64,000 nucleotides of DNA from Achromobacter pestifer (GTDB lineage: Bacteria > Pseudomonadota > Gammaproteobacteria > Burkholderiales > Burkholderiaceae_B), in NCBI RefSeq assembly GCF_013267355.1, contig NZ_CP053985.1:6882001-6946000 (forward strand). The letters run 5' to 3'. Below are positions 1 to 64,000 of this stretch, piece after piece (positions within the stretch are counted from its first letter, which is position 1; every line of letters starts with the position of its first letter). The notes below the pieces were generated by a model. It made no database searches. It was not told the origin of the DNA and saw nothing but the letters and a program-made list of their open reading frames with translations. A program made the translations under genes and the position numbers.

Positions 1-956
1 GTCATGAAGACCTCGTAGCTGAAGTAGGCGCCCTTCTCCTCGACACGCGCCTTCAGCGGCGCCACGCGCGCGTCCTTGGGGTTGAACCAGTGGTTGCAGT
101 CGAGGATGCCGTTGGCGATGTCGGGGAATTCCTTCAGGAACTTGTAGCTGGAGGCCGCGCCGCCCAGCACCGAGTAGATCGCCTTGGGCTGCACCTTCTG
201 CTGCTTCATGGCGCGCAGCAGCAAGGCGTACTCGTTGTAGTAGTTGGCCGGGATCACGATGTCCGGGTTGAGGGACTTCATGCGCAGCACGATGTTGTTG
301 AAGTCGCGGGTCGGGTTCGGGTGCTTGACCACGTCCTTGACCTCGAAGCCATGCTGCGGCAGCGCCTTGGACAGCAGCGCCGCGGTGCCGGTGCCGAACA
401 GCGAATCCTCGTGCACGATCATCACGGTCTTGGCCGGCTTGCCCGCCGCGTCGTTGAGCGCGGCCAGGTCGGTGATGGCGCGTTCGCTACAGGCGCGGTA
501 GCCCGGGCCGAAGCGGAAGGTGTTCTTCAGGCCGCGCTCGACGATCTGGTCGGCCACGCCCACGTCCACCACGTGCGGCAGGTTGTACTTGGCCGCGGTC
601 TGGGTCGTGGCCAGGCAGATCGCCGAGGCGTAGGCGCCGACGATGGCCGAGACGCCCGCCTCGTTCATTTTCTCGACCTCGGCCGAACCCGCCTCGGGCC
701 GCGACTGCGCATCGCCCAGCACGGCCTCAAGCGGCGCGCCGCCCAGCGACTTGATGCCGCCGGCCTTGTTGATGTCCTCGATCGCCAGCAAGGCGCCCAG
801 GCGGCATTGTTGGCCCGAATAGGCCAGCGCCCCCGTCACCGGATGCAGGATCCCGACCTTCACGGGCTTGGCGCCCTGGGCGCGGGCCACCCACGGCGCC
901 GACACCATGGCGGCTGCGGCGGCGGATTGATAGAGGAAAGTGCGGCGCGAATTCAT
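1..956 (-). CDS. Branched-chain amino acid-type ABC transporter substrate-binding protein (3' end outside window)
   Basis: Periplasmic binding protein of the Liv/amide class that would deliver a small amino acid, amide or aromatic acid ligand to a Liv-type permease. The frame opens at ATG 956 with a short leader containing SRRTFL, an Ala-rich stretch and an ARAQ cleavage site, so export is likely, possibly by Tat. The mature protein begins KPVKVGILHPVTGALAYSG, the type I periplasmic-binding fold of the LivK family. It then shows the ADQIVERGLKNTFRFGPG and IVHEDSLFG segments typical of these proteins. About 318 residues are visible and the C-terminus lies beyond base 1. A GntR/UTRA regulator gene lies 17 bases upstream on the same strand and probably controls it. 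The ligand cannot be told from sequence. Confidence 0.85.
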   Translation of the reverse strand, partial: MNSRRTFLYQSAAAAAMVSAPWVARAQGAKPVKVGILHPVTGALAYSGQQCRLGALLAIEDINKAGGIKSLGGAPLEAVLGDAQSRPEAGSAEVEKMNEAGVSAIVGAYASAICLATTQTAAKYNLPHVVDVGVADQIVERGLKNTFRFGPGYRACSERAITDLAALNDAAGKPAKTVMIVHEDSLFGTGTAALLSKALPQHGFEVKDVVKHPNPTRDFNNIVLRMKSLNPDIVIPANYYNEYALLLRAMKQQKVQPKAIYSVLGGAASSYKFLKEFPDIANGILDCNHWFNPKDARVAPLKARVEEKGAYFSYEVFM

Positions 957-973
957 GGGCGATCTCCGAGGGT

Positions 974-1771
974 TCAATGGAATTGGGCGGACAGCTCTTC
1001 GCTGACCCAGACCTTGGCGTCGATGCTGCCGACGCGTGACAGCTGCAACTGGTACTGATAGCGATCGGGGCGGTACAGGCCTTGCAGCAGCTGCACGGGC
1101 CGTTCATTCACGTCACGCACGATGCGCGTCACGGCCAGCAGCGCCGAGCCCACGGCCACGTCCAGGTGGCGCGCCACCTGGGCGTCGGCCAGCCGCGCCG
1201 AAATGGTCTGGGTGGCGCCGCCGAACTCCACGCCGGCGGCTTCCAGCAGCATCAGCAAGGGTTCGCGCTCCAGGTCATCGCGCGTGAAATCGGCCACGGC
1301 CTGGGGCACGTAGGTGGTGATGTGGGACAGCGGCCCGGCCTCGGTGCTGCGCACCCGCAGGCTCTTGTGCACGGGCGCGCCGGGCGCGAGGTCCAGCGCT
1401 TCGGCCACCACGGGCGGCGCCGACACCAGGGTGCTGTCCAGCACCCGCACCGAGGTGCGCAGGCCCATGTTGACGATGTTTTCCAGCAGACCGGTCAGAT
1501 GCGCCTTCTGCTGCGGATTGGCCTTGGGCGCGCTGGCCGGATTCGCGGGCGCGCGCAGCGGCCAGGTACCCAGGCCCGGCCGGCGCGACACCAGCCCGTC
1601 GGCCACCAGCATCTCCATGGCCTTGCGGATGGTGATGCGGGCCACGTCGAACTGGTCGGCCAACGCGTGCTCCCCGGGCACGCCGTCCTGATCGAAACGC
1701 CCCTCCTGCACCTGCTCGCGCAGGACGAGGTAGATCTGGTGGTACTTCGGCAGCGGCAGTGAGGTTCCCAT
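974..1771 (-). CDS. GntR-family transcriptional regulator, HutC/UTRA type
   Basis: DNA-binding repressor or activator of 265 residues. Residues ~10-80 form a winged helix-turn-helix (HALADQFDVARITIRKAME, then VADGLVSRRPGLGTW). Residues ~95-255 form a UTRA ligand-binding domain like HutC and FarR. It lies directly upstream of the Liv-type binding-protein gene on the same strand with a 17-base gap, so autoregulation plus control of that transporter is likely. The Shine-Dalgarno sequence before ATG 1771 is weak. An 11-bp perfect inverted repeat (1800-1829) sits just upstream and could be its operator. The effector is unknown. Confidence 0.88.
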   Translation of the reverse strand: MGTSLPLPKYHQIYLVLREQVQEGRFDQDGVPGEHALADQFDVARITIRKAMEMLVADGLVSRRPGLGTWPLRAPANPASAPKANPQQKAHLTGLLENIVNMGLRTSVRVLDSTLVSAPPVVAEALDLAPGAPVHKSLRVRSTEAGPLSHITTYVPQAVADFTRDDLEREPLLMLLEAAGVEFGGATQTISARLADAQVARHLDVAVGSALLAVTRIVRDVNERPVQLLQGLYRPDRYQYQLQLSRVGSIDAKVWVSEELSAQFH

Positions 1772-1799
1772 GACGGGAACTCTAGGGGTGTCCTAATGT

Positions 1800-1829
1800 A
1801 CCGTCAATGGAACAAATGCCATTGACGGT
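1800..1829. promoter_or_regulatory. 11-bp perfect inverted repeat (GntR operator or terminator)
   Basis: Arms ACCGTCAATGG and CCATTGACGGT flank an 8-base spacer. The repeat lies in the 62 bases between the end of the diguanylate cyclase gene (1834) and the start of the GntR gene (1771). It could terminate the upstream transcript or be the GntR autoregulatory operator. There is no T-run after the hairpin on either strand, which favours an operator. Confidence 0.5.
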
Positions 1830-1833
1830 TGTT

Positions 1834-3540
1834 CTATCGGGAAAACACTGAGGGCGCGGACTCGATGCGGTTACGCCCGCGCTGCTTGGCGCAATACAGC
1901 GCACGGTCGCTGCGGCTGAGCGCCAGCTCGGCGTCGGCGTCCAGGGTGTGCATGGTGGAGATGCCGATGCTGACCGTCAGCGGGATATGCCGGTCGTCGC
2001 CCAGCGAAAACGGGGCCGCCGCGATGCGCTGCTGCACCCGCGTGGCGAAGGCGCGCGCGCGCTCGATGTCGGTGTCCGGCAGCACCACGGCGAATTCCTC
2101 GCCGCCGATGCGCCCCACCAGGTCGACCGCCCGCAGCTGCGCCCGCAGCGTATTGGCGAAATGCTGCAGCACGCCATCGCCGATGGCATGGCCCCAGGTG
2201 TCGTTGATGCGCTTGAAATGGTCCAGGTCGCACATCAGCACGGCGGCGCAGTCGCTGCCCTGCCGCTTGATCCGGGCCAGCTCCGCCGCGATGCGCGACA
2301 TGAAATGGCGGCGGTTCGGCAGCGTGGTCAGGGCGTCGGTGGCGGCAAGTTCGCGCAATTCGAAGTCGGCGCGCTTGCGGTCGGTGATGTCGGTCACGAA
2401 GCCATGCCAGACCACGGCGCCGTCAGCTCCTTTGCGCGGGCTGGCGTCGCCCTGGCGCCAGCGCAGGCCCTGCTGCGGCAGGCACACGCGGAACTCAAGA
2501 TGCCAGGGCATCTGCGCCGCGGCCGCGGCCTGCAGCGAGGCGTGGTAAGTGGCCAGGTCCTCGGGATGGACGCGCTGCTCGATCGCCGACGGACTCGTGC
2601 GGACGTCGTAGGGAGTCAGCTCGAACATGTCCCAGATGCCGGCGCTGACGTACAGGAAGCGCGACCCGCCCTCGGGCCGCTGGCCGCACTGGAACACCAT
2701 GCCAGGCACGGCGTCGGTCAGGTTGACCAGCAGGTCCGCCGTGCGCCGCAGGCGCTCCGACATGGCGCGCATGGCGCTGATGTCGGTGGTGGTGCCCATC
2801 ATGCGCAAGGCCTGGCCCGCCGCATCGCGGCTGACGACCTTGCCGCGGCTGCAGATCCACTTGTAACTGCCGTCCTTGCAGAGGATGCGATGCTCGACCT
2901 CGTAGCTTTCGGTCCGGCCCTCGAAATGCGCCTGCATGGCGGCGCGCACATAGTCGGCGTCGTCCGGATGCAGGCGCTTGTAGGAATCCTCGATGCGATT
3001 GGTGACTTCGAATTCGGTATAGCCCAGCAAGGCCTTCCAACCCGGCGAATACGTGATTTCGCCGGTCACGACGTTGCGGTCCCAGATCCCCGTGCCGCTG
3101 CCGGCGATGGCCATGGACAGATTGCGCGCCTCGGTGCGCCAGCCGTCTTCCGCCGCCCGTTCCGCCGCCAGGGCCTGCCGCTTTTCCACGGCCGCGACGG
3201 CCAGTTCGGCGAAATCGCGCAGCGCGTCCAGGTCCTCGTCGCCGAAGTCCCGAGGTTGGCCGTGCAGCAATCGGAACGTGCCCAGCCGGCGGCCATCGGA
3301 GGCGCGCAGCGGGCAATCCACGGAAAAAGGAAGCATGCCGGCGCTGGCTGCGGGCAAGGCGCCCGCCTGGGCCTGCCAGACGCCGTCGGCGTCGCTGCAG
3401 GCCACCAGCGCCAGGTCCACGCCGAAATGCCGCCTGGCCAAGCGGGCGAGCCGGTCCAGGGGACCGTCGAGCCCGGGTTGCACATTTTCCGCGCCACCGG
3501 CGGGCGCGCATGCAGGGGGAACGTCACCTGTTGCTGGCAT
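1834..3540 (-). CDS. GAF-PAS-PAS-GGDEF diguanylate cyclase
   Basis: Sensory diguanylate cyclase of 568 residues that should make c-di-GMP from two GTP. Order: a GAF-like domain (~25-140, FGVDLALVACSDADG), two PAS/PAC modules (~160-280 and ~290-410, the first with HRILCKDGSYKWICSRGK), then GGDEF (~410-560). The active site reads RIGGEEF, so the cyclase should be active. An RAVD motif five residues earlier fits the c-di-GMP inhibitory I-site. No EAL domain and no membrane segment are visible, so the protein is probably cytoplasmic. The ATG at 3540 was chosen, but the frame is open further upstream and the start is not certain. It is transcribed away from the secreted-protein pair at 3658. Confidence 0.92.
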   Translation of the reverse strand: MPATGDVPPACAPAGGAENVQPGLDGPLDRLARLARRHFGVDLALVACSDADGVWQAQAGALPAASAGMLPFSVDCPLRASDGRRLGTFRLLHGQPRDFGDEDLDALRDFAELAVAAVEKRQALAAERAAEDGWRTEARNLSMAIAGSGTGIWDRNVVTGEITYSPGWKALLGYTEFEVTNRIEDSYKRLHPDDADYVRAAMQAHFEGRTESYEVEHRILCKDGSYKWICSRGKVVSRDAAGQALRMMGTTTDISAMRAMSERLRRTADLLVNLTDAVPGMVFQCGQRPEGGSRFLYVSAGIWDMFELTPYDVRTSPSAIEQRVHPEDLATYHASLQAAAAAQMPWHLEFRVCLPQQGLRWRQGDASPRKGADGAVVWHGFVTDITDRKRADFELRELAATDALTTLPNRRHFMSRIAAELARIKRQGSDCAAVLMCDLDHFKRINDTWGHAIGDGVLQHFANTLRAQLRAVDLVGRIGGEEFAVVLPDTDIERARAFATRVQQRIAAAPFSLGDDRHIPLTVSIGISTMHTLDADAELALSRSDRALYCAKQRGRNRIESAPSVFSR

Positions 3541-3569
3541 TTCTGGACCTGATTCAACACTGGGTTCAT

Positions 3570-3609
3570 AGACATGACCATGCCGGTGGCCATGTCTGAC
3601 ATTTTGTCA
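3570..3609. promoter_or_regulatory. Two inverted repeats in a divergent promoter region
   Basis: AGACATG (3570-3576) is matched by CATGTCT (3591-3597), and the overlapping TGACA-TTT-TGTCA palindrome occupies 3597-3609. They lie between the divergent diguanylate cyclase and secreted-protein genes. They are candidate operators only; no regulator is identified. Confidence 0.3.
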
Positions 3610-3657
3610 CGCTCTGCACCAAAATAGCATCATTTTGAACGATATGATCACCGGCCT

Positions 3658-4299
3658 ATGGAACACCCTATCCGCGTGCCCCCAGGCTGGCTGCAACGTG
3701 CCTGGCTCCTGCTGCTGGCCTTCCTGATCACCCTCCCTGGCGGCATGGCCCAGGCCCAGGCATTCGACCGCCAGGCGGAGAATGCCCGCTACCGGCAGTG
3801 GCTGGCGGACTTCCGCGCCGACCTGCAGCGCCTGCGGCAGTCGCCCGATCCGGCCAAGGCCGATATCGACAGCCTGTTCGCGAAGACCATCGCCCCGGGA
3901 TCCCGCGCCACCCAGCTGGTCAAGACGCTGATCGAGGCGCCCGGCGACTCCACCAGCGGCGAGATCCACTACGCCGGCTTCCAACGCATCTTCCTGGCCG
4001 CCCTGGCCGACGCCGTGGTGGCGGGCGACGGCGGGGATTACCCGGAAACGCAGGCCAAGTATCAGAAACAAGTACTGCGCGTGCGTTACATGCATGTGGA
4101 CGGCGGCGGCCGCCTGGAGCCTTTTTTCAAGGACCCGGACGTCTTCAAGCCCTACCGCCTGCCCGCTCCCGGCACCCTGGAGCGCGACGCCTACCCCTTC
4201 CTGCTGTTCGAGGACCATGACGGCAAGCTGCGGCTGGGCGGCGTGTCCAAGGAGTTCTGGGCGCTGCTGAAGTTCATGGACATGCTGCAATATGCATAA
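3658..4299 (+). CDS. Secreted protein of unknown function
   Basis: Protein of 213 residues that I do not recognise. Residues 1-35 are a clear Sec signal (WLLLLAFLITLPGGM, then AQAQA), so it should be periplasmic or secreted. The mature part is mixed and hydrophilic, with a long alpha-helical start (RQAENARYRQWLADFRADL) and no cysteines or known catalytic motif. Its stop overlaps the start of the next secreted protein by 8 bases, so the two are translationally coupled and probably act together. Confidence 0.75.
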   Translation: MEHPIRVPPGWLQRAWLLLLAFLITLPGGMAQAQAFDRQAENARYRQWLADFRADLQRLRQSPDPAKADIDSLFAKTIAPGSRATQLVKTLIEAPGDSTSGEIHYAGFQRIFLAALADAVVAGDGGDYPETQAKYQKQVLRVRYMHVDGGGRLEPFFKDPDVFKPYRLPAPGTLERDAYPFLLFEDHDGKLRLGGVSKEFWALLKFMDMLQYA

Positions 4300-5395
4300 G
4301 CGACTGGTCCTGCTGCTGGCGGCCATCGCGCATGCCGGCCCCGCGCTGGCGGCCTGCGGCCCGGCTGCCGTTGATTTCGCCGCGCCCGTGGCGCTGACGG
4401 CGGTGCCCGTCTCGGTCGGTCTGGGCGGCGACCGCGTCCTGCTGGGCCGCCAGGGCGAACGCATTGCCGCCCGCAACACGCCGGCATGGGTCGAGGATGG
4501 CGGCGATCCGCTGCCCCGCTCCTGGATGGACAAGGTCGATTGGTCCGCCTATCGGCTGGACAAGGCCTCACAGGCGCCCGCGAGGCTGTATTTCGACGGC
4601 GACGGCCGGCTGTGCCGCGCGGAACACTATGAGATCCCCCGCGACGGCGGCGCGCCCTTCCTGGCCGGCGGTTACACGCTGGAGTACGACGGCGCCGGCG
4701 CCCTGACACGCGTGATCGAGTACGAACAGACCTCGGTCCGCCGGCCCGCCACCTACGAGGCAAGCCGCCAGACCTGCCTGAAACGCGATGGCCGGGGCGC
4801 GCTGACCGCATTCATCAATGAGGCTTGCGACGACAAGCAGGAACCGGCCGGCGGCCGGTTCTACGCGCGCGACGCCGCGGGCCGCCTGCTGCGCGCCATC
4901 GATACCACCTCGCAAGGCGGCGCCTTCCAGGTCCAGACCTATGATGCCCAGGGCCAGCCGCAGCAGCGCTATCTGCGCCGCCATTCTCCCGGAGATGGCG
5001 CCAGGTCCTACGCCGATGCCGCGCACGCCTCCTCCGACTCCCGCCCTTATCCGGTGCGCCGGGAAGAATTGGCCAAGCTGTCCACCGAGGTGCCGGGCAA
5101 TGACTGGCGTATCGTGAGCATCGCCGACGAGGTGCCGCTGGACGACACCGACATGCAGTCCTGGAATCCAGACACGCAAACCATCCTGGCCCAGGGCGTG
5201 ACCGACGCGCAAGGCCGCGCGCCGCTCGCGGCCAACGCACAGGAGCGCGTCTGGCAGGCCATGCGCGACAAGCCTGGCAGGATCTTCTGGTACTCGGATT
5301 TGATGAGCCGGGTGCTGCTGCTGCCTGCGATGGACGAGGCCCGCTGGCGCGCCTGCGCCGATCCCGCGAATCAGGCCGCCGACGCCTGCGGCTGA
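4292..5395 (+). CDS. Secreted protein with YD/RHS-like strands, unknown function
   Basis: Protein of 367 residues with a signal peptide (KRLVLLLAAIAHAGPALA, cleavage before ACG). The middle (~95-235) holds about five spaced strands that look like YD/RHS repeats: LYFDGDGRLCRAEHYE, LEYDGAGALTRVIEYE, LKRDGRGALTAFINE, YARDAAGRLLRAID and TYDAQGQPQQRYL. The C-terminal third has no match I can name. Several cysteines suggest disulfides. It overlaps the preceding gene by 8 bases. It is too short to be an Rhs toxin, and no toxin or core domain is seen. Function unknown. Confidence 0.75.
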   Translation: MHKRLVLLLAAIAHAGPALAACGPAAVDFAAPVALTAVPVSVGLGGDRVLLGRQGERIAARNTPAWVEDGGDPLPRSWMDKVDWSAYRLDKASQAPARLYFDGDGRLCRAEHYEIPRDGGAPFLAGGYTLEYDGAGALTRVIEYEQTSVRRPATYEASRQTCLKRDGRGALTAFINEACDDKQEPAGGRFYARDAAGRLLRAIDTTSQGGAFQVQTYDAQGQPQQRYLRRHSPGDGARSYADAAHASSDSRPYPVRREELAKLSTEVPGNDWRIVSIADEVPLDDTDMQSWNPDTQTILAQGVTDAQGRAPLAANAQERVWQAMRDKPGRIFWYSDLMSRVLLLPAMDEARWRACADPANQAADACG

Positions 5396-5501
5396 GGCGC
5401 GCCGCCGCCCGCGGCGATGTACCCAGCGCCACGCGCAACGAGGCCGTCAGCGGAATCGCGTGGGGGTACGCCGCGGCAATCGACGGCAACCGCAAGCTTG
5501 C

Positions 5502-7994
5502 TCAATACGTGCCGCGCACCGTCAGCATCCAGTTGCGCGGCGCGCCATACCAGTTGCCGCCATCCGCACCGCCCACGCGTTCGTAGTAGACCTTGTCGAA
5601 CACGTTGTTGGCGTTGAGCGTCAGGGTCCAGCTGGGGTCGAAGCGGTATTGCGCCATCAGGCCGAACACGGCATGGCCAGGTTCGCTGAACTTGTAGGGC
5701 GAGGCCTTGCCATCCGGCGCATAGACCGATCCGGAGACGAAAGTGGAACTCTGCATGATGGCATTGCCGCCGACGCGCCAGCGCGACAACGAGCCCGGCA
5801 GCGTATAGGCGGTGGAGAATTTGAACAGATGCCGCGGGGTGATCGAACTGAACACCGTATCGTCGCTTTTGTCCTTGGAATTGTTGAAGGTGTAGCCCAG
5901 CGCGATCTCCCAGCCCGGCGTGACTTCACCGCCAATCTCCAGGTCCACGCCGCGGCTCACGACCTTGCCCTGCGCCTGGTAGCAGCAACTGCCTGCCCAG
6001 ACGTCATAGGATTCCGGGTAGCGCCGATCGAGCACGCCGGTGCCGGTGCGTTCGACGTTGAACAGGCTGAGCGTGGCGTTGAGCCGGCCATCCATCAGTT
6101 CGCCCTTGATGCCGGCTTCGTAGCTCTTCCCCCTGATCGCGGGCAGCGAGGTGCCCGGCGCCGGTCCTGACTTCAGCAAGCCTTGCGGCTTGTGGATGGC
6201 TGAATAGCTGACATACGCCGACCAGGCGTCGTCCAGATCGTAGATGACGCCGCCATAGGGAGTGGTCTTGCTGGGTTCCTCATAGTCCGTGCGCGAAGTC
6301 ACCGCCCAACTGGAGCTGGCATCCTTCCGGTTCGAAACGGTCTGGAAGAACTTATAGCGGCTCACGCGGGCGCCGGCGATCAGGTGCAGGCGCGAGGTCG
6401 GGTTAAAGCGCAGCAGGCCGTAGAGGCCTTTCTGCTCCTGGCCCCAGGGTTCATAGCGTGTGGTCAGCGGCACGTTCATGTCGGGATTCCAGGCGTTGCG
6501 GTCGAACACATCGACCGGCACCATCCAGTTGTCCACCGGCTTGCCGGTATTCCACGTACCCTCCACGCGCTGCCAGTCGACACCCAACAGGATCTCGTGG
6601 CTCTGCCCGAACAGATCGAAGCCGCCGCTGAGGTTGGCGTCAAACAGGTTCTGCTGGTTGTCCATGACGTAGCGCCCGCCCCCCCAGGTGGCGCCCGAGC
6701 CGTCCACCGGACTGATGGCGCCGTAGGCAAAGGCGGTGGTCGAACGCGTGTCGCTGCGCTCTTGCGTGTAGTTGAGCCTGAGCCGCCAACGATCCGAAAA
6801 GCGCTGATCGAGCTGAGCGAAAAGCTGCCTGGTCTCGGTCGATGCCAGCGCCCACGGCTGAGTCAACGAAGTCGAGCGCGACAAGCCCAGATCCCGGCCA
6901 TCGGCGTAGCGCGGCACGCCATCGCCATTGCCGCGTTCACGGTTTTTCGTGTAACTGCCACCAACCGTCAGCAGCGTGTCGCGCGTGAGGTCCGCTTCCA
7001 GCACGCCATACACCTGGGGCGATTCCGTGCTCCGGTCGTCCAGGAAGGAGTCGCTGTTTCCGTACACGGCCACGGCGCGGCCCCGCAAGCGCCCGTCGAA
7101 ACCCAACGGACCCGTGGCATCAATCATGCTCCGGTAGTTGTCCCAGCTGCCCGCCGAGGCCTCGACGATCACCTGCGATTCAGCCAGCGGCTTCTTGCGC
7201 ACCAGGTTGACGATGCCGCCCGGATCGCCCATGCCGCCCAGCAGGCCCGAAGCGCCGCGCATGACTTCGACGCGGTCGTAGAACGCCAGATCCTGGCCCG
7301 CATCGTAGGTATACGCGCCCAACGCCAGCGGTGCGCCGCCGTCGATCTGCATGCTGGTGATCTGGAAGCCGCGGGAATAGAAGTTGAACGAGTTGTAGTT
7401 GGCGCGCTGCACCGTGATGCCCGCCGCCTGCTCCAGCGCGTCGCTGACGCTGACCAGATGCTGATCTTCGATCTGTTGGCGAGTGACCACCGACACGGAC
7501 TGCGGCACTTCGCGGAAGGCCAAGTCGGTCTTGGACGCAGTGCTGGTGACGCGGCTGGTATAGGAGCCGGTGCCTTCCGTGGTGCCGTCTTCGGCGCGCC
7601 GCGCGGTCACGGTAATGGCCGACAGCGTGGCGGCATCCAGATTGTCCGGTTCGCGCTCGATCACGGCCTTGCCGTTCTCCACGGCGGCGATCAGGCCGCT
7701 GCCCGCCAGCAGCCGGTCCAGCGCCTGCTGCGGCGTCAGTCGCCCGGCCACGGGCGGCGCGGTCTTGCCGGCAACCAGCGCGGGGTCGTACAGAAGTTCC
7801 ATGGACATCTGGCGAGCGACCTCGACCAGCGCCTCATGCAGAGGTTGCCGGGCCGAATTGATGATGACCGCGGTCTCGGCAGCCAACGCAATGGCGGGAA
7901 CGGCCGCCAGGGAAATCAGGGCGAGGGACAGCCGTCCCAGCAGTAAGCGTGCGCGCGCGGGCTGGCGGCGGGGGCGGAAAGACAGAGGGGACAT
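5502..7994 (-). CDS. TonB-dependent siderophore receptor with STN signalling domain
   Basis: Outer-membrane ferric-siderophore receptor of 830 residues. A signal peptide (~1-39) is followed by an STN (secretin/TonB N-terminal) domain (~40-115, LHEALVEVARQMSMELLYD, then TPQQALDRLLAGSGL). A plug domain (~155-265, REVPQSVSVVTRQQIEDQ) precedes a 22-stranded barrel. The last residues are LTVRGTY, an aromatic end as expected. The STN domain talks to the FecR-like anti-sigma factor encoded just upstream, so ligand binding should activate the ECF sigma factor. The architecture matches FpvA/FecA. No siderophore biosynthesis genes are nearby, so the ligand may be a xenosiderophore. Confidence 0.93.
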   Translation of the reverse strand: MSPLSFRPRRQPARARLLLGRLSLALISLAAVPAIALAAETAVIINSARQPLHEALVEVARQMSMELLYDPALVAGKTAPPVAGRLTPQQALDRLLAGSGLIAAVENGKAVIEREPDNLDAATLSAITVTARRAEDGTTEGTGSYTSRVTSTASKTDLAFREVPQSVSVVTRQQIEDQHLVSVSDALEQAAGITVQRANYNSFNFYSRGFQITSMQIDGGAPLALGAYTYDAGQDLAFYDRVEVMRGASGLLGGMGDPGGIVNLVRKKPLAESQVIVEASAGSWDNYRSMIDATGPLGFDGRLRGRAVAVYGNSDSFLDDRSTESPQVYGVLEADLTRDTLLTVGGSYTKNRERGNGDGVPRYADGRDLGLSRSTSLTQPWALASTETRQLFAQLDQRFSDRWRLRLNYTQERSDTRSTTAFAYGAISPVDGSGATWGGGRYVMDNQQNLFDANLSGGFDLFGQSHEILLGVDWQRVEGTWNTGKPVDNWMVPVDVFDRNAWNPDMNVPLTTRYEPWGQEQKGLYGLLRFNPTSRLHLIAGARVSRYKFFQTVSNRKDASSSWAVTSRTDYEEPSKTTPYGGVIYDLDDAWSAYVSYSAIHKPQGLLKSGPAPGTSLPAIRGKSYEAGIKGELMDGRLNATLSLFNVERTGTGVLDRRYPESYDVWAGSCCYQAQGKVVSRGVDLEIGGEVTPGWEIALGYTFNNSKDKSDDTVFSSITPRHLFKFSTAYTLPGSLSRWRVGGNAIMQSSTFVSGSVYAPDGKASPYKFSEPGHAVFGLMAQYRFDPSWTLTLNANNVFDKVYYERVGGADGGNWYGAPRNWMLTVRGTY

Positions 7995-8021
7995 GAGGGA
8001 TTTGTTCCAACGGGTTCAACG

Positions 8022-8062
8022 CGGCTTGCGGTCGCAAGCCGGCACTCATGGATAACGAGTGC
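8022..8062 (-). promoter_or_regulatory. Two stem-loops between fecR-like gene and receptor gene
   Basis: A perfect 9-bp hairpin with a 2-base loop (CGGCTTGCG-GT-CGCAAGCCG, 8022-8041) is followed by GCACTC...GAGTGC (8042-8062). They lie in the 122-base gap before the receptor. No T-run follows, so mRNA processing or attenuation between regulator and receptor genes is more likely than simple termination. Confidence 0.4.
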
Positions 8063-8116
8063 GCAACGATGGAAATCCCTGAAGCGCCAGGCCGTGAATG
8101 TTGTAATAGATTGAAA

Positions 8117-9115
8117 CTACAGCGCCGGCGTCAGCACGTAACCGCCTTTGGCGTCGGCCCGCACGCGCACCGGCGCCATGCGGGGCAGCAGTTCAAGCAG
8201 GCTGCCGGGAGAGTCCACGCTCAGCGTGCCCGATACCCTGAGCTGCGCCAGGCGCGCGCCTTCCAGCCGGATGACGAAAGGCGCGTAGCGGTTCAACTCG
8301 GCCACGGCCATGGGCAACGGCGTGTTGTTGAAAACGATCCGGCCTTCGCGCCAGGCCGTGACCGAGGCCACATCGACGGCCGCAGCCGGCGTAAGCCCGT
8401 CGCGGGTCGCGAGCAGCCCTTCGCCCGGCCCCAGCGCTTCCCGCCGCCAAAACGCCCAGCCTGCGCCCCGGACTTCGACCGAACCCGCGGCCACCGCAAC
8501 CTCGGTGGCGTCGTCCCGCCTGCGGACATTGAACCGCGTGCCGGTCACCTGCACGGTCGCCCGCCCTGCGCGCACGATGAAGGGGCGCGACGCATCAGCG
8601 GACACCGAAAAACTGGCCTCGCCAGTTTCCAGGTCGACCTCGCGGCTGTCCGCGTAAAAGCGCACCACGGCGCGGCTGTCGGTGTTCAGGTCGATTGAAG
8701 AGCGGTCAGGCAGGAGCACGGTCCGGCGCTGCCCGTGCGCACTCGCCAACGCCTGCTCGAAATTCGCGGGGCGCTGCCAGCGCATGCCTATGCCGAGGCC
8801 GCCGACGGCCAGCGCGCCCGCGCCGGCCAGGCCCCAGCCCAGCAGCGCGCGCCGCCCGCGTCCGGCGGATTTCCCCGACGACTCCGGCGGCGCACCGGCC
8901 AATGCGCGCAAGCGCTCATGTCCCGCCTGGCCCGTGCTGTCCCAGAGTTGTTCCAGCAGCGCATACTCCTTGCGGTGCCCCGGGTCAGCCCGCAGCCATG
9001 CGTCGAACTCCCGCCGATCCGCGTCGCCCATGCGTCCGGACCGAGCGCGCGCGAACCACGCCGCCGCGGCGTCGCGAGGGTCGGAGTAGTGGCGGGGATC
9101 CAAGGGAGCGTTCAT
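8117..9115 (-). CDS. FecR-family anti-sigma factor
   Basis: Inner-membrane sigma regulator of 332 residues. The N-terminal ~90 residues carry the FecR N-domain (AAWFARARSGRMGDADRREFDAWL). A transmembrane segment lies at ~105-125 (LLGWGLAGAGALAVGGLGIG). The periplasmic FecR domain follows (HGQRRTVLLPDRSSIDLNTDS, with FIVRAGRATVQVTGTRFNVR), then a C-terminal STN-like region. ATG 9115 was chosen because it gives the family N-terminus. The frame is open to 9292, but that extension would overlap the sigma gene and has no family similarity. It lies 23 bases after the ECF sigma gene and should pass the receptor's signal to that sigma factor. Confidence 0.92.
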   Translation of the reverse strand: MNAPLDPRHYSDPRDAAAAWFARARSGRMGDADRREFDAWLRADPGHRKEYALLEQLWDSTGQAGHERLRALAGAPPESSGKSAGRGRRALLGWGLAGAGALAVGGLGIGMRWQRPANFEQALASAHGQRRTVLLPDRSSIDLNTDSRAVVRFYADSREVDLETGEASFSVSADASRPFIVRAGRATVQVTGTRFNVRRRDDATEVAVAAGSVEVRGAGWAFWRREALGPGEGLLATRDGLTPAAAVDVASVTAWREGRIVFNNTPLPMAVAELNRYAPFVIRLEGARLAQLRVSGTLSVDSPGSLLELLPRMAPVRVRADAKGGYVLTPAL

Positions 9116-9138
9116 CGGGGAGAAGCGTGAGGCCGGAT

Positions 9139-9636
9139 TCAGCCTGAGACACCGCTTTGCAGGACATCGCGCAGATGGCGCATGGCACGCATGATATAGC
9201 GTTCGACGGTATTGAGTGAAAGCCCCATCCGGGCTGCGACCTCGGCTTGGGTCAGCCCGTCGATGCGGTGCCAGATGTATGCCTGGCGGCATTTCTCGGG
9301 CAACTGCCGCAATGCGGCGTCGATCGCATGCGCGAGCTGGATGCCGTCAAGCTCGTCCGTGACATCGGCCGACTGCGGGTGCTCGTGTTCGGCCAGGTCG
9401 TGCAGCGGCATGCCGGCGCGCTGGCCGAGCTTGCGCAGATTGCTCACGAGGTTGTTGCGGCTGGCTTGGTACAGATAGGCGCAAGGATCGGCCAGCGCGG
9501 CGCCCTGCCGCTTCAGCATGCCCAGCGCGGCCTCTTGCAGCGCATCCTCCGCCTCTTGCGGATGCTCGCTGCGGCGCGTCCAGTCGCGGAACATCGTTGC
9601 GTACTTGGCGAGCCAGGTACTGGGCTGGGGGGGCAT
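9139..9636 (-). CDS. ECF sigma factor, FecI type
   Basis: RNA polymerase sigma-70 factor of about 165 residues. Region 2 covers the first ~80 residues (EDALQEAALGML, DPCAYLYQASRNNLVSNLRK). Region 4 is C-terminal (LTQAEVAARMGLSLNTVERYIMRAMRHL). It should direct transcription of the downstream receptor gene when released by the FecR-like protein. ATG 9636 was preferred; a GTG two codons upstream (9642) is also possible. A Fur-like site lies about 45 bases upstream, so iron starvation probably induces it. Confidence 0.92.
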   Translation of the reverse strand: MPPQPSTWLAKYATMFRDWTRRSEHPQEAEDALQEAALGMLKRQGAALADPCAYLYQASRNNLVSNLRKLGQRAGMPLHDLAEHEHPQSADVTDELDGIQLAHAIDAALRQLPEKCRQAYIWHRIDGLTQAEVAARMGLSLNTVERYIMRAMRHLRDVLQSGVSG

Positions 9637-9680
9637 CGGCACTGGCGGCGGGAGCAGTCGAAACAGGCTGCATCATAAAT

Positions 9681-9699
9681 GATAACAACTCTCATTTCA
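9681..9699 (-). promoter_or_regulatory. Putative Fur box
   Basis: GATAACAACTCTCATTTCA on the plus strand resembles the Fur consensus (GATAAT-GATAATCATTATC), matching the GATAA and TCATT arms. It sits in the local AT-rich patch just upstream of the fecI-like gene, where iron control is expected. The assignment rests on partial sequence similarity. Confidence 0.55.
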
Positions 9700-9802
9700 A
9701 AATCACCTGCTCCGCGACGCTGCGCCCCGGGCTAAGCTGCGCTCCCGCCATCCGCGCCTGTGCGCGGATCCCGCGGCACGAACGCCCTTCCTCGCCCAGG
9801 CG

Positions 9803-10339
9803 TCAGCGCCAGATCTCCGGCTCGACGCTGACCTCGCCCTTGTCCGCCGAGAAATACACCACGCCATCCGAGATGTTGGCGTTCAGCCGCATGGTGCGCT
9901 CAGCCAGCTGGGCCAGGGCCCGGGTCTGGTCGGCGGGCAGGTTGACGATCTTCAGGTTGCGGGTGCGCTCCAGCTTGTTCTTCACGCCGTCCCACCAGAT
10001 CTTGCTGGCGGAGCCGCCATAGCAATAGACGATGACCTCGTCGGCGCGGCCACAGGCGCGCAGGATGCGGCGTTCTTCCGGCTGGCCGACTTCGATCCAG
10101 AGCTTGACCGCGCCGGTCAGGTCCTTGACCCACAGGTCGGGCTCGTCGGTGTCGCTCAGGCCCTTGGTGAAGGCCAAATCTTCCTGCGCATGCAGGGCGT
10201 AGGCGACCAGCCGCACCATCATGCGCTCGTCGGTTTCCGAAGGATGGCGGGCGACCGTCAGCGAGTGGCTGCCGTAATAGTGGCGGTCGGTGTCGGCGAC
10301 GTTGAGCTCGGCCTTGTAGATGGTGGCGCGCAGGGCCAT
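9803..10339 (-). CDS. yaeQ: YaeQ family protein
   Basis: Protein of 178 residues, the usual YaeQ length (about 180). It begins MALRATIYKAELNVADTDRHYY and has the family blocks HPSETDERMMVRLVAYAL, LWIEVGQPEERRI and YCYGG. YaeQ has a PD-(D/E)XK nuclease-like fold of unclear role. ATG 10339 was chosen because it matches the family start; the frame is open further upstream without similarity. It is divergent from the LysE-type exporter gene. Confidence 0.93.
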   Translation of the reverse strand: MALRATIYKAELNVADTDRHYYGSHSLTVARHPSETDERMMVRLVAYALHAQEDLAFTKGLSDTDEPDLWVKDLTGAVKLWIEVGQPEERRILRACGRADEVIVYCYGGSASKIWWDGVKNKLERTRNLKIVNLPADQTRALAQLAERTMRLNANISDGVVYFSADKGEVSVEPEIWR

Positions 10340-10490
10340 GGCGTAAATCCGGTGAATGTAGCGAATTGCTGAAGGCCGCCATGATAACGCCTGCGGCGCC
10401 GTGGCACGGCGACGGACGGCTGCGGGCGCCGGCCCGGCGGCGCTACACTGGCCGGCTCCGCTCCACCACGCCCGCCACCGGATCCCGCCC

Positions 10491-11132
10491 ATGACCGCCA
10501 CCGCCGCCCTGCTCGCCTTTACCCTGGCCGCCGCCATCCTGACCGTCACGCCCGGCATGGATAGCGCGCTGGTGCTGCGCACCGCCGCCGTCGAAGGCAG
10601 CCGCCGCGCCCTCATGGCCGGCCTGGGCGTAGCCGCTGGCTGCCTGGTCTGGGGCGCCGTGGCGGCGTTTGGACTGGGATCGCTGCTGCTGGTGTCGACC
10701 TTGGCCTATGACGCGCTACGCCTCTGCGCGGCCCTATACCTGTTCTATCTGGGCGTGAAACTGCTGTGGGGCACGCGGCCCGGCAAGCAGGCCGCCCCGG
10801 GCGCCGCCCCACCCGCGCCGGCCGCGGCCGCCAGCGCGGGTGGGTGGTTCGTCCGCGGCTGCCTGACCAACGCCCTCAATCCCAAGATCGGGATCTTCTA
10901 CATCACCTTCCTGCCTCAGTTCATCCCCGCGGGCGCGGACGTGCTGCGTTTCAGCCTGCTGCTGGCTGGCATCCACGCGGTGCTGGGCATACTGTGGTTC
11001 GCCGTGCTGGTGGCCGCGACGCGGCCGCTGGCGCGCTGGCTGTCGCGCCCGGCCGTGATGCGCGGCCTGGACCGCATGACGGGCGCGGTGTTCATCGCCT
11101 TCGGGCTGAAGCTGGCGCTGGAAAAGCGCTAG
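10491..11132 (+). CDS. LysE/RhtB-family amino acid exporter
   Basis: Inner-membrane exporter of 213 residues with about six hydrophobic segments. The LysE signature TVTPGMDSALVLR lies at ~20-32, and the NALNPKIGIFYITFLPQF block at ~125-145 is characteristic. Substrates in this family are amino acids such as lysine, threonine or homoserine lactone; the actual one is not evident. The ATG at 10491 gives the family N-terminus. No regulator is adjacent. Confidence 0.9.
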   Translation: MTATAALLAFTLAAAILTVTPGMDSALVLRTAAVEGSRRALMAGLGVAAGCLVWGAVAAFGLGSLLLVSTLAYDALRLCAALYLFYLGVKLLWGTRPGKQAAPGAAPPAPAAAASAGGWFVRGCLTNALNPKIGIFYITFLPQFIPAGADVLRFSLLLAGIHAVLGILWFAVLVAATRPLARWLSRPAVMRGLDRMTGAVFIAFGLKLALEKR

Positions 11133-11174
11133 TTTCGGCGTTCCAAGAACGCCCCCGCGCGCAGCGGGGCGCAA

Positions 11175-11197
11175 GCCGCCGGCGGCCAGCCGGCGGC
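11175..11197. other. 9-bp GC-rich hairpin between convergent genes
   Basis: GCCGCCGGC and GCCGGCGGC arms with a 5-base loop lie between the convergent LysE-type gene and the ABC ATPase gene. There is no U-tract on either side. It may be a bidirectional transcript end or an RNA-stabilising structure. Confidence 0.35.
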
Positions 11198-11205
11198 CTC
11201 CTGCC

Positions 11206-13077
<1,872 letters not shown>

Positions 13078-13081
13078 GTGT

Positions 13082-13960
13082 TTACTTTTCCTGACGCGGA
13101 TCGAGCGCGTCGCGCAGGCCGTCGCCCAGCAGATTGAAGCCCAGCACCACCAGGAAAATGGCCGATCCGGGGAAGATCGACATCCAGGGCGCCTGGGTCA
13201 TGAAGTTCTTGGCGGTGTTCAGCATCGAGCCCCAGGACGGGTTCGGCGGCTGCAGCCCCAGACCCAGGAACGACAGGCTGGCCTCGGCGATGATTGCCGT
13301 GGCGATGGTGATGGTGGCCTGCACGATCAAGGGCGGCATGACGTTGGGAAACACGTGGCGGCCGATGATGCGCAGGTCGGACGCGCCCAGGGCGCGCGCG
13401 CTCTGCACGTAGTCCTCGTTCTTGACCGCCAGCACCTGCCCGCGCGTGAGCCGGATGAACTTGGGCGCGGCCGAGACGCCGATGGCGATCATGGCGTTCA
13501 TCAGGCTGGGGCCCAGGAACGCGGCCAGCGCGATGGCCAGGATCAGGAAGGGAATCGCCAGCAATGCTTCGGTGGCGCGCGAGATGATGCTGTCGGTCCA
13601 GCCGCCGAAGTAGCCGGCGGCAAGACCGAAGGGCACGCCCACCGCCAGCGCGATCAGGACCGACACCAGGCCCGCCATCAGCGAGGCGCGGGCGCCGTAC
13701 ACCATGCGGCTGAAAATATCGCGGCCCAGCTCGTCCGTGCCCAGCCAGTAGGACGCCGAAGGCGCCTTGCGGATGGTGGTGAAGCTGGTCTGGAAGGGAT
13801 CGTGGCTGGCGATCAGCGGCGCCAGGATGGCCAGCAGCACGAAGAACAGCACAATGACCAGGCCCAGCATGGCGATGTGGTTGCGCTTGAATTTGCCCCA
13901 GGCGCGGTTGCGGCTGCGGGGCGGCGTGACGGCTGCGGCCGTTGCAGGAATTGCGCTCAT
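13082..13960 (-). CDS. Peptide ABC transporter permease, DppC/GsiD type
   Basis: Inner-membrane permease of 292 residues with an N-terminal segment ([21 protein letters not shown]) and the BPD_transp_1 domain with the EAA-type loop ([19 protein letters not shown]). ATG 13960 overlaps the stop of the upstream permease by four bases (ATGA). That, and the family N-terminus, decide the start over a longer open frame. It pairs with the DppB-like permease to form the channel. Confidence 0.92.
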
Positions 13961-14901
13961 GAGTGCCTCAGGCGGGGATTGACCAGGATGTACAGGATGT
14001 CGGCCAGCAGGTTCATGATGATGAAGCCCACCGCCACGCAGAGCACCACGCCCTGCACCACCGCGTAGTCGCGCGTGAAGACCGCGTCGACCACCAGCTT
14101 GCCGAAGCCCGGGATCGTGAAGACCTGCTCGGTCAGCACGGCGCCCGCCAGCAGTTCGCCGAACAGCAGCGTCACCAGCGTGACGATGGGCATGAGCGCA
14201 TTGCGCAAGGCGTGGCGCAGCACCACGCTGCGCGGCGACACGCCCTTGGCGCGCGCGGTACGCACATAGTCGGCCGACAGGGCTTCCAGCATGGCGGAGC
14301 GGGTATGGCGCATGAGGTAGGCCGCGATGGCCGTGGACAGCACCAGGGACGGCATCAGCATGGTCTTGATCGACAGCCAGAAGTCCTCGGACGGCGACAC
14401 GTAGCCCGAGGCCGGCAGCAGCTTCCACTGCACCGACACCACCATGATGAGGATGATGCCCAGCCAGAAGTTGGGTATGGACATGCCGGACAGCGCGGCG
14501 ATGTTGGCCCCCATTTCAACGGGCTTGCCTTTCTTCACGGCGGCGATGATCCCCATGGGGATGCCGATCAGCAACGCGAAGAACATGGCCATGGCGGCCA
14601 GTTGCAGCGTGACCGGCAGCTTCTGGCCGATCAGCGTGGTGACGGGGACGTCGGTGCGCAGCGATTTGCCCAGGTCGCCTTGCAGGACCTGTCCGGCCCA
14701 GGCGGCGTACTGCACGGGCAGCGGATCGTTCAAGCGGTACTTGTCCCGCAGGTAGTCCAGGACGGCCGGATCGCGTTCTTCGCCGGCCAGCGTCAGCACT
14801 GGGTCGCCGGGCAGGATTTTCTGCAGCATGAAGACGATCATCGACACCAGTATCAGTGTCGGTATCGCGACGATCACGCGGCGCAAGATGAGTTTAAGCA
14901 T
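13957..14901 (-). CDS. Peptide ABC transporter permease, DppB/GsiC type
   Basis: Inner-membrane permease of 314 residues. It begins MLKLILRRVIVAIPTLILVS, the DppB signature, followed by the extracytoplasmic loop with GDPVLTLAGEE. The transport domain ends with the EAA motif (RTARAKGVSPRSVVLRHALRNAL). The start at 14901 excludes an open but unrelated 23-codon extension. It lies downstream of the binding-protein gene with a 129-base gap that contains a strong hairpin. Confidence 0.92.
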   Translation of the reverse strand: MLKLILRRVIVAIPTLILVSMIVFMLQKILPGDPVLTLAGEERDPAVLDYLRDKYRLNDPLPVQYAAWAGQVLQGDLGKSLRTDVPVTTLIGQKLPVTLQLAAMAMFFALLIGIPMGIIAAVKKGKPVEMGANIAALSGMSIPNFWLGIILIMVVSVQWKLLPASGYVSPSEDFWLSIKTMLMPSLVLSTAIAAYLMRHTRSAMLEALSADYVRTARAKGVSPRSVVLRHALRNALMPIVTLVTLLFGELLAGAVLTEQVFTIPGFGKLVVDAVFTRDYAVVQGVVLCVAVGFIIMNLLADILYILVNPRLRHS

Positions 14902-14970
14902 ATGAGAAACCGTAAGACAGGAACGGCGGACGGGGCCGGGAGGATATTCCGCGACGCCCCGCCGCCGCAA

Positions 14971-15000
14971 ACAACAACCGGACGCGCAAGGCGCGTCCGG
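14971..15000 (-). terminator. Intraoperon hairpin after the binding-protein gene
   Basis: Perfect 10-bp arms CCGGACGCGC and GCGCGTCCGG with an AAG loop (14978-15000). On the minus strand a T-rich TTGTTGTTT follows. Placed between the binding-protein and permease genes, it is probably an attenuator or 3'-end protector that keeps binding-protein mRNA in excess. Confidence 0.6.
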
Positions 15001-15030
15001 CTGGCGTGGCGCGCAACGGCCGCGCCGCGA

Positions 15031-16542
15031 TCACTTCTGCGCGTACGTCACGCCTTTCAGGCGGATCATGCCGTCGGGATAGGGTGTGAAGCCCTTGACC
15101 TTCTTGGCCAGCGCGAACGGCCAAGGCTGGTAGTAGTTATACACCCCGGGCAATTCGTCCTGGATGATGGTCTGCGCCTGGTCATAGATGGCCTTACGCT
15201 TGGTTTCGTCCGGCACGGTGCGGGCCTCGTTCAGCAGCTTGTCCACTTCCGGGTTGCAGTAGTGGCCATCGTTCAGCGCGCCCTTGCAGGTGACGAAAGC
15301 GTGGATGTTGCCGTCCGGATCGACCCGGCCCGACCAGCCCAGCATCACGACCTGGAAGTTGCCCCCGGCCGATTCCTTCTGCAGGGCCGCGTACTCGGTC
15401 GGACGCAAGGACAGGTCGAAGCCCGCCTCGGACGCCATGGCCTGGACGATCTCGGCGATCGACGACGTCGTGGTGTTGTTGCCGAACATGACCTCGGCCT
15501 TCACGCGGTCGAAGCCCGCTTGCTTGAGCAACGCCTTGGCCTTGGCAACGTCGCGCTGGGTCGGCGGGAACTTGTCGCTGTGGTAGGGGCTGGCGGGCGG
15601 GAACGGCTGCTGGGCCGGATCGAAGATGCCGCCGCCGGCCACTTCGCTGATGGCGTTGCGGTCAATGGCGTACTGGAACGCCTGGCGCACCAGCTTGTTC
15701 TTGAACGGATTGTCCTCGGCGCGCTTGCCGTTGGCGACGTTGAACATGAACTGCTGGAAGCCCAGGCCGGCCACCGGCGCGAACGTCAGGCTGGCGTCGG
15801 TCTTGACCTGCGGCACGTCGGAGGGATTCAGGCGTTCCAGCATGTCCAGGTCGCCCGCGCGCAAGTTGGACAGGCGCACGGTGGTGTCCGGAATCGGCAG
15901 GAAGGTCACGCGCTTGAAGGCGAAATCCTTGGCGTCGTAGTACTGGTCGAATTTCTCCAGCACGATGCGGTCGTTCTGGATGCGTTCGACGAACTTGTAG
16001 GGGCCGGAGCAGACCGGCTTGCGGCCCACGGCGGCGACGTCGTCGCTGAAGGTCTTGGGCGACAGCATCATGCCGGCGCGGTCGGACAGCTGGGCCAGCA
16101 AGGTGGCGTCGGGCTTTTTCAGCGTCAGCACCAGGGTCGTCGCGTCGGGCGCGTCGACCTTTTCGACCGAGGCCAGTTCGCCCTTGCGCAGGCTGTCCGG
16201 CAGCGACATGGCGCGTTCCAGGTTGGCGCGGGCCGCGGCGGCGTCGAACTTGGAGCCGTCATGGAACAGCGCGTCCTCGCGCAGCTTGAAGGTCAGCACC
16301 TTGTTGTCGGGGCTGAACGACCACGAGGTGGCCAGTTGCGGCACGAAGTGCAGCTTGGGATCGATGTCGATCAGCTTGTCGCACAGCGAGGTGAAGACGA
16401 TGCGGCCCACATACGTGCGCGCCCGGTGCGGGTCCAGCACGTCCGGATCTTCCTGCAGGCCGATCCGGATGTTCTGGGCGGAAGCCGCGCCCGCGGCCAG
16501 CGCCAGCAGGCTGGCGCCGAAGGTCAAGGTCAAGCGTTTCAT
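15031..16542 (-). CDS. Peptide ABC transporter substrate-binding protein, DppA/GsiB type
   Basis: Periplasmic binding protein of 503 residues, SBP_bac_5 family. Residues 1-22 are a Sec signal (LTFGASLLALAAGAASA, cleavage before QNI). The mature protein opens IRIGLQEDPDVLDPHRARTY and has the family block KVLTFKLREDALFHDGSKFD at ~85-105. A good ribosome site (AAGGGGA) precedes ATG 16542. It follows ggt by 35 bases, so glutathione, gamma-glutamyl or other short peptides are the inferred ligands. Confidence 0.92.
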   Translation of the reverse strand: MKRLTLTFGASLLALAAGAASAQNIRIGLQEDPDVLDPHRARTYVGRIVFTSLCDKLIDIDPKLHFVPQLATSWSFSPDNKVLTFKLREDALFHDGSKFDAAAARANLERAMSLPDSLRKGELASVEKVDAPDATTLVLTLKKPDATLLAQLSDRAGMMLSPKTFSDDVAAVGRKPVCSGPYKFVERIQNDRIVLEKFDQYYDAKDFAFKRVTFLPIPDTTVRLSNLRAGDLDMLERLNPSDVPQVKTDASLTFAPVAGLGFQQFMFNVANGKRAEDNPFKNKLVRQAFQYAIDRNAISEVAGGGIFDPAQQPFPPASPYHSDKFPPTQRDVAKAKALLKQAGFDRVKAEVMFGNNTTTSSIAEIVQAMASEAGFDLSLRPTEYAALQKESAGGNFQVVMLGWSGRVDPDGNIHAFVTCKGALNDGHYCNPEVDKLLNEARTVPDETKRKAIYDQAQTIIQDELPGVYNYYQPWPFALAKKVKGFTPYPDGMIRLKGVTYAQK

Positions 16543-16577
16543 TATTTAATTTCCCCTTGTGGCTGCGCTATTGCGTA

Positions 16578-18206
16578 TTAGAAGCCGACCGCCTGACCAT
16601 CGCGCCGGCTGTCGCTGGCGGCGACATAGCCAAGCTCGTTGTCGTTTTCGGACATGCGCCAGATGAACTGGCCCGCGCCGAAATCCATGTACGGATCATC
16701 GACCGACTTCAGAGCATGCCCGAGGTCTTTCAGGCCCGCAATGGTGGAAGCCTTCATATTGGTCTCGATGTCCAGCGTGAAATCGCGGTTGACCTTCCAG
16801 CGCGGGGCGCAGCAGGCAGCCTGCGGGTTCTGGTGATAGTCCAGCATGCGCACCACGGTCTGCATGTGGCCTTGCGGCTGCATGTCGCCGCCCATCACGC
16901 CAAAGCTCATGACCGGCTTGCCGCCGCGGGTCAGGAAGCCGGGGATGATGGTGTGGAACGGACGCTTGCCGCCTTCGACCACGTTGGCCGACTTCGGATC
17001 CATCGAGAAGCCCACGCCGCGGTTCTGCATGCTGATGCCGGTGCCCGGCACCACCACGCCCGAACCGAAGCCCATGTAGTTGGACTGGATGAACGAGATC
17101 ATCATGCCGTTCTCATCGGCGGCGGTCAGGTAGATGGTGCCGCCGGCGTGCGGACGGCCCGCCTCGAAATGGGTGGCGCGGTCCAGGCGGATGAGCTTGG
17201 CGCGGCTGTCCAGGTAGGCGTCGGACAGCATCTGCTCCGGCGTCACCTGCATGGAGCGCGGATCGGCCACATACTTGTACAGGTCGGCGAAGGCCAGCTT
17301 CATGGCTTCGATCTGGATGTGCTGCGACTGCACCGAGTCCACCGGGATGTCGGCCATGTCGAAGCGTTCGACGATGCCCAGCGCGATCAGCGCGGCAATG
17401 CCCTGCCCGTTGGGCGGGATCTCGTGCAGCTCGTAGCCGCGATAGGACTTGGAAATGGGCTTGACCCATTCCGGACGGTAGTTGCGCAGGTCTTCCAGGG
17501 TCATGGCGCCGCCGCATTCCTGGCTGAAGGCAGCGATGCGTTCGGCGAGTTCGCCTTCATAGAAGTCGCGACCCTTGGAGGCGGCGATGCGGCGCAGCGT
17601 ATTGGCGGCGTCCGGGAAGCGGAAGTGTTCGCCGACCTTGGGCGCGCGGCCCTCGGGCAGGAAGGCCTGGGCGTAACCCGGCTGCGATTTCAGTTCCTCG
17701 GCCGCGGCGGCCCATTTGTGCGCCACCACCGGCGGCACGGCGTAGCCGCGCTCGGCGATTTCGATGGCGGGCTCGAACAGCTGCTCGAACGGCAGCTTGC
17801 CCAGTTTTTCATGCAGCGCGGACCAGCCGGCCACCACGCCTGGCACCGTCACCGCGTCCCAGCCGCGCTTGGGCTGGATCGCCAGGCCGTCGGCGCCCAC
17901 GCCGTGCTTGCGCTTGAAGTATTCGGTGCTCCAGGCCGCGGGGGCCACGCCCGAGGAGTTCAGGCCATGCAGTTCCTTGCCGTCCCAGACGATGGCGAAA
18001 CAGTCGCCGCCCAGGCCGCAGGACACGGGTTCGACCAGGACGATGGTGGCGGCCGCGGCGATGGCGGCGTCCACGGCGTTGCCGCCCTTGAGCAACATGC
18101 GCAACCCAGCCTGCGCCGCCAGCGGATGCGACGTGGACACCACATTGCGGGCGAACAGCGGAATGCGGACGGAAGGATAGGGGTTGCCCCAGTCGAAGGA
18201 TTTCAT
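16578..18206 (-). CDS. ggt: Gamma-glutamyltransferase family protein
   Basis: N-terminal nucleophile hydrolase of 542 residues that should hydrolyse or transfer gamma-glutamyl groups. The family start STSHPLAAQAGLRMLLKGGNA and PVSCGLGGDCF are present. The processing site and nucleophile are most likely T357 in HAGGTIYLTAADENG, where autocleavage gives large and small subunits. No signal peptide is seen, so unlike E. coli Ggt it is predicted to be cytoplasmic. That suits cleavage of peptides after import by the downstream ABC system. It is first in the operon and divergent from a LysR gene. Confidence 0.9.
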   Translation of the reverse strand: MKSFDWGNPYPSVRIPLFARNVVSTSHPLAAQAGLRMLLKGGNAVDAAIAAAATIVLVEPVSCGLGGDCFAIVWDGKELHGLNSSGVAPAAWSTEYFKRKHGVGADGLAIQPKRGWDAVTVPGVVAGWSALHEKLGKLPFEQLFEPAIEIAERGYAVPPVVAHKWAAAAEELKSQPGYAQAFLPEGRAPKVGEHFRFPDAANTLRRIAASKGRDFYEGELAERIAAFSQECGGAMTLEDLRNYRPEWVKPISKSYRGYELHEIPPNGQGIAALIALGIVERFDMADIPVDSVQSQHIQIEAMKLAFADLYKYVADPRSMQVTPEQMLSDAYLDSRAKLIRLDRATHFEAGRPHAGGTIYLTAADENGMMISFIQSNYMGFGSGVVVPGTGISMQNRGVGFSMDPKSANVVEGGKRPFHTIIPGFLTRGGKPVMSFGVMGGDMQPQGHMQTVVRMLDYHQNPQAACCAPRWKVNRDFTLDIETNMKASTIAGLKDLGHALKSVDDPYMDFGAGQFIWRMSENDNELGYVAASDSRRDGQAVGF

Positions 18207-18263
18207 GTGGCTAGTCTCATAACGGGTAAGCGGCCGAAGTTACTCCCGTGGTCTAATTAAATC

Positions 18264-18274
18264 AATTTGAAATT
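18264..18274. promoter_or_regulatory. AATTT-G-AAATT palindrome in the ggt/LysR divergent promoter
   Basis: An 11-bp palindrome in a 93-base AT-rich intergenic region between divergent ggt and LysR genes. LysR regulators usually bind such sites and control both genes. It is a candidate only. Confidence 0.35.
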
Positions 18275-18299
18275 TTGTTCCGTCATAAAAGAGATTTTT

Positions 18300-19202
18300 A
18301 TGAGTACCATCCGTTTTCTGCGCACTTTCCTGGCGGTCGCGCACCATGGTTCCTTCTCCGAAGCGGCCGAACAGGTGGCGCTGACGCAGGCCGCAGTCAG
18401 CTTCCAGATGCGCTCCCTGGAAACGGAACTGGGACGCGAGCTCTTCGACCGCAGCGGCCGCCTTGCCATCCTGAACGCCGCCGGCCGGGAATTGCTGCCG
18501 GAAATCAAGCACTTGCTGGATCTTTACGACCGCATGCGGAAGCCGCGCACCGCGCCCGGCGAGCTGGCCGGATCGGTCGCCGTGGGCAGTATCGTGTCGT
18601 GCATGGGCACCCTGTCCAAGGTCGTGTCCGGCATGAAAAAGCAGCACCCCAAGCTGGACGTGCGCATCCTGTCGGGCAAGGCCAGCGAGCTGGCGGGCAA
18701 GGTCGAGGACGGCGAGCTGGACGCGGCCTTCCTGGTGGAGGCCGGGCGCAAGATGGCCAGCACGCGCTGGACCGCGCTATATGAAGAGCAGCTGGTGGTG
18801 ATCGCGCCGCGCTCGGCGCCTGGGCAAGACGCGCGCCAGGTGCTGGCGCAGAACCCCTTCCTGCGCTTTGACCGCACCCAGCGCACCGGCCTGCAGATAG
18901 ACCGGCTGCTGCGGCGCCTGGGGGCGCCGCTGAACGAATTCCTGGAACTCAACGCCATCGAGACGCTGGTCGAGCTGGTGCGCCAGGAGGTCGGCGTGAC
19001 GCTGCTGCCGCTGATCAACGGCTCCAATTGGCAGCACAGCCCGGAACTGCGGATCCTGACGCTGCCGCAGGACCTGGGGCCGATGACGCGCGCCATCGGC
19101 ATGCTGGAGCGGCGCGAGCATGCACGCCAGGGCATCACGGCGGCGATCTGCGAGTCCTGCGCCCAGGCTTTCCGGGCGCGCGAACCGCAGACCGCCGCCT
19201 GA
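18300..19202 (+). CDS. LysR-family transcriptional regulator
   Basis: Regulator of 300 residues. The helix-turn-helix lies at ~3-60 (FLRTFLAVAHHGSFSEAAEQVALTQAAVS shape, split here as LAVAHHGSFSEAA and LTQAAVSFQMRSLE). A substrate-binding domain covers ~90-290. The ATG at 18300 has an AAGAG ribosome site 7 bases upstream and gives the LysR N-terminus. It is divergent from the ggt-peptide transporter operon, which it most likely controls. Its stop is only 3 bases from the stop of the convergent phospholipase gene. Confidence 0.92.
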   Translation: MSTIRFLRTFLAVAHHGSFSEAAEQVALTQAAVSFQMRSLETELGRELFDRSGRLAILNAAGRELLPEIKHLLDLYDRMRKPRTAPGELAGSVAVGSIVSCMGTLSKVVSGMKKQHPKLDVRILSGKASELAGKVEDGELDAAFLVEAGRKMASTRWTALYEEQLVVIAPRSAPGQDARQVLAQNPFLRFDRTQRTGLQIDRLLRRLGAPLNEFLELNAIETLVELVRQEVGVTLLPLINGSNWQHSPELRILTLPQDLGPMTRAIGMLERREHARQGITAAICESCAQAFRAREPQTAA

Positions 19203-19205
19203 GGC

Positions 19206-21377
19206 CTACAGCCCCATCGCCGGGTCCGTCACCGAGGCACGGCCGGTTTCGACGCGGCCGGCAAAGCGGCGCAGATAGGCCGGGTCTTCGGCCAGGCGCA
19301 CGGTGAAGTCGTACCAGCCCTGGCTGCCTTGCAGCGCCCAGTGCTGTTCGACCTGAGCGCCCGCGGGCACCGTGAACTTCCAGCGCTCGTGGTTGGCGTA
19401 GTAGGCGTTGGGCGCAACTTCGAAGGTGCAGGGATTCTTGCCGCCATTGATGAAGCTGACGTAGACATCGCCCTTGGCGATTTCGTAGCAGACGCGGATC
19501 TCGGGCGCCAGCGCCGAACTGCGGGCCAGGGTCAGGTCGCCAGCGAAATGGCGGTGATAGCCGTTGGGGCCCAGCACCCACAGGTCGTACTTGCCGCCGT
19601 CGGCCGCCGTGTCCCAGCTGCCTTCGAGCTGCTTGTCCGGCTCCACCGTGTAGCGGCGCGGCAGGCGCTCCAGGTGCAGGCGGTCATAGACGTGGAACAC
19701 CGCCGCCTGCTTGCCCGTGTTGGAGAACACCAGGCGCATGGCGCCCGTGTCGGGCTGGGCGCGGCCGCTGGTGTGCAGTTCGTAGGGCAAGGCGCGGGAG
19801 TAGCGCACGCCCTGCTCCTGCACCGGCTTGGCCTGGGCGCTGGGGTCGGGCAGCGGCACGGCCTTCAGCGCTTCCTGCGCGCTGCGCTCGCTGTCCGAAC
19901 CCGCGCGGGTCAACAGGTTCAGGTCGGGCAGCTTTTCGCTGTTGGGCGTGGCGAAGTTGAAAGCCGAGGTCATGTCGCCCAGCACGGCGCGGCGCCACGG
20001 GCTGATGTTGTCCTCGGCCACGCCGAAGCGGGCCTCCAGGAAGCGCAGCACCGAGGTGTGGTCGAAGGCCTGGGAATTGACCCAGCCGCCGCGGCTCCAC
20101 GGCGACACCACGTACATCGGCACGCGCGGGCCGGGGCCGTAGACGCGGTCGTCGGCGGCGTCCTGGGCCGAGGCATGCGTGTGGCGCTCCAGGTCCGTGT
20201 TGACGGTGGAGGCGCCAGCCATCGAGCCGTCCGGGTTCAACGAGGGCGCGGCGGGCGGCGGCAGATGGTCGAAGTAGCCGTCGTTCTCGTCGAAGTTGAT
20301 GAGCAGCACGGTCTTGCTCCAGACCTCGGGATTGGCGGTCAGCGCGTCCAGCGTTTCCTGGATGTACCAGGCACCCTGGATCGGGCTGGACGGGCCGGGG
20401 TGCTCGGAGTACGTGGCCGGAGCCACGATCCACGACACCTGCGGCAGCTTGCCGTTGACCGCGTCCTCGCGCAGCGCCTTCAGGAAGCCGCCGTCGGGCA
20501 TGGTGTTGGCCGTGCCCTTGTAGAGCGGGTTGGCGGCGTCCATGGAGGGCGTCCAGGCCGGATACGGCGCGCCGTTGGCGCTGTTGCCGGCCAGCTCGTT
20601 GGCGCGGCGGTACTGCTTGAAGCCTGCCAGCGGGTTGTCGCCGAAGTTCTCGGGCAGGTTCTGATAGACCTTCCAGCTGACGCCGGCTTCCTGCAGGCGC
20701 TCGGGATAGGTCTTCCAGGTCCAGCCGGTGGACGAGGCGCCCAGGCTGTCCCATTGGTTGCGGGTCGAGGGGCCGTTGCCCAAAGCCAGCGGATCATTGG
20801 TGCCGGTCCAGTGGAACAGGCGGTTGGTATTGGTGCCGCCATGCGTTGAGCAGTGGTAGGCGTCGCACAGCGTGAAGGCTTCGGCCAGCGCGAACTGGAA
20901 CTCCACCTCCTTCTTGCGGTAGTAGCCCATGGACTGGTTCTGCTTGTAGCGTGGCCAGTGGTCCATGCGGCCGCCGTCCCAGGCCATCTGCGCGTCCACG
21001 TAGTCGTGCGGCGTGCCGGCCACGCGTTGGGCGTTGCCCTGGGTGCTGTCCAGGTGATACGGCATCACCACGCGGGTGCCGTTGCTCTGTTCCCAGACCG
21101 AGCGCTTTTCGGGCAGCGGGATGGTGATGCGGTCGCCGAAGCCGCGCACGCCCTTGAACGTGCCGAAGTACATGTCGAAGGAGCGGTTTTCCTGCATCAG
21201 GATGACCACGTGCTCGACGTCGTTGATGGTGCCGGTGCGGTTGTTGGCGGGGATGGCCAGCGCGCGGCGGATCGCCGGCGGGAACATCGACAGCGCGGTC
21301 AGGCCCGCGGTCGAGGCGGCTGCGTTGCGCAAGAAGCGGCGCTTGCCGGCGTGGACCTGGTCTTTATCGAACGTCAC
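19206..21377 (-). CDS. Phosphocholine-specific phospholipase C, Tat-exported
   Basis: Secreted phospholipase C of about 723 residues (phosphoesterase family plus C-terminal DUF756 repeats), hydrolysing phosphatidylcholine or sphingomyelin head groups. GTG 21377 is taken as the start because AGGAA lies 8 bases upstream; the longer frame from an upstream ATG lacks this. The leader has the twin-arginine motif KRRFLRNAAASTAG. The catalytic start is HVVILMQENRSFDMYFG; family members usually have His where this has Met after SFD. SPWSRGGWVNSQAFDHTSVL lies at ~410-430. Two beta-rich repeats fill ~500-720. It sits next to the T2SS genes, the route by which such enzymes cross the outer membrane. Confidence 0.92.
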   Translation of the reverse strand: MTFDKDQVHAGKRRFLRNAAASTAGLTALSMFPPAIRRALAIPANNRTGTINDVEHVVILMQENRSFDMYFGTFKGVRGFGDRITIPLPEKRSVWEQSNGTRVVMPYHLDSTQGNAQRVAGTPHDYVDAQMAWDGGRMDHWPRYKQNQSMGYYRKKEVEFQFALAEAFTLCDAYHCSTHGGTNTNRLFHWTGTNDPLALGNGPSTRNQWDSLGASSTGWTWKTYPERLQEAGVSWKVYQNLPENFGDNPLAGFKQYRRANELAGNSANGAPYPAWTPSMDAANPLYKGTANTMPDGGFLKALREDAVNGKLPQVSWIVAPATYSEHPGPSSPIQGAWYIQETLDALTANPEVWSKTVLLINFDENDGYFDHLPPPAAPSLNPDGSMAGASTVNTDLERHTHASAQDAADDRVYGPGPRVPMYVVSPWSRGGWVNSQAFDHTSVLRFLEARFGVAEDNISPWRRAVLGDMTSAFNFATPNSEKLPDLNLLTRAGSDSERSAQEALKAVPLPDPSAQAKPVQEQGVRYSRALPYELHTSGRAQPDTGAMRLVFSNTGKQAAVFHVYDRLHLERLPRRYTVEPDKQLEGSWDTAADGGKYDLWVLGPNGYHRHFAGDLTLARSSALAPEIRVCYEIAKGDVYVSFINGGKNPCTFEVAPNAYYANHERWKFTVPAGAQVEQHWALQGSQGWYDFTVRLAEDPAYLRRFAGRVETGRASVTDPAMGL

Positions 21378-21412
21378 GGATTCTATTCCTATGGATCGGG
21401 AGGGAGCGCGGC

Positions 21413-21595
21413 TCAGGGCGCGCAACGCAATTCGGGTTTGACGGGCTCGGGCTTGGGCGTTTCGGGCTGGCCGGTGCCGGGGTCCTTGCCGCCGTCGCTG
21501 TCGCCGTCATCGCCGCCGCACGCGGCCAGCGTGGCGCTCAGCATCAGCACCGCGCCCAGGCGCAGGAAACCGCGCAAGATCATGGACATGTTCAT
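21413..21595 (-). CDS. Small Asp-rich lipoprotein, 60 aa
   Basis: A 60-residue protein with a lipoprotein signal (LGAVLMLSATLAACGG, lipobox LAAC) followed by the acidic stretch GGDDGDSDGG and a Pro/Lys/Glu-rich tail ending ELRCAP. AAGGA lies 7 bases before ATG 21595. It lies between the LamG/phosphodiesterase-like gene (19 bases upstream) and phospholipase C (36 bases downstream), so it is probably cotranscribed. The acidic stretch after the lipid-modified Cys resembles those of its two larger neighbours. Function unknown. Confidence 0.65.
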   Translation of the reverse strand: MNMSMILRGFLRLGAVLMLSATLAACGGDDGDSDGGKDPGTGQPETPKPEPVKPELRCAP

Positions 21596-21613
21596 TTTTC
21601 TATCCTTGGTACA

Positions 21614-23617
21614 TCAGGGAAACAGTTCGGAAACGGACTTGCCGGACAGGGCCAGCGACTTCACCTCGGCTTCGGTGAGCGCGCGCGACCAATAGGCCAG
21701 GTCGTCGAAATACATCGTGTACGGGCCCTTGGTGCCGGCGCAGCAGACGCCATAGGTGCCGCGTCCGTCTTCGTTCAGGCCCAGGTGTGGTCCATAGACG
21801 CCGGCGATCTTGCTCAGGTCGACCGAGCCCGTGCCGATGGTGCGCTGCGAGAAGCCCAGCTCGCTGTCGTAGACGGAGGCCGTCAGGGTCTTGGCCGTCT
21901 TGTTCACGGTCATCGCGACGTAGACCGGCTTATTCGGGGTGAACTTGACGTTGTTGATGTCGACCCGCGAGCCGCCGCCAGCCAGGTTGAAATACAGCAC
22001 TGGACCGGCCCATTGCGCGATGGTGATGCCGGGGTTGCCGCCAGAGTTGTAGTCCTTGTTGCCCAGAATGGAGCGGTCATTGGCAGTGCCGTCGGACTGG
22101 TACCAGAAGCCGATGGTGAAGGCTTGGGCCGCGTCCAGCATGCCTGCCGGATAGTCCAGCTTGAAGCCACCCAGGGCAGCCGCGCCACGGTCGTTCTTGA
22201 ACATCTTGCCGAACACGCCCGCCTCGGCGTAGGCCGGCGCCTGGGTGCCGTCGAACGGCGTGATGGCCCCGCCGCCCGCGGCGATATCGGTCATATTGCC
22301 TTCGAAGGGGAACAGCATCGTCAGGCCGGTGCGCAGCGTAGCCAGCAGCGGCAGCGGCTTGGTGTACGCCACGGTGGTGCGCGCGGCGCTGACCGCGCTG
22401 CCGACCGCCACGCTGTAGTTCAGCGTATGCACGCCCTCGGTGTCGAACTTGAAGCCCCGGTCCACGTACTCGGCGGCCGTGCCGGGCACACGCGCGATCT
22501 CCACGCCGTCGCGGCTGACCACGATGTCGCCGGCGGGTTCGCCCACGCGCACCCAGCTCAGCGTCACGCTCTTGTTGTCGGTCGAGGTGCGGGCCGCGGT
22601 GTGGCGCAACGCCAGCTTGCCGGCAAGCGAGGTGCCCGCCATGTCGTACTTGGCGGCGGCAGGCAGGGCTTTCAGGTGGTCCAGCACCGTCGGCGCGACG
22701 TCGGCCGCGCTGGGAAACGCGTACCAGTTGTTGTCCCACAAACCGTCGAAGGAGGCGTCGTCGGCGCTGCCGCCCAACAGTGCCGGCTGGTTGGCGGCCA
22801 GCAGGATGGTCTTGTTCGAGGACAGGGGACGGCCGTCGCTGGCGCCGGTCTTGCCCAGGCCGTGGCTGGAAGCCAAGATCACCAGCCACTTCTCGCCGGG
22901 ATGCTGCGCCTTGCGGTCGGCGATCTGCTTGGCCAGCACGCCGATGGCGGCGTCGGTCTGGCGGATCGCGCTGTCATAGGCCGAGCCGAAGCCGTTCTCC
23001 GAAGCAACACCCTCCGGCGCGCCGAACTGCGCCACCACCACGTCATAGCCTTCGGTGATGCGGTCGCGCGCCTGGGCTGCGACGCAATCGTCCGCGCCGG
23101 CGCAGTCGGTCAGCGACTGCAGATAGCCCGCATCGCGCTGGCCGGCGATCAGTCCGGCCACCACGGTCGAATTGAAGGCGGCGGCAGTGCGCGCTTCGGG
23201 ACGCGCCTGCTTGACGCGCTGGAACAGGGTCGGCGATTGCAGCGTTTCGCCCTGCACGCTGTAGCGCACGCCGTGCTGATCGGCCCATTGCCCCGTCAAC
23301 AGCGTCGCCCAGCCCGGCGCCAACAGCGTGGGCTGCTGCGTGGGCGCATCCGTCACGCCGCCGGTCCAGGCGCGCGTGGCGTTGAGCTGCGCGATGTTCG
23401 GCAGGAACTTGTCTGCCACGCCGCGGCGCATCGCGTCATAGGTCAGGCCGTCGACGCCGATGAACAGCACCTTGTCGGCGGGCGTCGGGTCCGGCTGGGT
23501 CACCGGCGGCTGGGTCGGCTGTTCGGCGTCGTCGTCATCGTCGCTGCCGCCGCAGCCCGCCAGGGCGCTGGTCGCCAGCAAGGCCGCGCACCATCTTCTC
23601 CAATTCAATGCTTGCAT
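21614..23617 (-). CDS. Phosphodiesterase-like lipoprotein with C-terminal LamG domain
   Basis: Protein of 667 residues. A lipoprotein signal (LLATSALAGCGG) is followed by SDDDDD and a Pro/Thr linker. An alkaline phosphatase-superfamily domain covers ~48-330: VLFIGVDGL with D56, nucleophile-like T105 in PGWATLLTG, then QHG. A LamG/concanavalin-type jelly roll occupies ~420-660. Some expected metal ligands look replaced: ILASSHG (residues ~248-254) stands where most relatives have SDHG, and the D..GH block near residue 200 is FGAPEGVASENG. The domain may therefore be inactive or altered. It is first of a three-gene unit with the small lipoprotein and phospholipase C. Confidence 0.8.
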   Translation of the reverse strand: MQALNWRRWCAALLATSALAGCGGSDDDDDAEQPTQPPVTQPDPTPADKVLFIGVDGLTYDAMRRGVADKFLPNIAQLNATRAWTGGVTDAPTQQPTLLAPGWATLLTGQWADQHGVRYSVQGETLQSPTLFQRVKQARPEARTAAAFNSTVVAGLIAGQRDAGYLQSLTDCAGADDCVAAQARDRITEGYDVVVAQFGAPEGVASENGFGSAYDSAIRQTDAAIGVLAKQIADRKAQHPGEKWLVILASSHGLGKTGASDGRPLSSNKTILLAANQPALLGGSADDASFDGLWDNNWYAFPSAADVAPTVLDHLKALPAAAKYDMAGTSLAGKLALRHTAARTSTDNKSVTLSWVRVGEPAGDIVVSRDGVEIARVPGTAAEYVDRGFKFDTEGVHTLNYSVAVGSAVSAARTTVAYTKPLPLLATLRTGLTMLFPFEGNMTDIAAGGGAITPFDGTQAPAYAEAGVFGKMFKNDRGAAALGGFKLDYPAGMLDAAQAFTIGFWYQSDGTANDRSILGNKDYNSGGNPGITIAQWAGPVLYFNLAGGGSRVDINNVKFTPNKPVYVAMTVNKTAKTLTASVYDSELGFSQRTIGTGSVDLSKIAGVYGPHLGLNEDGRGTYGVCCAGTKGPYTMYFDDLAYWSRALTEAEVKSLALSGKSVSELFP

Positions 23618-23745
23618 GCTTCTCTTCTCTAGTCATGAACAGGGTTTTATGCTGGGCCACATGATGGGCAGCAAAGGTGAAAGCCCCGTGAAGCAAAGAA
23701 GAGAAACCTTGATCGACGGATCAGGATTCTTTTGCGCGCGACGCG

Positions 23746-23774
23746 AAAAAAAACGGCTTCCTGAAGGAAGCCGT
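23746..23774 (-). terminator. Rho-independent terminator of the phoX-like gene
   Basis: ACGGCTTCC-TTCA-GGAAGCCGT read on the minus strand, followed by seven Ts. It lies 36 bases past the stop of the PhoX-like gene and ends that transcript before the next promoter. Confidence 0.9.
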
Positions 23775-23809
23775 GCCAAGACGGCAGGCAAGCTGGGCCT
23801 GGCGCGAGC

Positions 23810-25753
23810 CTAGGCGCCAATCTTGACGCCGGTCAAATAGCCCACCGACGCGCCGAAGCCGTCCTTGTAGTTGGCCTTGACCAGGGGCTCCAGCGTGGGC
23901 CGCACCACCGAGTGCACGCTGCCCCAATCGGCCGCGTGTTGGAAGTTGCTGGTGATGTAGGTCCAGCCGTTGATCTCGTCCACGGCCTGCAGGCCGGTGG
24001 ATTCGGCGGCCACCGGGCAGGACAGCAGGCGCGACAACTGTTTGGTGTCGACGTTGTAGGCCCACAGGAAGTTGTTGACGTGGCCGCCGCTGTCCTCGCC
24101 CACGAACAGCGTGCGCAGCTTCTCCGAGAACTTGAGGTTGTCGGGGTTGGAGATCTTGCCAGCGGCGTGGGTGTTGCCCAGCGCGTCGCGCGCGGCCAGC
24201 ACTTCGCCTATCAGTTCCGGCACCGCGGCCATGTCCACCGGCACCCAGGCGCTGTCGATGGTCTTGCCGTCGGTGTCGACCTGGCCTTCCTTCATGTGCA
24301 GCTGGTAGACCGCGCCGGCCGCCGGGCCTTCGACCTTGAAGCCAGGCGACAGGCCGTCGGTCATCGAGCTGTCCACGCGCGACATCGCGCTGTAGGCGAT
24401 CTTGTCCTTGGCGTTGACGGTGGTGCCTTCCATCTTGGAGAAGGCCAGCGTGCCGCCCACCATGGCAGCGTAGCGGTGGGTTTCCAGAAAGGCCGCGGCC
24501 ACGTTGCGGCCAGGCTGCAGCTTGACCCAGTTGTCCTTGCCGGAATAGCGGATCTTGGTGAAGGCGGCATCCAGCGGGTCGGCGGTGCGCACGTCCATGA
24601 TGTCGGCGGCGCTCAACTGGTCGGCCAGCGCCTGCACGTCGGCGCTGGTCGCATGGCCCAGCTTGATCCAGCTCAGCGTGCCAGCGCCGGGGCCCGCGCC
24701 CGAAGTCTGGTTCCATTTGGCCACGTACAGCGTGCCGGCCGACAGATCGGCCTTGCGGTCGGCCACGAACATGAACAAACCGCCGTTGGTGGCGTCGTCG
24801 CCCATCAGCGCGGTGCGCTGGTCCGGCATGACCTGGACCAGTTCATGCGAGATGCGGCCCATGCAATAGTGCTTCTTGATGGTGCCGGTGCCGTCCGGAT
24901 TGACGGTGACTTCGGGCATGTGGCCGTAGTGGTAGGGATTGGCCTTGGCCGGATCGCCGTAGAGATTCTGGCTGTAGGTCTTGAATGAGGACGAGGCCTT
25001 GGCCGTGGTGGCGTCGGGCTCGTACTCTTCGCTGGACAGGTGGGTGTTCCAGGGCGAGAGGCTCGCGCCACAGGTGATCCACAGGCCATGCACCGACGAC
25101 GTGTCCACGGTGTGGTACTTAACCAGGCTGAGCTTGCCCGTGTTGGGGTCCTGCGACAGCGTCAGTACCGCGATCTGCGACGGCAGCAGGCCGTACATGT
25201 CCTTGCCGGCCTGGTCCATGGACTGGTACTCGAACTGCACCACCGCGTACAGCGCGTTGCCGGCCACGCCCGCCACCTTGGTCGGTTCCGACAAGGACAG
25301 CAGCGACATGCCGTCCGGACAGTTCGAGAAGAACTGCCGCGCCCGGGCGGGCACCGAATTGTCGACGATGGGCGCGCCGGCCAGGTTGTAGTAGCCGCCG
25401 GCGACCACGGTGCCGCCCTTGCCGTCCGGCACGGCGTCGCCCGTCATGAAGAAGGGCTCGTAGCCCAGCTCGACGCTGCGCTTGGAGCCGTCGCTGAACG
25501 TCAGCTCCAGCGCCGAGGCCACGGTGGTGCGCGCCATCAGCTCAGGCTGGGACAGCGAGGGCGCGGCCATGGACGTGAAGGAGGCGGACTTGAAAGTGAC
25601 CGGCGTGACGGGCGGCGCGCTGTCGTCGTCATCGTCGCTGGAATTACAGCCGGCCAGCAGCGCGGCCAGGCTGACGCCGCCCAGCGGCAGCATCGGCGCG
25701 CCTCCCAGCATTTTCAGGAGTCGGCGGCGATTGGCTTGGTTCAGGTCTTGCAT
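23810..25753 (-). CDS. PhoX-family (DUF839) phosphatase, Tat/lipoprotein leader
   Basis: Alkaline phosphatase-type protein of 647 residues in the PhoX/DUF839 family; PhoX enzymes use calcium and iron to release phosphate from esters. The leader has NRRRLLKMLGG, a Tat-like motif, then LAALLAGCNSSDDDDD, a lipobox followed by poly-Asp. The DUF839 blocks are clear (GYEPFFMTGDAVPDGKGG, ARARQFFSNCPDG, ISNPDNLKFSEKLRTLFVGED). ATG 25753 was chosen because it gives the leader and has GGGA upstream; the longer frame to 26443 has no similarity. It is divergent from gspC, with Pho-box-like sites in between. Exact substrate unknown. Confidence 0.88.
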   Translation of the reverse strand: MQDLNQANRRRLLKMLGGAPMLPLGGVSLAALLAGCNSSDDDDDSAPPVTPVTFKSASFTSMAAPSLSQPELMARTTVASALELTFSDGSKRSVELGYEPFFMTGDAVPDGKGGTVVAGGYYNLAGAPIVDNSVPARARQFFSNCPDGMSLLSLSEPTKVAGVAGNALYAVVQFEYQSMDQAGKDMYGLLPSQIAVLTLSQDPNTGKLSLVKYHTVDTSSVHGLWITCGASLSPWNTHLSSEEYEPDATTAKASSSFKTYSQNLYGDPAKANPYHYGHMPEVTVNPDGTGTIKKHYCMGRISHELVQVMPDQRTALMGDDATNGGLFMFVADRKADLSAGTLYVAKWNQTSGAGPGAGTLSWIKLGHATSADVQALADQLSAADIMDVRTADPLDAAFTKIRYSGKDNWVKLQPGRNVAAAFLETHRYAAMVGGTLAFSKMEGTTVNAKDKIAYSAMSRVDSSMTDGLSPGFKVEGPAAGAVYQLHMKEGQVDTDGKTIDSAWVPVDMAAVPELIGEVLAARDALGNTHAAGKISNPDNLKFSEKLRTLFVGEDSGGHVNNFLWAYNVDTKQLSRLLSCPVAAESTGLQAVDEINGWTYITSNFQHAADWGSVHSVVRPTLEPLVKANYKDGFGASVGYLTGVKIGA

Positions 25754-25827
25754 GCGGGTGTTCCCTGTTGGAGAGGAGGTCTGCCCGGCTTCGGCATCCG
25801 GACTTGAGCGCATGCTAGACATGGGGC

Positions 25828-25845
25828 ATGTACGAACGATGACAG
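25828..25845 (-). promoter_or_regulatory. Pho-box-like site upstream of phoX-like gene
   Basis: On the minus strand CTGTCATCGTTCGTACAT matches the PhoB consensus (two CTGTCAT-type halves 11 bases apart) at 12 of 18 positions, the first half perfectly. It lies about 75-92 bases before the phoX-like start. A second CTGTCAT lies at 25896-25902 on the plus strand, facing gspC. Confidence 0.4.
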
Positions 25846-25952
25846 CATGCCCCGCGCGATGGGCGCCGTGGCAAATACCGCCGGCCATCGCAAGCCTGTC
25901 ATGTAGCAACGCTATAGTCGGCCCGTCGCAACCCGCCCTGCCCATCCGTTCC

Positions 25953-26387
25953 ATGCTCCTGTCCCTGCGCCCGAACCTGCCCGCCGCGTTCCGCGTTCTT
26001 GCCGTGCTGGCCCTGGCCGCAGGCCTGGGCGCATGGGCGTCGATCCTGCTTGCGCCCAAGGCTGGCGCCTTGCCTCCCGCGGTATCGGCAGCCGCGCCGC
26101 GCGCCGCCGACAACACGCCGGTGGCGCTGTGGTTCGGCCGGGACGAGGCCATGCGCACGCAGATCACCGTGCTGGGCGTGATCGCCTCGGGCGCCGACGG
26201 CGCCGCCGTGCTCAGCATCGACGGCGGCCCGCCGTTGGCCTGGCGCGCGGGCGGCGAAGTGGCCCCCGGCATCGTGCTGCGCGAAGTCGCCGCGGACGCC
26301 GTGACGGTGGAACAGGCTGGGCGCGCCAGCCGCCTGCCTGCCCCGGCCGCCCTGCCCGCGCCCGCTGGCATATCGCGCGAAAAGTAG
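25953..26387 (+). CDS. gspC: Type II secretion protein GspC (short form)
   Basis: Inner-membrane clamp protein of 144 residues. It has one N-terminal membrane segment (FRVLAVLALAAGLGAWASILL) and the periplasmic homology region (VLGVIASGADGAAVLSIDGGPPLAW, split here as VLGVIASGADG and AAVLSIDGG), which binds the secretin. It ends soon after this region and lacks the PDZ or coiled-coil part of longer GspC proteins. It is the first T2SS gene on this strand, 134 bases before gspG. The identification is supported by position as well as sequence. Confidence 0.8.
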   Translation: MLLSLRPNLPAAFRVLAVLALAAGLGAWASILLAPKAGALPPAVSAAAPRAADNTPVALWFGRDEAMRTQITVLGVIASGADGAAVLSIDGGPPLAWRAGGEVAPGIVLREVAADAVTVEQAGRASRLPAPAALPAPAGISREK

Positions 26388-26520
26388 GCCGCGCCGCAGG
26401 CGCTGCGATGCGCACGCTGCGCGCAGGTCCGGCCTTGCCACATTTGGCGGCGGCGTCCGTATTGCTGTCATATTTCATGTCCACAATCCTCCGCTTCTAC
26501 TGAAAGACCGGAGTCATCAA

Positions 26521-26949
26521 GTGCGTCAGTTACCGCGCGGGCTTGCCCGCCAGCAAGGTTTCACCCTCATCGAGATCATGGTGGTGATAGTGATCATGGG
26601 GATACTTGCGGCGCTGATCGTTCCCCGCGTGCTGGACCGTCCCGACCAGGCCCGCCAGGTCGCCGCGCGCCAGGACATCGCCGGCATCATGCAGGCCTTG
26701 AAGCTGTATCGGCTGGACAACGGCCGCTACCCCAGCACCGCGCAGGGCTTGCGCGCGCTGGTGCAGAAGCCCGAGGGCGTGAACAACTGGCGCGGCTACC
26801 TGGACAAGCTGCCCAACGATCCCTGGGGCCACCCCTATCAATACCTGAGCCCCGGCGTCAAAGGCGATATCGACGTGTTCTCGTTCGGCGCCGACAACAA
26901 GCCCGGCGGAGAAAGCGGCGATGCCGACATCGGCTCCTGGGAACTCTGA
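26521..26949 (+). CDS. gspG: Type II secretion major pseudopilin GspG
   Basis: Major pseudopilin of 142 residues. The prepilin peptidase site is QQG-FTLIEIMVVIVIMGILAAL, cut after Gly, with Glu at +5. The C-terminal region has the family signature RYPSTAQGLRALVQ and NDPWGHPYQYLSPG, including the calcium-loop region near the end. The start is GTG with GGAG 8 bases upstream. It overlaps gspH by 29 bases. Confidence 0.97.
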   Translation: MRQLPRGLARQQGFTLIEIMVVIVIMGILAALIVPRVLDRPDQARQVAARQDIAGIMQALKLYRLDNGRYPSTAQGLRALVQKPEGVNNWRGYLDKLPNDPWGHPYQYLSPGVKGDIDVFSFGADNKPGGESGDADIGSWEL

Positions 26950-27409
26950 GCGCGGCTTCACGCTGGTGGAAGTCCTGGTGGTGCTGGTGATCGTGGCGAT
27001 CGCGGCCAGCATGGTGAGCCTGTCCGTGGGCCGCGGCGAGAACCGTCTGCGCGGCGATGCCCAGCGCCTGGCCGACGCCTTCACCGTGGCTCAGAGCGAG
27101 GCCCGCAGCGACGGCCGTCCCATCCGCTGGCTGGCCAGCGGCCAGGGCTGGTCGTTCGAACGCCAGGGACGGCTGCCAGGCCTGAGCGCCGAGGACGACA
27201 GGCCGCTGCCGCCGGACCGGCTGGAACGCGACGAGGTGCTGCGCCCGCAATCCTGGTCGGTGGCGCCGGTGGCGCTGCGGCTCGATCCGGACCGGCCGCT
27301 GGTGTTCAACACGGAATGGGTCGCCGCGCCCATCACCCTGACGCTGAGCGCGGGCGATGCCCGCGTCACGCTGCTGCGCGACGCCGCAGGCCGCTATGAA
27401 ATTCAATGA
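26921..27409 (+). CDS. gspH: Type II secretion minor pseudopilin GspH
   Basis: Minor pseudopilin of 162 residues with peptidase site ERG-FTLVEVLVVLVIVAIAA. The GspH-type body contains FTVAQSEARSDGRPIRW. It overlaps the end of gspG by 29 bases and gspI by 14, indicating translational coupling. It joins the pseudopilus tip. Confidence 0.94.
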   Translation: MPTSAPGNSERGFTLVEVLVVLVIVAIAASMVSLSVGRGENRLRGDAQRLADAFTVAQSEARSDGRPIRWLASGQGWSFERQGRLPGLSAEDDRPLPPDRLERDEVLRPQSWSVAPVALRLDPDRPLVFNTEWVAAPITLTLSAGDARVTLLRDAAGRYEIQ

Positions 27410-27797
27410 ACCGCCCCGCCCGCCCGACCGGCAGCGCGGGTTCACGCTGATCGAGGTGCTGGTGGCCCTGGCCATCATCGCCGTCGCCATGGGCGCCGCC
27501 CTGCGCGCAACCGGCGTCATGGCGGAGAACAACCGCGCCCTGCAGGACAAGACGCTGGCGCTGCTGGCCGCGCAGAACGCACTGGCCCAGCTGCGGCTGG
27601 AACAGGCCCTGCCGCGCGCCGGCACGCGCAGCACGCCCTGTCCGCAAGGCGGCCGCGCCCTGCAATGCGAAATGGAGTTTACGAATTCGATGAACCGCAG
27701 CTTCCGCCAGGTATCGGTCAAGGTGCGCGACGCGGGCGCGGCGCAGCCGGCTACCATCCTGCTACAACTGGACGGCCTGCTGTCCAGCCTGCGATAG
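27396..27797 (+). CDS. gspI: Type II secretion minor pseudopilin GspI
   Basis: Minor pseudopilin of 133 residues with peptidase site QRG-FTLIEVLVALAIIAVAMGA and the GspI signature LAAQNALAQLRLE. The two cysteines around CPQGGRALQC may form a disulfide. ATG 27396 was chosen for the short leader; the open frame extends 13 codons upstream. It sits two bases before gspJ. Confidence 0.94.
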   Translation: MKFNEPPRPPDRQRGFTLIEVLVALAIIAVAMGAALRATGVMAENNRALQDKTLALLAAQNALAQLRLEQALPRAGTRSTPCPQGGRALQCEMEFTNSMNRSFRQVSVKVRDAGAAQPATILLQLDGLLSSLR

Positions 27798-27799
27798 CC

Positions 27800-28405
27800 A
27801 TGCGCCGCCCTCCCCGCGACCAAGCCGGCTTCACGCTGATCGAAGTGCTGGTGGCCCTGGCGCTGATGGCGCTGGTCAGCCTGATGGCCTGGCGCGGCCT
27901 GGCCAGCGTGTCGAGCGCCCGCGAGCGGATCGAGGAACAGGCCGAGGACATCGACGCCATCGTCCGCACGCTGGGCCAGATGGCGCGCGATGTCGAACTC
28001 TCGTACACCGGCCCCGGCTTCGAACCGGCGGGCCTGGACGCGCAAGCCTATACCAGCGGCCTGCGCCTGCTGCGCCGTGCAAGCGACGGCCCCGTATTCG
28101 AGATCCTGCGCCCCGACCCCGACGGCAACGGCCTGTGGCAGCGCGTGCAATGGCAGGTGCGCAAGGACGGTCTGTGGCGCGCCAGCGGGCCAGCGGCGGC
28201 GCGCAGCCCCTTGCCGGCCGCCAGCGACGGCATCCTGCTGCTGCCCGGCACGCGCGCCCTGAAGCTGCGCGCCTGGGTGCCGGGGTCGGGCTGGGTGGAC
28301 GGCGACGCCAGCCTGGCCGCCTCCCCCGCCGGCCTGGAGATCACGCTGGAACGCGGCTCCCCAGGCGCCCCCGAGCGCTACACCCGCGTGCTGGAGCTGC
28401 CATGA
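27800..28405 (+). CDS. gspJ: Type II secretion minor pseudopilin GspJ
   Basis: Minor pseudopilin of 201 residues with peptidase site QAG-FTLIEVLVALALMALVSLM and the GspJ body (QMARDVELSYTG, LRLLRRAS, WQVRKDGLWR). ATG 27800 gives the short leader expected of a prepilin. Its stop overlaps the gspK start by four bases. With GspI and GspK it forms the pseudopilus tip complex. Confidence 0.94.
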   Translation: MRRPPRDQAGFTLIEVLVALALMALVSLMAWRGLASVSSARERIEEQAEDIDAIVRTLGQMARDVELSYTGPGFEPAGLDAQAYTSGLRLLRRASDGPVFEILRPDPDGNGLWQRVQWQVRKDGLWRASGPAAARSPLPAASDGILLLPGTRALKLRAWVPGSGWVDGDASLAASPAGLEITLERGSPGAPERYTRVLELP

Positions 28406-29349
28406 TGCCGCCGCGCACTGCCACGGAAAGCGGCGCGGCCGTCATCAGCGCGCTCATCATCGTCGCCATCGTCGCGGCATTGACCACCGGCCTGTTCCAG
28501 CGCCAGACCGCCAGCACGCGGCGCGTGGAAAACGAGATGGCGCGAGTGCAGGCGCGCGCCATGCTGGCGGGCGGCATAGACTGGGCCCGCCTGATCGTGC
28601 GCGACCACAGCCGGCGCGAGCCCACCACCCGCGGCGACCAGATCTGGGCCACCCCGCTGCTGGACACGCGCATCGAGCGGCCTGGCGACGAACGCGTCGC
28701 CGTGTTCTCCGGCCGCGTGCAGGACGAGCAAGGCAAGTACAACCTCTACAACCTGGCGAACCATGGCGTGCCGCAGCCCGAGCAGGAGCTGGTGCTGCGC
28801 CGGCTGCTGAACACCCTGCAGCTGCCGGACACGCTGGCCGCGCGCATGGTGGATGTGATGTCGGCCGCGCAGCCTCCGGCGCTGCCTGCCGACGCACCCT
28901 CCGCGCCGCCGGGACGGCCCGCGCCCGACGCCCGCGCGCCCCTGCCGCGCGGCGTGGACGAAGTGGCCGCCCTGCTCTCGCTGGATCCGGCAGTGCGCAA
29001 TGAGCTGCGCCGCACCATGACGGTGCTGCCCGCGGCCACCACCGTCAATGTCAACACCGCGCCGGCCGAGGTGCTTGCGGCGCTGGCGCCCGGCCTGTCG
29101 CTCAGCCAGGCCCGCTCCATGGCGGGCGAACGCGACCGCGGCAACTGGTTCAACAATTCCGGCGACTTCGCCAACCGCCTGGCCGGCGCGGGCGTGAAGA
29201 CGCCTGCGCCCGCCGTGACCACCACCAGCGGCTGGTTCCTGGCCAGCGGCACCGTGGCCTACGAGCGCGCGCGCATCTCCATGCAGGTGCTGCTGCGCAG
29301 TTCGCCGCCCGCGGCCCCCGACACCTTATGGACTAGAGAAATTCCTTGA
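28402..29349 (+). CDS. gspK: Type II secretion minor pseudopilin GspK
   Basis: Large minor pseudopilin of 315 residues. The N-terminus ESGAAVISALIIVAIVAAL lacks the Glu at +5, which is usual for the tip subunit GspK. The signature QDEQGKYNLYNLANHG and the helix-hairpin-helix-like NVNTAPAEVLAAL are present. A Pro/Ala-rich insert lies at ~155-180. ATG 28402 overlaps the gspJ stop by four bases; a second ATG follows at once. Confidence 0.94.
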   Translation: MMPPRTATESGAAVISALIIVAIVAALTTGLFQRQTASTRRVENEMARVQARAMLAGGIDWARLIVRDHSRREPTTRGDQIWATPLLDTRIERPGDERVAVFSGRVQDEQGKYNLYNLANHGVPQPEQELVLRRLLNTLQLPDTLAARMVDVMSAAQPPALPADAPSAPPGRPAPDARAPLPRGVDEVAALLSLDPAVRNELRRTMTVLPAATTVNVNTAPAEVLAALAPGLSLSQARSMAGERDRGNWFNNSGDFANRLAGAGVKTPAPAVTTTSGWFLASGTVAYERARISMQVLLRSSPPAAPDTLWTREIP

Positions 29350-30338
29350 AGAACATCCTGCGCCTTGCGCTGCCGCCACTGGACGAATTCAGCTCCGGCT
29401 CCCTGCTGCCCTATGCCTGGTTCGACCGCCGCGGCCACTGCGCCCGCCAGGGCGAGCTGACGCTTGAAGCCATGGGCCATGCCTTTCCCCACGCCGCTTG
29501 CGAAGCCGTGCTGCACCCCGCGGACGTCATCGCCACCAGCGTGCAGATCCCCGCGGTGGCACGCGCCCGCTACGCCGCCGCCGTCCACGGGGCGCTGGAA
29601 CCGTTGGTGCTCAGCGACCTGGACTCACTCGCTATCGGCCATGGCCCGCGCGCCGCGGACGGCACGGTCCCGCTGGCCTGGGCCGCGCGCGAACCCGTGC
29701 GCCGCGCCTGGGGCCTGCTGAACGCGCAAGGACTGCGCGCGCACGCGCTCATCGCGCCGCAGACCCTGGGATCCGATACCACTGCGCCGCTGCGCGATCC
29801 CGCCGACCCGCGTTGGCTCGCGCCCACGCCTTCGTGGTCGCTGGCCATGCCGCAGCTGGCGCCGGCCCGCGTCTCGGCCTGGCGTCCCGTCTGGCGCTGG
29901 GGCGCGGCCGCGGCGGTCGTCTGGATCGGCGGCCTGAATCTGTACGCTTCGCAGCTGTACACCGAAGCCGATGCGTTGCGCAACGGCATGCGCACGCAGG
30001 TGCTGGCCGCCTTTCCCGACCTGCCGGTGGTGCTGGATCCGCCGCGCCAGGCGCAGCAGGGCCTGGACGCGCTGCAGGCCAACCGCGGCGCGGCCAATGC
30101 CGCCGACTTCCTGCCCCTGGCCCGCGCCGCGGCCCAGGCCCTGCCCTTCGCCGCCGACAAGGTGGCCCGCCTGGGCTACGCCGAACAGGCGCTGACGCTG
30201 CAGCTGGCCGACGCCGGCGAACAGTCGCAACGCGTCGCGGAAACCCCCGCGCTGATCCAGCAAGCCGCCGCACTGGGCCTGAAGCTCGAACGCGGCGATA
30301 ACGACAACACCTGGCGCATCGTGCGCGCGCAACCATGA
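29346..30338 (+). CDS. gspL: Type II secretion assembly protein GspL
   Basis: Inner-membrane protein of 330 residues that anchors the GspE ATPase. It has a cytoplasmic actin-like domain (~1-180), one membrane segment (~187-203, WGAAAAVVWIGGLNLYAS) and a periplasmic ferredoxin-like end. The start codon is TTG at 29346, overlapping the gspK stop by four bases; no better ATG lies nearby. The sequence is diverged but position, topology and length fit. Confidence 0.88.
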   Translation: MKNILRLALPPLDEFSSGSLLPYAWFDRRGHCARQGELTLEAMGHAFPHAACEAVLHPADVIATSVQIPAVARARYAAAVHGALEPLVLSDLDSLAIGHGPRAADGTVPLAWAAREPVRRAWGLLNAQGLRAHALIAPQTLGSDTTAPLRDPADPRWLAPTPSWSLAMPQLAPARVSAWRPVWRWGAAAAVVWIGGLNLYASQLYTEADALRNGMRTQVLAAFPDLPVVLDPPRQAQQGLDALQANRGAANAADFLPLARAAAQALPFAADKVARLGYAEQALTLQLADAGEQSQRVAETPALIQQAAALGLKLERGDNDNTWRIVRAQP

Positions 30339-30919
30339 AACTCCCGCAAGCCCTGCATGCGGCCAGGCAGTCGCTGGCCAAGACCCTCACGCCCGCGCTG
30401 ACGCGCGCCGGGCAACGCTATCGGGCGCTGGCGCCGCGCGAGCGCCGGCTGGTAAGCGCCGCCGGCCTGCTGCTGGGCGCGGCGCTGGTCTTCGTCACGC
30501 TGATCGAACCGCCCTTGAACACACTGCGCAAGCTACAAGCGGAATTGCCCGCGCTGCGCGGCCAGGCGGCCACGGTCGCCGACCTGACCGCGCAAGCCGG
30601 CGCCTTGCGGCATAAGTCCGCCGCGCCCGCCGGCGCCATGCCCAGCGCCGCGGAGCTGGGCGCCTCGCTCGAACGCGCCGGACTGACCGCGGAGTTATGG
30701 ACGCTGGGCGAGCCCGAACAGGGTCCCGGCGTGCTGCTGACACTGAAGCAGGCGCCTTCTTCGGCCTTGCTGCGCTGGTTGGACGGCGCGGCGCGCGACT
30801 GGGGGCTCGCCGTCAAACAGGTGGACCTCACCCGCGCCGCCAACGCCAACGGCAGGCCGCTGCCCGGCCTGGTCAATGGCAAGGTCAGCCTGGCGGCGCC
30901 GCAAGCTGAGCGGGGTTGA
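30335..30919 (+). CDS. gspM: Type II secretion protein GspM
   Basis: Inner-membrane protein of 194 residues that partners GspL. It has a short cytoplasmic start with the RYRALAPRERRLVS motif of the family, a membrane segment (~48-66, AGLLLGAALVFVTLIEPP) and a small periplasmic domain. It overlaps gspL by four bases. Confidence 0.9.
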   Translation: MKLPQALHAARQSLAKTLTPALTRAGQRYRALAPRERRLVSAAGLLLGAALVFVTLIEPPLNTLRKLQAELPALRGQAATVADLTAQAGALRHKSAAPAGAMPSAAELGASLERAGLTAELWTLGEPEQGPGVLLTLKQAPSSALLRWLDGAARDWGLAVKQVDLTRAANANGRPLPGLVNGKVSLAAPQAERG

Positions 30920-30920
30920 A

Positions 30921-31673
30921 ATGTCCGGATTCCGCCTCTCCAAGCGTTCCGCCGCGTTGCTGCTGGCAGGCTGCGCTTGCGCAGCGGCAGCGGCCGTCAC
31001 CGTGCTACCCGCGCGCTGGTTGCTGGTCCTGCTGCCGGACAAAGCGCCGGTCACGCTGGCCGACGCCAGCGGCACCTTGTGGCAAGGCAGCGCCTGGATC
31101 GCGCTGGGACCTCCCGGCGCGCGCCGCATGCTGCCGCAGCCGGTGCAGTGGCAATGGCGCTGGGACGCGCTGGCCCTGGATATCTCGCATCCCTGGCTGC
31201 AAGGCCCCTTGCGCGCGACGCCCGGCTGGAACGGCATATCGCTGCCAGCCCAGTCGCTGCGCGCGCCCGCTTCCATCCTGTCCGCGCTGGGCGCGCCGTG
31301 GAACACCATCGCCCCCCAGGGCACCCTGGAAATCCGCTGGCAGCCCCTGCGGCTGGGCGCGGCCCTGCCCGCCGGCCCCGTGGCCGAATTGCGCTGGCGC
31401 AACGCCAGCACCGCGCTGACGCCGGTCGCGCCCGTGGGGTCGTATCTGCTGCGGGTGCAAGGCGGCAAGGCCGGCGCCACGCTGGCCCTGAGTACGGAAA
31501 GCGGCTTGCTGGACGTCAGCGGCCAGGGCAGCGCCGGCGGGCGCGGCGGCCTGAAGTTCCAGGGCCAGGCGACCTACGCCGGCGCCGCGCGCGAGGCGGA
31601 TCGGGCGGCGCTGGACGGACTGCTGTCGGCGCTGGGACGGCGTTCGGGGGATGTTACGACCTTCGGGACATGA
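30921..31673 (+). CDS. gspN: Type II secretion protein GspN
   Basis: Inner-membrane-anchored protein of 250 residues with one N-terminal membrane segment (ALLLAGCACAAAAAVTVLPA) and the GspN/PulN block VTLADASGTLWQGSAW. ATG 30921 begins one base after the gspM stop and was preferred to an upstream ATG inside gspM. It is the last gene of the gspC-N run. GspN is accessory in many T2SS. Confidence 0.88.
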   Translation: MSGFRLSKRSAALLLAGCACAAAAAVTVLPARWLLVLLPDKAPVTLADASGTLWQGSAWIALGPPGARRMLPQPVQWQWRWDALALDISHPWLQGPLRATPGWNGISLPAQSLRAPASILSALGAPWNTIAPQGTLEIRWQPLRLGAALPAGPVAELRWRNASTALTPVAPVGSYLLRVQGGKAGATLALSTESGLLDVSGQGSAGGRGGLKFQGQATYAGAAREADRAALDGLLSALGRRSGDVTTFGT

Positions 31674-31704
31674 CCCCCGGGGCAGTAGTCTTACGCGATA
31701 AAAA

Positions 31705-31722
31705 TGTACGTTATTATGTACA
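31705..31722 (+). promoter_or_regulatory. YefM-type operator and -10 element
   Basis: TGTACG (31705-31710) and TGTACA (31717-31722) are 12 bases apart start to start. TGTACA cores at such spacing are known in the E. coli yefM operator. A near-consensus -10 (TATTAT, 31712-31717) lies between them. The site is 26-43 bases before the antitoxin start, so the antitoxin should repress its own promoter here. Confidence 0.6.
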
Positions 31723-31747
31723 AATATTCAGCACAGGGAGACCCGCC

Positions 31748-32050
31748 ATGAGCATCTCGTCCGCCGATGTGATTCCCTTGTCCCAAGCCAGGGCCAATTT
31801 GTCCGAGCTGGCCGATCAGGTCAAGTCCGGGGCTGAGAAAATCATCACCAAAAATGGTGAAAGCTACGTCGCGCTGATCGACGCCGAGCGGCTGGACTAC
31901 TACCACCGGCTGGAACAGGAACGCATCCACCTGTTGTTGATCGACGACGCAAGCCGGGGCTTGTCCGATGTTGTGGCCGGCAAGGTCAAGGACGCGCAGG
32001 GCGCGGTGTACGCTCTCAAGCGCCGCCGCGCGGCCAAGACCGCCCGCTGA
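31748..32050 (+). CDS. Phd/YefM-family antitoxin
   Basis: Antitoxin of 100 residues. The N-terminal ~60 residues carry the Phd/YefM DNA-binding fold (IPLSQARANLSELADQVKSG, then EKIITKNGESYVALIDAER). The C-terminal half should wrap and neutralise the toxin encoded eight bases downstream. Start ATG 31748 follows CAGGGAG. The pair lies between gspN and gspE with its own promoter, and the region is more AT-rich than its surroundings, suggesting insertion. Confidence 0.9.
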   Translation: MSISSADVIPLSQARANLSELADQVKSGAEKIITKNGESYVALIDAERLDYYHRLEQERIHLLLIDDASRGLSDVVAGKVKDAQGAVYALKRRRAAKTAR

Positions 32051-32058
32051 CCGGCATC

Positions 32059-32445
32059 GTGACAGCGAAACCTGCCGTCAAGCTCACCGCCCACTTCGAG
32101 CGCCAGCTTGAGGAGATCGAAGCCTTCCTCGCGGAGGCGGGAATGCCGCGCGCTTTCGACGCCTTGCTGGGTGAATTGGCCGAGGTGATCATCCCGAACC
32201 TGGCGGCCTTTCCCGACATGGGACGCCTGTTCCTGGAACGGCCCCCGCGTTCGGTGGAGGCCGCCAACGGCGTCACGCGCCTGGCCAAACAGCTTCAAGC
32301 GCTGGCCAAGGATGCGGAGCTGCGCGAATACGTGTCCGCGCACTACCTGATGCTGTACGCCCGGATCAAGAATCAGGTCTACCTGCTCTCAATCCGGCAT
32401 CACCGCCAGCTTTCCTTCGATTTTCCGGACCGCTGGCGGGCATAG
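32059..32445 (+). CDS. RelE/ParE-family toxin
   Basis: Toxin of 128 residues in the RelE/ParE superfamily (KLTAHFERQLEEIEAFLAEAG, then LMLYARIKNQVYLLSIRHHRQ near the C-terminus). The GTG start lies 8 bases after the antitoxin stop. Whether it cuts mRNA on ribosomes or poisons gyrase cannot be told. Its stop is 3 bases from the convergent gspE stop. Confidence 0.85.
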   Translation: MTAKPAVKLTAHFERQLEEIEAFLAEAGMPRAFDALLGELAEVIIPNLAAFPDMGRLFLERPPRSVEAANGVTRLAKQLQALAKDAELREYVSAHYLMLYARIKNQVYLLSIRHHRQLSFDFPDRWRA

Positions 32446-32448
32446 GCG

Positions 32449-33876
32449 CTAGGCGTCCCGCGTGACCCGCAGGATCTCCTCGGGCGAGGTCTGCCCGCTC
32501 TCCACCCAGCGCTGCCCGTCCTCGCGCATGGTCCGCATGCCCGACGCCGCGGCCGCGCGCCGCAGTTCGCGTTCGTCGCGTCCTTCGTGGATCAGCCGGC
32601 GCGCCTCGTCGTCCACCTTGAAAAGTTCGTGGATGCCGGAGCGCCCGCTGTAGCCCGTATGGTTGCAGGCCTCGCAGCCCACCGGATGGAACACGCGCGC
32701 GCCGTCCTGCATGGCCGGCTGCTTGCAGGCCGGGCAGAGCTTGCGCACCAGGCGCTGCGCCAGCACGCCCAATAGCGACGACGCCAGCAGGAAGGGTTCG
32801 ACCCCCATGTCGGTGAGCCGGGTCACGGCGGACACCGAGTCGTTGGTGTGCAGCGTGGCCAGCACCAGGTGGCCGGTCAACGAGGCCTGCACCGCGATCT
32901 GCGCGGTTTCGAGGTCGCGGATTTCGCCGATCATGATGACGTCGGGGTCCTGCCGCAGAATCGCGCGCAGGGCCAGCGCGAAGCTCATGTCGATCTTGGC
33001 GTTGACCTGCGTCTGGCCGATGCCGGCCAGGTCGTATTCAATCGGGTCCTCGACCGTGAGGATGTTGCTGGTGGAGGCGTCCAGGCGGCTCAGCGCGGCG
33101 TACAGCGTGGTGGTCTTGCCGCTGCCGGTGGGCCCCGTTACCAGCACGATGCCGTGCGGCTGGCGGATCAGCCGGTCCAGCTGGCCCAGCACGCCCGCGT
33201 CCATGCCCAGCTTCTCCAGCTGCAGCCGCCCCGCTTCCTTGTCCAGCAGGCGCAGCACCGCGCGTTCGCCGTGCCCGGTGGGCAAGGTGGACACGCGCAC
33301 GTCTATCGGCCGTCCGCCCACGCGCAGCGCAATCCGGCCGTCCTGCGGCAGACGCTTTTCGGCGATGTCCAGGTGCGCCATGATCTTGATGCGCGAGATC
33401 AGCGCGGCGTGCAGCGCCTTGCGCGGCGACACCACGTCGCGCAGGGTGCCGTCGACCCGGTAGCGCACCACCGAGTGGGTCTCGAAGGGTTCGATGTGGA
33501 TGTCGCTGGCGCCGTCGCGCGCCGCCTGGGCGAACAGCGCGTTGATCATGCGGATCACGGGCGCGTCGTCCTGGGCTTCCAGCAGGTCCGCCACTTCGGG
33601 CATGTCCTGCATCAGGCGGTCCAGGTCGATCTCGTTCTCGGCCACGCCCATCACCGAGGCGGCGTCCTCCGAGTGGCTGTAGGCCGCGGTCAGCAGGGTT
33701 TCCAGCGCCTCGTCCTCGATCTGCGCCAGTTCGATGTCGCCATGGCAGCGCCGGATCTCGCGCACCGCCCATTCCGGCGTGCGCGGGCTGACGGTCAGGC
33801 GGGCCTGGCCGCCGCGCAGCGACAGCACCGCGCGCTGTGCCCGGGCCCAGGCATAAGGCAGGGGGTGCGCGCTCAT
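32449..33876 (-). CDS. gspE: Type II secretion ATPase GspE
   Basis: Cytoplasmic assembly ATPase of 475 residues. It has an N2-type domain (~80-150), Walker [15 protein letters not shown] (~245), an Asp box and Walker B ([12 protein letters not shown]). The four-Cys zinc module is present (CPACK...GCEAC). It powers pseudopilus growth through GspL. It follows gspD on the minus strand with a four-base overlap, while its partners are on the plus strand. Confidence 0.97.
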
Positions 33877-36245
33877 AGCAGCTTATCGGGGTCCACCGCC
33901 ACGCTGTGCATCAGCGTGCGCGACACGCGGATGGCGCCCGAGGCATCGCCCGCAGGCTCCATGCCGGGATACTGACGCACCGCGAAGGACTGCGCCGTGA
34001 CCGGCGCCGGCCGGCGCAGCGTTTCGGCCTGGTGTTCCGGCCGCAGGTCATAGGCGTTGTTCGACACCGTGGGCGCGGAGCCCGGCGGCGGCAGCATCGG
34101 CGCCTGCATGTCGGGCAGCGCCCAGTGCTGGCCTGGCTGCACGGCCGCCTGCGCGCGGCGCATGTAGTCGTAGCGGTCCATGGTGACGCCGGCCGTGCGG
34201 TTGGCGTCGCGCACCACGTAGGGGCGCAGGAACACCATCAGGTTGGTCTTGGTGCGCTTGCGCGAGTCGTAGCGGAACAGCGAGCCGATCACGGGCAAGG
34301 ATCCCAGAAGCGGCACGCTGTTGGTGGAGAGCGTGACGTTGTCTTCCAGCAGGCCGCCCAGCACGATGATCTGGCCGTCATCGATCAGCACACTGGTGTC
34401 GATGGCGCGCTTGTTGGTCACGATGCCGGTGGTGGCGTTGGAGCGGCTTTCGTCGATGCTGCTGACTTCCTGGTAGATGTCCAGCTTGACCGCGCCGCCC
34501 TCGGAAATCTGCGGCCGGATGTTCAGCTTCAGGCCCACGTCCTCGCGTTCGATGGTCTGGAACGGATTGGTGCTGCCGTTGCTGCCCGAGGTCACGTACT
34601 GCCCGGTCACGAACGGCACGGTCTTGCCCACCAGGATGCTGGCGGACTGGTTGTCCAGCGTCAGCAGATTGGGCGTGGACAGGATGTTGGCTTCACCGGT
34701 GTTCTCCATCGCGCGCGCCAGCACGCCCAGGTTGATCACCTTGTTGCCCAGCACGTCGACGGTGCCCTTGACCACCCCCAGGCTCAGGCCGCTGCCGATG
34801 CCGTCGATGGTGGTCGGGCCCTTGCCGGTGATGCCGCTGCCGCCCAGGTTGGTGCCGCCGATGAAGCTGGTGCCGTCGCTGTTGATGTTGCCGGCGCCCG
34901 TCATCCACTGGATGCCGAACTCCGCCGCCTTGGCCTCGCTGACTTCGACGATCAGGCTTTCCACCAGCACCTGCGCGCGGCGCTGGTCGAGCTGGTCGAT
35001 GACTTCGCGCAGGCTGCGGTACAGCGGCTCGGGCGCGGAAATGATGAGCGAGTTGGTGGCCGGGTCGGCCTGGATGGTGGCGCCGCCCGCCGAATACGAC
35101 ACGGCCTGCGTGCTGTTGTCTTCCCGCGAGATGCGTTCCTGCTCGCCCGACAGCCCGCCCTTGTTCGAACCGGACATACCGGCCATGCCCTGCCCCGCCT
35201 GGGCTGCCATGCCCGCCGCGGCGTTCTGCGGGCGCGCCCCGCCCTGCGCGCCCGCGCCGCCGCTGGCGCCGCCCGTGGCGCCGGGCGCGGAATTCGCCTG
35301 CCCGGTCAGCAACCCGCCCAGCACCTCGGCGATGCGCGTGGCCTGCGCATTGCGCATGTAGACCACGTGCAGGTTGCCGGCGCGGTTCTGCTGCGCGTCC
35401 AGCTTCATGATGAGCTCGCGCGCCAGCCGCGTGCGCGCCGGGCTGCCGGAGCGCACCAGCACGCTGTTGCTGCGCGGATCGGCCACCACGGCGATGCGCT
35501 GGGTCGGATCGCTGCTTTGCGTGTCCAACAGCTGCGAAGCCAGGATGGCGAGGTCGGTGGCGATGGCCGAACGCACTGGCACCACGTCGGTGTCGATGGA
35601 ACTGGGCACGTCGATGCGCGCGATGACCTGCGCGATCCGCTCCAGGTTGTCGGCGTAGTCGGTGACGACCAGCGTGTTGTTGCCGGGATAGGCGTTGATC
35701 GGGTTGTTGGGCGGCACCATGGGGCGCAGCACCGGCACCAGGTTGGCGGCGTTCTCGTACTTCAGCGGAAATACGCGGGTCAGCATTTCACCGCTGCTGC
35801 CCTTGGCGAACGCGGACACGGGCACCGGTCCGCGGCCCGCGGCGCCGGCCTGCGCCCCGCCCACGGCTTGCGCCGGGCGTCCATTGCCCGCCACCACGCT
35901 GCCTTGCAGCTTGCCGTCGGCCTCCGGCACCACGCGCGTCACGCCGTCGACCTCGACGATGGCAAAGCCCTGCATGCGCAGCGCGCCCGTCAACATCGAC
36001 AGGGCCTGCGCGCTGTCCACGGGACGGTCCGACACCAGCGTGAGCTTGCCCTTGACGCGCGGATCCACCAGGAAGTTGCGCTGCGTAAACAGCGACAGCG
36101 CGCGCAGCACGGCGGGGATGTCGGTGTCGACGAAATTCAGACTGACGCGATTGTCGGTCTGTTGAGCATGGGCCGTGCGGGACGCGGGTCCGAGCTGGCT
36201 TGCGGCTAGTAGTACCGCAAGGCTGAATTGCGCAATATGACGCAT
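33873..36245 (-). CDS. gspD: Type II secretion outer-membrane secretin GspD
   Basis: Secretin of 790 residues. A Sec signal ([21 protein letters not shown]) is followed by N0-N3 domains ([51 protein letters not shown]). A Gly/Ala-rich linker spans ~335-385. The C-terminal secretin domain has [12 protein letters not shown] and [11 protein letters not shown] 36245 was chosen for the signal peptide; the frame is open to 36335. It is the first gene of the gspDE pair and divergent from gspF. Confidence 0.96.
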
Positions 36246-36421
36246 GACGTGATAGGTGCCTGAAACGTGAAATCGTGTGAAAAAACGTGAAAGCGCGTCG
36301 GAGTATACGGGGTGACAGTGCAACACTACGGTCATAATCCGCAGGCATCGTAGCGGCCTTGAAACCCTTTAAATTCGGGGCTTTGCGCGTGTTTTGAATG
36401 CGCGCGGCCGATGCTTTCCAG

Positions 36422-37627
36422 ATGCCTTCCTTCCGTTACGAAGCCACCGACGCGCTGGGCAAGATCGTGCGCGGCACGATCGACGCCGACAGCGAGCGCG
36501 GCGCCCGCAACCAGCTGCGCGGACGCGGCCTGCTGCCGCTGTCCACGTCCCTGGCGGCGCGCGCCGAAGGGTTCGGCGCCGCGCTGCGCACGCGCCTGTC
36601 GGATGCCGACCTGGCCTGGCTGACGCGCCAGCTCGCCAGCCTGCTGGCCGCGAGCCTGCCGCTGGACGCGGCCCTGAGCGCCACGCTGGAACAGGCCGAG
36701 AAGAAACACATCGCCGCCACCCTGGGCGGCGTGCGCGACGATGTGCGCGCGGGCCACAAGCTGTCGGCCGCCCTGGCCGCGCGGCCGCGCGACTTCCCCG
36801 AGATCTACCGCGCGCTGATCGGCGCCGGCGAGGAATCGGGCGATCTGGCGCAAGTGATGGAAAAGCTGGCGGACTACATCGAGGAGCGCAATGCCTTGCG
36901 CAGCAAGGTGCTGACGGCCTTCATCTATCCGGCGGTGGTGGCCTGCGTGTCGGTGATCATCGTGATCTTCCTGCTGGGCTATGTGGTGCCGCAGGTAGTG
37001 TCGGCGTTCAGCCAGGCCAAGCAGGAGCTGCCGCTGCTGACGCGCATCATGCTGGCGCTGTCGGACTATGTGCGCGAATGGGGCGTGGCGACCGGCGCGG
37101 CGCTGGCCGCGGCCGTCGCGCTGTGGCGCTACGCGCTGCGCGCGCCCGCCGCGCGGCGCGCCTGGCATGCGCGCGTGCTGAAGCTGCCCTTGGCGGGGCG
37201 CTTCGTGCTGGGCGTGAATGCCGCGCGCTTCGCGTCCACGCTGGCGATACTTTCAGGCAGCGGCGTGGCGTTGCTGACGGCGCTGGAGGCGGCGCGCCGC
37301 ACCCTGGGCAACGACGTGCTGCGCCAGGCCGTGGATGAAGCCTCGGCGCGCGTGCGCGAAGGCGCCTCGCTGTCGGCCTCGCTGGGCGCGCAAAAGGTGT
37401 TCCCGTCGCTGCTGGTGCATCTGATCGCCAGCGGCGAGAAGACCGGCCGCCTGCCCGAACTGCTGGACCGGGGCGCACAGAACCTGTCGCGCGACCTGGA
37501 GCGGCGCGCCATGGCCATGACGGCGCTGCTGGAGCCGGCGCTGATCCTGCTGATGGGGGGATTCGTGCTGCTGATCGTGCTGGCGGTGATGAGCCCGATC
37601 CTGGAGATGAACCAGCTCATCCGCTAG
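36422..37627 (+). CDS. gspF: Type II secretion inner-membrane platform protein GspF
   Basis: Polytopic platform protein of 401 residues with two T2SSF domains (~70-190 and ~270-395) and three membrane helices near 170-190, 220-240 and 375-395. The N-terminus PSFRYEATDALGKIVRGTID and the block ALIGAGEESGDLAQVMEKLA are typical. ATG 36422 was chosen for the family start. It is divergent from gspDE, with 176 bases of shared promoter region between them. The prepilin peptidase gene (gspO/pilD) is not in the window. Confidence 0.96.
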   Translation: MPSFRYEATDALGKIVRGTIDADSERGARNQLRGRGLLPLSTSLAARAEGFGAALRTRLSDADLAWLTRQLASLLAASLPLDAALSATLEQAEKKHIAATLGGVRDDVRAGHKLSAALAARPRDFPEIYRALIGAGEESGDLAQVMEKLADYIEERNALRSKVLTAFIYPAVVACVSVIIVIFLLGYVVPQVVSAFSQAKQELPLLTRIMLALSDYVREWGVATGAALAAAVALWRYALRAPAARRAWHARVLKLPLAGRFVLGVNAARFASTLAILSGSGVALLTALEAARRTLGNDVLRQAVDEASARVREGASLSASLGAQKVFPSLLVHLIASGEKTGRLPELLDRGAQNLSRDLERRAMAMTALLEPALILLMGGFVLLIVLAVMSPILEMNQLIR

Positions 37628-37642
37628 GGCGGAAAATGCGTT

Positions 37643-37730
37643 GCGGGCTTGGTGCGGCAAGATCCTCGCCGCGCCAAGCCCGCAGAATCCCGCTGCGGTC
37701 TCGCGGCTGCCGGCGAATCCGGTCAGCCGC
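37643..37730. terminator. Two hairpins between convergent gspF and glnB
   Basis: GCGGGCTTGG...CCAAGCCCGC (37643-37683) has perfect 10-bp arms and an inner GCGGC/GCCGC stem. On the minus strand it is followed by AACGCATTTTCC, a weak U-rich tail. A second stem GCGGCTG...CAGCCGC lies at 37703-37730. Together they probably end both transcripts. Confidence 0.5.
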
Positions 37731-37744
37731 AAGTCCCATGGAAC

Positions 37745-40269
<2,525 letters not shown>

Positions 40270-40359
40270 CGGGTCTATCGCCTGGGATTTCAACGCCTGG
40301 ATTATCTCACGGGGCCACCCGCCGGCCCCGCCCCGGCGCCCTGCCGCGCCCGCTGTGCG

Positions 40360-41709
40360 CTAGCGCGGCATCTTCGCGTCGGTCAGACCGTGCTCCGACG
40401 GCGCGGCCAGGCCCGGCCGGCCGCCCTCGCCGGCCAGCGCGGCCTGCAAGGCGCCTTCGCGCAGATGGACGCCCATCGCGCCGATGTCGGCGCCGGACGG
40501 CTGCTGGTACAGACGCAGGCCCAGTTCGGGCAGGATGGCCAGCAGATGGTCGAAGATGTCGCCCTGGATGCGTTCGTACTCCACCCAGGCGGTGACGGCG
40601 GTAAAGCAATAGACCTCGACCGGGATGCCTTCGGAGGTGGGCTCCATCATGCGCACCATCATCGCCATGTCCTGGCGGACCTCGGGATTCTGTTTCAAGT
40701 AGGCCAGCGCATAGGCCCGCAAGGTGCCGATATTGGTCAGGCGGCGGCGGTTGGCCGGCACGCTGGCCAGATCGCCCATGGTCTGGTTGGCCTGGGCGAT
40801 ATCGTGGGTCTTGGCCTGCAGGTAGTCGTGCAGCAGGCGGAAACGCATCAGCCGCTGCGCCTCGTCGTCGGTCAGGAAGCGCACGCTGGCCGAGTCGATG
40901 CGGATGGTGCGCTTGATGCGCCGTCCGCCCGACTCGAACATGTGGCGGTAGTTGCGGTAGCTTTCCGAGAACAGCTTGTAGGTGGGCACCGTGGTGACGG
41001 TGTTGTCCCAGTTCTGCACCTTGACCGTATGCAGCGCGATGTCCTTGACGAAGCCGTCGGCGTTGGATTGCGGCATCTCGATCCAGTCGCCGATGCGCAG
41101 CATGTCGTTGCTGGTCAGCTGGGTGCTGGCCACCAGCGACAGCAGCGTGTCCTTGAACACCAGCAGCAGCACGGCGGACAGCGCGCCCAGGCCGGAGATC
41201 ATCCAGAGCGGCGAGCGGTCGATCAGGATGGAAAGCACCAAAACGGTGCATACCGCCATCAGGATCAGCTTGCTGATCTGGATATAGCCCTTGATGGAGC
41301 GGGTCTGGGCCCGGGTGGTAGCGGAATAGGTGTCCTGCCAGGCGCTCAGCACCCCGGAAAATGCCATGAACACGCAGATCCAGGCGCCGGCGTGCGCCAG
41401 CCGCCCGACGATGGTCACCGCCCGTTCGACGTGCGGCACCAAGTCTATGCCCAGCGACACCACCGCGAACGGCACGGCGTACCAGAGGTTCTGGTAGGCG
41501 CGGCGGCGTTGCAGGGCCTTATCCCAGTCGCCGTGGCCGCTCAGCACCAGCACGCGGTGCGCCAGCAGCAGCACGACCCGGGCCACCACCCACTGCACGA
41601 ACAGCGCGACCAGGATCAGCGCACCGATCCCGATCAAGGTCTGCGCCCAGGCCTCGCGCGGCAGATGGGTATCCAATTGGGTGACCAGCTCTTCCCATTC
41701 CAGGGGCAT
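40360..41709 (-). CDS. MscS-family mechanosensitive ion channel
   Basis: Inner-membrane channel of 449 residues. About five hydrophobic segments lie in the first ~200 residues, followed by the MscS beta domain (LVASTQLTSNDMLRIGDWIEMP, then DGFVKDIALHTVKVQNWDNT). A long C-terminal cytoplasmic region follows. Length and layout resemble YbdG/MscM-type proteins. It should protect against osmotic down-shock. It is divergent from argH. Confidence 0.9.
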   Translation of the reverse strand: MPLEWEELVTQLDTHLPREAWAQTLIGIGALILVALFVQWVVARVVLLLAHRVLVLSGHGDWDKALQRRRAYQNLWYAVPFAVVSLGIDLVPHVERAVTIVGRLAHAGAWICVFMAFSGVLSAWQDTYSATTRAQTRSIKGYIQISKLILMAVCTVLVLSILIDRSPLWMISGLGALSAVLLLVFKDTLLSLVASTQLTSNDMLRIGDWIEMPQSNADGFVKDIALHTVKVQNWDNTVTTVPTYKLFSESYRNYRHMFESGGRRIKRTIRIDSASVRFLTDDEAQRLMRFRLLHDYLQAKTHDIAQANQTMGDLASVPANRRRLTNIGTLRAYALAYLKQNPEVRQDMAMMVRMMEPTSEGIPVEVYCFTAVTAWVEYERIQGDIFDHLLAILPELGLRLYQQPSGADIGAMGVHLREGALQAALAGEGGRPGLAAPSEHGLTDAKMPR

Positions 41710-41829
41710 AGGCTCTCTTCCTGCTCTAAGGTCTTGAAACTAATCCAGGATTATCCGACAAAGCCCAGGCCGGAGGGTTCGCCCCCGCGGAACCCGCGCC
41801 CGGCGCCGCCGGCCTTGCGCGCCAGGCCC

Positions 41830-41835
41830 TATAAT
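41830..41835 (+). promoter_or_regulatory. Consensus -10 (TATAAT) very close to argH start
   Basis: TATAAT lies only 10 bases before ATG 41846, and no ribosome-binding site is visible. Transcription from it would start within about four bases of the ATG, giving a leaderless or nearly leaderless mRNA. No good -35 lies at the right spacing, so the match may be chance. Confidence 0.35.
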
Positions 41836-41845
41836 TCCGCCCATC

Positions 41846-43264
41846 ATGGCAAACACTCCCTCCCCCGATCAAAACCAGTTCGCCAACAAGGCGCAGGCCT
41901 GGTCCGCCCGGTTCTCGGAACCGGTTTCCGAACTCGTCAAGCGCTATACGGCGTCCGTGGATTTCGACAAGCGCCTGGCGCGCCACGACATCCAGGGCTC
42001 GCTCGCGCATGCGGACATGCTGGCCGCCCAGGGCATCATCGGCGCCCAGGACCTGGCCGACATCCAGCGCGGCATGACCCAGATCCTGTCCGAAATCGAC
42101 GCCGGCAGCTTCCAGTGGCTGCTCGACCTCGAAGACGTGCACCTGAACATCGAAAAGCGCCTGGTGGAACTGGTGGGCGACGCGGGCAAGCGCCTGCACA
42201 CCGGCCGTTCGCGCAACGACCAGGTCGCCACCGACATCCGCCTGTGGCTGCGCGGTGAAATCGACAACCTGCTGGACCTGCTGCGCCAGCTGCGCCGCGC
42301 CCTGGCCACGGTGGCGCTGGAACACGCCGGCACCATCATGCCCGGCTTCACCCACCTGCAAGTGGCCCAGCCCGTCACCTTCGGCCATCACCTGCTGGCC
42401 TACGCGGAAATGTTCGGCCGCGACGCCGAGCGCCTGGCCGACTGCCGCCGCCGCGTGAACCGCCTGCCGCTGGGCGCCGCCGCCCTGGCCGGCACGTCCT
42501 ACCCGATCGACCGCGAACGCGTCGCCAAGACCCTAGGCTTTGACGGCGTCTGCCGCAATTCGCTGGACGCCGTGTCCGACCGCGATTTCGCCATCGAATT
42601 CTGCGCCGCCAGCGCGCTGATCATGACGCACGTGTCGCGCCTGTCCGAAGAGCTGGTGCTCTGGATGAGCCCGCGCGTGGGCTTCATCGACCTGGCCGAC
42701 CGCTTCTGCACCGGCAGCTCGATCATGCCGCAGAAAAAGAACCCCGACGTGCCCGAGCTGGCCCGCGGCAAGACCGGCCGCGTCAACGGCCACCTGGTCG
42801 CCCTGCTGACCCTGATGAAGGGCCAGCCCCTGGCCTACAACAAGGACAACCAGGAAGACAAGGAAGGCCTGTTCGACACCGTCGACACCGTGCGCGACAC
42901 GCTGACGATCTTCGCGGACATGGCCGGCGGCATCAAGGTCAAGGCCGACAACATGCGCGCCGCCGCCCTGCAGGGCTTCGCCACCGCCACCGACCTGGCC
43001 GACTACCTGGTCAAGCGCGGCGTGCCCTTCCGCGACGCCCACGAAGTGGTGGCTCACGCGGTGCGCGACTGCGAACAGCGCGGCTGCGACCTGGCCGACC
43101 TGTCGCTGGACGAGCTCAAGGCCTACCATGCCAGCATCGGCGACGACGTGCACCAGGTCCTGACCCTGGAAGGCTCCGTCGCGGCCCGCAAGCACGTGGG
43201 CGGCACCGCCCCCGAGCGCGTGGCCGAGGAAGCCCGGCGCGTGCTGCAGGAAACGGCGGAATAA
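41846..43264 (+). CDS. argH: Argininosuccinate lyase
   Basis: Enzyme of 472 residues that splits argininosuccinate into arginine and fumarate, the last step of arginine synthesis. The fumarase/aspartase-superfamily signature [12 protein letters not shown] is at ~290-300, with [13 protein letters not shown] at ~115 and the TFGHHLLAY block. Length is normal. It is monocistronic, ending at a strong terminator 24 bases downstream. Confidence 0.98.
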
Positions 43265-43287
43265 GCCTGGTTTTCTGATGCAAGACG

Positions 43288-43314
43288 ATCGGCCCCGTTA
43301 TCGGGGCCGATTTT
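43288..43314 (+). terminator. Rho-independent terminator of argH
   Basis: ATCGGCCCCG-TTAT-CGGGGCCGAT, a perfect 10-bp stem with a 4-base loop, followed by TTTC. It lies 24 bases after the argH stop. Confidence 0.9.
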
Positions 43315-43346
43315 CATTGGGCGCGGGACTTGCAGGCTTGCCAGCC

Positions 43347-43766
43347 TCAGGCAATCGACACGTCCAGACGGCGCCCAAGCTGCCCGAGAGCGGATTCGAC
43401 CTGCTCGATCCGGGATGCGTGGCGCACGTTGAGCAAGCGATCTACTTGCGGCATGTGAACCCCCATGCGCCTCGCCAACTCCGCCTTGCGTACTCCCTGA
43501 AGAATCATCTCGTTCGACAGAAAGACCTTGCTGGTGACCAAGGCAGGCAAGGTTACCGATGCCTGGCCCTTCGCGGGCTTGGAGGGCATGGGAATGGGGC
43601 GGCGCGCCTCGAAGTAGATCTCCAGCGCAGCTTCGAGCGCCTCTTCGGCGTTGATCGCCGCCTCATCGGCGTCCTGTCCCACGGTGAGCGCTTCTGGAAT
43701 ATCAGGAAACTGGACTAGCCACGTATCGTTGGTGTCGCGAGTCAGGGTGTAGGGATAGGTCAGCAT
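43347..43766 (-). CDS. hicB: HicB-family antitoxin
   Basis: Antitoxin of 139 residues. The N-terminal partial RNase H-like fold (YTLTRDTNDTWLVQFPDIPEA, split as WLVQFPDIPEALTVG) is the HicB domain. The C-terminal ~50 residues form a helix-turn-helix (GVRKAELARRMGVHMPQVDRLL) for DNA binding. It follows the hicA toxin gene on the minus strand with a 76-base gap. It should repress the hicAB promoter at the repeats at 44056-44092. Confidence 0.93.
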   Translation of the reverse strand: MLTYPYTLTRDTNDTWLVQFPDIPEALTVGQDADEAAINAEEALEAALEIYFEARRPIPMPSKPAKGQASVTLPALVTSKVFLSNEMILQGVRKAELARRMGVHMPQVDRLLNVRHASRIEQVESALGQLGRRLDVSIA

Positions 43767-43842
43767 TCAGGCTTCCTGTTCGATGAGAGTGCCAGGCAAG
43801 ACCGTTTGCGTGACGCGCATCCGGCGTGCTGGACGCACAACG

Positions 43843-44028
43843 TCATTTCAAACCGAGCTGTTTCTTGATTTCGCTTTCCAGATGCTTGCCCATTTCCTTG
43901 GACCCGTGATGTGGAAAGATCGTGGTCACGCCGTTCAAGGTAACCCGGTAATGGCTGCTGCCTGACTTGTGCGGCACAAACACTGCCCCTTGTCGTTCCA
44001 GCCATCTCTTGAATTCGCTGTATTTCAT
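43843..44028 (-). CDS. hicA: HicA-family mRNA interferase toxin
   Basis: Toxin of 61 residues with the double-stranded RNA-binding-like HicA fold. It begins MKYSEFKRWLERQGA and has the active-site His in KSGSSHYRVTLNG and the end GKHLESEIKKQLGL. It should cleave mRNA when free of HicB. It is upstream of hicB and just downstream of the twin operator repeats. The base composition upstream is AT-rich, unlike the surrounding genome. Confidence 0.94.
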   Translation of the reverse strand: MKYSEFKRWLERQGAVFVPHKSGSSHYRVTLNGVTTIFPHHGSKEMGKHLESEIKKQLGLK

Positions 44029-44055
44029 GACCGATGGCTACGGCCTGATCGAGCA

Positions 44056-44092
44056 TAAACAAAAATGTTGAATAAATAAACAGAAGTGTTTA
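44056..44092 (-). promoter_or_regulatory. Twin hicAB operator repeats
   Basis: TAAACA-N4-TGTTGA (44056-44071) and TAAACA-N4-TGTTTA (44077-44092) are 21 bases apart, two helical turns on the same face. They lie 28-64 bases upstream of hicA in an AT-rich stretch. They are the probable binding sites of the HicB helix-turn-helix. Confidence 0.7.
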
Positions 44093-44190
44093 CTCGAGCC
44101 GCTATCCTCCCGACATGAGCGTAGAAGACGAAGGAACAACGCGGCGCTAGCCCATCTCTTTCTCGGACCGAACGACATTGCGGCCGCCCC

Positions 44191-45099
44191 CTACACGATG
44201 CTGAGCGACTCCCCCAACATCTCCAGCACCGCATCCACCTTGGGCAGCAACTGCTTGCCCAGCGGCCACGCCAGGTACAGCGGCAGGCCCTCAGTGGCCA
44301 ATTGCGGCAGCACCTCGACCACCCGCCCGTCGCGCAAGGCGTCGGCCGCGAGCCAGGTTGCCAGTTGCGCGATGCCAAAGCCGGCGGCGACGGCGTCGAC
44401 CTGGGCTTCGGCGCTGTCCAGCGCCATCACGCCGTCGACGGGCCGCAGGCTGGCCGGTCCCGCGCCCTGCGCGATCCGCCAGACCGGGGGCTCCCCGTCC
44501 GCGCGGCCGTAGGCCACTGCGTCATGGTGCGCCAGGTCGTCGGCCGTGAGCGGCGTGCCGCGTTGCGCCAGGTATTGCGGCGAAGCGCAGAAAATCACGC
44601 GCTCCGAGCCCAGGTAGCGGTGGCCCAGGCCGGGCGCCCACTGCTGCGGCCCGCCGATGCGCACCGCCACGTCTATGCCCTCGGCAGCCAGATCGACGTG
44701 GCGGTCGGTGAACGATACCTGCGGGCGCAACAGCGGATGGCGTTTGGCGAACTGCAACAGCAGCGGCAACGCGACCCTACGACCGAAGGTGGCGGGCAGG
44801 TCCACGCGCAGGCGGCCGGCCGGCTCCTGGCGCTGCGCCGCCAGCACCGCCTCGGCGTCCTGCAATTCGGCCAGCACGCGCACACAGGTGCGGTAATAGG
44901 CGCTGCCCGCATCCGTCAGCGCCAGGCGGCGTGTGCTGCGTTCGAACAGGCGGGTGCGCAGGCGGGCCTCCAGCCGCGCGACGCTCTTGCCCACGGCCGA
45001 GGCGGTAAGGCTGAGCCGGTCGGCGGCGGCGGTGAAGCTGCCTGCGTCGGCGGTGGTGACGAAGGCTTCGATGCCTTTGAGGCGTTCGGAGGAGATCAT
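44191..45099 (-). CDS. LysR-family transcriptional regulator
   Basis: Regulator of 302 residues with an N-terminal helix-turn-helix (GIEAFVTTADAGSFTAAADR, then LTASAVGKSVARLEARL) and a LysR substrate domain. It belongs to the CrgA/PtxR-like group. It is divergent from an MFS exporter gene, and two inverted repeats lie in the shared promoter region. It most likely regulates that exporter. Confidence 0.92.
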   Translation of the reverse strand: MISSERLKGIEAFVTTADAGSFTAAADRLSLTASAVGKSVARLEARLRTRLFERSTRRLALTDAGSAYYRTCVRVLAELQDAEAVLAAQRQEPAGRLRVDLPATFGRRVALPLLLQFAKRHPLLRPQVSFTDRHVDLAAEGIDVAVRIGGPQQWAPGLGHRYLGSERVIFCASPQYLAQRGTPLTADDLAHHDAVAYGRADGEPPVWRIAQGAGPASLRPVDGVMALDSAEAQVDAVAAGFGIAQLATWLAADALRDGRVVEVLPQLATEGLPLYLAWPLGKQLLPKVDAVLEMLGESLSIV

Positions 45100-45108
45100 G
45101 GCGGGTCA

Positions 45109-45168
45109 ATTAAGGATTTAGATTCCTTAATCACTGGAAAAAATACCTGAGATAAGAAATTCTATCTC
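45109..45168. promoter_or_regulatory. Two inverted repeats between LysR and MFS genes
   Basis: ATTAAGGA-N7-TCCTTAAT (45109-45131) and GAGATA-N8-TATCTC (45149-45168), the latter with an inner AGAA-A-TTCT. Their placement in the divergent promoter fits LysR recognition and activation sites. Confidence 0.5.
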
Positions 45169-45206
45169 CAATATCGTTCAAGGCCGTATTGCTCTTGAAC
45201 CCATCC

Positions 45207-46400
45207 ATGCTCGAATCCTCCCTCGCCTCGCCATCCGTCCCCGCCCGCTCCGGCGCGCTTTCTATCGGCATTCTGGCCGTCGCGGCCTTCGTCATCGTCT
45301 CCACGGAATTCCTGATCGTGGGGCTGCTGCCCGAACTGGCCCGCGACCTGTCCATCTCCGTCTCCGCCGCCGGCCAGCTGGTGACGCTGTTCGCGTTCAC
45401 CGTGATGCTATCCGGGCCGTTGCTGACGGCGGCGGTGTCGCACCTGGAGCGCAAGCGCCTGTTCGTGGCGATCCTGCTGGTCTTCGCCGCTTCGAATGCC
45501 CTGGCCGCGGCCGCGCCCAACATCTGGGTGCTGGCGCTGGCGCGCTTCATTCCGGCGCTGGCCCTGCCGGTGTTCTGGGGCACGGCCAGCGAAGCCGCGG
45601 CGCAGCTAGCCGGCCCGCGCCGCGCCGGCCAGGCGGTGGCGCGCGTCTACCTGGGCATCTCCGCCGCGCTGCTGTTCGGCATTCCGCTGGGTACGCTGGC
45701 GGCCACATCCATAGGCTGGCGCGGCAGCTTCTGGGCGCTGGCCGCGCTGTCCCTGGCGCTGGCCGCGCTGATGTGGACCTGCATGCCGGCCTTGCCGCGC
45801 CCGCCGCGCGCGGGCTTGCGCGAGCAGGCGCGGATTCTGCAGGACCCGCGCATGCTGGCCCACATCGGGCTGTCCGTCGCGGTGTTCACGGCCATGTTCG
45901 CTGCCTATACCTATCTGGCCGATGTGCTGGAGCGCATCGCCGGCGTGCCGCCGGCGCAGGTGGGATGGTGGCTGATGGGCTTTGGCGCGGCGGGCCTTTT
46001 GGGCAACTGGCTGGGCGGGCTGGCGGCTGACCGCAATCCGCTGGCCGCGACCCTGGCGTTCACCCTGCTGCTGGGCCTGGGCATGATGGCCGCCGTGCCC
46101 CTGGCGTCGACGCTGGCCGGGCTGCTGCCCGCGCTGGCCGCCTGGAGCATCGCCAATACCGCGCTGTATCCGGTGTGCCAGGTGCGCGTGATGCAGGTAG
46201 CGCCGCAAGCCCAGGCCATGGCGGGCACGCTGAACGTGTCGGCGGCCAATGCCGGCATCGGCGCCGGCGCCATGCTGGGCGGATGGACGATCGTGCAATG
46301 GGGGCTGGGCAGCGTGGGCTACGTCGCCGGGACCGTGGCGCTGCTGGCGGCGCTGGCGGTTCCTGCCATCGCCCGTCTGCGGCCGTCCGTCGCGGCCTGA
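45207..46400 (+). CDS. MFS efflux transporter (DHA1/AraJ-like)
   Basis: Inner-membrane transporter of 397 residues with 12 predicted helices. It begins LSIGILAVAAFVIVSTEFLIVGLLPELA, shown here as VSTEFLIVGLLPELARDL, a mark of the sugar-efflux/AraJ-type DHA1 group. ATG 45207 was chosen, but a TTG at 45189 with AAGG upstream is possible. It is controlled probably by the divergent LysR protein. The substrate is unknown. Confidence 0.88.
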   Translation: MLESSLASPSVPARSGALSIGILAVAAFVIVSTEFLIVGLLPELARDLSISVSAAGQLVTLFAFTVMLSGPLLTAAVSHLERKRLFVAILLVFAASNALAAAAPNIWVLALARFIPALALPVFWGTASEAAAQLAGPRRAGQAVARVYLGISAALLFGIPLGTLAATSIGWRGSFWALAALSLALAALMWTCMPALPRPPRAGLREQARILQDPRMLAHIGLSVAVFTAMFAAYTYLADVLERIAGVPPAQVGWWLMGFGAAGLLGNWLGGLAADRNPLAATLAFTLLLGLGMMAAVPLASTLAGLLPALAAWSIANTALYPVCQVRVMQVAPQAQAMAGTLNVSAANAGIGAGAMLGGWTIVQWGLGSVGYVAGTVALLAALAVPAIARLRPSVAA

Positions 46401-46503
46401 CCGCGGATCGCGCGAGCGCTACCCGGCGCCCGCGAGCCGGTGCCGCAACCCGGCGACAGTAGCAACGGCAACAGCTGCGCAGCCCCGGCCGTAAGCGCAA
46501 TGC

Positions 46504-47313
46504 TCAGCGCCCGCCCGCCTCCGGCATACAGGCCGGCGTGACACACGCGGCCGGCGCCTTGATCAGGAACTCCTTCAGGCTGGCCACGTTGTTCTTCTTG
46601 AAGATGCGGTTCTTGTAGGTGACCACGGTGGTGGGCGACAGGCCCAGCTCGCGCCCCACTTCCTTGGCGGTATGGCCCTGGCGCAGCAGGTCCGCCACCT
46701 GGATCTCGCGCAAGGACAAGCCGCTGCACCACGAGGCCGCGCGCGGCGGCTCCGTTTCCAAGCGGCACAGCTGGTGATGGCGCCGCGCCAGCGCGATCAG
46801 CAAGGGCGCGCGTCCCCGCATCAGTTCGGTGACGTTCGGCGAATGCATGCGCGAAAAGTACAGGTTCAGGTAGCTGATGCCTTCGTCGCGGGAGCCGATG
46901 AGCGAAATCTTGCTGGCAAAGCCCGGGCGCTCGAACAGCAGGCGGCGGTACTCGTCATCCGCGATGCGTTCAGGCGACGCGGTCTGGACGACCAGGTCCG
47001 GATGCTGGCCGGGCCGGCAAGCCATGTCGCGCAGCAGGCCGTAATTGGGATCGCGCCGGTAGAACTCGTTGTCCACGAACACGTTGGTGGTCCATTCGAT
47101 CAAGGACTGGTTCAACAGGCTGGCCGCCGATGAATACTGCACCGAGCCCTCATGGCCGTAGAACACGTGCGACACGTGGTCGGCGGCCACGGTTTCGCGC
47201 AGCGCCAGCAGCAGCGCGGCATGGAACATCGGACCGCCCAGGTCCATGACGGCGGACTCGGCCCAGCGGTCCGGCCCCCCGCCCGCGGGCATAGGGTTGT
47301 TTGTCTCTTCCAT
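46504..47313 (-). CDS. LuxR-family transcriptional regulator
   Basis: Regulator of 269 residues with a C-terminal LuxR helix-turn-helix (~200-265: LSLREIQVADLLRQGHTAKE, then LSPTTVVTYKNRIFKK). The N-terminal ~190 residues are a sensory region without a clear receiver or autoinducer domain. ATG 47313 has GGGGAAAA about 9 bases upstream; the frame is open to 47478 without similarity. It is divergent from the FAD monooxygenase gene and is the likely regulator of the aromatic cluster. Confidence 0.88.
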   Translation of the reverse strand: MEETNNPMPAGGGPDRWAESAVMDLGGPMFHAALLLALRETVAADHVSHVFYGHEGSVQYSSAASLLNQSLIEWTTNVFVDNEFYRRDPNYGLLRDMACRPGQHPDLVVQTASPERIADDEYRRLLFERPGFASKISLIGSRDEGISYLNLYFSRMHSPNVTELMRGRAPLLIALARRHHQLCRLETEPPRAASWCSGLSLREIQVADLLRQGHTAKEVGRELGLSPTTVVTYKNRIFKKNNVASLKEFLIKAPAACVTPACMPEAGGR

Positions 47314-47375
47314 GGTGTCGTTTTCCCCGCTTGCGCGTGTTTTCCCGATTCTAAAGTCATCCTCCGCCGGCGCGG

Positions 47376-47395
47376 TGTCCTCTTCCGTGAGGACA
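47376..47395. promoter_or_regulatory. 20-bp palindrome upstream of the catabolic cluster
   Basis: TGTCCTC-N6-GAGGACA, perfect 7-bp arms, 63 bases before the regulator start and 67 before the monooxygenase start. Its size suits a dimeric LuxR-type regulator. It is the best operator candidate for this divergent pair. Confidence 0.5.
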
Positions 47396-47461
47396 TGACG
47401 GGCCGGCCGCGCGCTCCTAGAGTGAGGCCTGCATCGAAACCACATCGAACTAGGGAAAACG

Positions 47462-49162
47462 ATGAAAGAGCTTCCCATCTATCCATACGTCAGGCCCGGG
47501 GAAATGGACCGCCCCCGCCGCGATCCGCATCCCGTGGCCGTCGTGGGGGCCGGATTGACCGGCCTGACGCTGGCCCTGGACCTGGTGCGGCGCGGCATTC
47601 CCGTGGTCGTGCAGGACGACGACAACACCGTCGGCGTGCGCGGCCTGGCATCGCGCGGCATGGTCTGGGCGCAACGCACGTTGGACATCTTCGACCGGCT
47701 CGGCATGGCCGGCGACGTGGTCGGCAAGGGCGTGCGCTGGAACGTGGGCCGCGTGCTGTGCCGCGACATGGCGGTGGCGTCGTTCACGCTGCAGGACCAG
47801 CCCGACATGCGCCACAACGGCTTCGTCAACCTGCAGCAGTACTACCTGGAAGCCTTCCTGGTGGATGCGCTGATGCGCGAGCCGCTGGCCGAGCTGCGCT
47901 GGCTGAACCGCGTCGCCGGCATCGAGCCACGCGCGGACGGCACAGCGACGCTGCAGGTGGCAACGCCCGATGGCGCCTACGCCTGCCGCGCGCAATGGGT
48001 GGTCGCCTGCGACGGCGCCAAGAGCGCGGTGCGCGGCATGCTGGGCCTGAGCCCGCGCGTCTACGACCAGACCGAGGACCGCTGGATCATCATCGACATC
48101 GTGCTGCGCGACACCGCCTGGCCGGAAGAACGCTGGACCTGGCTGGACGCCCGCAGCAACCACGGCCGCGCGGTCTGGCGCCACAAGATGGCCGACGACA
48201 CCTGGCGCCTGGATTTCCAGTTGCGCCCCGACGAGGACTGCGCCGAGGCGGCCACCGACGCCGCCATGCGCCAGCGCGTCTGGGACCTGCTGGGCGAACG
48301 CGTGGCGTTCGACATCGCCTGGCACGGCGTCTGGGCCTACCGCCATGAATGCCTGGACAGCCTGCGCCACGGCCGCGTGCTGTTCGCCGGCGATTCAGCC
48401 CACCTGGTCGCGCCCTTCGGTGCGCGCGGCGGCAACGGCGGCATCCAGGACGCCGACAACCTGGGCTGGAAGCTGGCCCTGCTACTGCAAGGCCGCGCGG
48501 GCGACTCCCTGCTGGACACCTACAGCGTGGAGCGCAAGCACGCGGCGATGGAGAACATCCGCCAGGCGCGTCGCTCCTCGCGCTTCGTCTACCCGGGCAC
48601 GGCCCGCTCGGCCGCGCTATGGCGCGACGCCATCATCGACCTGGCGCCGCGCCACGCCACCGCCGCCCGCATGATCAACACCGGCCGCCTGTGCATGCCG
48701 GCCGTTTATCCCGCGTCGGCGCTGGCGCGGGGCTCTCATGCCCTGGCGGGGCGCGCGCTGCCCAACGTGGTGCTGCGGCAAAGCGACGGCCTGACCCTGC
48801 ACGGGCTGCTCGGCCCCTGGTTCACCGTGCTGGTGTTCGGCAATGCCCTGCCCGCCGCCGCAAAGGACGACGACGGCCTGCTGCGCTGGGTCGCCGTTGG
48901 GCCGCTGTGCGACGAACGCGGACGCGCCGCCCTGGCGCACCAGCTCGGCCAGACGCTGGACGGCCAAGCCTGGCTGCTGCGTCCCGACCAGCACGTCATG
49001 GCGGCCGCCCAGCCCGAGAACGGCGACCCCGAGGCCGTGCGGGCCTGGATAAGCGAAGCGCTGGACCCGGCCTGCGCCTGTCCCGAATCCCAACCCGAAA
49101 CCCGCGGCCTCTACCGCTCAACCGGAGGCGCCAGCCATGCCGCTATCCCAGCAACAACTTGA
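47462..49162 (+). CDS. FAD-dependent aromatic monooxygenase (MhpA-like)
   Basis: Flavoprotein hydroxylase of 566 residues, PheA/MhpA class. The N-terminal Rossmann motif VVGAGLTGLTLALDLVRRG (~25-43) binds FAD. The DG motif VVACDGAKSAVRG is at ~180, and the GD motif VLFAGDSAHLVAPFGARGGN is at ~305-325. A thioredoxin-like C-terminal domain follows. It should use NAD(P)H and O2 to add a hydroxyl to a phenolic ring. AGGGAAA precedes the ATG. It leads the cluster and overlaps the next small gene by 26 bases. Substrate unknown. Confidence 0.9.
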   Translation: MKELPIYPYVRPGEMDRPRRDPHPVAVVGAGLTGLTLALDLVRRGIPVVVQDDDNTVGVRGLASRGMVWAQRTLDIFDRLGMAGDVVGKGVRWNVGRVLCRDMAVASFTLQDQPDMRHNGFVNLQQYYLEAFLVDALMREPLAELRWLNRVAGIEPRADGTATLQVATPDGAYACRAQWVVACDGAKSAVRGMLGLSPRVYDQTEDRWIIIDIVLRDTAWPEERWTWLDARSNHGRAVWRHKMADDTWRLDFQLRPDEDCAEAATDAAMRQRVWDLLGERVAFDIAWHGVWAYRHECLDSLRHGRVLFAGDSAHLVAPFGARGGNGGIQDADNLGWKLALLLQGRAGDSLLDTYSVERKHAAMENIRQARRSSRFVYPGTARSAALWRDAIIDLAPRHATAARMINTGRLCMPAVYPASALARGSHALAGRALPNVVLRQSDGLTLHGLLGPWFTVLVFGNALPAAAKDDDGLLRWVAVGPLCDERGRAALAHQLGQTLDGQAWLLRPDQHVMAAAQPENGDPEAVRAWISEALDPACACPESQPETRGLYRSTGGASHAAIPATT

Positions 49163-49343
49163 CGACCTGCTGGAGCGCCTCATCGCGCTCACCAACGTAC
49201 CCGACCCCGAAGCCCAGCGCGACAGCCTGGCCCGGCTGTCGCTGCTGCTCATCGAAGCCGTGGACGACGCGGCCCGGGTGCAGGCGGCGGTCGACGAAAT
49301 GCTGGCGTTCCAGCCGGATTCGCCCGCCCTGAACATTCCATGA
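49137..49343 (+). CDS. Small protein, DUF2783-like
   Basis: Protein of 68 residues, almost all helical (LDDLLERLIALT, RLSLLLIEAVDDAARVQAAVDEML). It resembles the DUF2783 proteins found in aromatic degradation operons, though I cannot test this. It has a good GGAGG site 8 bases upstream and overlaps both neighbours, so it is translationally coupled. It may assist the monooxygenase. Function unknown. Confidence 0.75.
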   Translation: MPLSQQQLDDLLERLIALTNVPDPEAQRDSLARLSLLLIEAVDDAARVQAAVDEMLAFQPDSPALNIP

Positions 49344-49360
49344 ACCACGGAGACGGCGCC

Positions 49361-49957
49361 ATGACGCTCACCCCATCCCATGCCTCCCCGGCGGGCGCCC
49401 GCCCCGCCATCCAGGGCCTGCACCACTTCGCCTGGCGTTGCCGCGACGCGGAGGAAACCCGGCATTTCTATGAAGACATCCTGGGCCTGCCGCTGGTGCA
49501 CGTGGTCAAGGAAGAACGCGTGCCCTCCACTGGCGAGCACTGCCCCTTCGTGCATCTGTTCTTCGAATTCGCCGACGGTTCGCACATCGCCTTCTTCGAC
49601 CTGGGCGACAACGGCCAGAGCCAGCCCGACCCCGCCACGCCGCGCTGGGTCAACCACTTCGCCATGGAAATCCGCGGCGACGCCGAGCTGGAGCGGATGC
49701 GCCAGCGGCTGCTGTCCCATGGCGTCGAGGTGGTGGGGCCGACCGACCACCACTTCATCCGCTCGATCTATTTCTTCGATCCCAACGGCGTCCGGCTCGA
49801 ACTGACCTTGCGCCTGCCGGTGGACGACTACGTCGCCCGCAAGCGCCGCAGCGCCCATGACGACCTGGCGGCCTGGACCCGCGACAAGGCCGCCGGCCTG
49901 ATGCCCGGTGCCAGCGGCACCAGCAGCCAGCAGCGCAGCCAGGCCCACGCCGGCTGA
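49361..49957 (+). CDS. VOC-family protein, probable ring-cleavage dioxygenase
   Basis: Protein of 198 residues in the vicinal oxygen chelate (glyoxalase/bleomycin/extradiol dioxygenase) superfamily. Two beta-alpha-beta modules carry candidate metal ligands: His in QGLHHFAWRC (~21-22), His in VNHFAMEI (~100) and Glu in NGVRLELTLR (~150). ATG 49361 was preferred because GGAG lies 8 bases upstream; ATG 49340, overlapping the previous stop, is the alternative. In a cluster with hydroxylase, isomerase and FAH hydrolase it is the best candidate for the ring-opening step. This role is inferred. Confidence 0.85.
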   Translation: MTLTPSHASPAGARPAIQGLHHFAWRCRDAEETRHFYEDILGLPLVHVVKEERVPSTGEHCPFVHLFFEFADGSHIAFFDLGDNGQSQPDPATPRWVNHFAMEIRGDAELERMRQRLLSHGVEVVGPTDHHFIRSIYFFDPNGVRLELTLRLPVDDYVARKRRSAHDDLAAWTRDKAAGLMPGASGTSSQQRSQAHAG

Positions 49958-49990
49958 GCCGCCCCACTTTCCATCCATTCAAGGAACACC

Positions 49991-50950
49991 ATGAGCAAAC
50001 CCTTCGCCTCCCAGGCCGACCTGGCGGAAAAGAAGATCTCCTTCGAGCGCCTGTCCGACAACGCCTACGCCTACGTGGCCGACGGCGACCCCAACTCGGG
50101 CGTGATCATCGGCGACGACAGCGTGATGGTGGTCGACGCGACCGCGACGCCGGCCATGGCCCAGGCGCTGATCCGCGCCATCCGCGGCGTCACCGACAAG
50201 CCCATCCGCCACGTGGCGCTGACCCACTATCACGCCGTGCGCGTGCTGGGCGCATCCGCCTTCGCCGCCGAAGGCGCGGCCAACGTGTACGCCAGCCGCG
50301 GCACGCATGAACTCATCGTCGAGCGCGGCCAGGCCGACATGGATTCGGAGATCGGCCGTTTCCCGCGGCTGTTTCAGTCCGCCGAAGGCATTCCGGGACT
50401 GACCTGGCCCACCGTGGTGTTCGAGCGCGAACTGACCGTGTTCCTGGGCAGCCTCGAAGTGCGCATGCTGCACCTGGGCGCCGGCCACACCCGCGGCGAC
50501 TCCATCGTCTGGATTCCATCGCAGGGCATCTGTTTCTCCGGCGACCTGGTGGAGTTCAACGCGGGCGTGTACACGGGCGATGCCTACTTGTCCGACTGGC
50601 CCGCCACGCTGGACGCGCTGCAAGCGCTGGAACCGCGCCAGATGGTGCCGGGCCGCGGCCCCGCGCTGACCACGCCCGCCGCCTGCCGCGAGGCCATCGG
50701 CTACACGCGCAGCTGGGTCGAAACGCTGTACGGCTGCGCCCGCCAGGGCGTGGAGCAAGGCAAGAGCCTGAAGCAGGTCTATGAAGACACGCGCCGCGTG
50801 ATGGACCCGGAGTTCGGCCACGTCGTCATCTACGAACACGCGATTCCCTTCGACGTCTCGCGCGCCTATGACGAGGCCAGCGGCATCACCGATCCGCGCG
50901 TCTGGACCGCCCAGCGCGACCGCGACATGTGGGCCGAACTCACCGCCTGA
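49991..50950 (+). CDS. Metallo-beta-lactamase-fold protein with altered metal motif
   Basis: Protein of 319 residues with the metallo-beta-lactamase fold. The canonical HxHxDH motif reads THYHAVR (residues 78-84): two His are kept but Asp and the third His are replaced by Val and Arg. Later ligands are partly kept (GAGHTRGD, CFSGDLVEF), while the usual GHG loop is GRG. It may bind one metal or have a new chemistry. AAGGAA precedes ATG 49991. It follows the VOC gene by 33 bases and precedes a terminator-like hairpin. Confidence 0.85.
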   Translation: MSKPFASQADLAEKKISFERLSDNAYAYVADGDPNSGVIIGDDSVMVVDATATPAMAQALIRAIRGVTDKPIRHVALTHYHAVRVLGASAFAAEGAANVYASRGTHELIVERGQADMDSEIGRFPRLFQSAEGIPGLTWPTVVFERELTVFLGSLEVRMLHLGAGHTRGDSIVWIPSQGICFSGDLVEFNAGVYTGDAYLSDWPATLDALQALEPRQMVPGRGPALTTPAACREAIGYTRSWVETLYGCARQGVEQGKSLKQVYEDTRRVMDPEFGHVVIYEHAIPFDVSRAYDEASGITDPRVWTAQRDRDMWAELTA

Positions 50951-50973
50951 TCCCGGCACGCCCCCGCGCCACG

Positions 50974-50994
50974 AGGCCCCGCCGCGGGCCTTTT
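50974..50994 (+). terminator. Terminator-like hairpin inside the catabolic cluster
   Basis: AGGCCC-N6-GGGCCT followed by TTT. It lies between the metallo-beta-lactamase-fold gene and the FAH gene, and may lower expression of the downstream half. Confidence 0.5.
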
Positions 50995-51017
50995 CATCCG
51001 ATACGGAGCACCTGAAC

Positions 51018-52052
51018 ATGAAACTCGCCACCCTGAGCAACGGCGCCCGCGACGGCGCCCTGGCCGTCGTCGACCGCGGCCTGACCCGCCTGCGCGCCGT
51101 GCCCCACATCGCCGCCACCTTGCAGCAGGCGCTGGACGACTGGGCCCGCGCCGCGCCGCTGCTGCAGGCCGAATACGAGGCGCTGAACGCCGGCGAAGGC
51201 GCCAGCCAGCCCTTTGATCCTGCCCGTTGCGCCGCGCCCCTGCCGCGCGCCTACCAATGGCTGGACGCGTCGGCCTACCTGAACCACGTCGAGTTGACGC
51301 GCCGCGCCCGCGGCGGCGAGATGCCGCCTTCCTTCCTGAGCGATCCGCTGATGTACCAGGGCGCATCGGACGACTTCATGGGTCCCTGCGAGGACATCAC
51401 CGCCGCCAGCGAGGAACTGGGCGTGGACCTGGAAGCCGAAATCGTGGTGGTGACCGACGACGTGCCGCTGGGCGTGGACGCGGACACGGCGCTTGCGCAC
51501 GTAGCGCTGCTGGGCCTGGTCAACGACGTGACCTTGCGCAACGTGGTGCTGCCCGAACTGTCCAAGGGCTTCGGCTTCCTGCAGGGCAAGCCGGCCTCGG
51601 CGCTATCGCCCGTGCTGGTCACGCCCGACGAGCTGGCACCCTACTGGCGCGGCGGCAAGCTGCACCGCGCCATGCAGGTATGGCTCAACGGCCAGCAGAT
51701 CGGCCAGCCCCAGGCGGGCGAGGAAATGCAGTTCCATTTCGGCGAGCTGATCGCGCACGCCGCCCGCACGCGCCGCCTGGGCGCGGGCACCCTGGTGGGC
51801 AGCGGCACCATTTCGAATGCCAGCGACGCCGCCGGCGTGTGCTGCCTGGTCGAAGCACGCGTGCGCGAAAAACTGCGCGACGGCGAAATGCGCACGCCCT
51901 TCCTCAAACACGGCGACCGCGTGCGCATCGGCATGCGCGACGACGCGGGCGCAAGCCTGTTCGGCGACATCGACCAACAGGTGCGCATTCCTGGCACGCG
52001 CCCCATGCCTGGCGCCGTATCGGCCAGCGCGCCCGAAACCACCGCCGCCTGA
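51018..52052 (+). CDS. Fumarylacetoacetate hydrolase-family protein
   Basis: Hydrolase of 344 residues that should cleave a fumaryl-oxo acid (fumarylpyruvate or fumarylacetoacetate) to fumarate and a small acid. The FAH core (~90-330) has EDITAASEELGVDLEAEI with metal ligands, the block NVVLPELSKGFGF and the catalytic-region VGSGTISN. ATG 51018 was chosen for the family start MKLATLSNG; the frame is open to 50868 without similarity. It acts after the zeta-GST isomerase encoded next. Confidence 0.9.
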   Translation: MKLATLSNGARDGALAVVDRGLTRLRAVPHIAATLQQALDDWARAAPLLQAEYEALNAGEGASQPFDPARCAAPLPRAYQWLDASAYLNHVELTRRARGGEMPPSFLSDPLMYQGASDDFMGPCEDITAASEELGVDLEAEIVVVTDDVPLGVDADTALAHVALLGLVNDVTLRNVVLPELSKGFGFLQGKPASALSPVLVTPDELAPYWRGGKLHRAMQVWLNGQQIGQPQAGEEMQFHFGELIAHAARTRRLGAGTLVGSGTISNASDAAGVCCLVEARVREKLRDGEMRTPFLKHGDRVRIGMRDDAGASLFGDIDQQVRIPGTRPMPGAVSASAPETTAA

Positions 52053-52064
52053 CCGGAAAGCCTC

Positions 52065-52733
52065 ATGAACGACACGCCCGCCCTCACCCTGCACAGCTAC
52101 TGGCGCAGTTCCGCGGCCTACCGGGTCCGCATCGCCCTGGCCTTGAAGGGCCTGCCCTACCGGCAGGTCACCTGGCACATGGTCAAAGGCGAACACCAGC
52201 AGCCCGCCTATCGCTCGCTGGCGCCCTTCGGCCTGGTGCCCATGCTGGAAATCGACGGCCTGCGCCTGCAGCAGTCGCTGGCCATCATCGAGTACCTGGA
52301 CGAGCGCCATCCCGGCGCGCCGCTGCTGCCGGCCGATCCGGCGCTGCGCGCGCAGGCCCGCGCGCTGGCGCAGCTGATCGCCTGTGAAATGCATCCACTC
52401 AACAATCTGCGGGCGCTCAAGCGCCTGCGCGCGCAGTTCGGCGCGGATGACGAACAGATCCAGGACTGGTACCGCCACTGGTGCGCGGAAGGCTTCCAGG
52501 CCTTCGAGGCGGCGTTGCCCGCGGCGCAGGAAGGCGGCTACGCGCTGGGCGCCGCGCCCACGCTGGTCGAGTGCTACCTGATCCCGCAGGTCTACAACGC
52601 CTTGCGCTACGGCGCGGACCTGGCGCCCTTCGAACGGGTCCGCGCCATCGTCCAGGCCTGCGCCGGCCAGCCTGCCTTCGAAGCGGCCCGCCCGGAAAAC
52701 CAGCCCGACGCGCCGCAGAGCGCGGCGGCCTAG
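52065..52733 (+). CDS. maiA: Maleylacetoacetate/maleylpyruvate isomerase, zeta-class GST
   Basis: Glutathione transferase of 222 residues, zeta class. The N-terminal thioredoxin-like domain has SYWRSSAAYRVRIALALKGL, the Ser-Ser glutathione-activating motif. The C-terminal helical domain has HPLNNLRALKRL. It converts maleyl- to fumaryl-products in the homogentisate or gentisate pathways, matching the FAH gene 12 bases upstream. The exact substrate is open. Confidence 0.92.
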   Translation: MNDTPALTLHSYWRSSAAYRVRIALALKGLPYRQVTWHMVKGEHQQPAYRSLAPFGLVPMLEIDGLRLQQSLAIIEYLDERHPGAPLLPADPALRAQARALAQLIACEMHPLNNLRALKRLRAQFGADDEQIQDWYRHWCAEGFQAFEAALPAAQEGGYALGAAPTLVECYLIPQVYNALRYGADLAPFERVRAIVQACAGQPAFEAARPENQPDAPQSAAA

Positions 52734-52787
52734 GCAACGCCCCCCAATAAGAAGCTGAACCGCCGCATTCCCCCAACGGAGACAACC

Positions 52788-54140
52788 ATGCAGACAGAAA
52801 TCCCCGCCGACGGCGCCGCCGTCGCATCCGCCCACCGGGCCGCGTCCGGGCCGCTGGTCAGCGCCGACGACCGCAAGGTGCTGGCCGCCACGTTGGTCGG
52901 CTCGGCCATCGAGTGGTACGACTACTTCATCTACGTCCAGGCCGCCGGCCTGGTGCTGGGTTCGCTGTTCTTCGCGCCTTTCGCCAAGGAGAACCCGGAA
53001 CTGTCGCTGATCCTGTCCTTCGCGACCGTGGGCGTGGCCTTCCTGTTCCGGCCGCTGGGCGCCATCGTCTGCGGCCATCTGGGCGACCGCTATGGCCGCA
53101 AGCGGGTGCTGGCGGCCACGCTGATCCTGATGGGCGTGTCCACCGCGCTGATCGGCGTGCTGCCCACCTACGCGCAGATCGGCCTCTGGGCGCCGGTGAT
53201 GCTGGTGACGCTGCGCGTGCTGCAAGGCTTTTCCGCCGGCGGCGAATGGGGCGGCGCGGCGCTCATGGCGGTCGAGCATGCGCCCCGCGACCGGCGCTCG
53301 CTGTTCGGCGCCTTCCCGCAGATCGGCGTGCCGCTGGGAATGATCGTCGCCACCGGCGTGCTGTGGTGCATTACCTCCCTGGTCGGCCCGGACAACTTCA
53401 TGGCCTGGGGCTGGCGCGTGTCCTTCCTGCTGTCCATCGCGCTCATCATCGTCGGCGTCTTCATCCGCCGCGCCGTCGAGGAATCGCCTGTATTCCTGGA
53501 AATGCAGTCGCGCCGCAGCCATTCATCGGCGCCGCTGGGCACGCTGTTGCGCAAGCATCCGCGCCAGATCCTGCTGACCACGCTGATCTTCGTGGGCAAC
53601 AGCACGGCGGGCTACCTGCTGGTCGGCTTCTTCATCAGCTACGGCAGCCGCACGCTGCACATGCCGCCGCAGCAGGTGCTGATGATCTGCACGCTGGCCG
53701 CCGCCTGCTGGCTGGGCACCACGCTGCTGGGCGGCTGGCTGGGCGACCGCATCGGCCGCGTGCGCACCTTCCAGCTCGGCTACGTGCTGCTGGCGCTGTG
53801 GGCCATACCGATGTGGTCCTTCATCGAATCCGGCGATGTCATGCAGTTTGCCTTCGCCCTGGCCGTGCTGTCGGTGCCGCTGGGCCTGACCTACGGCCCG
53901 CAGGCCGCGCTGTACGCCGAAATGTTCCCGGCCGACGTGCGCTACTCCGGCGTGTCGGCAGGCTATGCGCTGGGCTCCATCCTGGGCGGCGCCTTCGCCG
54001 CGATGATCGCGCAGTCCATCATCACCGCCACGGGCCAGTCCTGGCATGTGGGCGTGTACGTCATCGCCATGGCGGTGGTGTCCTTCGTCGCCGTGACCCT
54101 GGTCAAGGACCGGCCCGGCGTCACGCTGCACGCCGATTGA
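52788..54140 (+). CDS. MFS metabolite:H+ symporter
   Basis: Inner-membrane importer of 450 residues with 12 helices. The metabolite:H+ symporter signatures IEWYDYFIYVQAAGLV, GDRYGRKRVLAATLILMG and LQGFSAGGEWGGAALM are present. Members take up aromatic or dicarboxylic acids (benzoate, shikimate, alpha-ketoglutarate). Position in the cluster suggests it imports the pathway substrate. It starts 54 bases after maiA. Confidence 0.92.
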   Translation: MQTEIPADGAAVASAHRAASGPLVSADDRKVLAATLVGSAIEWYDYFIYVQAAGLVLGSLFFAPFAKENPELSLILSFATVGVAFLFRPLGAIVCGHLGDRYGRKRVLAATLILMGVSTALIGVLPTYAQIGLWAPVMLVTLRVLQGFSAGGEWGGAALMAVEHAPRDRRSLFGAFPQIGVPLGMIVATGVLWCITSLVGPDNFMAWGWRVSFLLSIALIIVGVFIRRAVEESPVFLEMQSRRSHSSAPLGTLLRKHPRQILLTTLIFVGNSTAGYLLVGFFISYGSRTLHMPPQQVLMICTLAAACWLGTTLLGGWLGDRIGRVRTFQLGYVLLALWAIPMWSFIESGDVMQFAFALAVLSVPLGLTYGPQAALYAEMFPADVRYSGVSAGYALGSILGGAFAAMIAQSIITATGQSWHVGVYVIAMAVVSFVAVTLVKDRPGVTLHAD

Positions 54141-54177
54141 ACCCGATCCCTCCTGAAGCCATTCATCCACGCACGCC

Positions 54178-55731
54178 ATGAGCCCCACCATCCGCCAGGA
54201 CGACCTGATCGAGTCCATCGCCAGCGCGCTGCAGTACATCAGCCACTACCACCCGGCCGACTACATCGCGCACCTGGCCCGCGCCTACGAACGCGAAGCC
54301 AGCGCGCCGGCGCGCGACGCCATGGCGCAGATCCTGGCCAGCTCGCGCATGGCCGCCATCGGCCGGCGGCCCATCTGCCAGGACACCGGCATCGTCAACG
54401 TGTTCCTGGAAGTCGGCATGGACGTGCGTTGGGAGGGCTTTACCGGCGGCCTGGAAGATGCCGTCAACGCCGGCGTGCGGCGCGCCTACCTGGACCCGGA
54501 CAATCCGCTGCGGGCCTCGGTGGTGGCGGACCCGCTGTTCGGCCGCGGCAACACCCGCGACAACACGCCCGCCGTCATCAGCATGCGCATCGTGCCGGGC
54601 GCCAGCGTGGCCGTCACCGTGGCAGCCAAGGGCGGCGGTTCGGAGAACAAGGCGCGGCTGGCCATGCTGAACCCGGCCGACAGCATTGTCGACTGGGTAC
54701 TGGCGCAGATTCCCGCCATGGGCGCCGGCTGGTGCCCGCCCGGCATGCTGGGCATAGGCGTGGGCGGCACCGCCGAAAAAGCGGTGCTGCTGGCCAAGGA
54801 AAGCCTGATGCAGCCCCTGGACATGCATGAACTGCAGGCCCGGGCGCAGCGCGGCGAAACACTGGCGTCCGAAGACGCGCTGCGGCTCGAACTGCACGAG
54901 CGCGTCAACGCCCTGGGCGTGGGCGCGCAGGGTCTGGGCGGCCTTACCACCGTGCTGGACGTGAAGATCAAGACCTACCCCACGCACGCGGCCGCCAAGC
55001 CCATCGCGCTGATCCCCAATTGCGCGGCCACGCGCCATGCAAGCTTCGTGCTGGACGGCTCCGGCCCCACCCACCTGGCCCCGCCCTCGCTGGATCTCTG
55101 GCCCGACCTGGGACCGGAACGCGCAGCCGGCACGGGCCGTCGCGTGAACCTGGACACCCTCACCCGCGAGGAAGTCGCGTCCTGGCGCGCCGGTGAAACC
55201 CTGTTGCTCAATGGCCGCATGCTGACCGGACGCGACGCCGCGCACCAGCGCATCCGCGAAATGCTGGCCCGCGGCGAACCCCTGCCCGCCGACTTCCGCG
55301 GCCGCGCCATCTATTACGTGGGCCCGGTGGACGCCGTGCGCGACGAGGCCGTCGGCCCCGCCGGCCCCACCACCTCGACCCGCATGGACGGCTACACCGA
55401 CATGATGCTGGCGCAAACGGGGCTATTGACGATGATAGGCAAGGCCGAACGCGGCCCGCAGGCGGTCGAAGCGATCCGGCGCCACCGGGCGGCCTACCTG
55501 ATCGCGGTGGGCGGCGCGGCCTATCTGGTGTCCCGCGCCATCCGCAGCGCCCGCGTCGTCGCCTTCGAGGACCTGGGCATGGAAGCGATCCATGAATTCG
55601 AAGTCACGGACATGCCCGTGACCGTGGCGGTGGACGCCGAGGGCGGCAACCTGCATGTGTCGGGGCCCGCGCAGTGGCGGCGGGCGGCGGGGGCCAGGGA
55701 GATACCGGTGGCCTTGGCGGGGGCTGCATGA
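54178..55731 (+). CDS. Class I (iron-sulfur) fumarate hydratase
   Basis: Enzyme of 517 residues that hydrates fumarate to malate with a 4Fe-4S cluster. Both domains are in one chain, as in FumA. The N-terminal part has PICQDTGIVNVFLE, GWCPPGML and PNCAATRHASF, supplying the cluster cysteines. The C-terminal part has YYVGPVDAVRDE and GPTTSTRMDGYTD. Here it would absorb fumarate released by the FAH enzyme. The gene ends the plus-strand cluster. Tartrate dehydratase is a less likely alternative. Confidence 0.92.
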   Translation: MSPTIRQDDLIESIASALQYISHYHPADYIAHLARAYEREASAPARDAMAQILASSRMAAIGRRPICQDTGIVNVFLEVGMDVRWEGFTGGLEDAVNAGVRRAYLDPDNPLRASVVADPLFGRGNTRDNTPAVISMRIVPGASVAVTVAAKGGGSENKARLAMLNPADSIVDWVLAQIPAMGAGWCPPGMLGIGVGGTAEKAVLLAKESLMQPLDMHELQARAQRGETLASEDALRLELHERVNALGVGAQGLGGLTTVLDVKIKTYPTHAAAKPIALIPNCAATRHASFVLDGSGPTHLAPPSLDLWPDLGPERAAGTGRRVNLDTLTREEVASWRAGETLLLNGRMLTGRDAAHQRIREMLARGEPLPADFRGRAIYYVGPVDAVRDEAVGPAGPTTSTRMDGYTDMMLAQTGLLTMIGKAERGPQAVEAIRRHRAAYLIAVGGAAYLVSRAIRSARVVAFEDLGMEAIHEFEVTDMPVTVAVDAEGGNLHVSGPAQWRRAAGAREIPVALAGAA

Positions 55732-55793
55732 CCACGGAGGTCAGCGCAGCCCTCCAAGGTGCTTCCTGGAATGCGCCACGGCTCAGCGTGCCT

Positions 55794-56612
55794 TCAGCCC
55801 AGCTTGAATTCCACCACCGCCCCGCCGCTGCCATACAGCGGCGCATATTCCAGCACCTTGGCGCCGCGGAACCGGTCGCCCAGCGCGCCCAGCAGCCAGG
55901 ACATGTGCTTGAAGCCCATTTCCGCCTTGGCCTGCCCGGCGTACTCCGGCATCGCCGCGCGCAGTTGCGCGGCGTCGCCGCTTTCCAGCAGCGCCAGCAT
56001 GCGGCGGTTCCAGTCGTCGTCGGACTGCGAGATCAGGCGGTCGGATTCCGGCGCCACCGGCTCGCGGAACATGGTGTTGGACAGCCCGCCTATGCCGATG
56101 ACCGCCGCCCGCTTGCCCTGCGCCGCGGCCGCCTGCACCGCGATGCGGCTGAGCTGCTCCGTCTGCGCGTTGTCGTGGTACAGGTTGTTGGCCGCCAGCG
56201 TCACGGGCAGCGCATCCGAACCGAAGCCCATCAGCGTGCTGACCGTGATGGTGCCCGTGTCGATGGGAAACTGGTCGTAGTCCACGCCGCGCGCATGGAT
56301 GCCGGCGTCGCGGCAGCCCTGCACGCAGGCTTCGGCCAGGCTCGCGTCGCCGGCGATGTCGAAGGGCAGCTCGCCGTACTCGTGCCAGTTCTCGTCCACG
56401 TGCACGCCGGTGCTGCGCGCGCGCGTGATCCACAGCTGGTCCAGCACCGCCATCCACTGTGTCGAATACACCAGCACCACGTCGGGCCGGGAAGCTGCCA
56501 GCGTCTTGCCGGCCGCGCGCAGCGCCTGGTTCAGCCGTCCCCAGGGCGCCACGTCGCTGCGCAGCTGCGGCAGCGGGCTGCCGGGAACGAGAAATGCGGA
56601 TACGAGGGTCAT
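55794..56612 (-). CDS. amnA: 2-Aminophenol 1,6-dioxygenase-like alpha subunit
   Basis: Protein of 272 residues with the class III extradiol dioxygenase (LigB) fold, very like the non-catalytic AmnA subunit. It begins VSAFLVPGSPLPQL, where the catalytic subunit's HPPH ligand region is absent, so it should not bind iron. VLVYSTQWMAVLDQLW and YDQFPIDTGTITVSTLMG are further family blocks. It follows amnB by 19 bases on the minus strand and should form a heterotetramer with it. It converges on the fumarase gene. Confidence 0.85.
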   Translation of the reverse strand: MTLVSAFLVPGSPLPQLRSDVAPWGRLNQALRAAGKTLAASRPDVVLVYSTQWMAVLDQLWITRARSTGVHVDENWHEYGELPFDIAGDASLAEACVQGCRDAGIHARGVDYDQFPIDTGTITVSTLMGFGSDALPVTLAANNLYHDNAQTEQLSRIAVQAAAAQGKRAAVIGIGGLSNTMFREPVAPESDRLISQSDDDWNRRMLALLESGDAAQLRAAMPEYAGQAKAEMGFKHMSWLLGALGDRFRGAKVLEYAPLYGSGGAVVEFKLG

Positions 56613-56631
56613 GGCATGTCTCCTTCGAGGG

Positions 56632-57561
<930 letters not shown>

Positions 57562-57625
57562 TTACTCCTTTGCGAGTGCAGTGGGAACCGGGTTTCGACC
57601 GATGCTGCGAGGCCTGCCGATTTTT

Positions 57626-57639
57626 GTACGTATACGTAC
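57626..57639. promoter_or_regulatory. 14-bp perfect palindrome upstream of amnBA
   Basis: GTACGTATACGTAC lies 68-81 bases before the amnB start in an AT-rich promoter region. The inner GTATAC fits GntR-type half sites. The cognate regulator is not encoded next to it. Confidence 0.55.
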
Positions 57640-57721
57640 TGGATTCGAGTATCGATTCGCCGCAGTCCGCTGTCAACGGGCCGCGCATCTTTGGAAGATA
57701 GGGAGTTTCCCGAGCAGGCAG

Positions 57722-57752
57722 AAAAAAAAGGAGCAGCGAGAGCTGCTCCTTT
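57722..57752 (-). terminator. Strong rho-independent terminator, minus strand
   Basis: On the minus strand AAGGAGCAGC-TCTC-GCTGCTCCTT is followed by eight Ts. It lies 93 bases downstream of the 39-codon small frame and otherwise follows no gene on this strand, so it supports a short minus-strand transcript. On the plus strand only TTT follows. Confidence 0.85.
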
Positions 57753-57844
57753 AAAAGGGCCCTACGAAAAACCGTCTCCATCACCGCGTGCGGAGATGGC
57801 CGGTTTCCCGCGGCGCCGGCGGGCGCGATTAAGCCTGGGCTGGA

Positions 57845-57964
57845 TTAAACGACATCCGCAGCCAGAAGCACATCACTGAAATTGGGTATTTTGCGCCCCC
57901 GCAGCAACTTCAATGCATAGTTGGCCACATCCGGAAACAAACGCCGGCACGGCTCCGATATCAT
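57845..57964 (-). CDS. Candidate small protein, 39 aa
   Basis: A 39-residue frame (begins MISEPCRRLFPDVANYALK, ends LLAADVV) with AGGGA six bases before the ATG and a strong terminator downstream. Its codons are less GC-rich than those of neighbouring genes. The C-terminal half (RGRKIPNFSDVLL) looks like real protein rather than a GC-driven shadow. I recognise no family. It is divergent from the exported PEP-synthase-like gene. It could instead be part of a small RNA. Confidence 0.4.
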   Translation of the reverse strand: MISEPCRRLFPDVANYALKLLRGRKIPNFSDVLLAADVV

Positions 57965-57994
57965 CGCCAGTCCCTGCGCCCCGCCCGCCCGTTC

Positions 57995-60004
57995 ATGAGT
58001 CCATTGCCCGTCCCTCGCCGCCTTGCCTCCCGCCGCCTGACCCGCCTGATTGTCCTGGCCGCGCTGGGCGCGCTGGCCGTCAGCCTGGGTCCGTCCGTCC
58101 AGGCGCAGACCGCCCGCAAACCCTCGCCCTATGAAAACTCCCGCCCGTTGAACCCCGACGAGCGCGCGGCGCAGCAGGCGGAAGACGCCAAAAAAAACGG
58201 CCCGGCCTTCCTCGGCCAGATCCGGACCCAGGCCGAATTCCAGCAACTTGCCCGGGTCTACAACCCCGGCACGCCGCTGGAGATCCCGCACGTGCTGTTC
58301 GTGATCGATCGAAAACAGGGCGGCAAGATCTACTACGTCGACACGCCCCGCTATACGCTGCACGAGAACTTCGCGCGCGAGCGGCGCCTCTTGCCCGCCG
58401 ACGACAAGGCCACGCTGATTGCTCAGTACAAGGACCCGCAGCGGCGCCTGCTGTTCGGCACCCTCAGTTGGCAACGCGACCTGCCCGGCTACACCTATGA
58501 ATTCTGGGAAGGCGACCGGATCAACCCGGAGTTGTTGAAGCTGACCGAAGAGAAACTGCAGGCCAGCTTCTACCAACCGGTGCGCTTCAAGGCCAATTCC
58601 ACGCTGCACGAACAGGTCGCGAAAAACGCCGGCCTGAACGCGGTGACGCAGGAATCCTTGCTGCGCGAGCAGACCTTCCTGCCGCTGAACACCGGCGTCG
58701 CCCAGGGCCGGCTGCGCATCGTGGCCTCGGTGGACGACACGCCGGACCTGTCGCCGACGGACATCCTGGTGCTGGACGAGGTTCCGGTCGCGCTGCCGCC
58801 GGTGGCAGGCCTGGTGACGCAACGGCCCTCCACCCTGCTGTCCCATGTCAATCTGCTGGCCAAGGGCTGGCGCATTCCCAACGCCTACGTGCGCGATGCC
58901 GTGGCCGCGCTGCGCGAGCATGACGGCCAGTGGGTCGAGCTGACCGTCACCAGCAACGGCTATCAGCTGCAGCGCATCGCCAAGCCTGAAACCGCGCCGC
59001 CGCCCAAGGCCTCCCTGCCCCTGCCCAAGCCCGACTTGACGGTCAAGGCGATCAAGCCGCTCTCCGGCATGGTCACGCGCGACAGCCGCCATTGCGGCGT
59101 GAAGGCCGCCAACCTGGGCGCGCTGAAGTCCGCGCTGCCGCCCGCGGCCACCGTGCCGGACGGCTTTTGCATACCCTTCGCGCAGTACGCGGCCTTCATG
59201 GCCCAGTTGGGCGTGCCGCAACGCATCGCCGCGCTGGAGCAGCGGCCGGACTTCGCCAGCGACGGCAACGTGCGGCGCGCCGAACTGGCCGCGCTGCGCC
59301 GGGACATCGTGCAGGCCCCGCCGGATGCGGCGCAGGCCTCCGCCTGGCGCGAACGCTGGCAGCAGCAATTGCAGGGCCGCGGCGTATTCGTGCGCAGCTC
59401 GTCCAATTCCGAGGACCTGCCGGGGTTCAGCGGCGCCGGGCTTTACACCACCGTGCCCAACGTGACGCAGGCCGACGCGCTGGCGCAAGCCGTGCAGACG
59501 GTGTGGGCCTCGGTCTACAACTACGAAGCCTATGAAGCGCGGCGCGCGGCCGGCATCGGCCAGGACGGCGTGGTAATGGCGGTGCTGGTGCAGCAGGCCG
59601 CGGCGTCGGACAGTTCGGGCGTCATGATCACACGCGATCCCTTCGACGCCTCGCGCCGCTACGTCACCTACCTCTCGGCCAAGCGCGGCCTGGGCATCAA
59701 GGTGGTGGAAGGCAAGCGGCAGGCCGAGCAGCTGATGTACTCCAGCTGGTCCAAGGCGGTGCAGGTGCTGAGCCGTTCCGCCGAGGACACCCAGCTGGTG
59801 CCGGACGCGGCGGGCGGCGTGCGCGAAGTGCCGATCGAAGGCGCGCGCCAGGTGTTGAACGATGCGCTGGTGGCGCGCCTGGCTACGGTGGGCAGCCAGA
59901 TCAAGCAGCGCCTGGGCGGCGCGGACCAGGACATCGAATGGGCCGTGCAGGGTGAGAACATCCTGATCCTGCAGGCCCGGCCGTATATCGACGGCAGTCA
60001 GTAA
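57995..60004 (+). CDS. Exported PEP synthase/dikinase-like protein
   Basis: Protein of 669 residues with a Sec signal (LIVLAALGALAVSLGPSVQA). The N-terminal ~230 residues are unrecognised. A swivelling phosphohistidine-like segment follows (LVTQRPSTLLSHVNLLAKGW, His284 as candidate). The C-terminal PEP/pyruvate dikinase ATP-binding domain (~355-665) has VRSSSNSEDLPGFSGAGLY (from V466) and DIEWAVQGENILILQARP. Order and motifs recall glucan water dikinase more than PEP synthase, and no PEP-binding domain is present. An ATP-using enzyme with a signal peptide is unusual. Substrate unknown. Confidence 0.82.
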   Translation: MSPLPVPRRLASRRLTRLIVLAALGALAVSLGPSVQAQTARKPSPYENSRPLNPDERAAQQAEDAKKNGPAFLGQIRTQAEFQQLARVYNPGTPLEIPHVLFVIDRKQGGKIYYVDTPRYTLHENFARERRLLPADDKATLIAQYKDPQRRLLFGTLSWQRDLPGYTYEFWEGDRINPELLKLTEEKLQASFYQPVRFKANSTLHEQVAKNAGLNAVTQESLLREQTFLPLNTGVAQGRLRIVASVDDTPDLSPTDILVLDEVPVALPPVAGLVTQRPSTLLSHVNLLAKGWRIPNAYVRDAVAALREHDGQWVELTVTSNGYQLQRIAKPETAPPPKASLPLPKPDLTVKAIKPLSGMVTRDSRHCGVKAANLGALKSALPPAATVPDGFCIPFAQYAAFMAQLGVPQRIAALEQRPDFASDGNVRRAELAALRRDIVQAPPDAAQASAWRERWQQQLQGRGVFVRSSSNSEDLPGFSGAGLYTTVPNVTQADALAQAVQTVWASVYNYEAYEARRAAGIGQDGVVMAVLVQQAAASDSSGVMITRDPFDASRRYVTYLSAKRGLGIKVVEGKRQAEQLMYSSWSKAVQVLSRSAEDTQLVPDAAGGVREVPIEGARQVLNDALVARLATVGSQIKQRLGGADQDIEWAVQGENILILQARPYIDGSQ

Positions 60005-60026
60005 GGACCCGGCCGGAAGGCGGACC

Positions 60027-60057
60027 GGGCAAGGCCGCCGCGCACGGCGCCTTGCCC
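60027..60057. other. Strong hairpin between convergent genes
   Basis: GGGCAAGGC...GCCTTGCCC with an inner GCCG/CGGC stem lies between the convergent dikinase-like and lpd genes. There is no U-tract; it may act as a bidirectional transcript end. Confidence 0.45.
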
Positions 60058-60067
60058 ACAAAATCCC

Positions 60068-61471
<1,404 letters not shown>

Positions 61472-61473
61472 GC

Positions 61474-62799
61474 TTACTCCACGAAAAGCAGCGCGGGTTG
61501 TTCCAGCAGCGCGCGCACCGCCTGGATGAAGCGCGCCGCGTCCATGCCGTCCACCACGCGGTGGTCGAAGGACGACGACAGGTTCATCAGCTTGCGCGCC
61601 ACCACGGCGCCATTGCGGATGGCGGGCCGCTCGACGATGCGGTTCACGCCCACGATGCCGACCTCGGGATGGTTGATCACCGGCGTGGTGACGATGCCGC
61701 CCAAAGGCCCCAGGCTGGTGATGGTGATGGTCGACCCCGACAGCTCGTCGCGGCTGGCGCTGCCCGTGCGCACCGCCTCGGCCAGACGGACGATCTCGGC
61801 CGCCATGGACCAGAGATCGCGCGCCTCGGCGTGGCGCATGACCGGCACCATCAGGCCGCCGTCGCTTTGCGTGGCGATGCCGATGTGGACCGCGCCGTAG
61901 CGCGTGACCACACCGCCCTCATCGTCGTAACGCGCGTTGATCTGCGGGAAATCGCGCAGCGCCACTACCATCGCGCGCGCCAGCAGCGGCAGCAGCGTGA
62001 GCTTGCCGCGCGTCGCGCCCCACTTCTGGTTGAGACTGGCGCGCAGCTCTTCCAGTTCGGTCACGTCGATTTCCTCGACGTAGCTGAAGTGCGGGATGCG
62101 GCGCTTGGACTCGGCCATCTTCTGCGCGATCTTGCGGCGCAGGCCGATGACCGGCACGTTTTCCTCGTCGTTGCGCTCGGCATAGGCCACGCCGCCGCGG
62201 GCTTGAGCCCCCCCGCCCTGCCCTTGCAGGTAAGCGTCCAGATCCTCGTGCAGGATCCGGCCGGCCGGGCCGCTGCCGTGCACGTAGCGCAGTTCGATGC
62301 CCAGGTCCCAGGCGCGCTTGCGCACGGCCGGCGAAGCCAGCGGCTTGTCGCCGGGCTGGCGCGCGACGGCGGCGGGCGCCTGGCGCGCGGGCTTGGCCGG
62401 CGCCGCGGACGGCTTGGCGGGCGCGGCGACTTCGACGGCAGCCTTCGGCGCAGGCGCGGCCTGCGGCGCGGACGCCGAAGCCGCGGGCTGCGCCGCGGCA
62501 GGAGCCGCGGCCGCCTTGGCAGGCGGCGCGTCCGCGCCCGGCTTGAGGTTGCCCTCGCCTTCGACTTCCAGGCGGATCAGCTCGCCGCCCACGGCCATGA
62601 CCTGGCCCACGTCCCCGCCCAGCGCGACCACGCGGCCGACCACCGGCGCGGGAATCTCGACCGTGGCCTTGTCCGTCATGACGTCGGCCAGCGGCTGGTC
62701 CTCGGCCACCAGGTCGCCGATCTTCACGTGCCAGGCGACCAGTTCCACTTCCGCGATGCCTTCGCCGATGTCGGGCATCTTGATGACATGAATACCCAT
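61474..62799 (-). CDS. bkdB: Branched-chain 2-oxoacid dehydrogenase E2 (dihydrolipoamide acyltransferase)
   Basis: Core enzyme of 441 residues. One lipoyl domain (~1-80) carries the lipoyl Lys in [13 protein letters not shown]. An Ala/Pro-rich linker (~90-145) precedes the E1/E3-binding domain (~150-190, [16 protein letters not shown]). The catalytic domain (~215-441) ends with [12 protein letters not shown], the active-site His motif. It transfers branched acyl groups to CoA. It lies between the E1-beta and lpd genes. Confidence 0.94.
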
Positions 62800-62802
62800 C
62801 TC

Positions 62803-63846
62803 TCAACCCTCCATCGCGCGCTTGAACGCTTCGCCGACCCGGCGCGGGCCGGGGAAGTACGCCCATTCCTGCGCGTGGGGATACGGCGTATCCCAGCCGG
62901 TCACGCGCTCCACGGGCGCCTCCAGATGATGGAAGCAGTGTTCCTGCACCAGCGAAATCAGCTCGGCGCCGAAGCCGCAGGTGCGCGTGGCTTCGTGCAC
63001 CACCACGCAGCGGCCGGTCTTCTTGACCGAATTGACGATGGCATCCAGGTCCAGCGGCCACAGGCTGCGCAGGTCGATGACCTCGGCGTCGATGCCGGTT
63101 TCCTCGGCGGCCGTCAGCGACACGTGCACGGTGGTGCCGTAGGTCAGCACGGTCAGCGCGTTGCCGGGCCGCACGATGGCGGCCGAGTCCAGCGGCACGG
63201 TGTAGTACCCGGTGGGCACCACGCTGCCCGGCCGTCCGGTCCAAGGCGTGACGGGCCGGTCGTGATGGCCGTCGAACGGGCCGTTGTAGAGCCGCTTGGG
63301 CTCCAGGAAGATGACCGGATCGTCGTTCTCGATGGCCGCGATCAGGAGGCCCTTGGCGTCATACGGATTGGACGGCATCACCGTGCGCAGCCCGCAGACC
63401 TGCGTGAACATGGCCTCGGGGCTCTGGCTGTGCGTCTGTCCGCCGTAGATGCCGCCGCCGCAAGGCATGCGGATGGTCATGGGCGCGACGAACTCGTTGA
63501 CCGAGCGGTAGCGCAAGCGCGCGGCCTCGGACACGATCTGGTCCGAAGCGGGATAGAAATAGTCGGCGAACTGGATCTCGCAGACGGGGCGCAGGCCATA
63601 CGCGCCCATGCCCACCGCCACGCCGACGATGCCGCCTTCGGAGATGGGCGTGTCGAACACGCGCGAGCTGCCGTACTTGGCCTGCAGGCCCTCGGTGCAA
63701 CGGAACACGCCGCCGAAATAGCCGACGTCCTGCCCGAACACCACCACGTTGTTGTCGCGCTCCAGCATCACATCCATGGCCGAGCGCAAAGCCTGGATCA
63801 TGGTCATCGGCGCGGAGGCCGGACCAGCGTTGTTATCGATAGCCAT
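62803..63846 (-). CDS. bkdA2: Branched-chain 2-oxoacid dehydrogenase E1 beta subunit
   Basis: Thiamine-diphosphate decarboxylase subunit of 347 residues. It has the transketolase-like fold with ALRSAMDVMLERDNNVVVFG at ~10-30, then DTPISEGGIVGVAVGMG, and a C-terminal transketolase domain (VVHEATRTCGFGAE). Pyruvate dehydrogenase E1 beta is similar, but the operon with single-lipoyl E2 and the bkdA1 tail favours branched-chain substrates. It starts two bases after the bkdA1 stop. Confidence 0.93.
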   Translation of the reverse strand: MAIDNNAGPASAPMTMIQALRSAMDVMLERDNNVVVFGQDVGYFGGVFRCTEGLQAKYGSSRVFDTPISEGGIVGVAVGMGAYGLRPVCEIQFADYFYPASDQIVSEAARLRYRSVNEFVAPMTIRMPCGGGIYGGQTHSQSPEAMFTQVCGLRTVMPSNPYDAKGLLIAAIENDDPVIFLEPKRLYNGPFDGHHDRPVTPWTGRPGSVVPTGYYTVPLDSAAIVRPGNALTVLTYGTTVHVSLTAAEETGIDAEVIDLRSLWPLDLDAIVNSVKKTGRCVVVHEATRTCGFGAELISLVQEHCFHHLEAPVERVTGWDTPYPHAQEWAYFPGPRRVGEAFKRAMEG

Positions 63847-63848
63847 GA

Positions 63849-64000
<152 letters not shown>

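Follow-up and report, generated by a model that had tools for sequence, protein, structure and literature searches.

A VOC protein that probably takes the place of a cupin dioxygenase in an aromatic acid gene cluster of Achromobacter pestifer

The textbook ring opener of homogentisate- and gentisate-type pathways is a cupin enzyme. A stretch of 64,000 nucleotides (hereafter, the window) from the 7.18 Mb genome of Achromobacter pestifer carries genes of such a pathway in one cluster without a cupin gene, and raises the question of which enzyme opens the ring, and of which compound. The initial annotation had proposed that a VOC protein stands in the cupin's place and opens a 2,5-dihydroxy aromatic. 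Our analyses lend this proposal inferential support from gene neighbourhoods, genomes without HmgA (the cupin homogentisate 1,2-dioxygenase, TIGR01015), an H-H-E residue set and a structural match to PDB entry 9u42, mostly by way of VOC-II, the subfamily of 9u42. The cluster probably opens a hydroquinone-type aromatic acid with a VOC enzyme in the cupin's place.

Gene calls and domain models confirmed that the FAD hydroxylase, the GSH-dependent isomerase, the hydrolase and the fumarase named in the initial annotation lie in a single plus-strand run. This run comprises an MhaA-like FAD-dependent aromatic hydroxylase (47462..49162; PF01494, 5e-58; PRK08132 subfamily in NCBIfam, 512 bits with a cut-off of 416), a small protein of 68 amino acids (49137..49343), which its position after the hydroxylase and a home-made profile suggest to be an MhaB/DUF2783-like coupling protein, a one-domain VOC protein of 205 amino acids (49340..49957), which we assigned to a subfamily designated VOC-I and propose to be an Fe(II) ring-cleaving dioxygenase, a metallo-beta-lactamase-fold protein (MBL; 49991..50950; PF00753), a fumarylacetoacetate-hydrolase-family protein (FAH; 51018..52052; PF01557 and PF18288), a GSH-dependent maleylacetoacetate/maleylpyruvate isomerase (52065..52733; TIGR01262, 260 bits, cut-off 171), an MFS importer (52788..54140) and a class I (Fe-S) fumarase (54178..55731; PF05681 and PF05683, with TIGR00722 and TIGR00723 over their cut-offs). 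The presumed tight coupling of hydroxylase, small protein and VOC was borne out by overlaps of 26 bp (hydroxylase and small ORF) and 4 bp (small ORF and VOC); the remaining gaps range from 12 to 67 bp. A divergent LuxR-type regulator gene with a GerE helix-turn-helix (46504..47313, minus strand; PF00196, 2e-11), 148 bp from the hydroxylase start, belongs to the gene set. The importer had been described as one for aromatic acids; an MFS gene is indeed present, but it is best placed among metabolite/H+ symporters (TIGR00883, 394 bits, below the cut-off of 443; ShiA, 324 bits), and the aromatic acid/H+ family model scored just 78 bits. Both the isomerase (MaiA; TIGR01262 over cut-off, 49% to HmgC1 of P. 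xenovorans LB400) and the FAH (52% to the FAH adjoining hmgA in Sinorhizobium fredii NXT3; structural relative 3lzk, 1.4e-102) of a homogentisate-type lower pathway are present in the cluster. In agreement with the early remark that a cupin dioxygenase is missing from the cluster, tblastn searches at 1e-4 turned up no match in the window for queries of HmgA, HmgA-like proteins or gentisate dioxygenase. We read the cluster as an operon for the breakdown of an aromatic acid, most likely one of the 3-hydroxyphenyl type.

The window hydroxylase matched LB400 MhaA at 36% and two hydroxylases adjoining HmgA at 40-41%. In the hydroxylase tree (a quick search with rows thinned at 85% identity and a midpoint root), it fell into a separate set of 24 rows, every one of which has VOC-I. 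The hydroxylase of a further locus in the same genome joined LB400 MhaA in a six-row set (support of 100), of which four rows are accompanied by VOC-I, one by HmgA and one by neither; the ring opener therefore varies within one hydroxylase group. According to the accessible text of PMC3053370, LB400 MhaA and MhaB adjoin hmgA1B1C1, and a 3-hydroxyphenylacetate 6-hydroxylase is proposed from their likeness to the P. putida U enzyme. In a two-sequence search, a DUF2783-type neighbour profile found LB400 MhaB (2.3e-8) and, weakly, the small protein of the window (1e-5), which reached 6e-4 when searched among 120 sequences. The small protein, initially called DUF2783-like, is accordingly a remote member by this home-made profile, but matches Pfam DUF2783 no more than LB400 MhaB does, i.e., not at all.

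The nearest named relatives of the window VOC are from Achromobacter, and its best structural match is 9u42 (182 amino acids, 35-37% identity), likewise a one-domain VOC fold. This entry is titled "Homogentisate 1,2-Dioxygenase from Acinetobacter in Complex with Zn ion", names its molecule "Glyoxalase" and holds Zn; the homogentisate activity that we attribute to it is taken from the title. The two proteins are identical at positions 28, 29, 72, 106, 137, 144 and 154, and the H-H-E set is invariant in the VOC alignment. We propose H29, H106 and E154 as candidate Fe(II) ligands of the window VOC, with H28, H72, H137 and Y144 as further candidate active-site residues. The places of this triad are common to Fos-type VOC enzymes, so that the triad alone is no proof of a dioxygenase. 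Twelve positions tell VOC-I from VOC-II, each of them fixed to 90% or more (38, 41, 43, 50, 54, 68, 81, 87, 89, 96, 105 and 156); of these, 81 served to define the two subfamilies, and at 156 the letter in 9u42 is that of VOC-I. By this criterion of our own, the window VOC lacks the VOC-II signature. In the VOC tree, VOC-II is set apart with support of 99/96 and the window protein lies outside it (the outgroup row, L093, is wrong-frame junk, VOC-I does not form one side of a branch, and the root was not used). Given the 12 positions and the separate grouping of VOC-II, we filed the window VOC as a member of a sister subfamily rather than of the 9u42 type. None of the VOC-I members met in this analysis has a known activity.

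A search for the gene order across genomes, as the initial annotation had suggested, recovered the arrangement in ten Achromobacter loci including the window (among which L014 shows no isomerase or fumarase match) and a rearranged version of the set in two Nitratireductor loci and one Rhodoplanes locus, so that the arrangement is not a chance one. The rearranged loci present fumarase, isomerase, VOC, hydroxylase, small protein, MBL, FAH and a LuxR-type gene; they add ketopantoate-reductase-like and class II aldolase-like proteins (by Pfam, in L031) and, judged from the protein starts, presumably TRAP-like genes in the place of the MFS gene. As both the window and these loci carry a GSH-dependent isomerase along with the VOC, the idea that the VOC is a stand-in for that isomerase was rejected. 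For a wider view we used the best 80 of at least 566 relatives of the window VOC in public genomes, each taken with flanks of up to 10 kb (71 stretches of more than 12 kb and nine of 12 kb or less); all 80 are labelled VOC-I. Within this sample, an FAD monooxygenase of either of two kinds was present in 59 stretches (21 show none). A FAH, FahA or alpha/beta hydrolase was recognised in 64 and in the other 16 none, and 54 stretches combine monooxygenase and hydrolase; HmgA and HmgA-like proteins were found in none, and gentisate dioxygenase in one. Other recurrent layouts combine the VOC with a different FAD monooxygenase (PF01494 in L016), FahA, xanthine-dehydrogenase genes and UbiD (by annotation) in Paraburkholderia and relatives, or with an alpha/beta hydrolase, hydroxylase and MBL. 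These neighbourhoods also bear on the two LigB-type genes just downstream of the cluster (55794-57558, minus strand), whose products could open the ring if the cluster degraded a catechol or an aminophenol. The first is LigB in Pfam, the two proteins are 27% alike and both weakly match HpaD. However, the pair is convergent to the cluster, it occurs in five of the ten Achromobacter loci (the window included) and in no other of the same best 80 stretches, and its product would leave isomerase and FAH without obvious use; we regard ring opening by this pair as extremely improbable.

Further evidence for the VOC as ring opener came from loci in which the same module stands beside either enzyme. 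Annotated plasmids of Dinoroseobacter, Sinorhizobium fredii, Gemmobacter and Roseomonas have the hydroxylase-DUF2783-MBL set beside hmgA, with a fahA or FAH-family gene in all four and maiA in three; a Sphaerotilus plasmid has the set beside a VOC gene and fahA, with no hmgA in view. We counted ring openers in loci selected by MBL, i.e., 97 of 104 places outside the A. pestifer genome (G331, G601, G504, G552, G258, G582 and G232 were left out, six of which belong to a single genus that the sample already covers; 11 further places were not fetched). With HmgA-like cupins counted (a protein of about 380 amino acids, one of which scored 93 bits with TIGR01015), 45 loci had a cupin only, 18 a VOC only, three both (L201, L205 and L210, each with HmgA and VOC-II) and 31 neither; Fisher's exact test gave P = 5.6e-7 for the cupin and VOC counts, which is no true probability because the loci are related. 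Among the 73 loci with a hydroxylase, the corresponding numbers were 44, 16, 3 and 10, and the 16 VOC-only loci comprised 15 with VOC-II and one with VOC-I. With HmgA-like proteins excluded and three LB400 loci picked by hydroxylase included, the count over 100 loci was 18 with VOC, 38 with HmgA, three with both and 41 with neither. In all 21 VOC loci of the MBL sample, the VOC lies within 100 bp of a DUF2783, hydroxylase, MBL or hydrolase match.

The MBL protein itself might be thought to open the ring as a mononuclear iron enzyme. It has HxHxVR instead of HxHxDH, so that the Asp and His of the motif are lost, while both HxH histidines (H79 and H81), R84, H166, D185 and R222 are each kept in 98 or 99 of 99 rows, a residue set that would suit such a role. 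Yet MBL stands beside the cupin HmgA in many loci, occurs without hydroxylase in 24 of the 97 loci (e.g., L130, beside PaaA, PaaB and PaaC-type genes) and was not found in 57 of the best 80 of at least 566 VOC-I stretches, which makes MBL a very unlikely ring opener. MBL has a solved relative in 8d2z (1e-144). It may hydrolyse a (hydroxy)phenylacetate lactone or thioester, beyond which we have no good proposal.

If the VOC replaces HmgA, the exchange might extend to whole genomes. Among 21 genomes with a VOC in a hydroxylase/MBL-type locus (20 VOC-II, one VOC-I), 13, all VOC-II, gave no match to PF04209 (HmgA), and none of these 13 had PF20510 over its cut-off (G644 showed one weak match below it). 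HPPD was over cut-off in eight of the 13, including the single-contig genomes G644 and G464, and FahA or FAH lies in the same gene run in seven of these eight (in G876 the contig ends just past the VOC). The sole VOC-I genome, G596, has HmgA. Across 300 genomes of the order, VOC-II was present in 35 (at least 61% identity to the query) and HmgA in 65 (including 12 weak matches of 1e-6 to 7e-4, likely HmgA-like); both were present in nine as compared to 7.6 expected (P = 0.52). Genome-wide mutual exclusion was thus not seen; it is within loci that the exchange between HmgA and VOC-II shows. The A. pestifer genome has three loci of the hydroxylase type. In one, HmgA and FahA stand with DUF2783, a hydroxylase and MBL; another is the window cluster; and the third joins VOC-I and FAH to a hydroxylase and a small protein. 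The genome also encodes a cupin gentisate dioxygenase (over cut-off) elsewhere, near an isomerase, a monooxygenase-like gene and a gene call that looks FAH-like. A co-regulated cupin elsewhere had been named as evidence that would speak against the VOC; cupin HmgA and gentisate dioxygenase genes are indeed present in this genome, in clusters of their own, which answers this point in part.

The VOC could instead be accessory, as a glyoxalase-like isomerase or in the rescue of a side product, with HmgA or another dioxygenase elsewhere opening the ring. The HmgA gene in the same genome, the co-occurrence across the 300 genomes and the three loci in which HmgA, VOC-II and isomerase stand together are compatible with this, whereas the 13 VOC-II genomes without HmgA by two domain models (two of them with HPPD and single-contig), the lack of HmgA in all of the best 80 of at least 566 VOC-I stretches and the title of 9u42 argue against it; we consider an accessory role unlikely.

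We favour the VOC as the ring opener on the strength of what was observed, namely the genes of the cluster, the way HmgA and VOC-II replace one another next to the same module, the similar surroundings of VOC-I, the residues that do not vary and the fold match to 9u42. The direct exchange and all 13 genomes without HmgA concern VOC-II, and the case for VOC-I is made through kinship, residues and neighbours. It is likely that the hydroxylase supplies a 2,5-dihydroxyphenyl acid whose ring the VOC opens, and that isomerase, FAH and fumarase then act; every reaction, the metal, the regiochemistry and the substrate, like the MBL step, are predictions. The hydroxylase and its small coupling protein (MhaAB-like) would yield homogentisate or a closely analogous 2,5-dihydroxyphenyl acid. 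The VOC, with Fe(II) at H29/H106/E154, would add O2 across the bond that joins the hydroxylated carbon to the one carrying the side chain, and so open the ring to a maleyl-diketo acid, standing in for HmgA. The isomerase would convert the maleyl to the fumaryl compound, FAH would cleave this to fumarate and a keto acid, and fumarase would pass the fumarate to the TCA cycle.

As to the acid, gentisate is disfavoured, since the genome has a separate cupin gentisate dioxygenase cluster and would not need the window cluster for this compound. For homogentisate the chances are about even, because the FAH is 52% identical to one beside hmgA, whereas VOC-I forms a subfamily of its own and HmgA is already encoded in the genome. 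With slightly less than even confidence, we suggest that VOC-I is a separate ring-opening family across Burkholderiales and Alphaproteobacteria, with three hydrolase partners (FAH, FahA and alpha/beta hydrolase). Its substrate would then be some 2,5-dihydroxy aromatic acid that is not homogentisate and is handled by neither the cupins nor the 9u42-type enzyme, such as a mandelate, lactate or propionate analogue with a 2,5-dihydroxyphenyl group.

If a VOC does occupy the cupin slot, this would account for genomes with HPPD and FahA or FAH but without HmgA; a genome scored for the cupin only may seem to lack such a route. Proteins annotated just as "VOC" or "glyoxylase I family" would gain a testable role, DUF2783 proteins may be linked to the MhaB coupling component, and VOC-I and VOC-II form a natural pair for the study of how one fold selects among 2,5-dihydroxy acids. 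The kind is not new, as the PDB has listed, by title, a homogentisate dioxygenase of the VOC fold since July 2025. A search of titles and abstract starts, which covered few subscription journals and no preprints, found no paper on such an enzyme (one on 9u42 may exist), nor any on VOC-I as a ring opener, on locus-level exchange of cupin HmgA and VOC-II or on a DUF2783-MhaB link. In its accessible text, AromaDeg assigns homogentisate and gentisate cleavage to cupins (PMC4250580).

Among known systems, HmgA resembles the proposed enzyme in its slot, i.e., beside an MhaAB-like hydroxylase, MBL, FAH/FahA and MaiA in other genomes, but its fold is unrelated to VOC and it is absent from the window cluster. 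MhaAB of P. putida U and P. xenovorans LB400, as described in the accessible part of PMC3053370, pairs a flavoprotein with a small coupling protein next to homogentisate genes, as the window cluster may do; the window hydroxylase belongs to its own VOC-I-linked group. The one-domain VOC extradiol enzymes BphC2/BphC3 and L-DOPA dioxygenase (6on3, 17% identical to the window VOC) open vicinal diols. The hydroquinone 1,2-dioxygenases PcpA and LinE are also of the VOC superfamily, and para-dihydroxy ring opening is theirs (accessible text of PMC4250580 and PMC3727088); the size described for PcpA (37 kDa in the latter source) differs from that of the window VOC (205 amino acids). The closer comparison for the window VOC is 9u42.

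HmgA-like cupins, that is, proteins resembling the cupin homogentisate 1,2-dioxygenase, are encoded after the DUF2783 gene in four related loci from other genomes, i.e., L138 (6423-7571), L140 (6434-7573), L152 (6363-7493) and L162 (12504-13640). These proteins, which are 376-382 aa long, add a third candidate to the possible ring openers; the L162 protein matched HgmA_N above the cut-off and scored just 93 bits against TIGR01015. In L002 and other Paraburkholderia loci, VOC-I (the subfamily of the proposed ring-cleaving VOC protein of the window) is accompanied by FahA and by an FAD monooxygenase of another kind, together with xanthine-dehydrogenase genes, UbiX and UbiD, and these loci encode a putative aromatic or heteroaromatic pathway.

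The metallo-beta-lactamase-fold (MBL) protein of the window (49991-50950) was aligned with 98 relatives, and the HxHxVR motif was present in 98 or 99 of the 99 rows and arginine R222 in all 99; 8d2z represents a solved relative. Pfam searches placed one relative with PaaA, PaaB, PaaC-type and TetR genes, and without the FAD hydroxylase of the window type, in locus L130 (5105-10487), and the gene sets of L128, L129, L131 and L137 resemble that of L130 (MBL relative, Paa-type and TetR genes), as judged from protein starts. Because MBL relatives adjoin PaaA/PaaB/PaaC-type genes without the hydroxylase, these data hint at a phenylacetate-related compound as the MBL substrate.

Elsewhere in the window, adjoining HicB-like and HicA-like genes on the minus strand (43347-43766 and 43843-44028; PF15919 and PF07927 above cut-off) likely form a toxin-antitoxin pair. 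Convergent with the fumarase gene are two minus-strand genes for LigB-type proteins (55794-56612, PF02900; and 56632-57558, 27% to the first), a pair that is presumably aminophenol-dioxygenase-like and that occurs in 5 of the 10 Achromobacter loci, the window being one of the 10.
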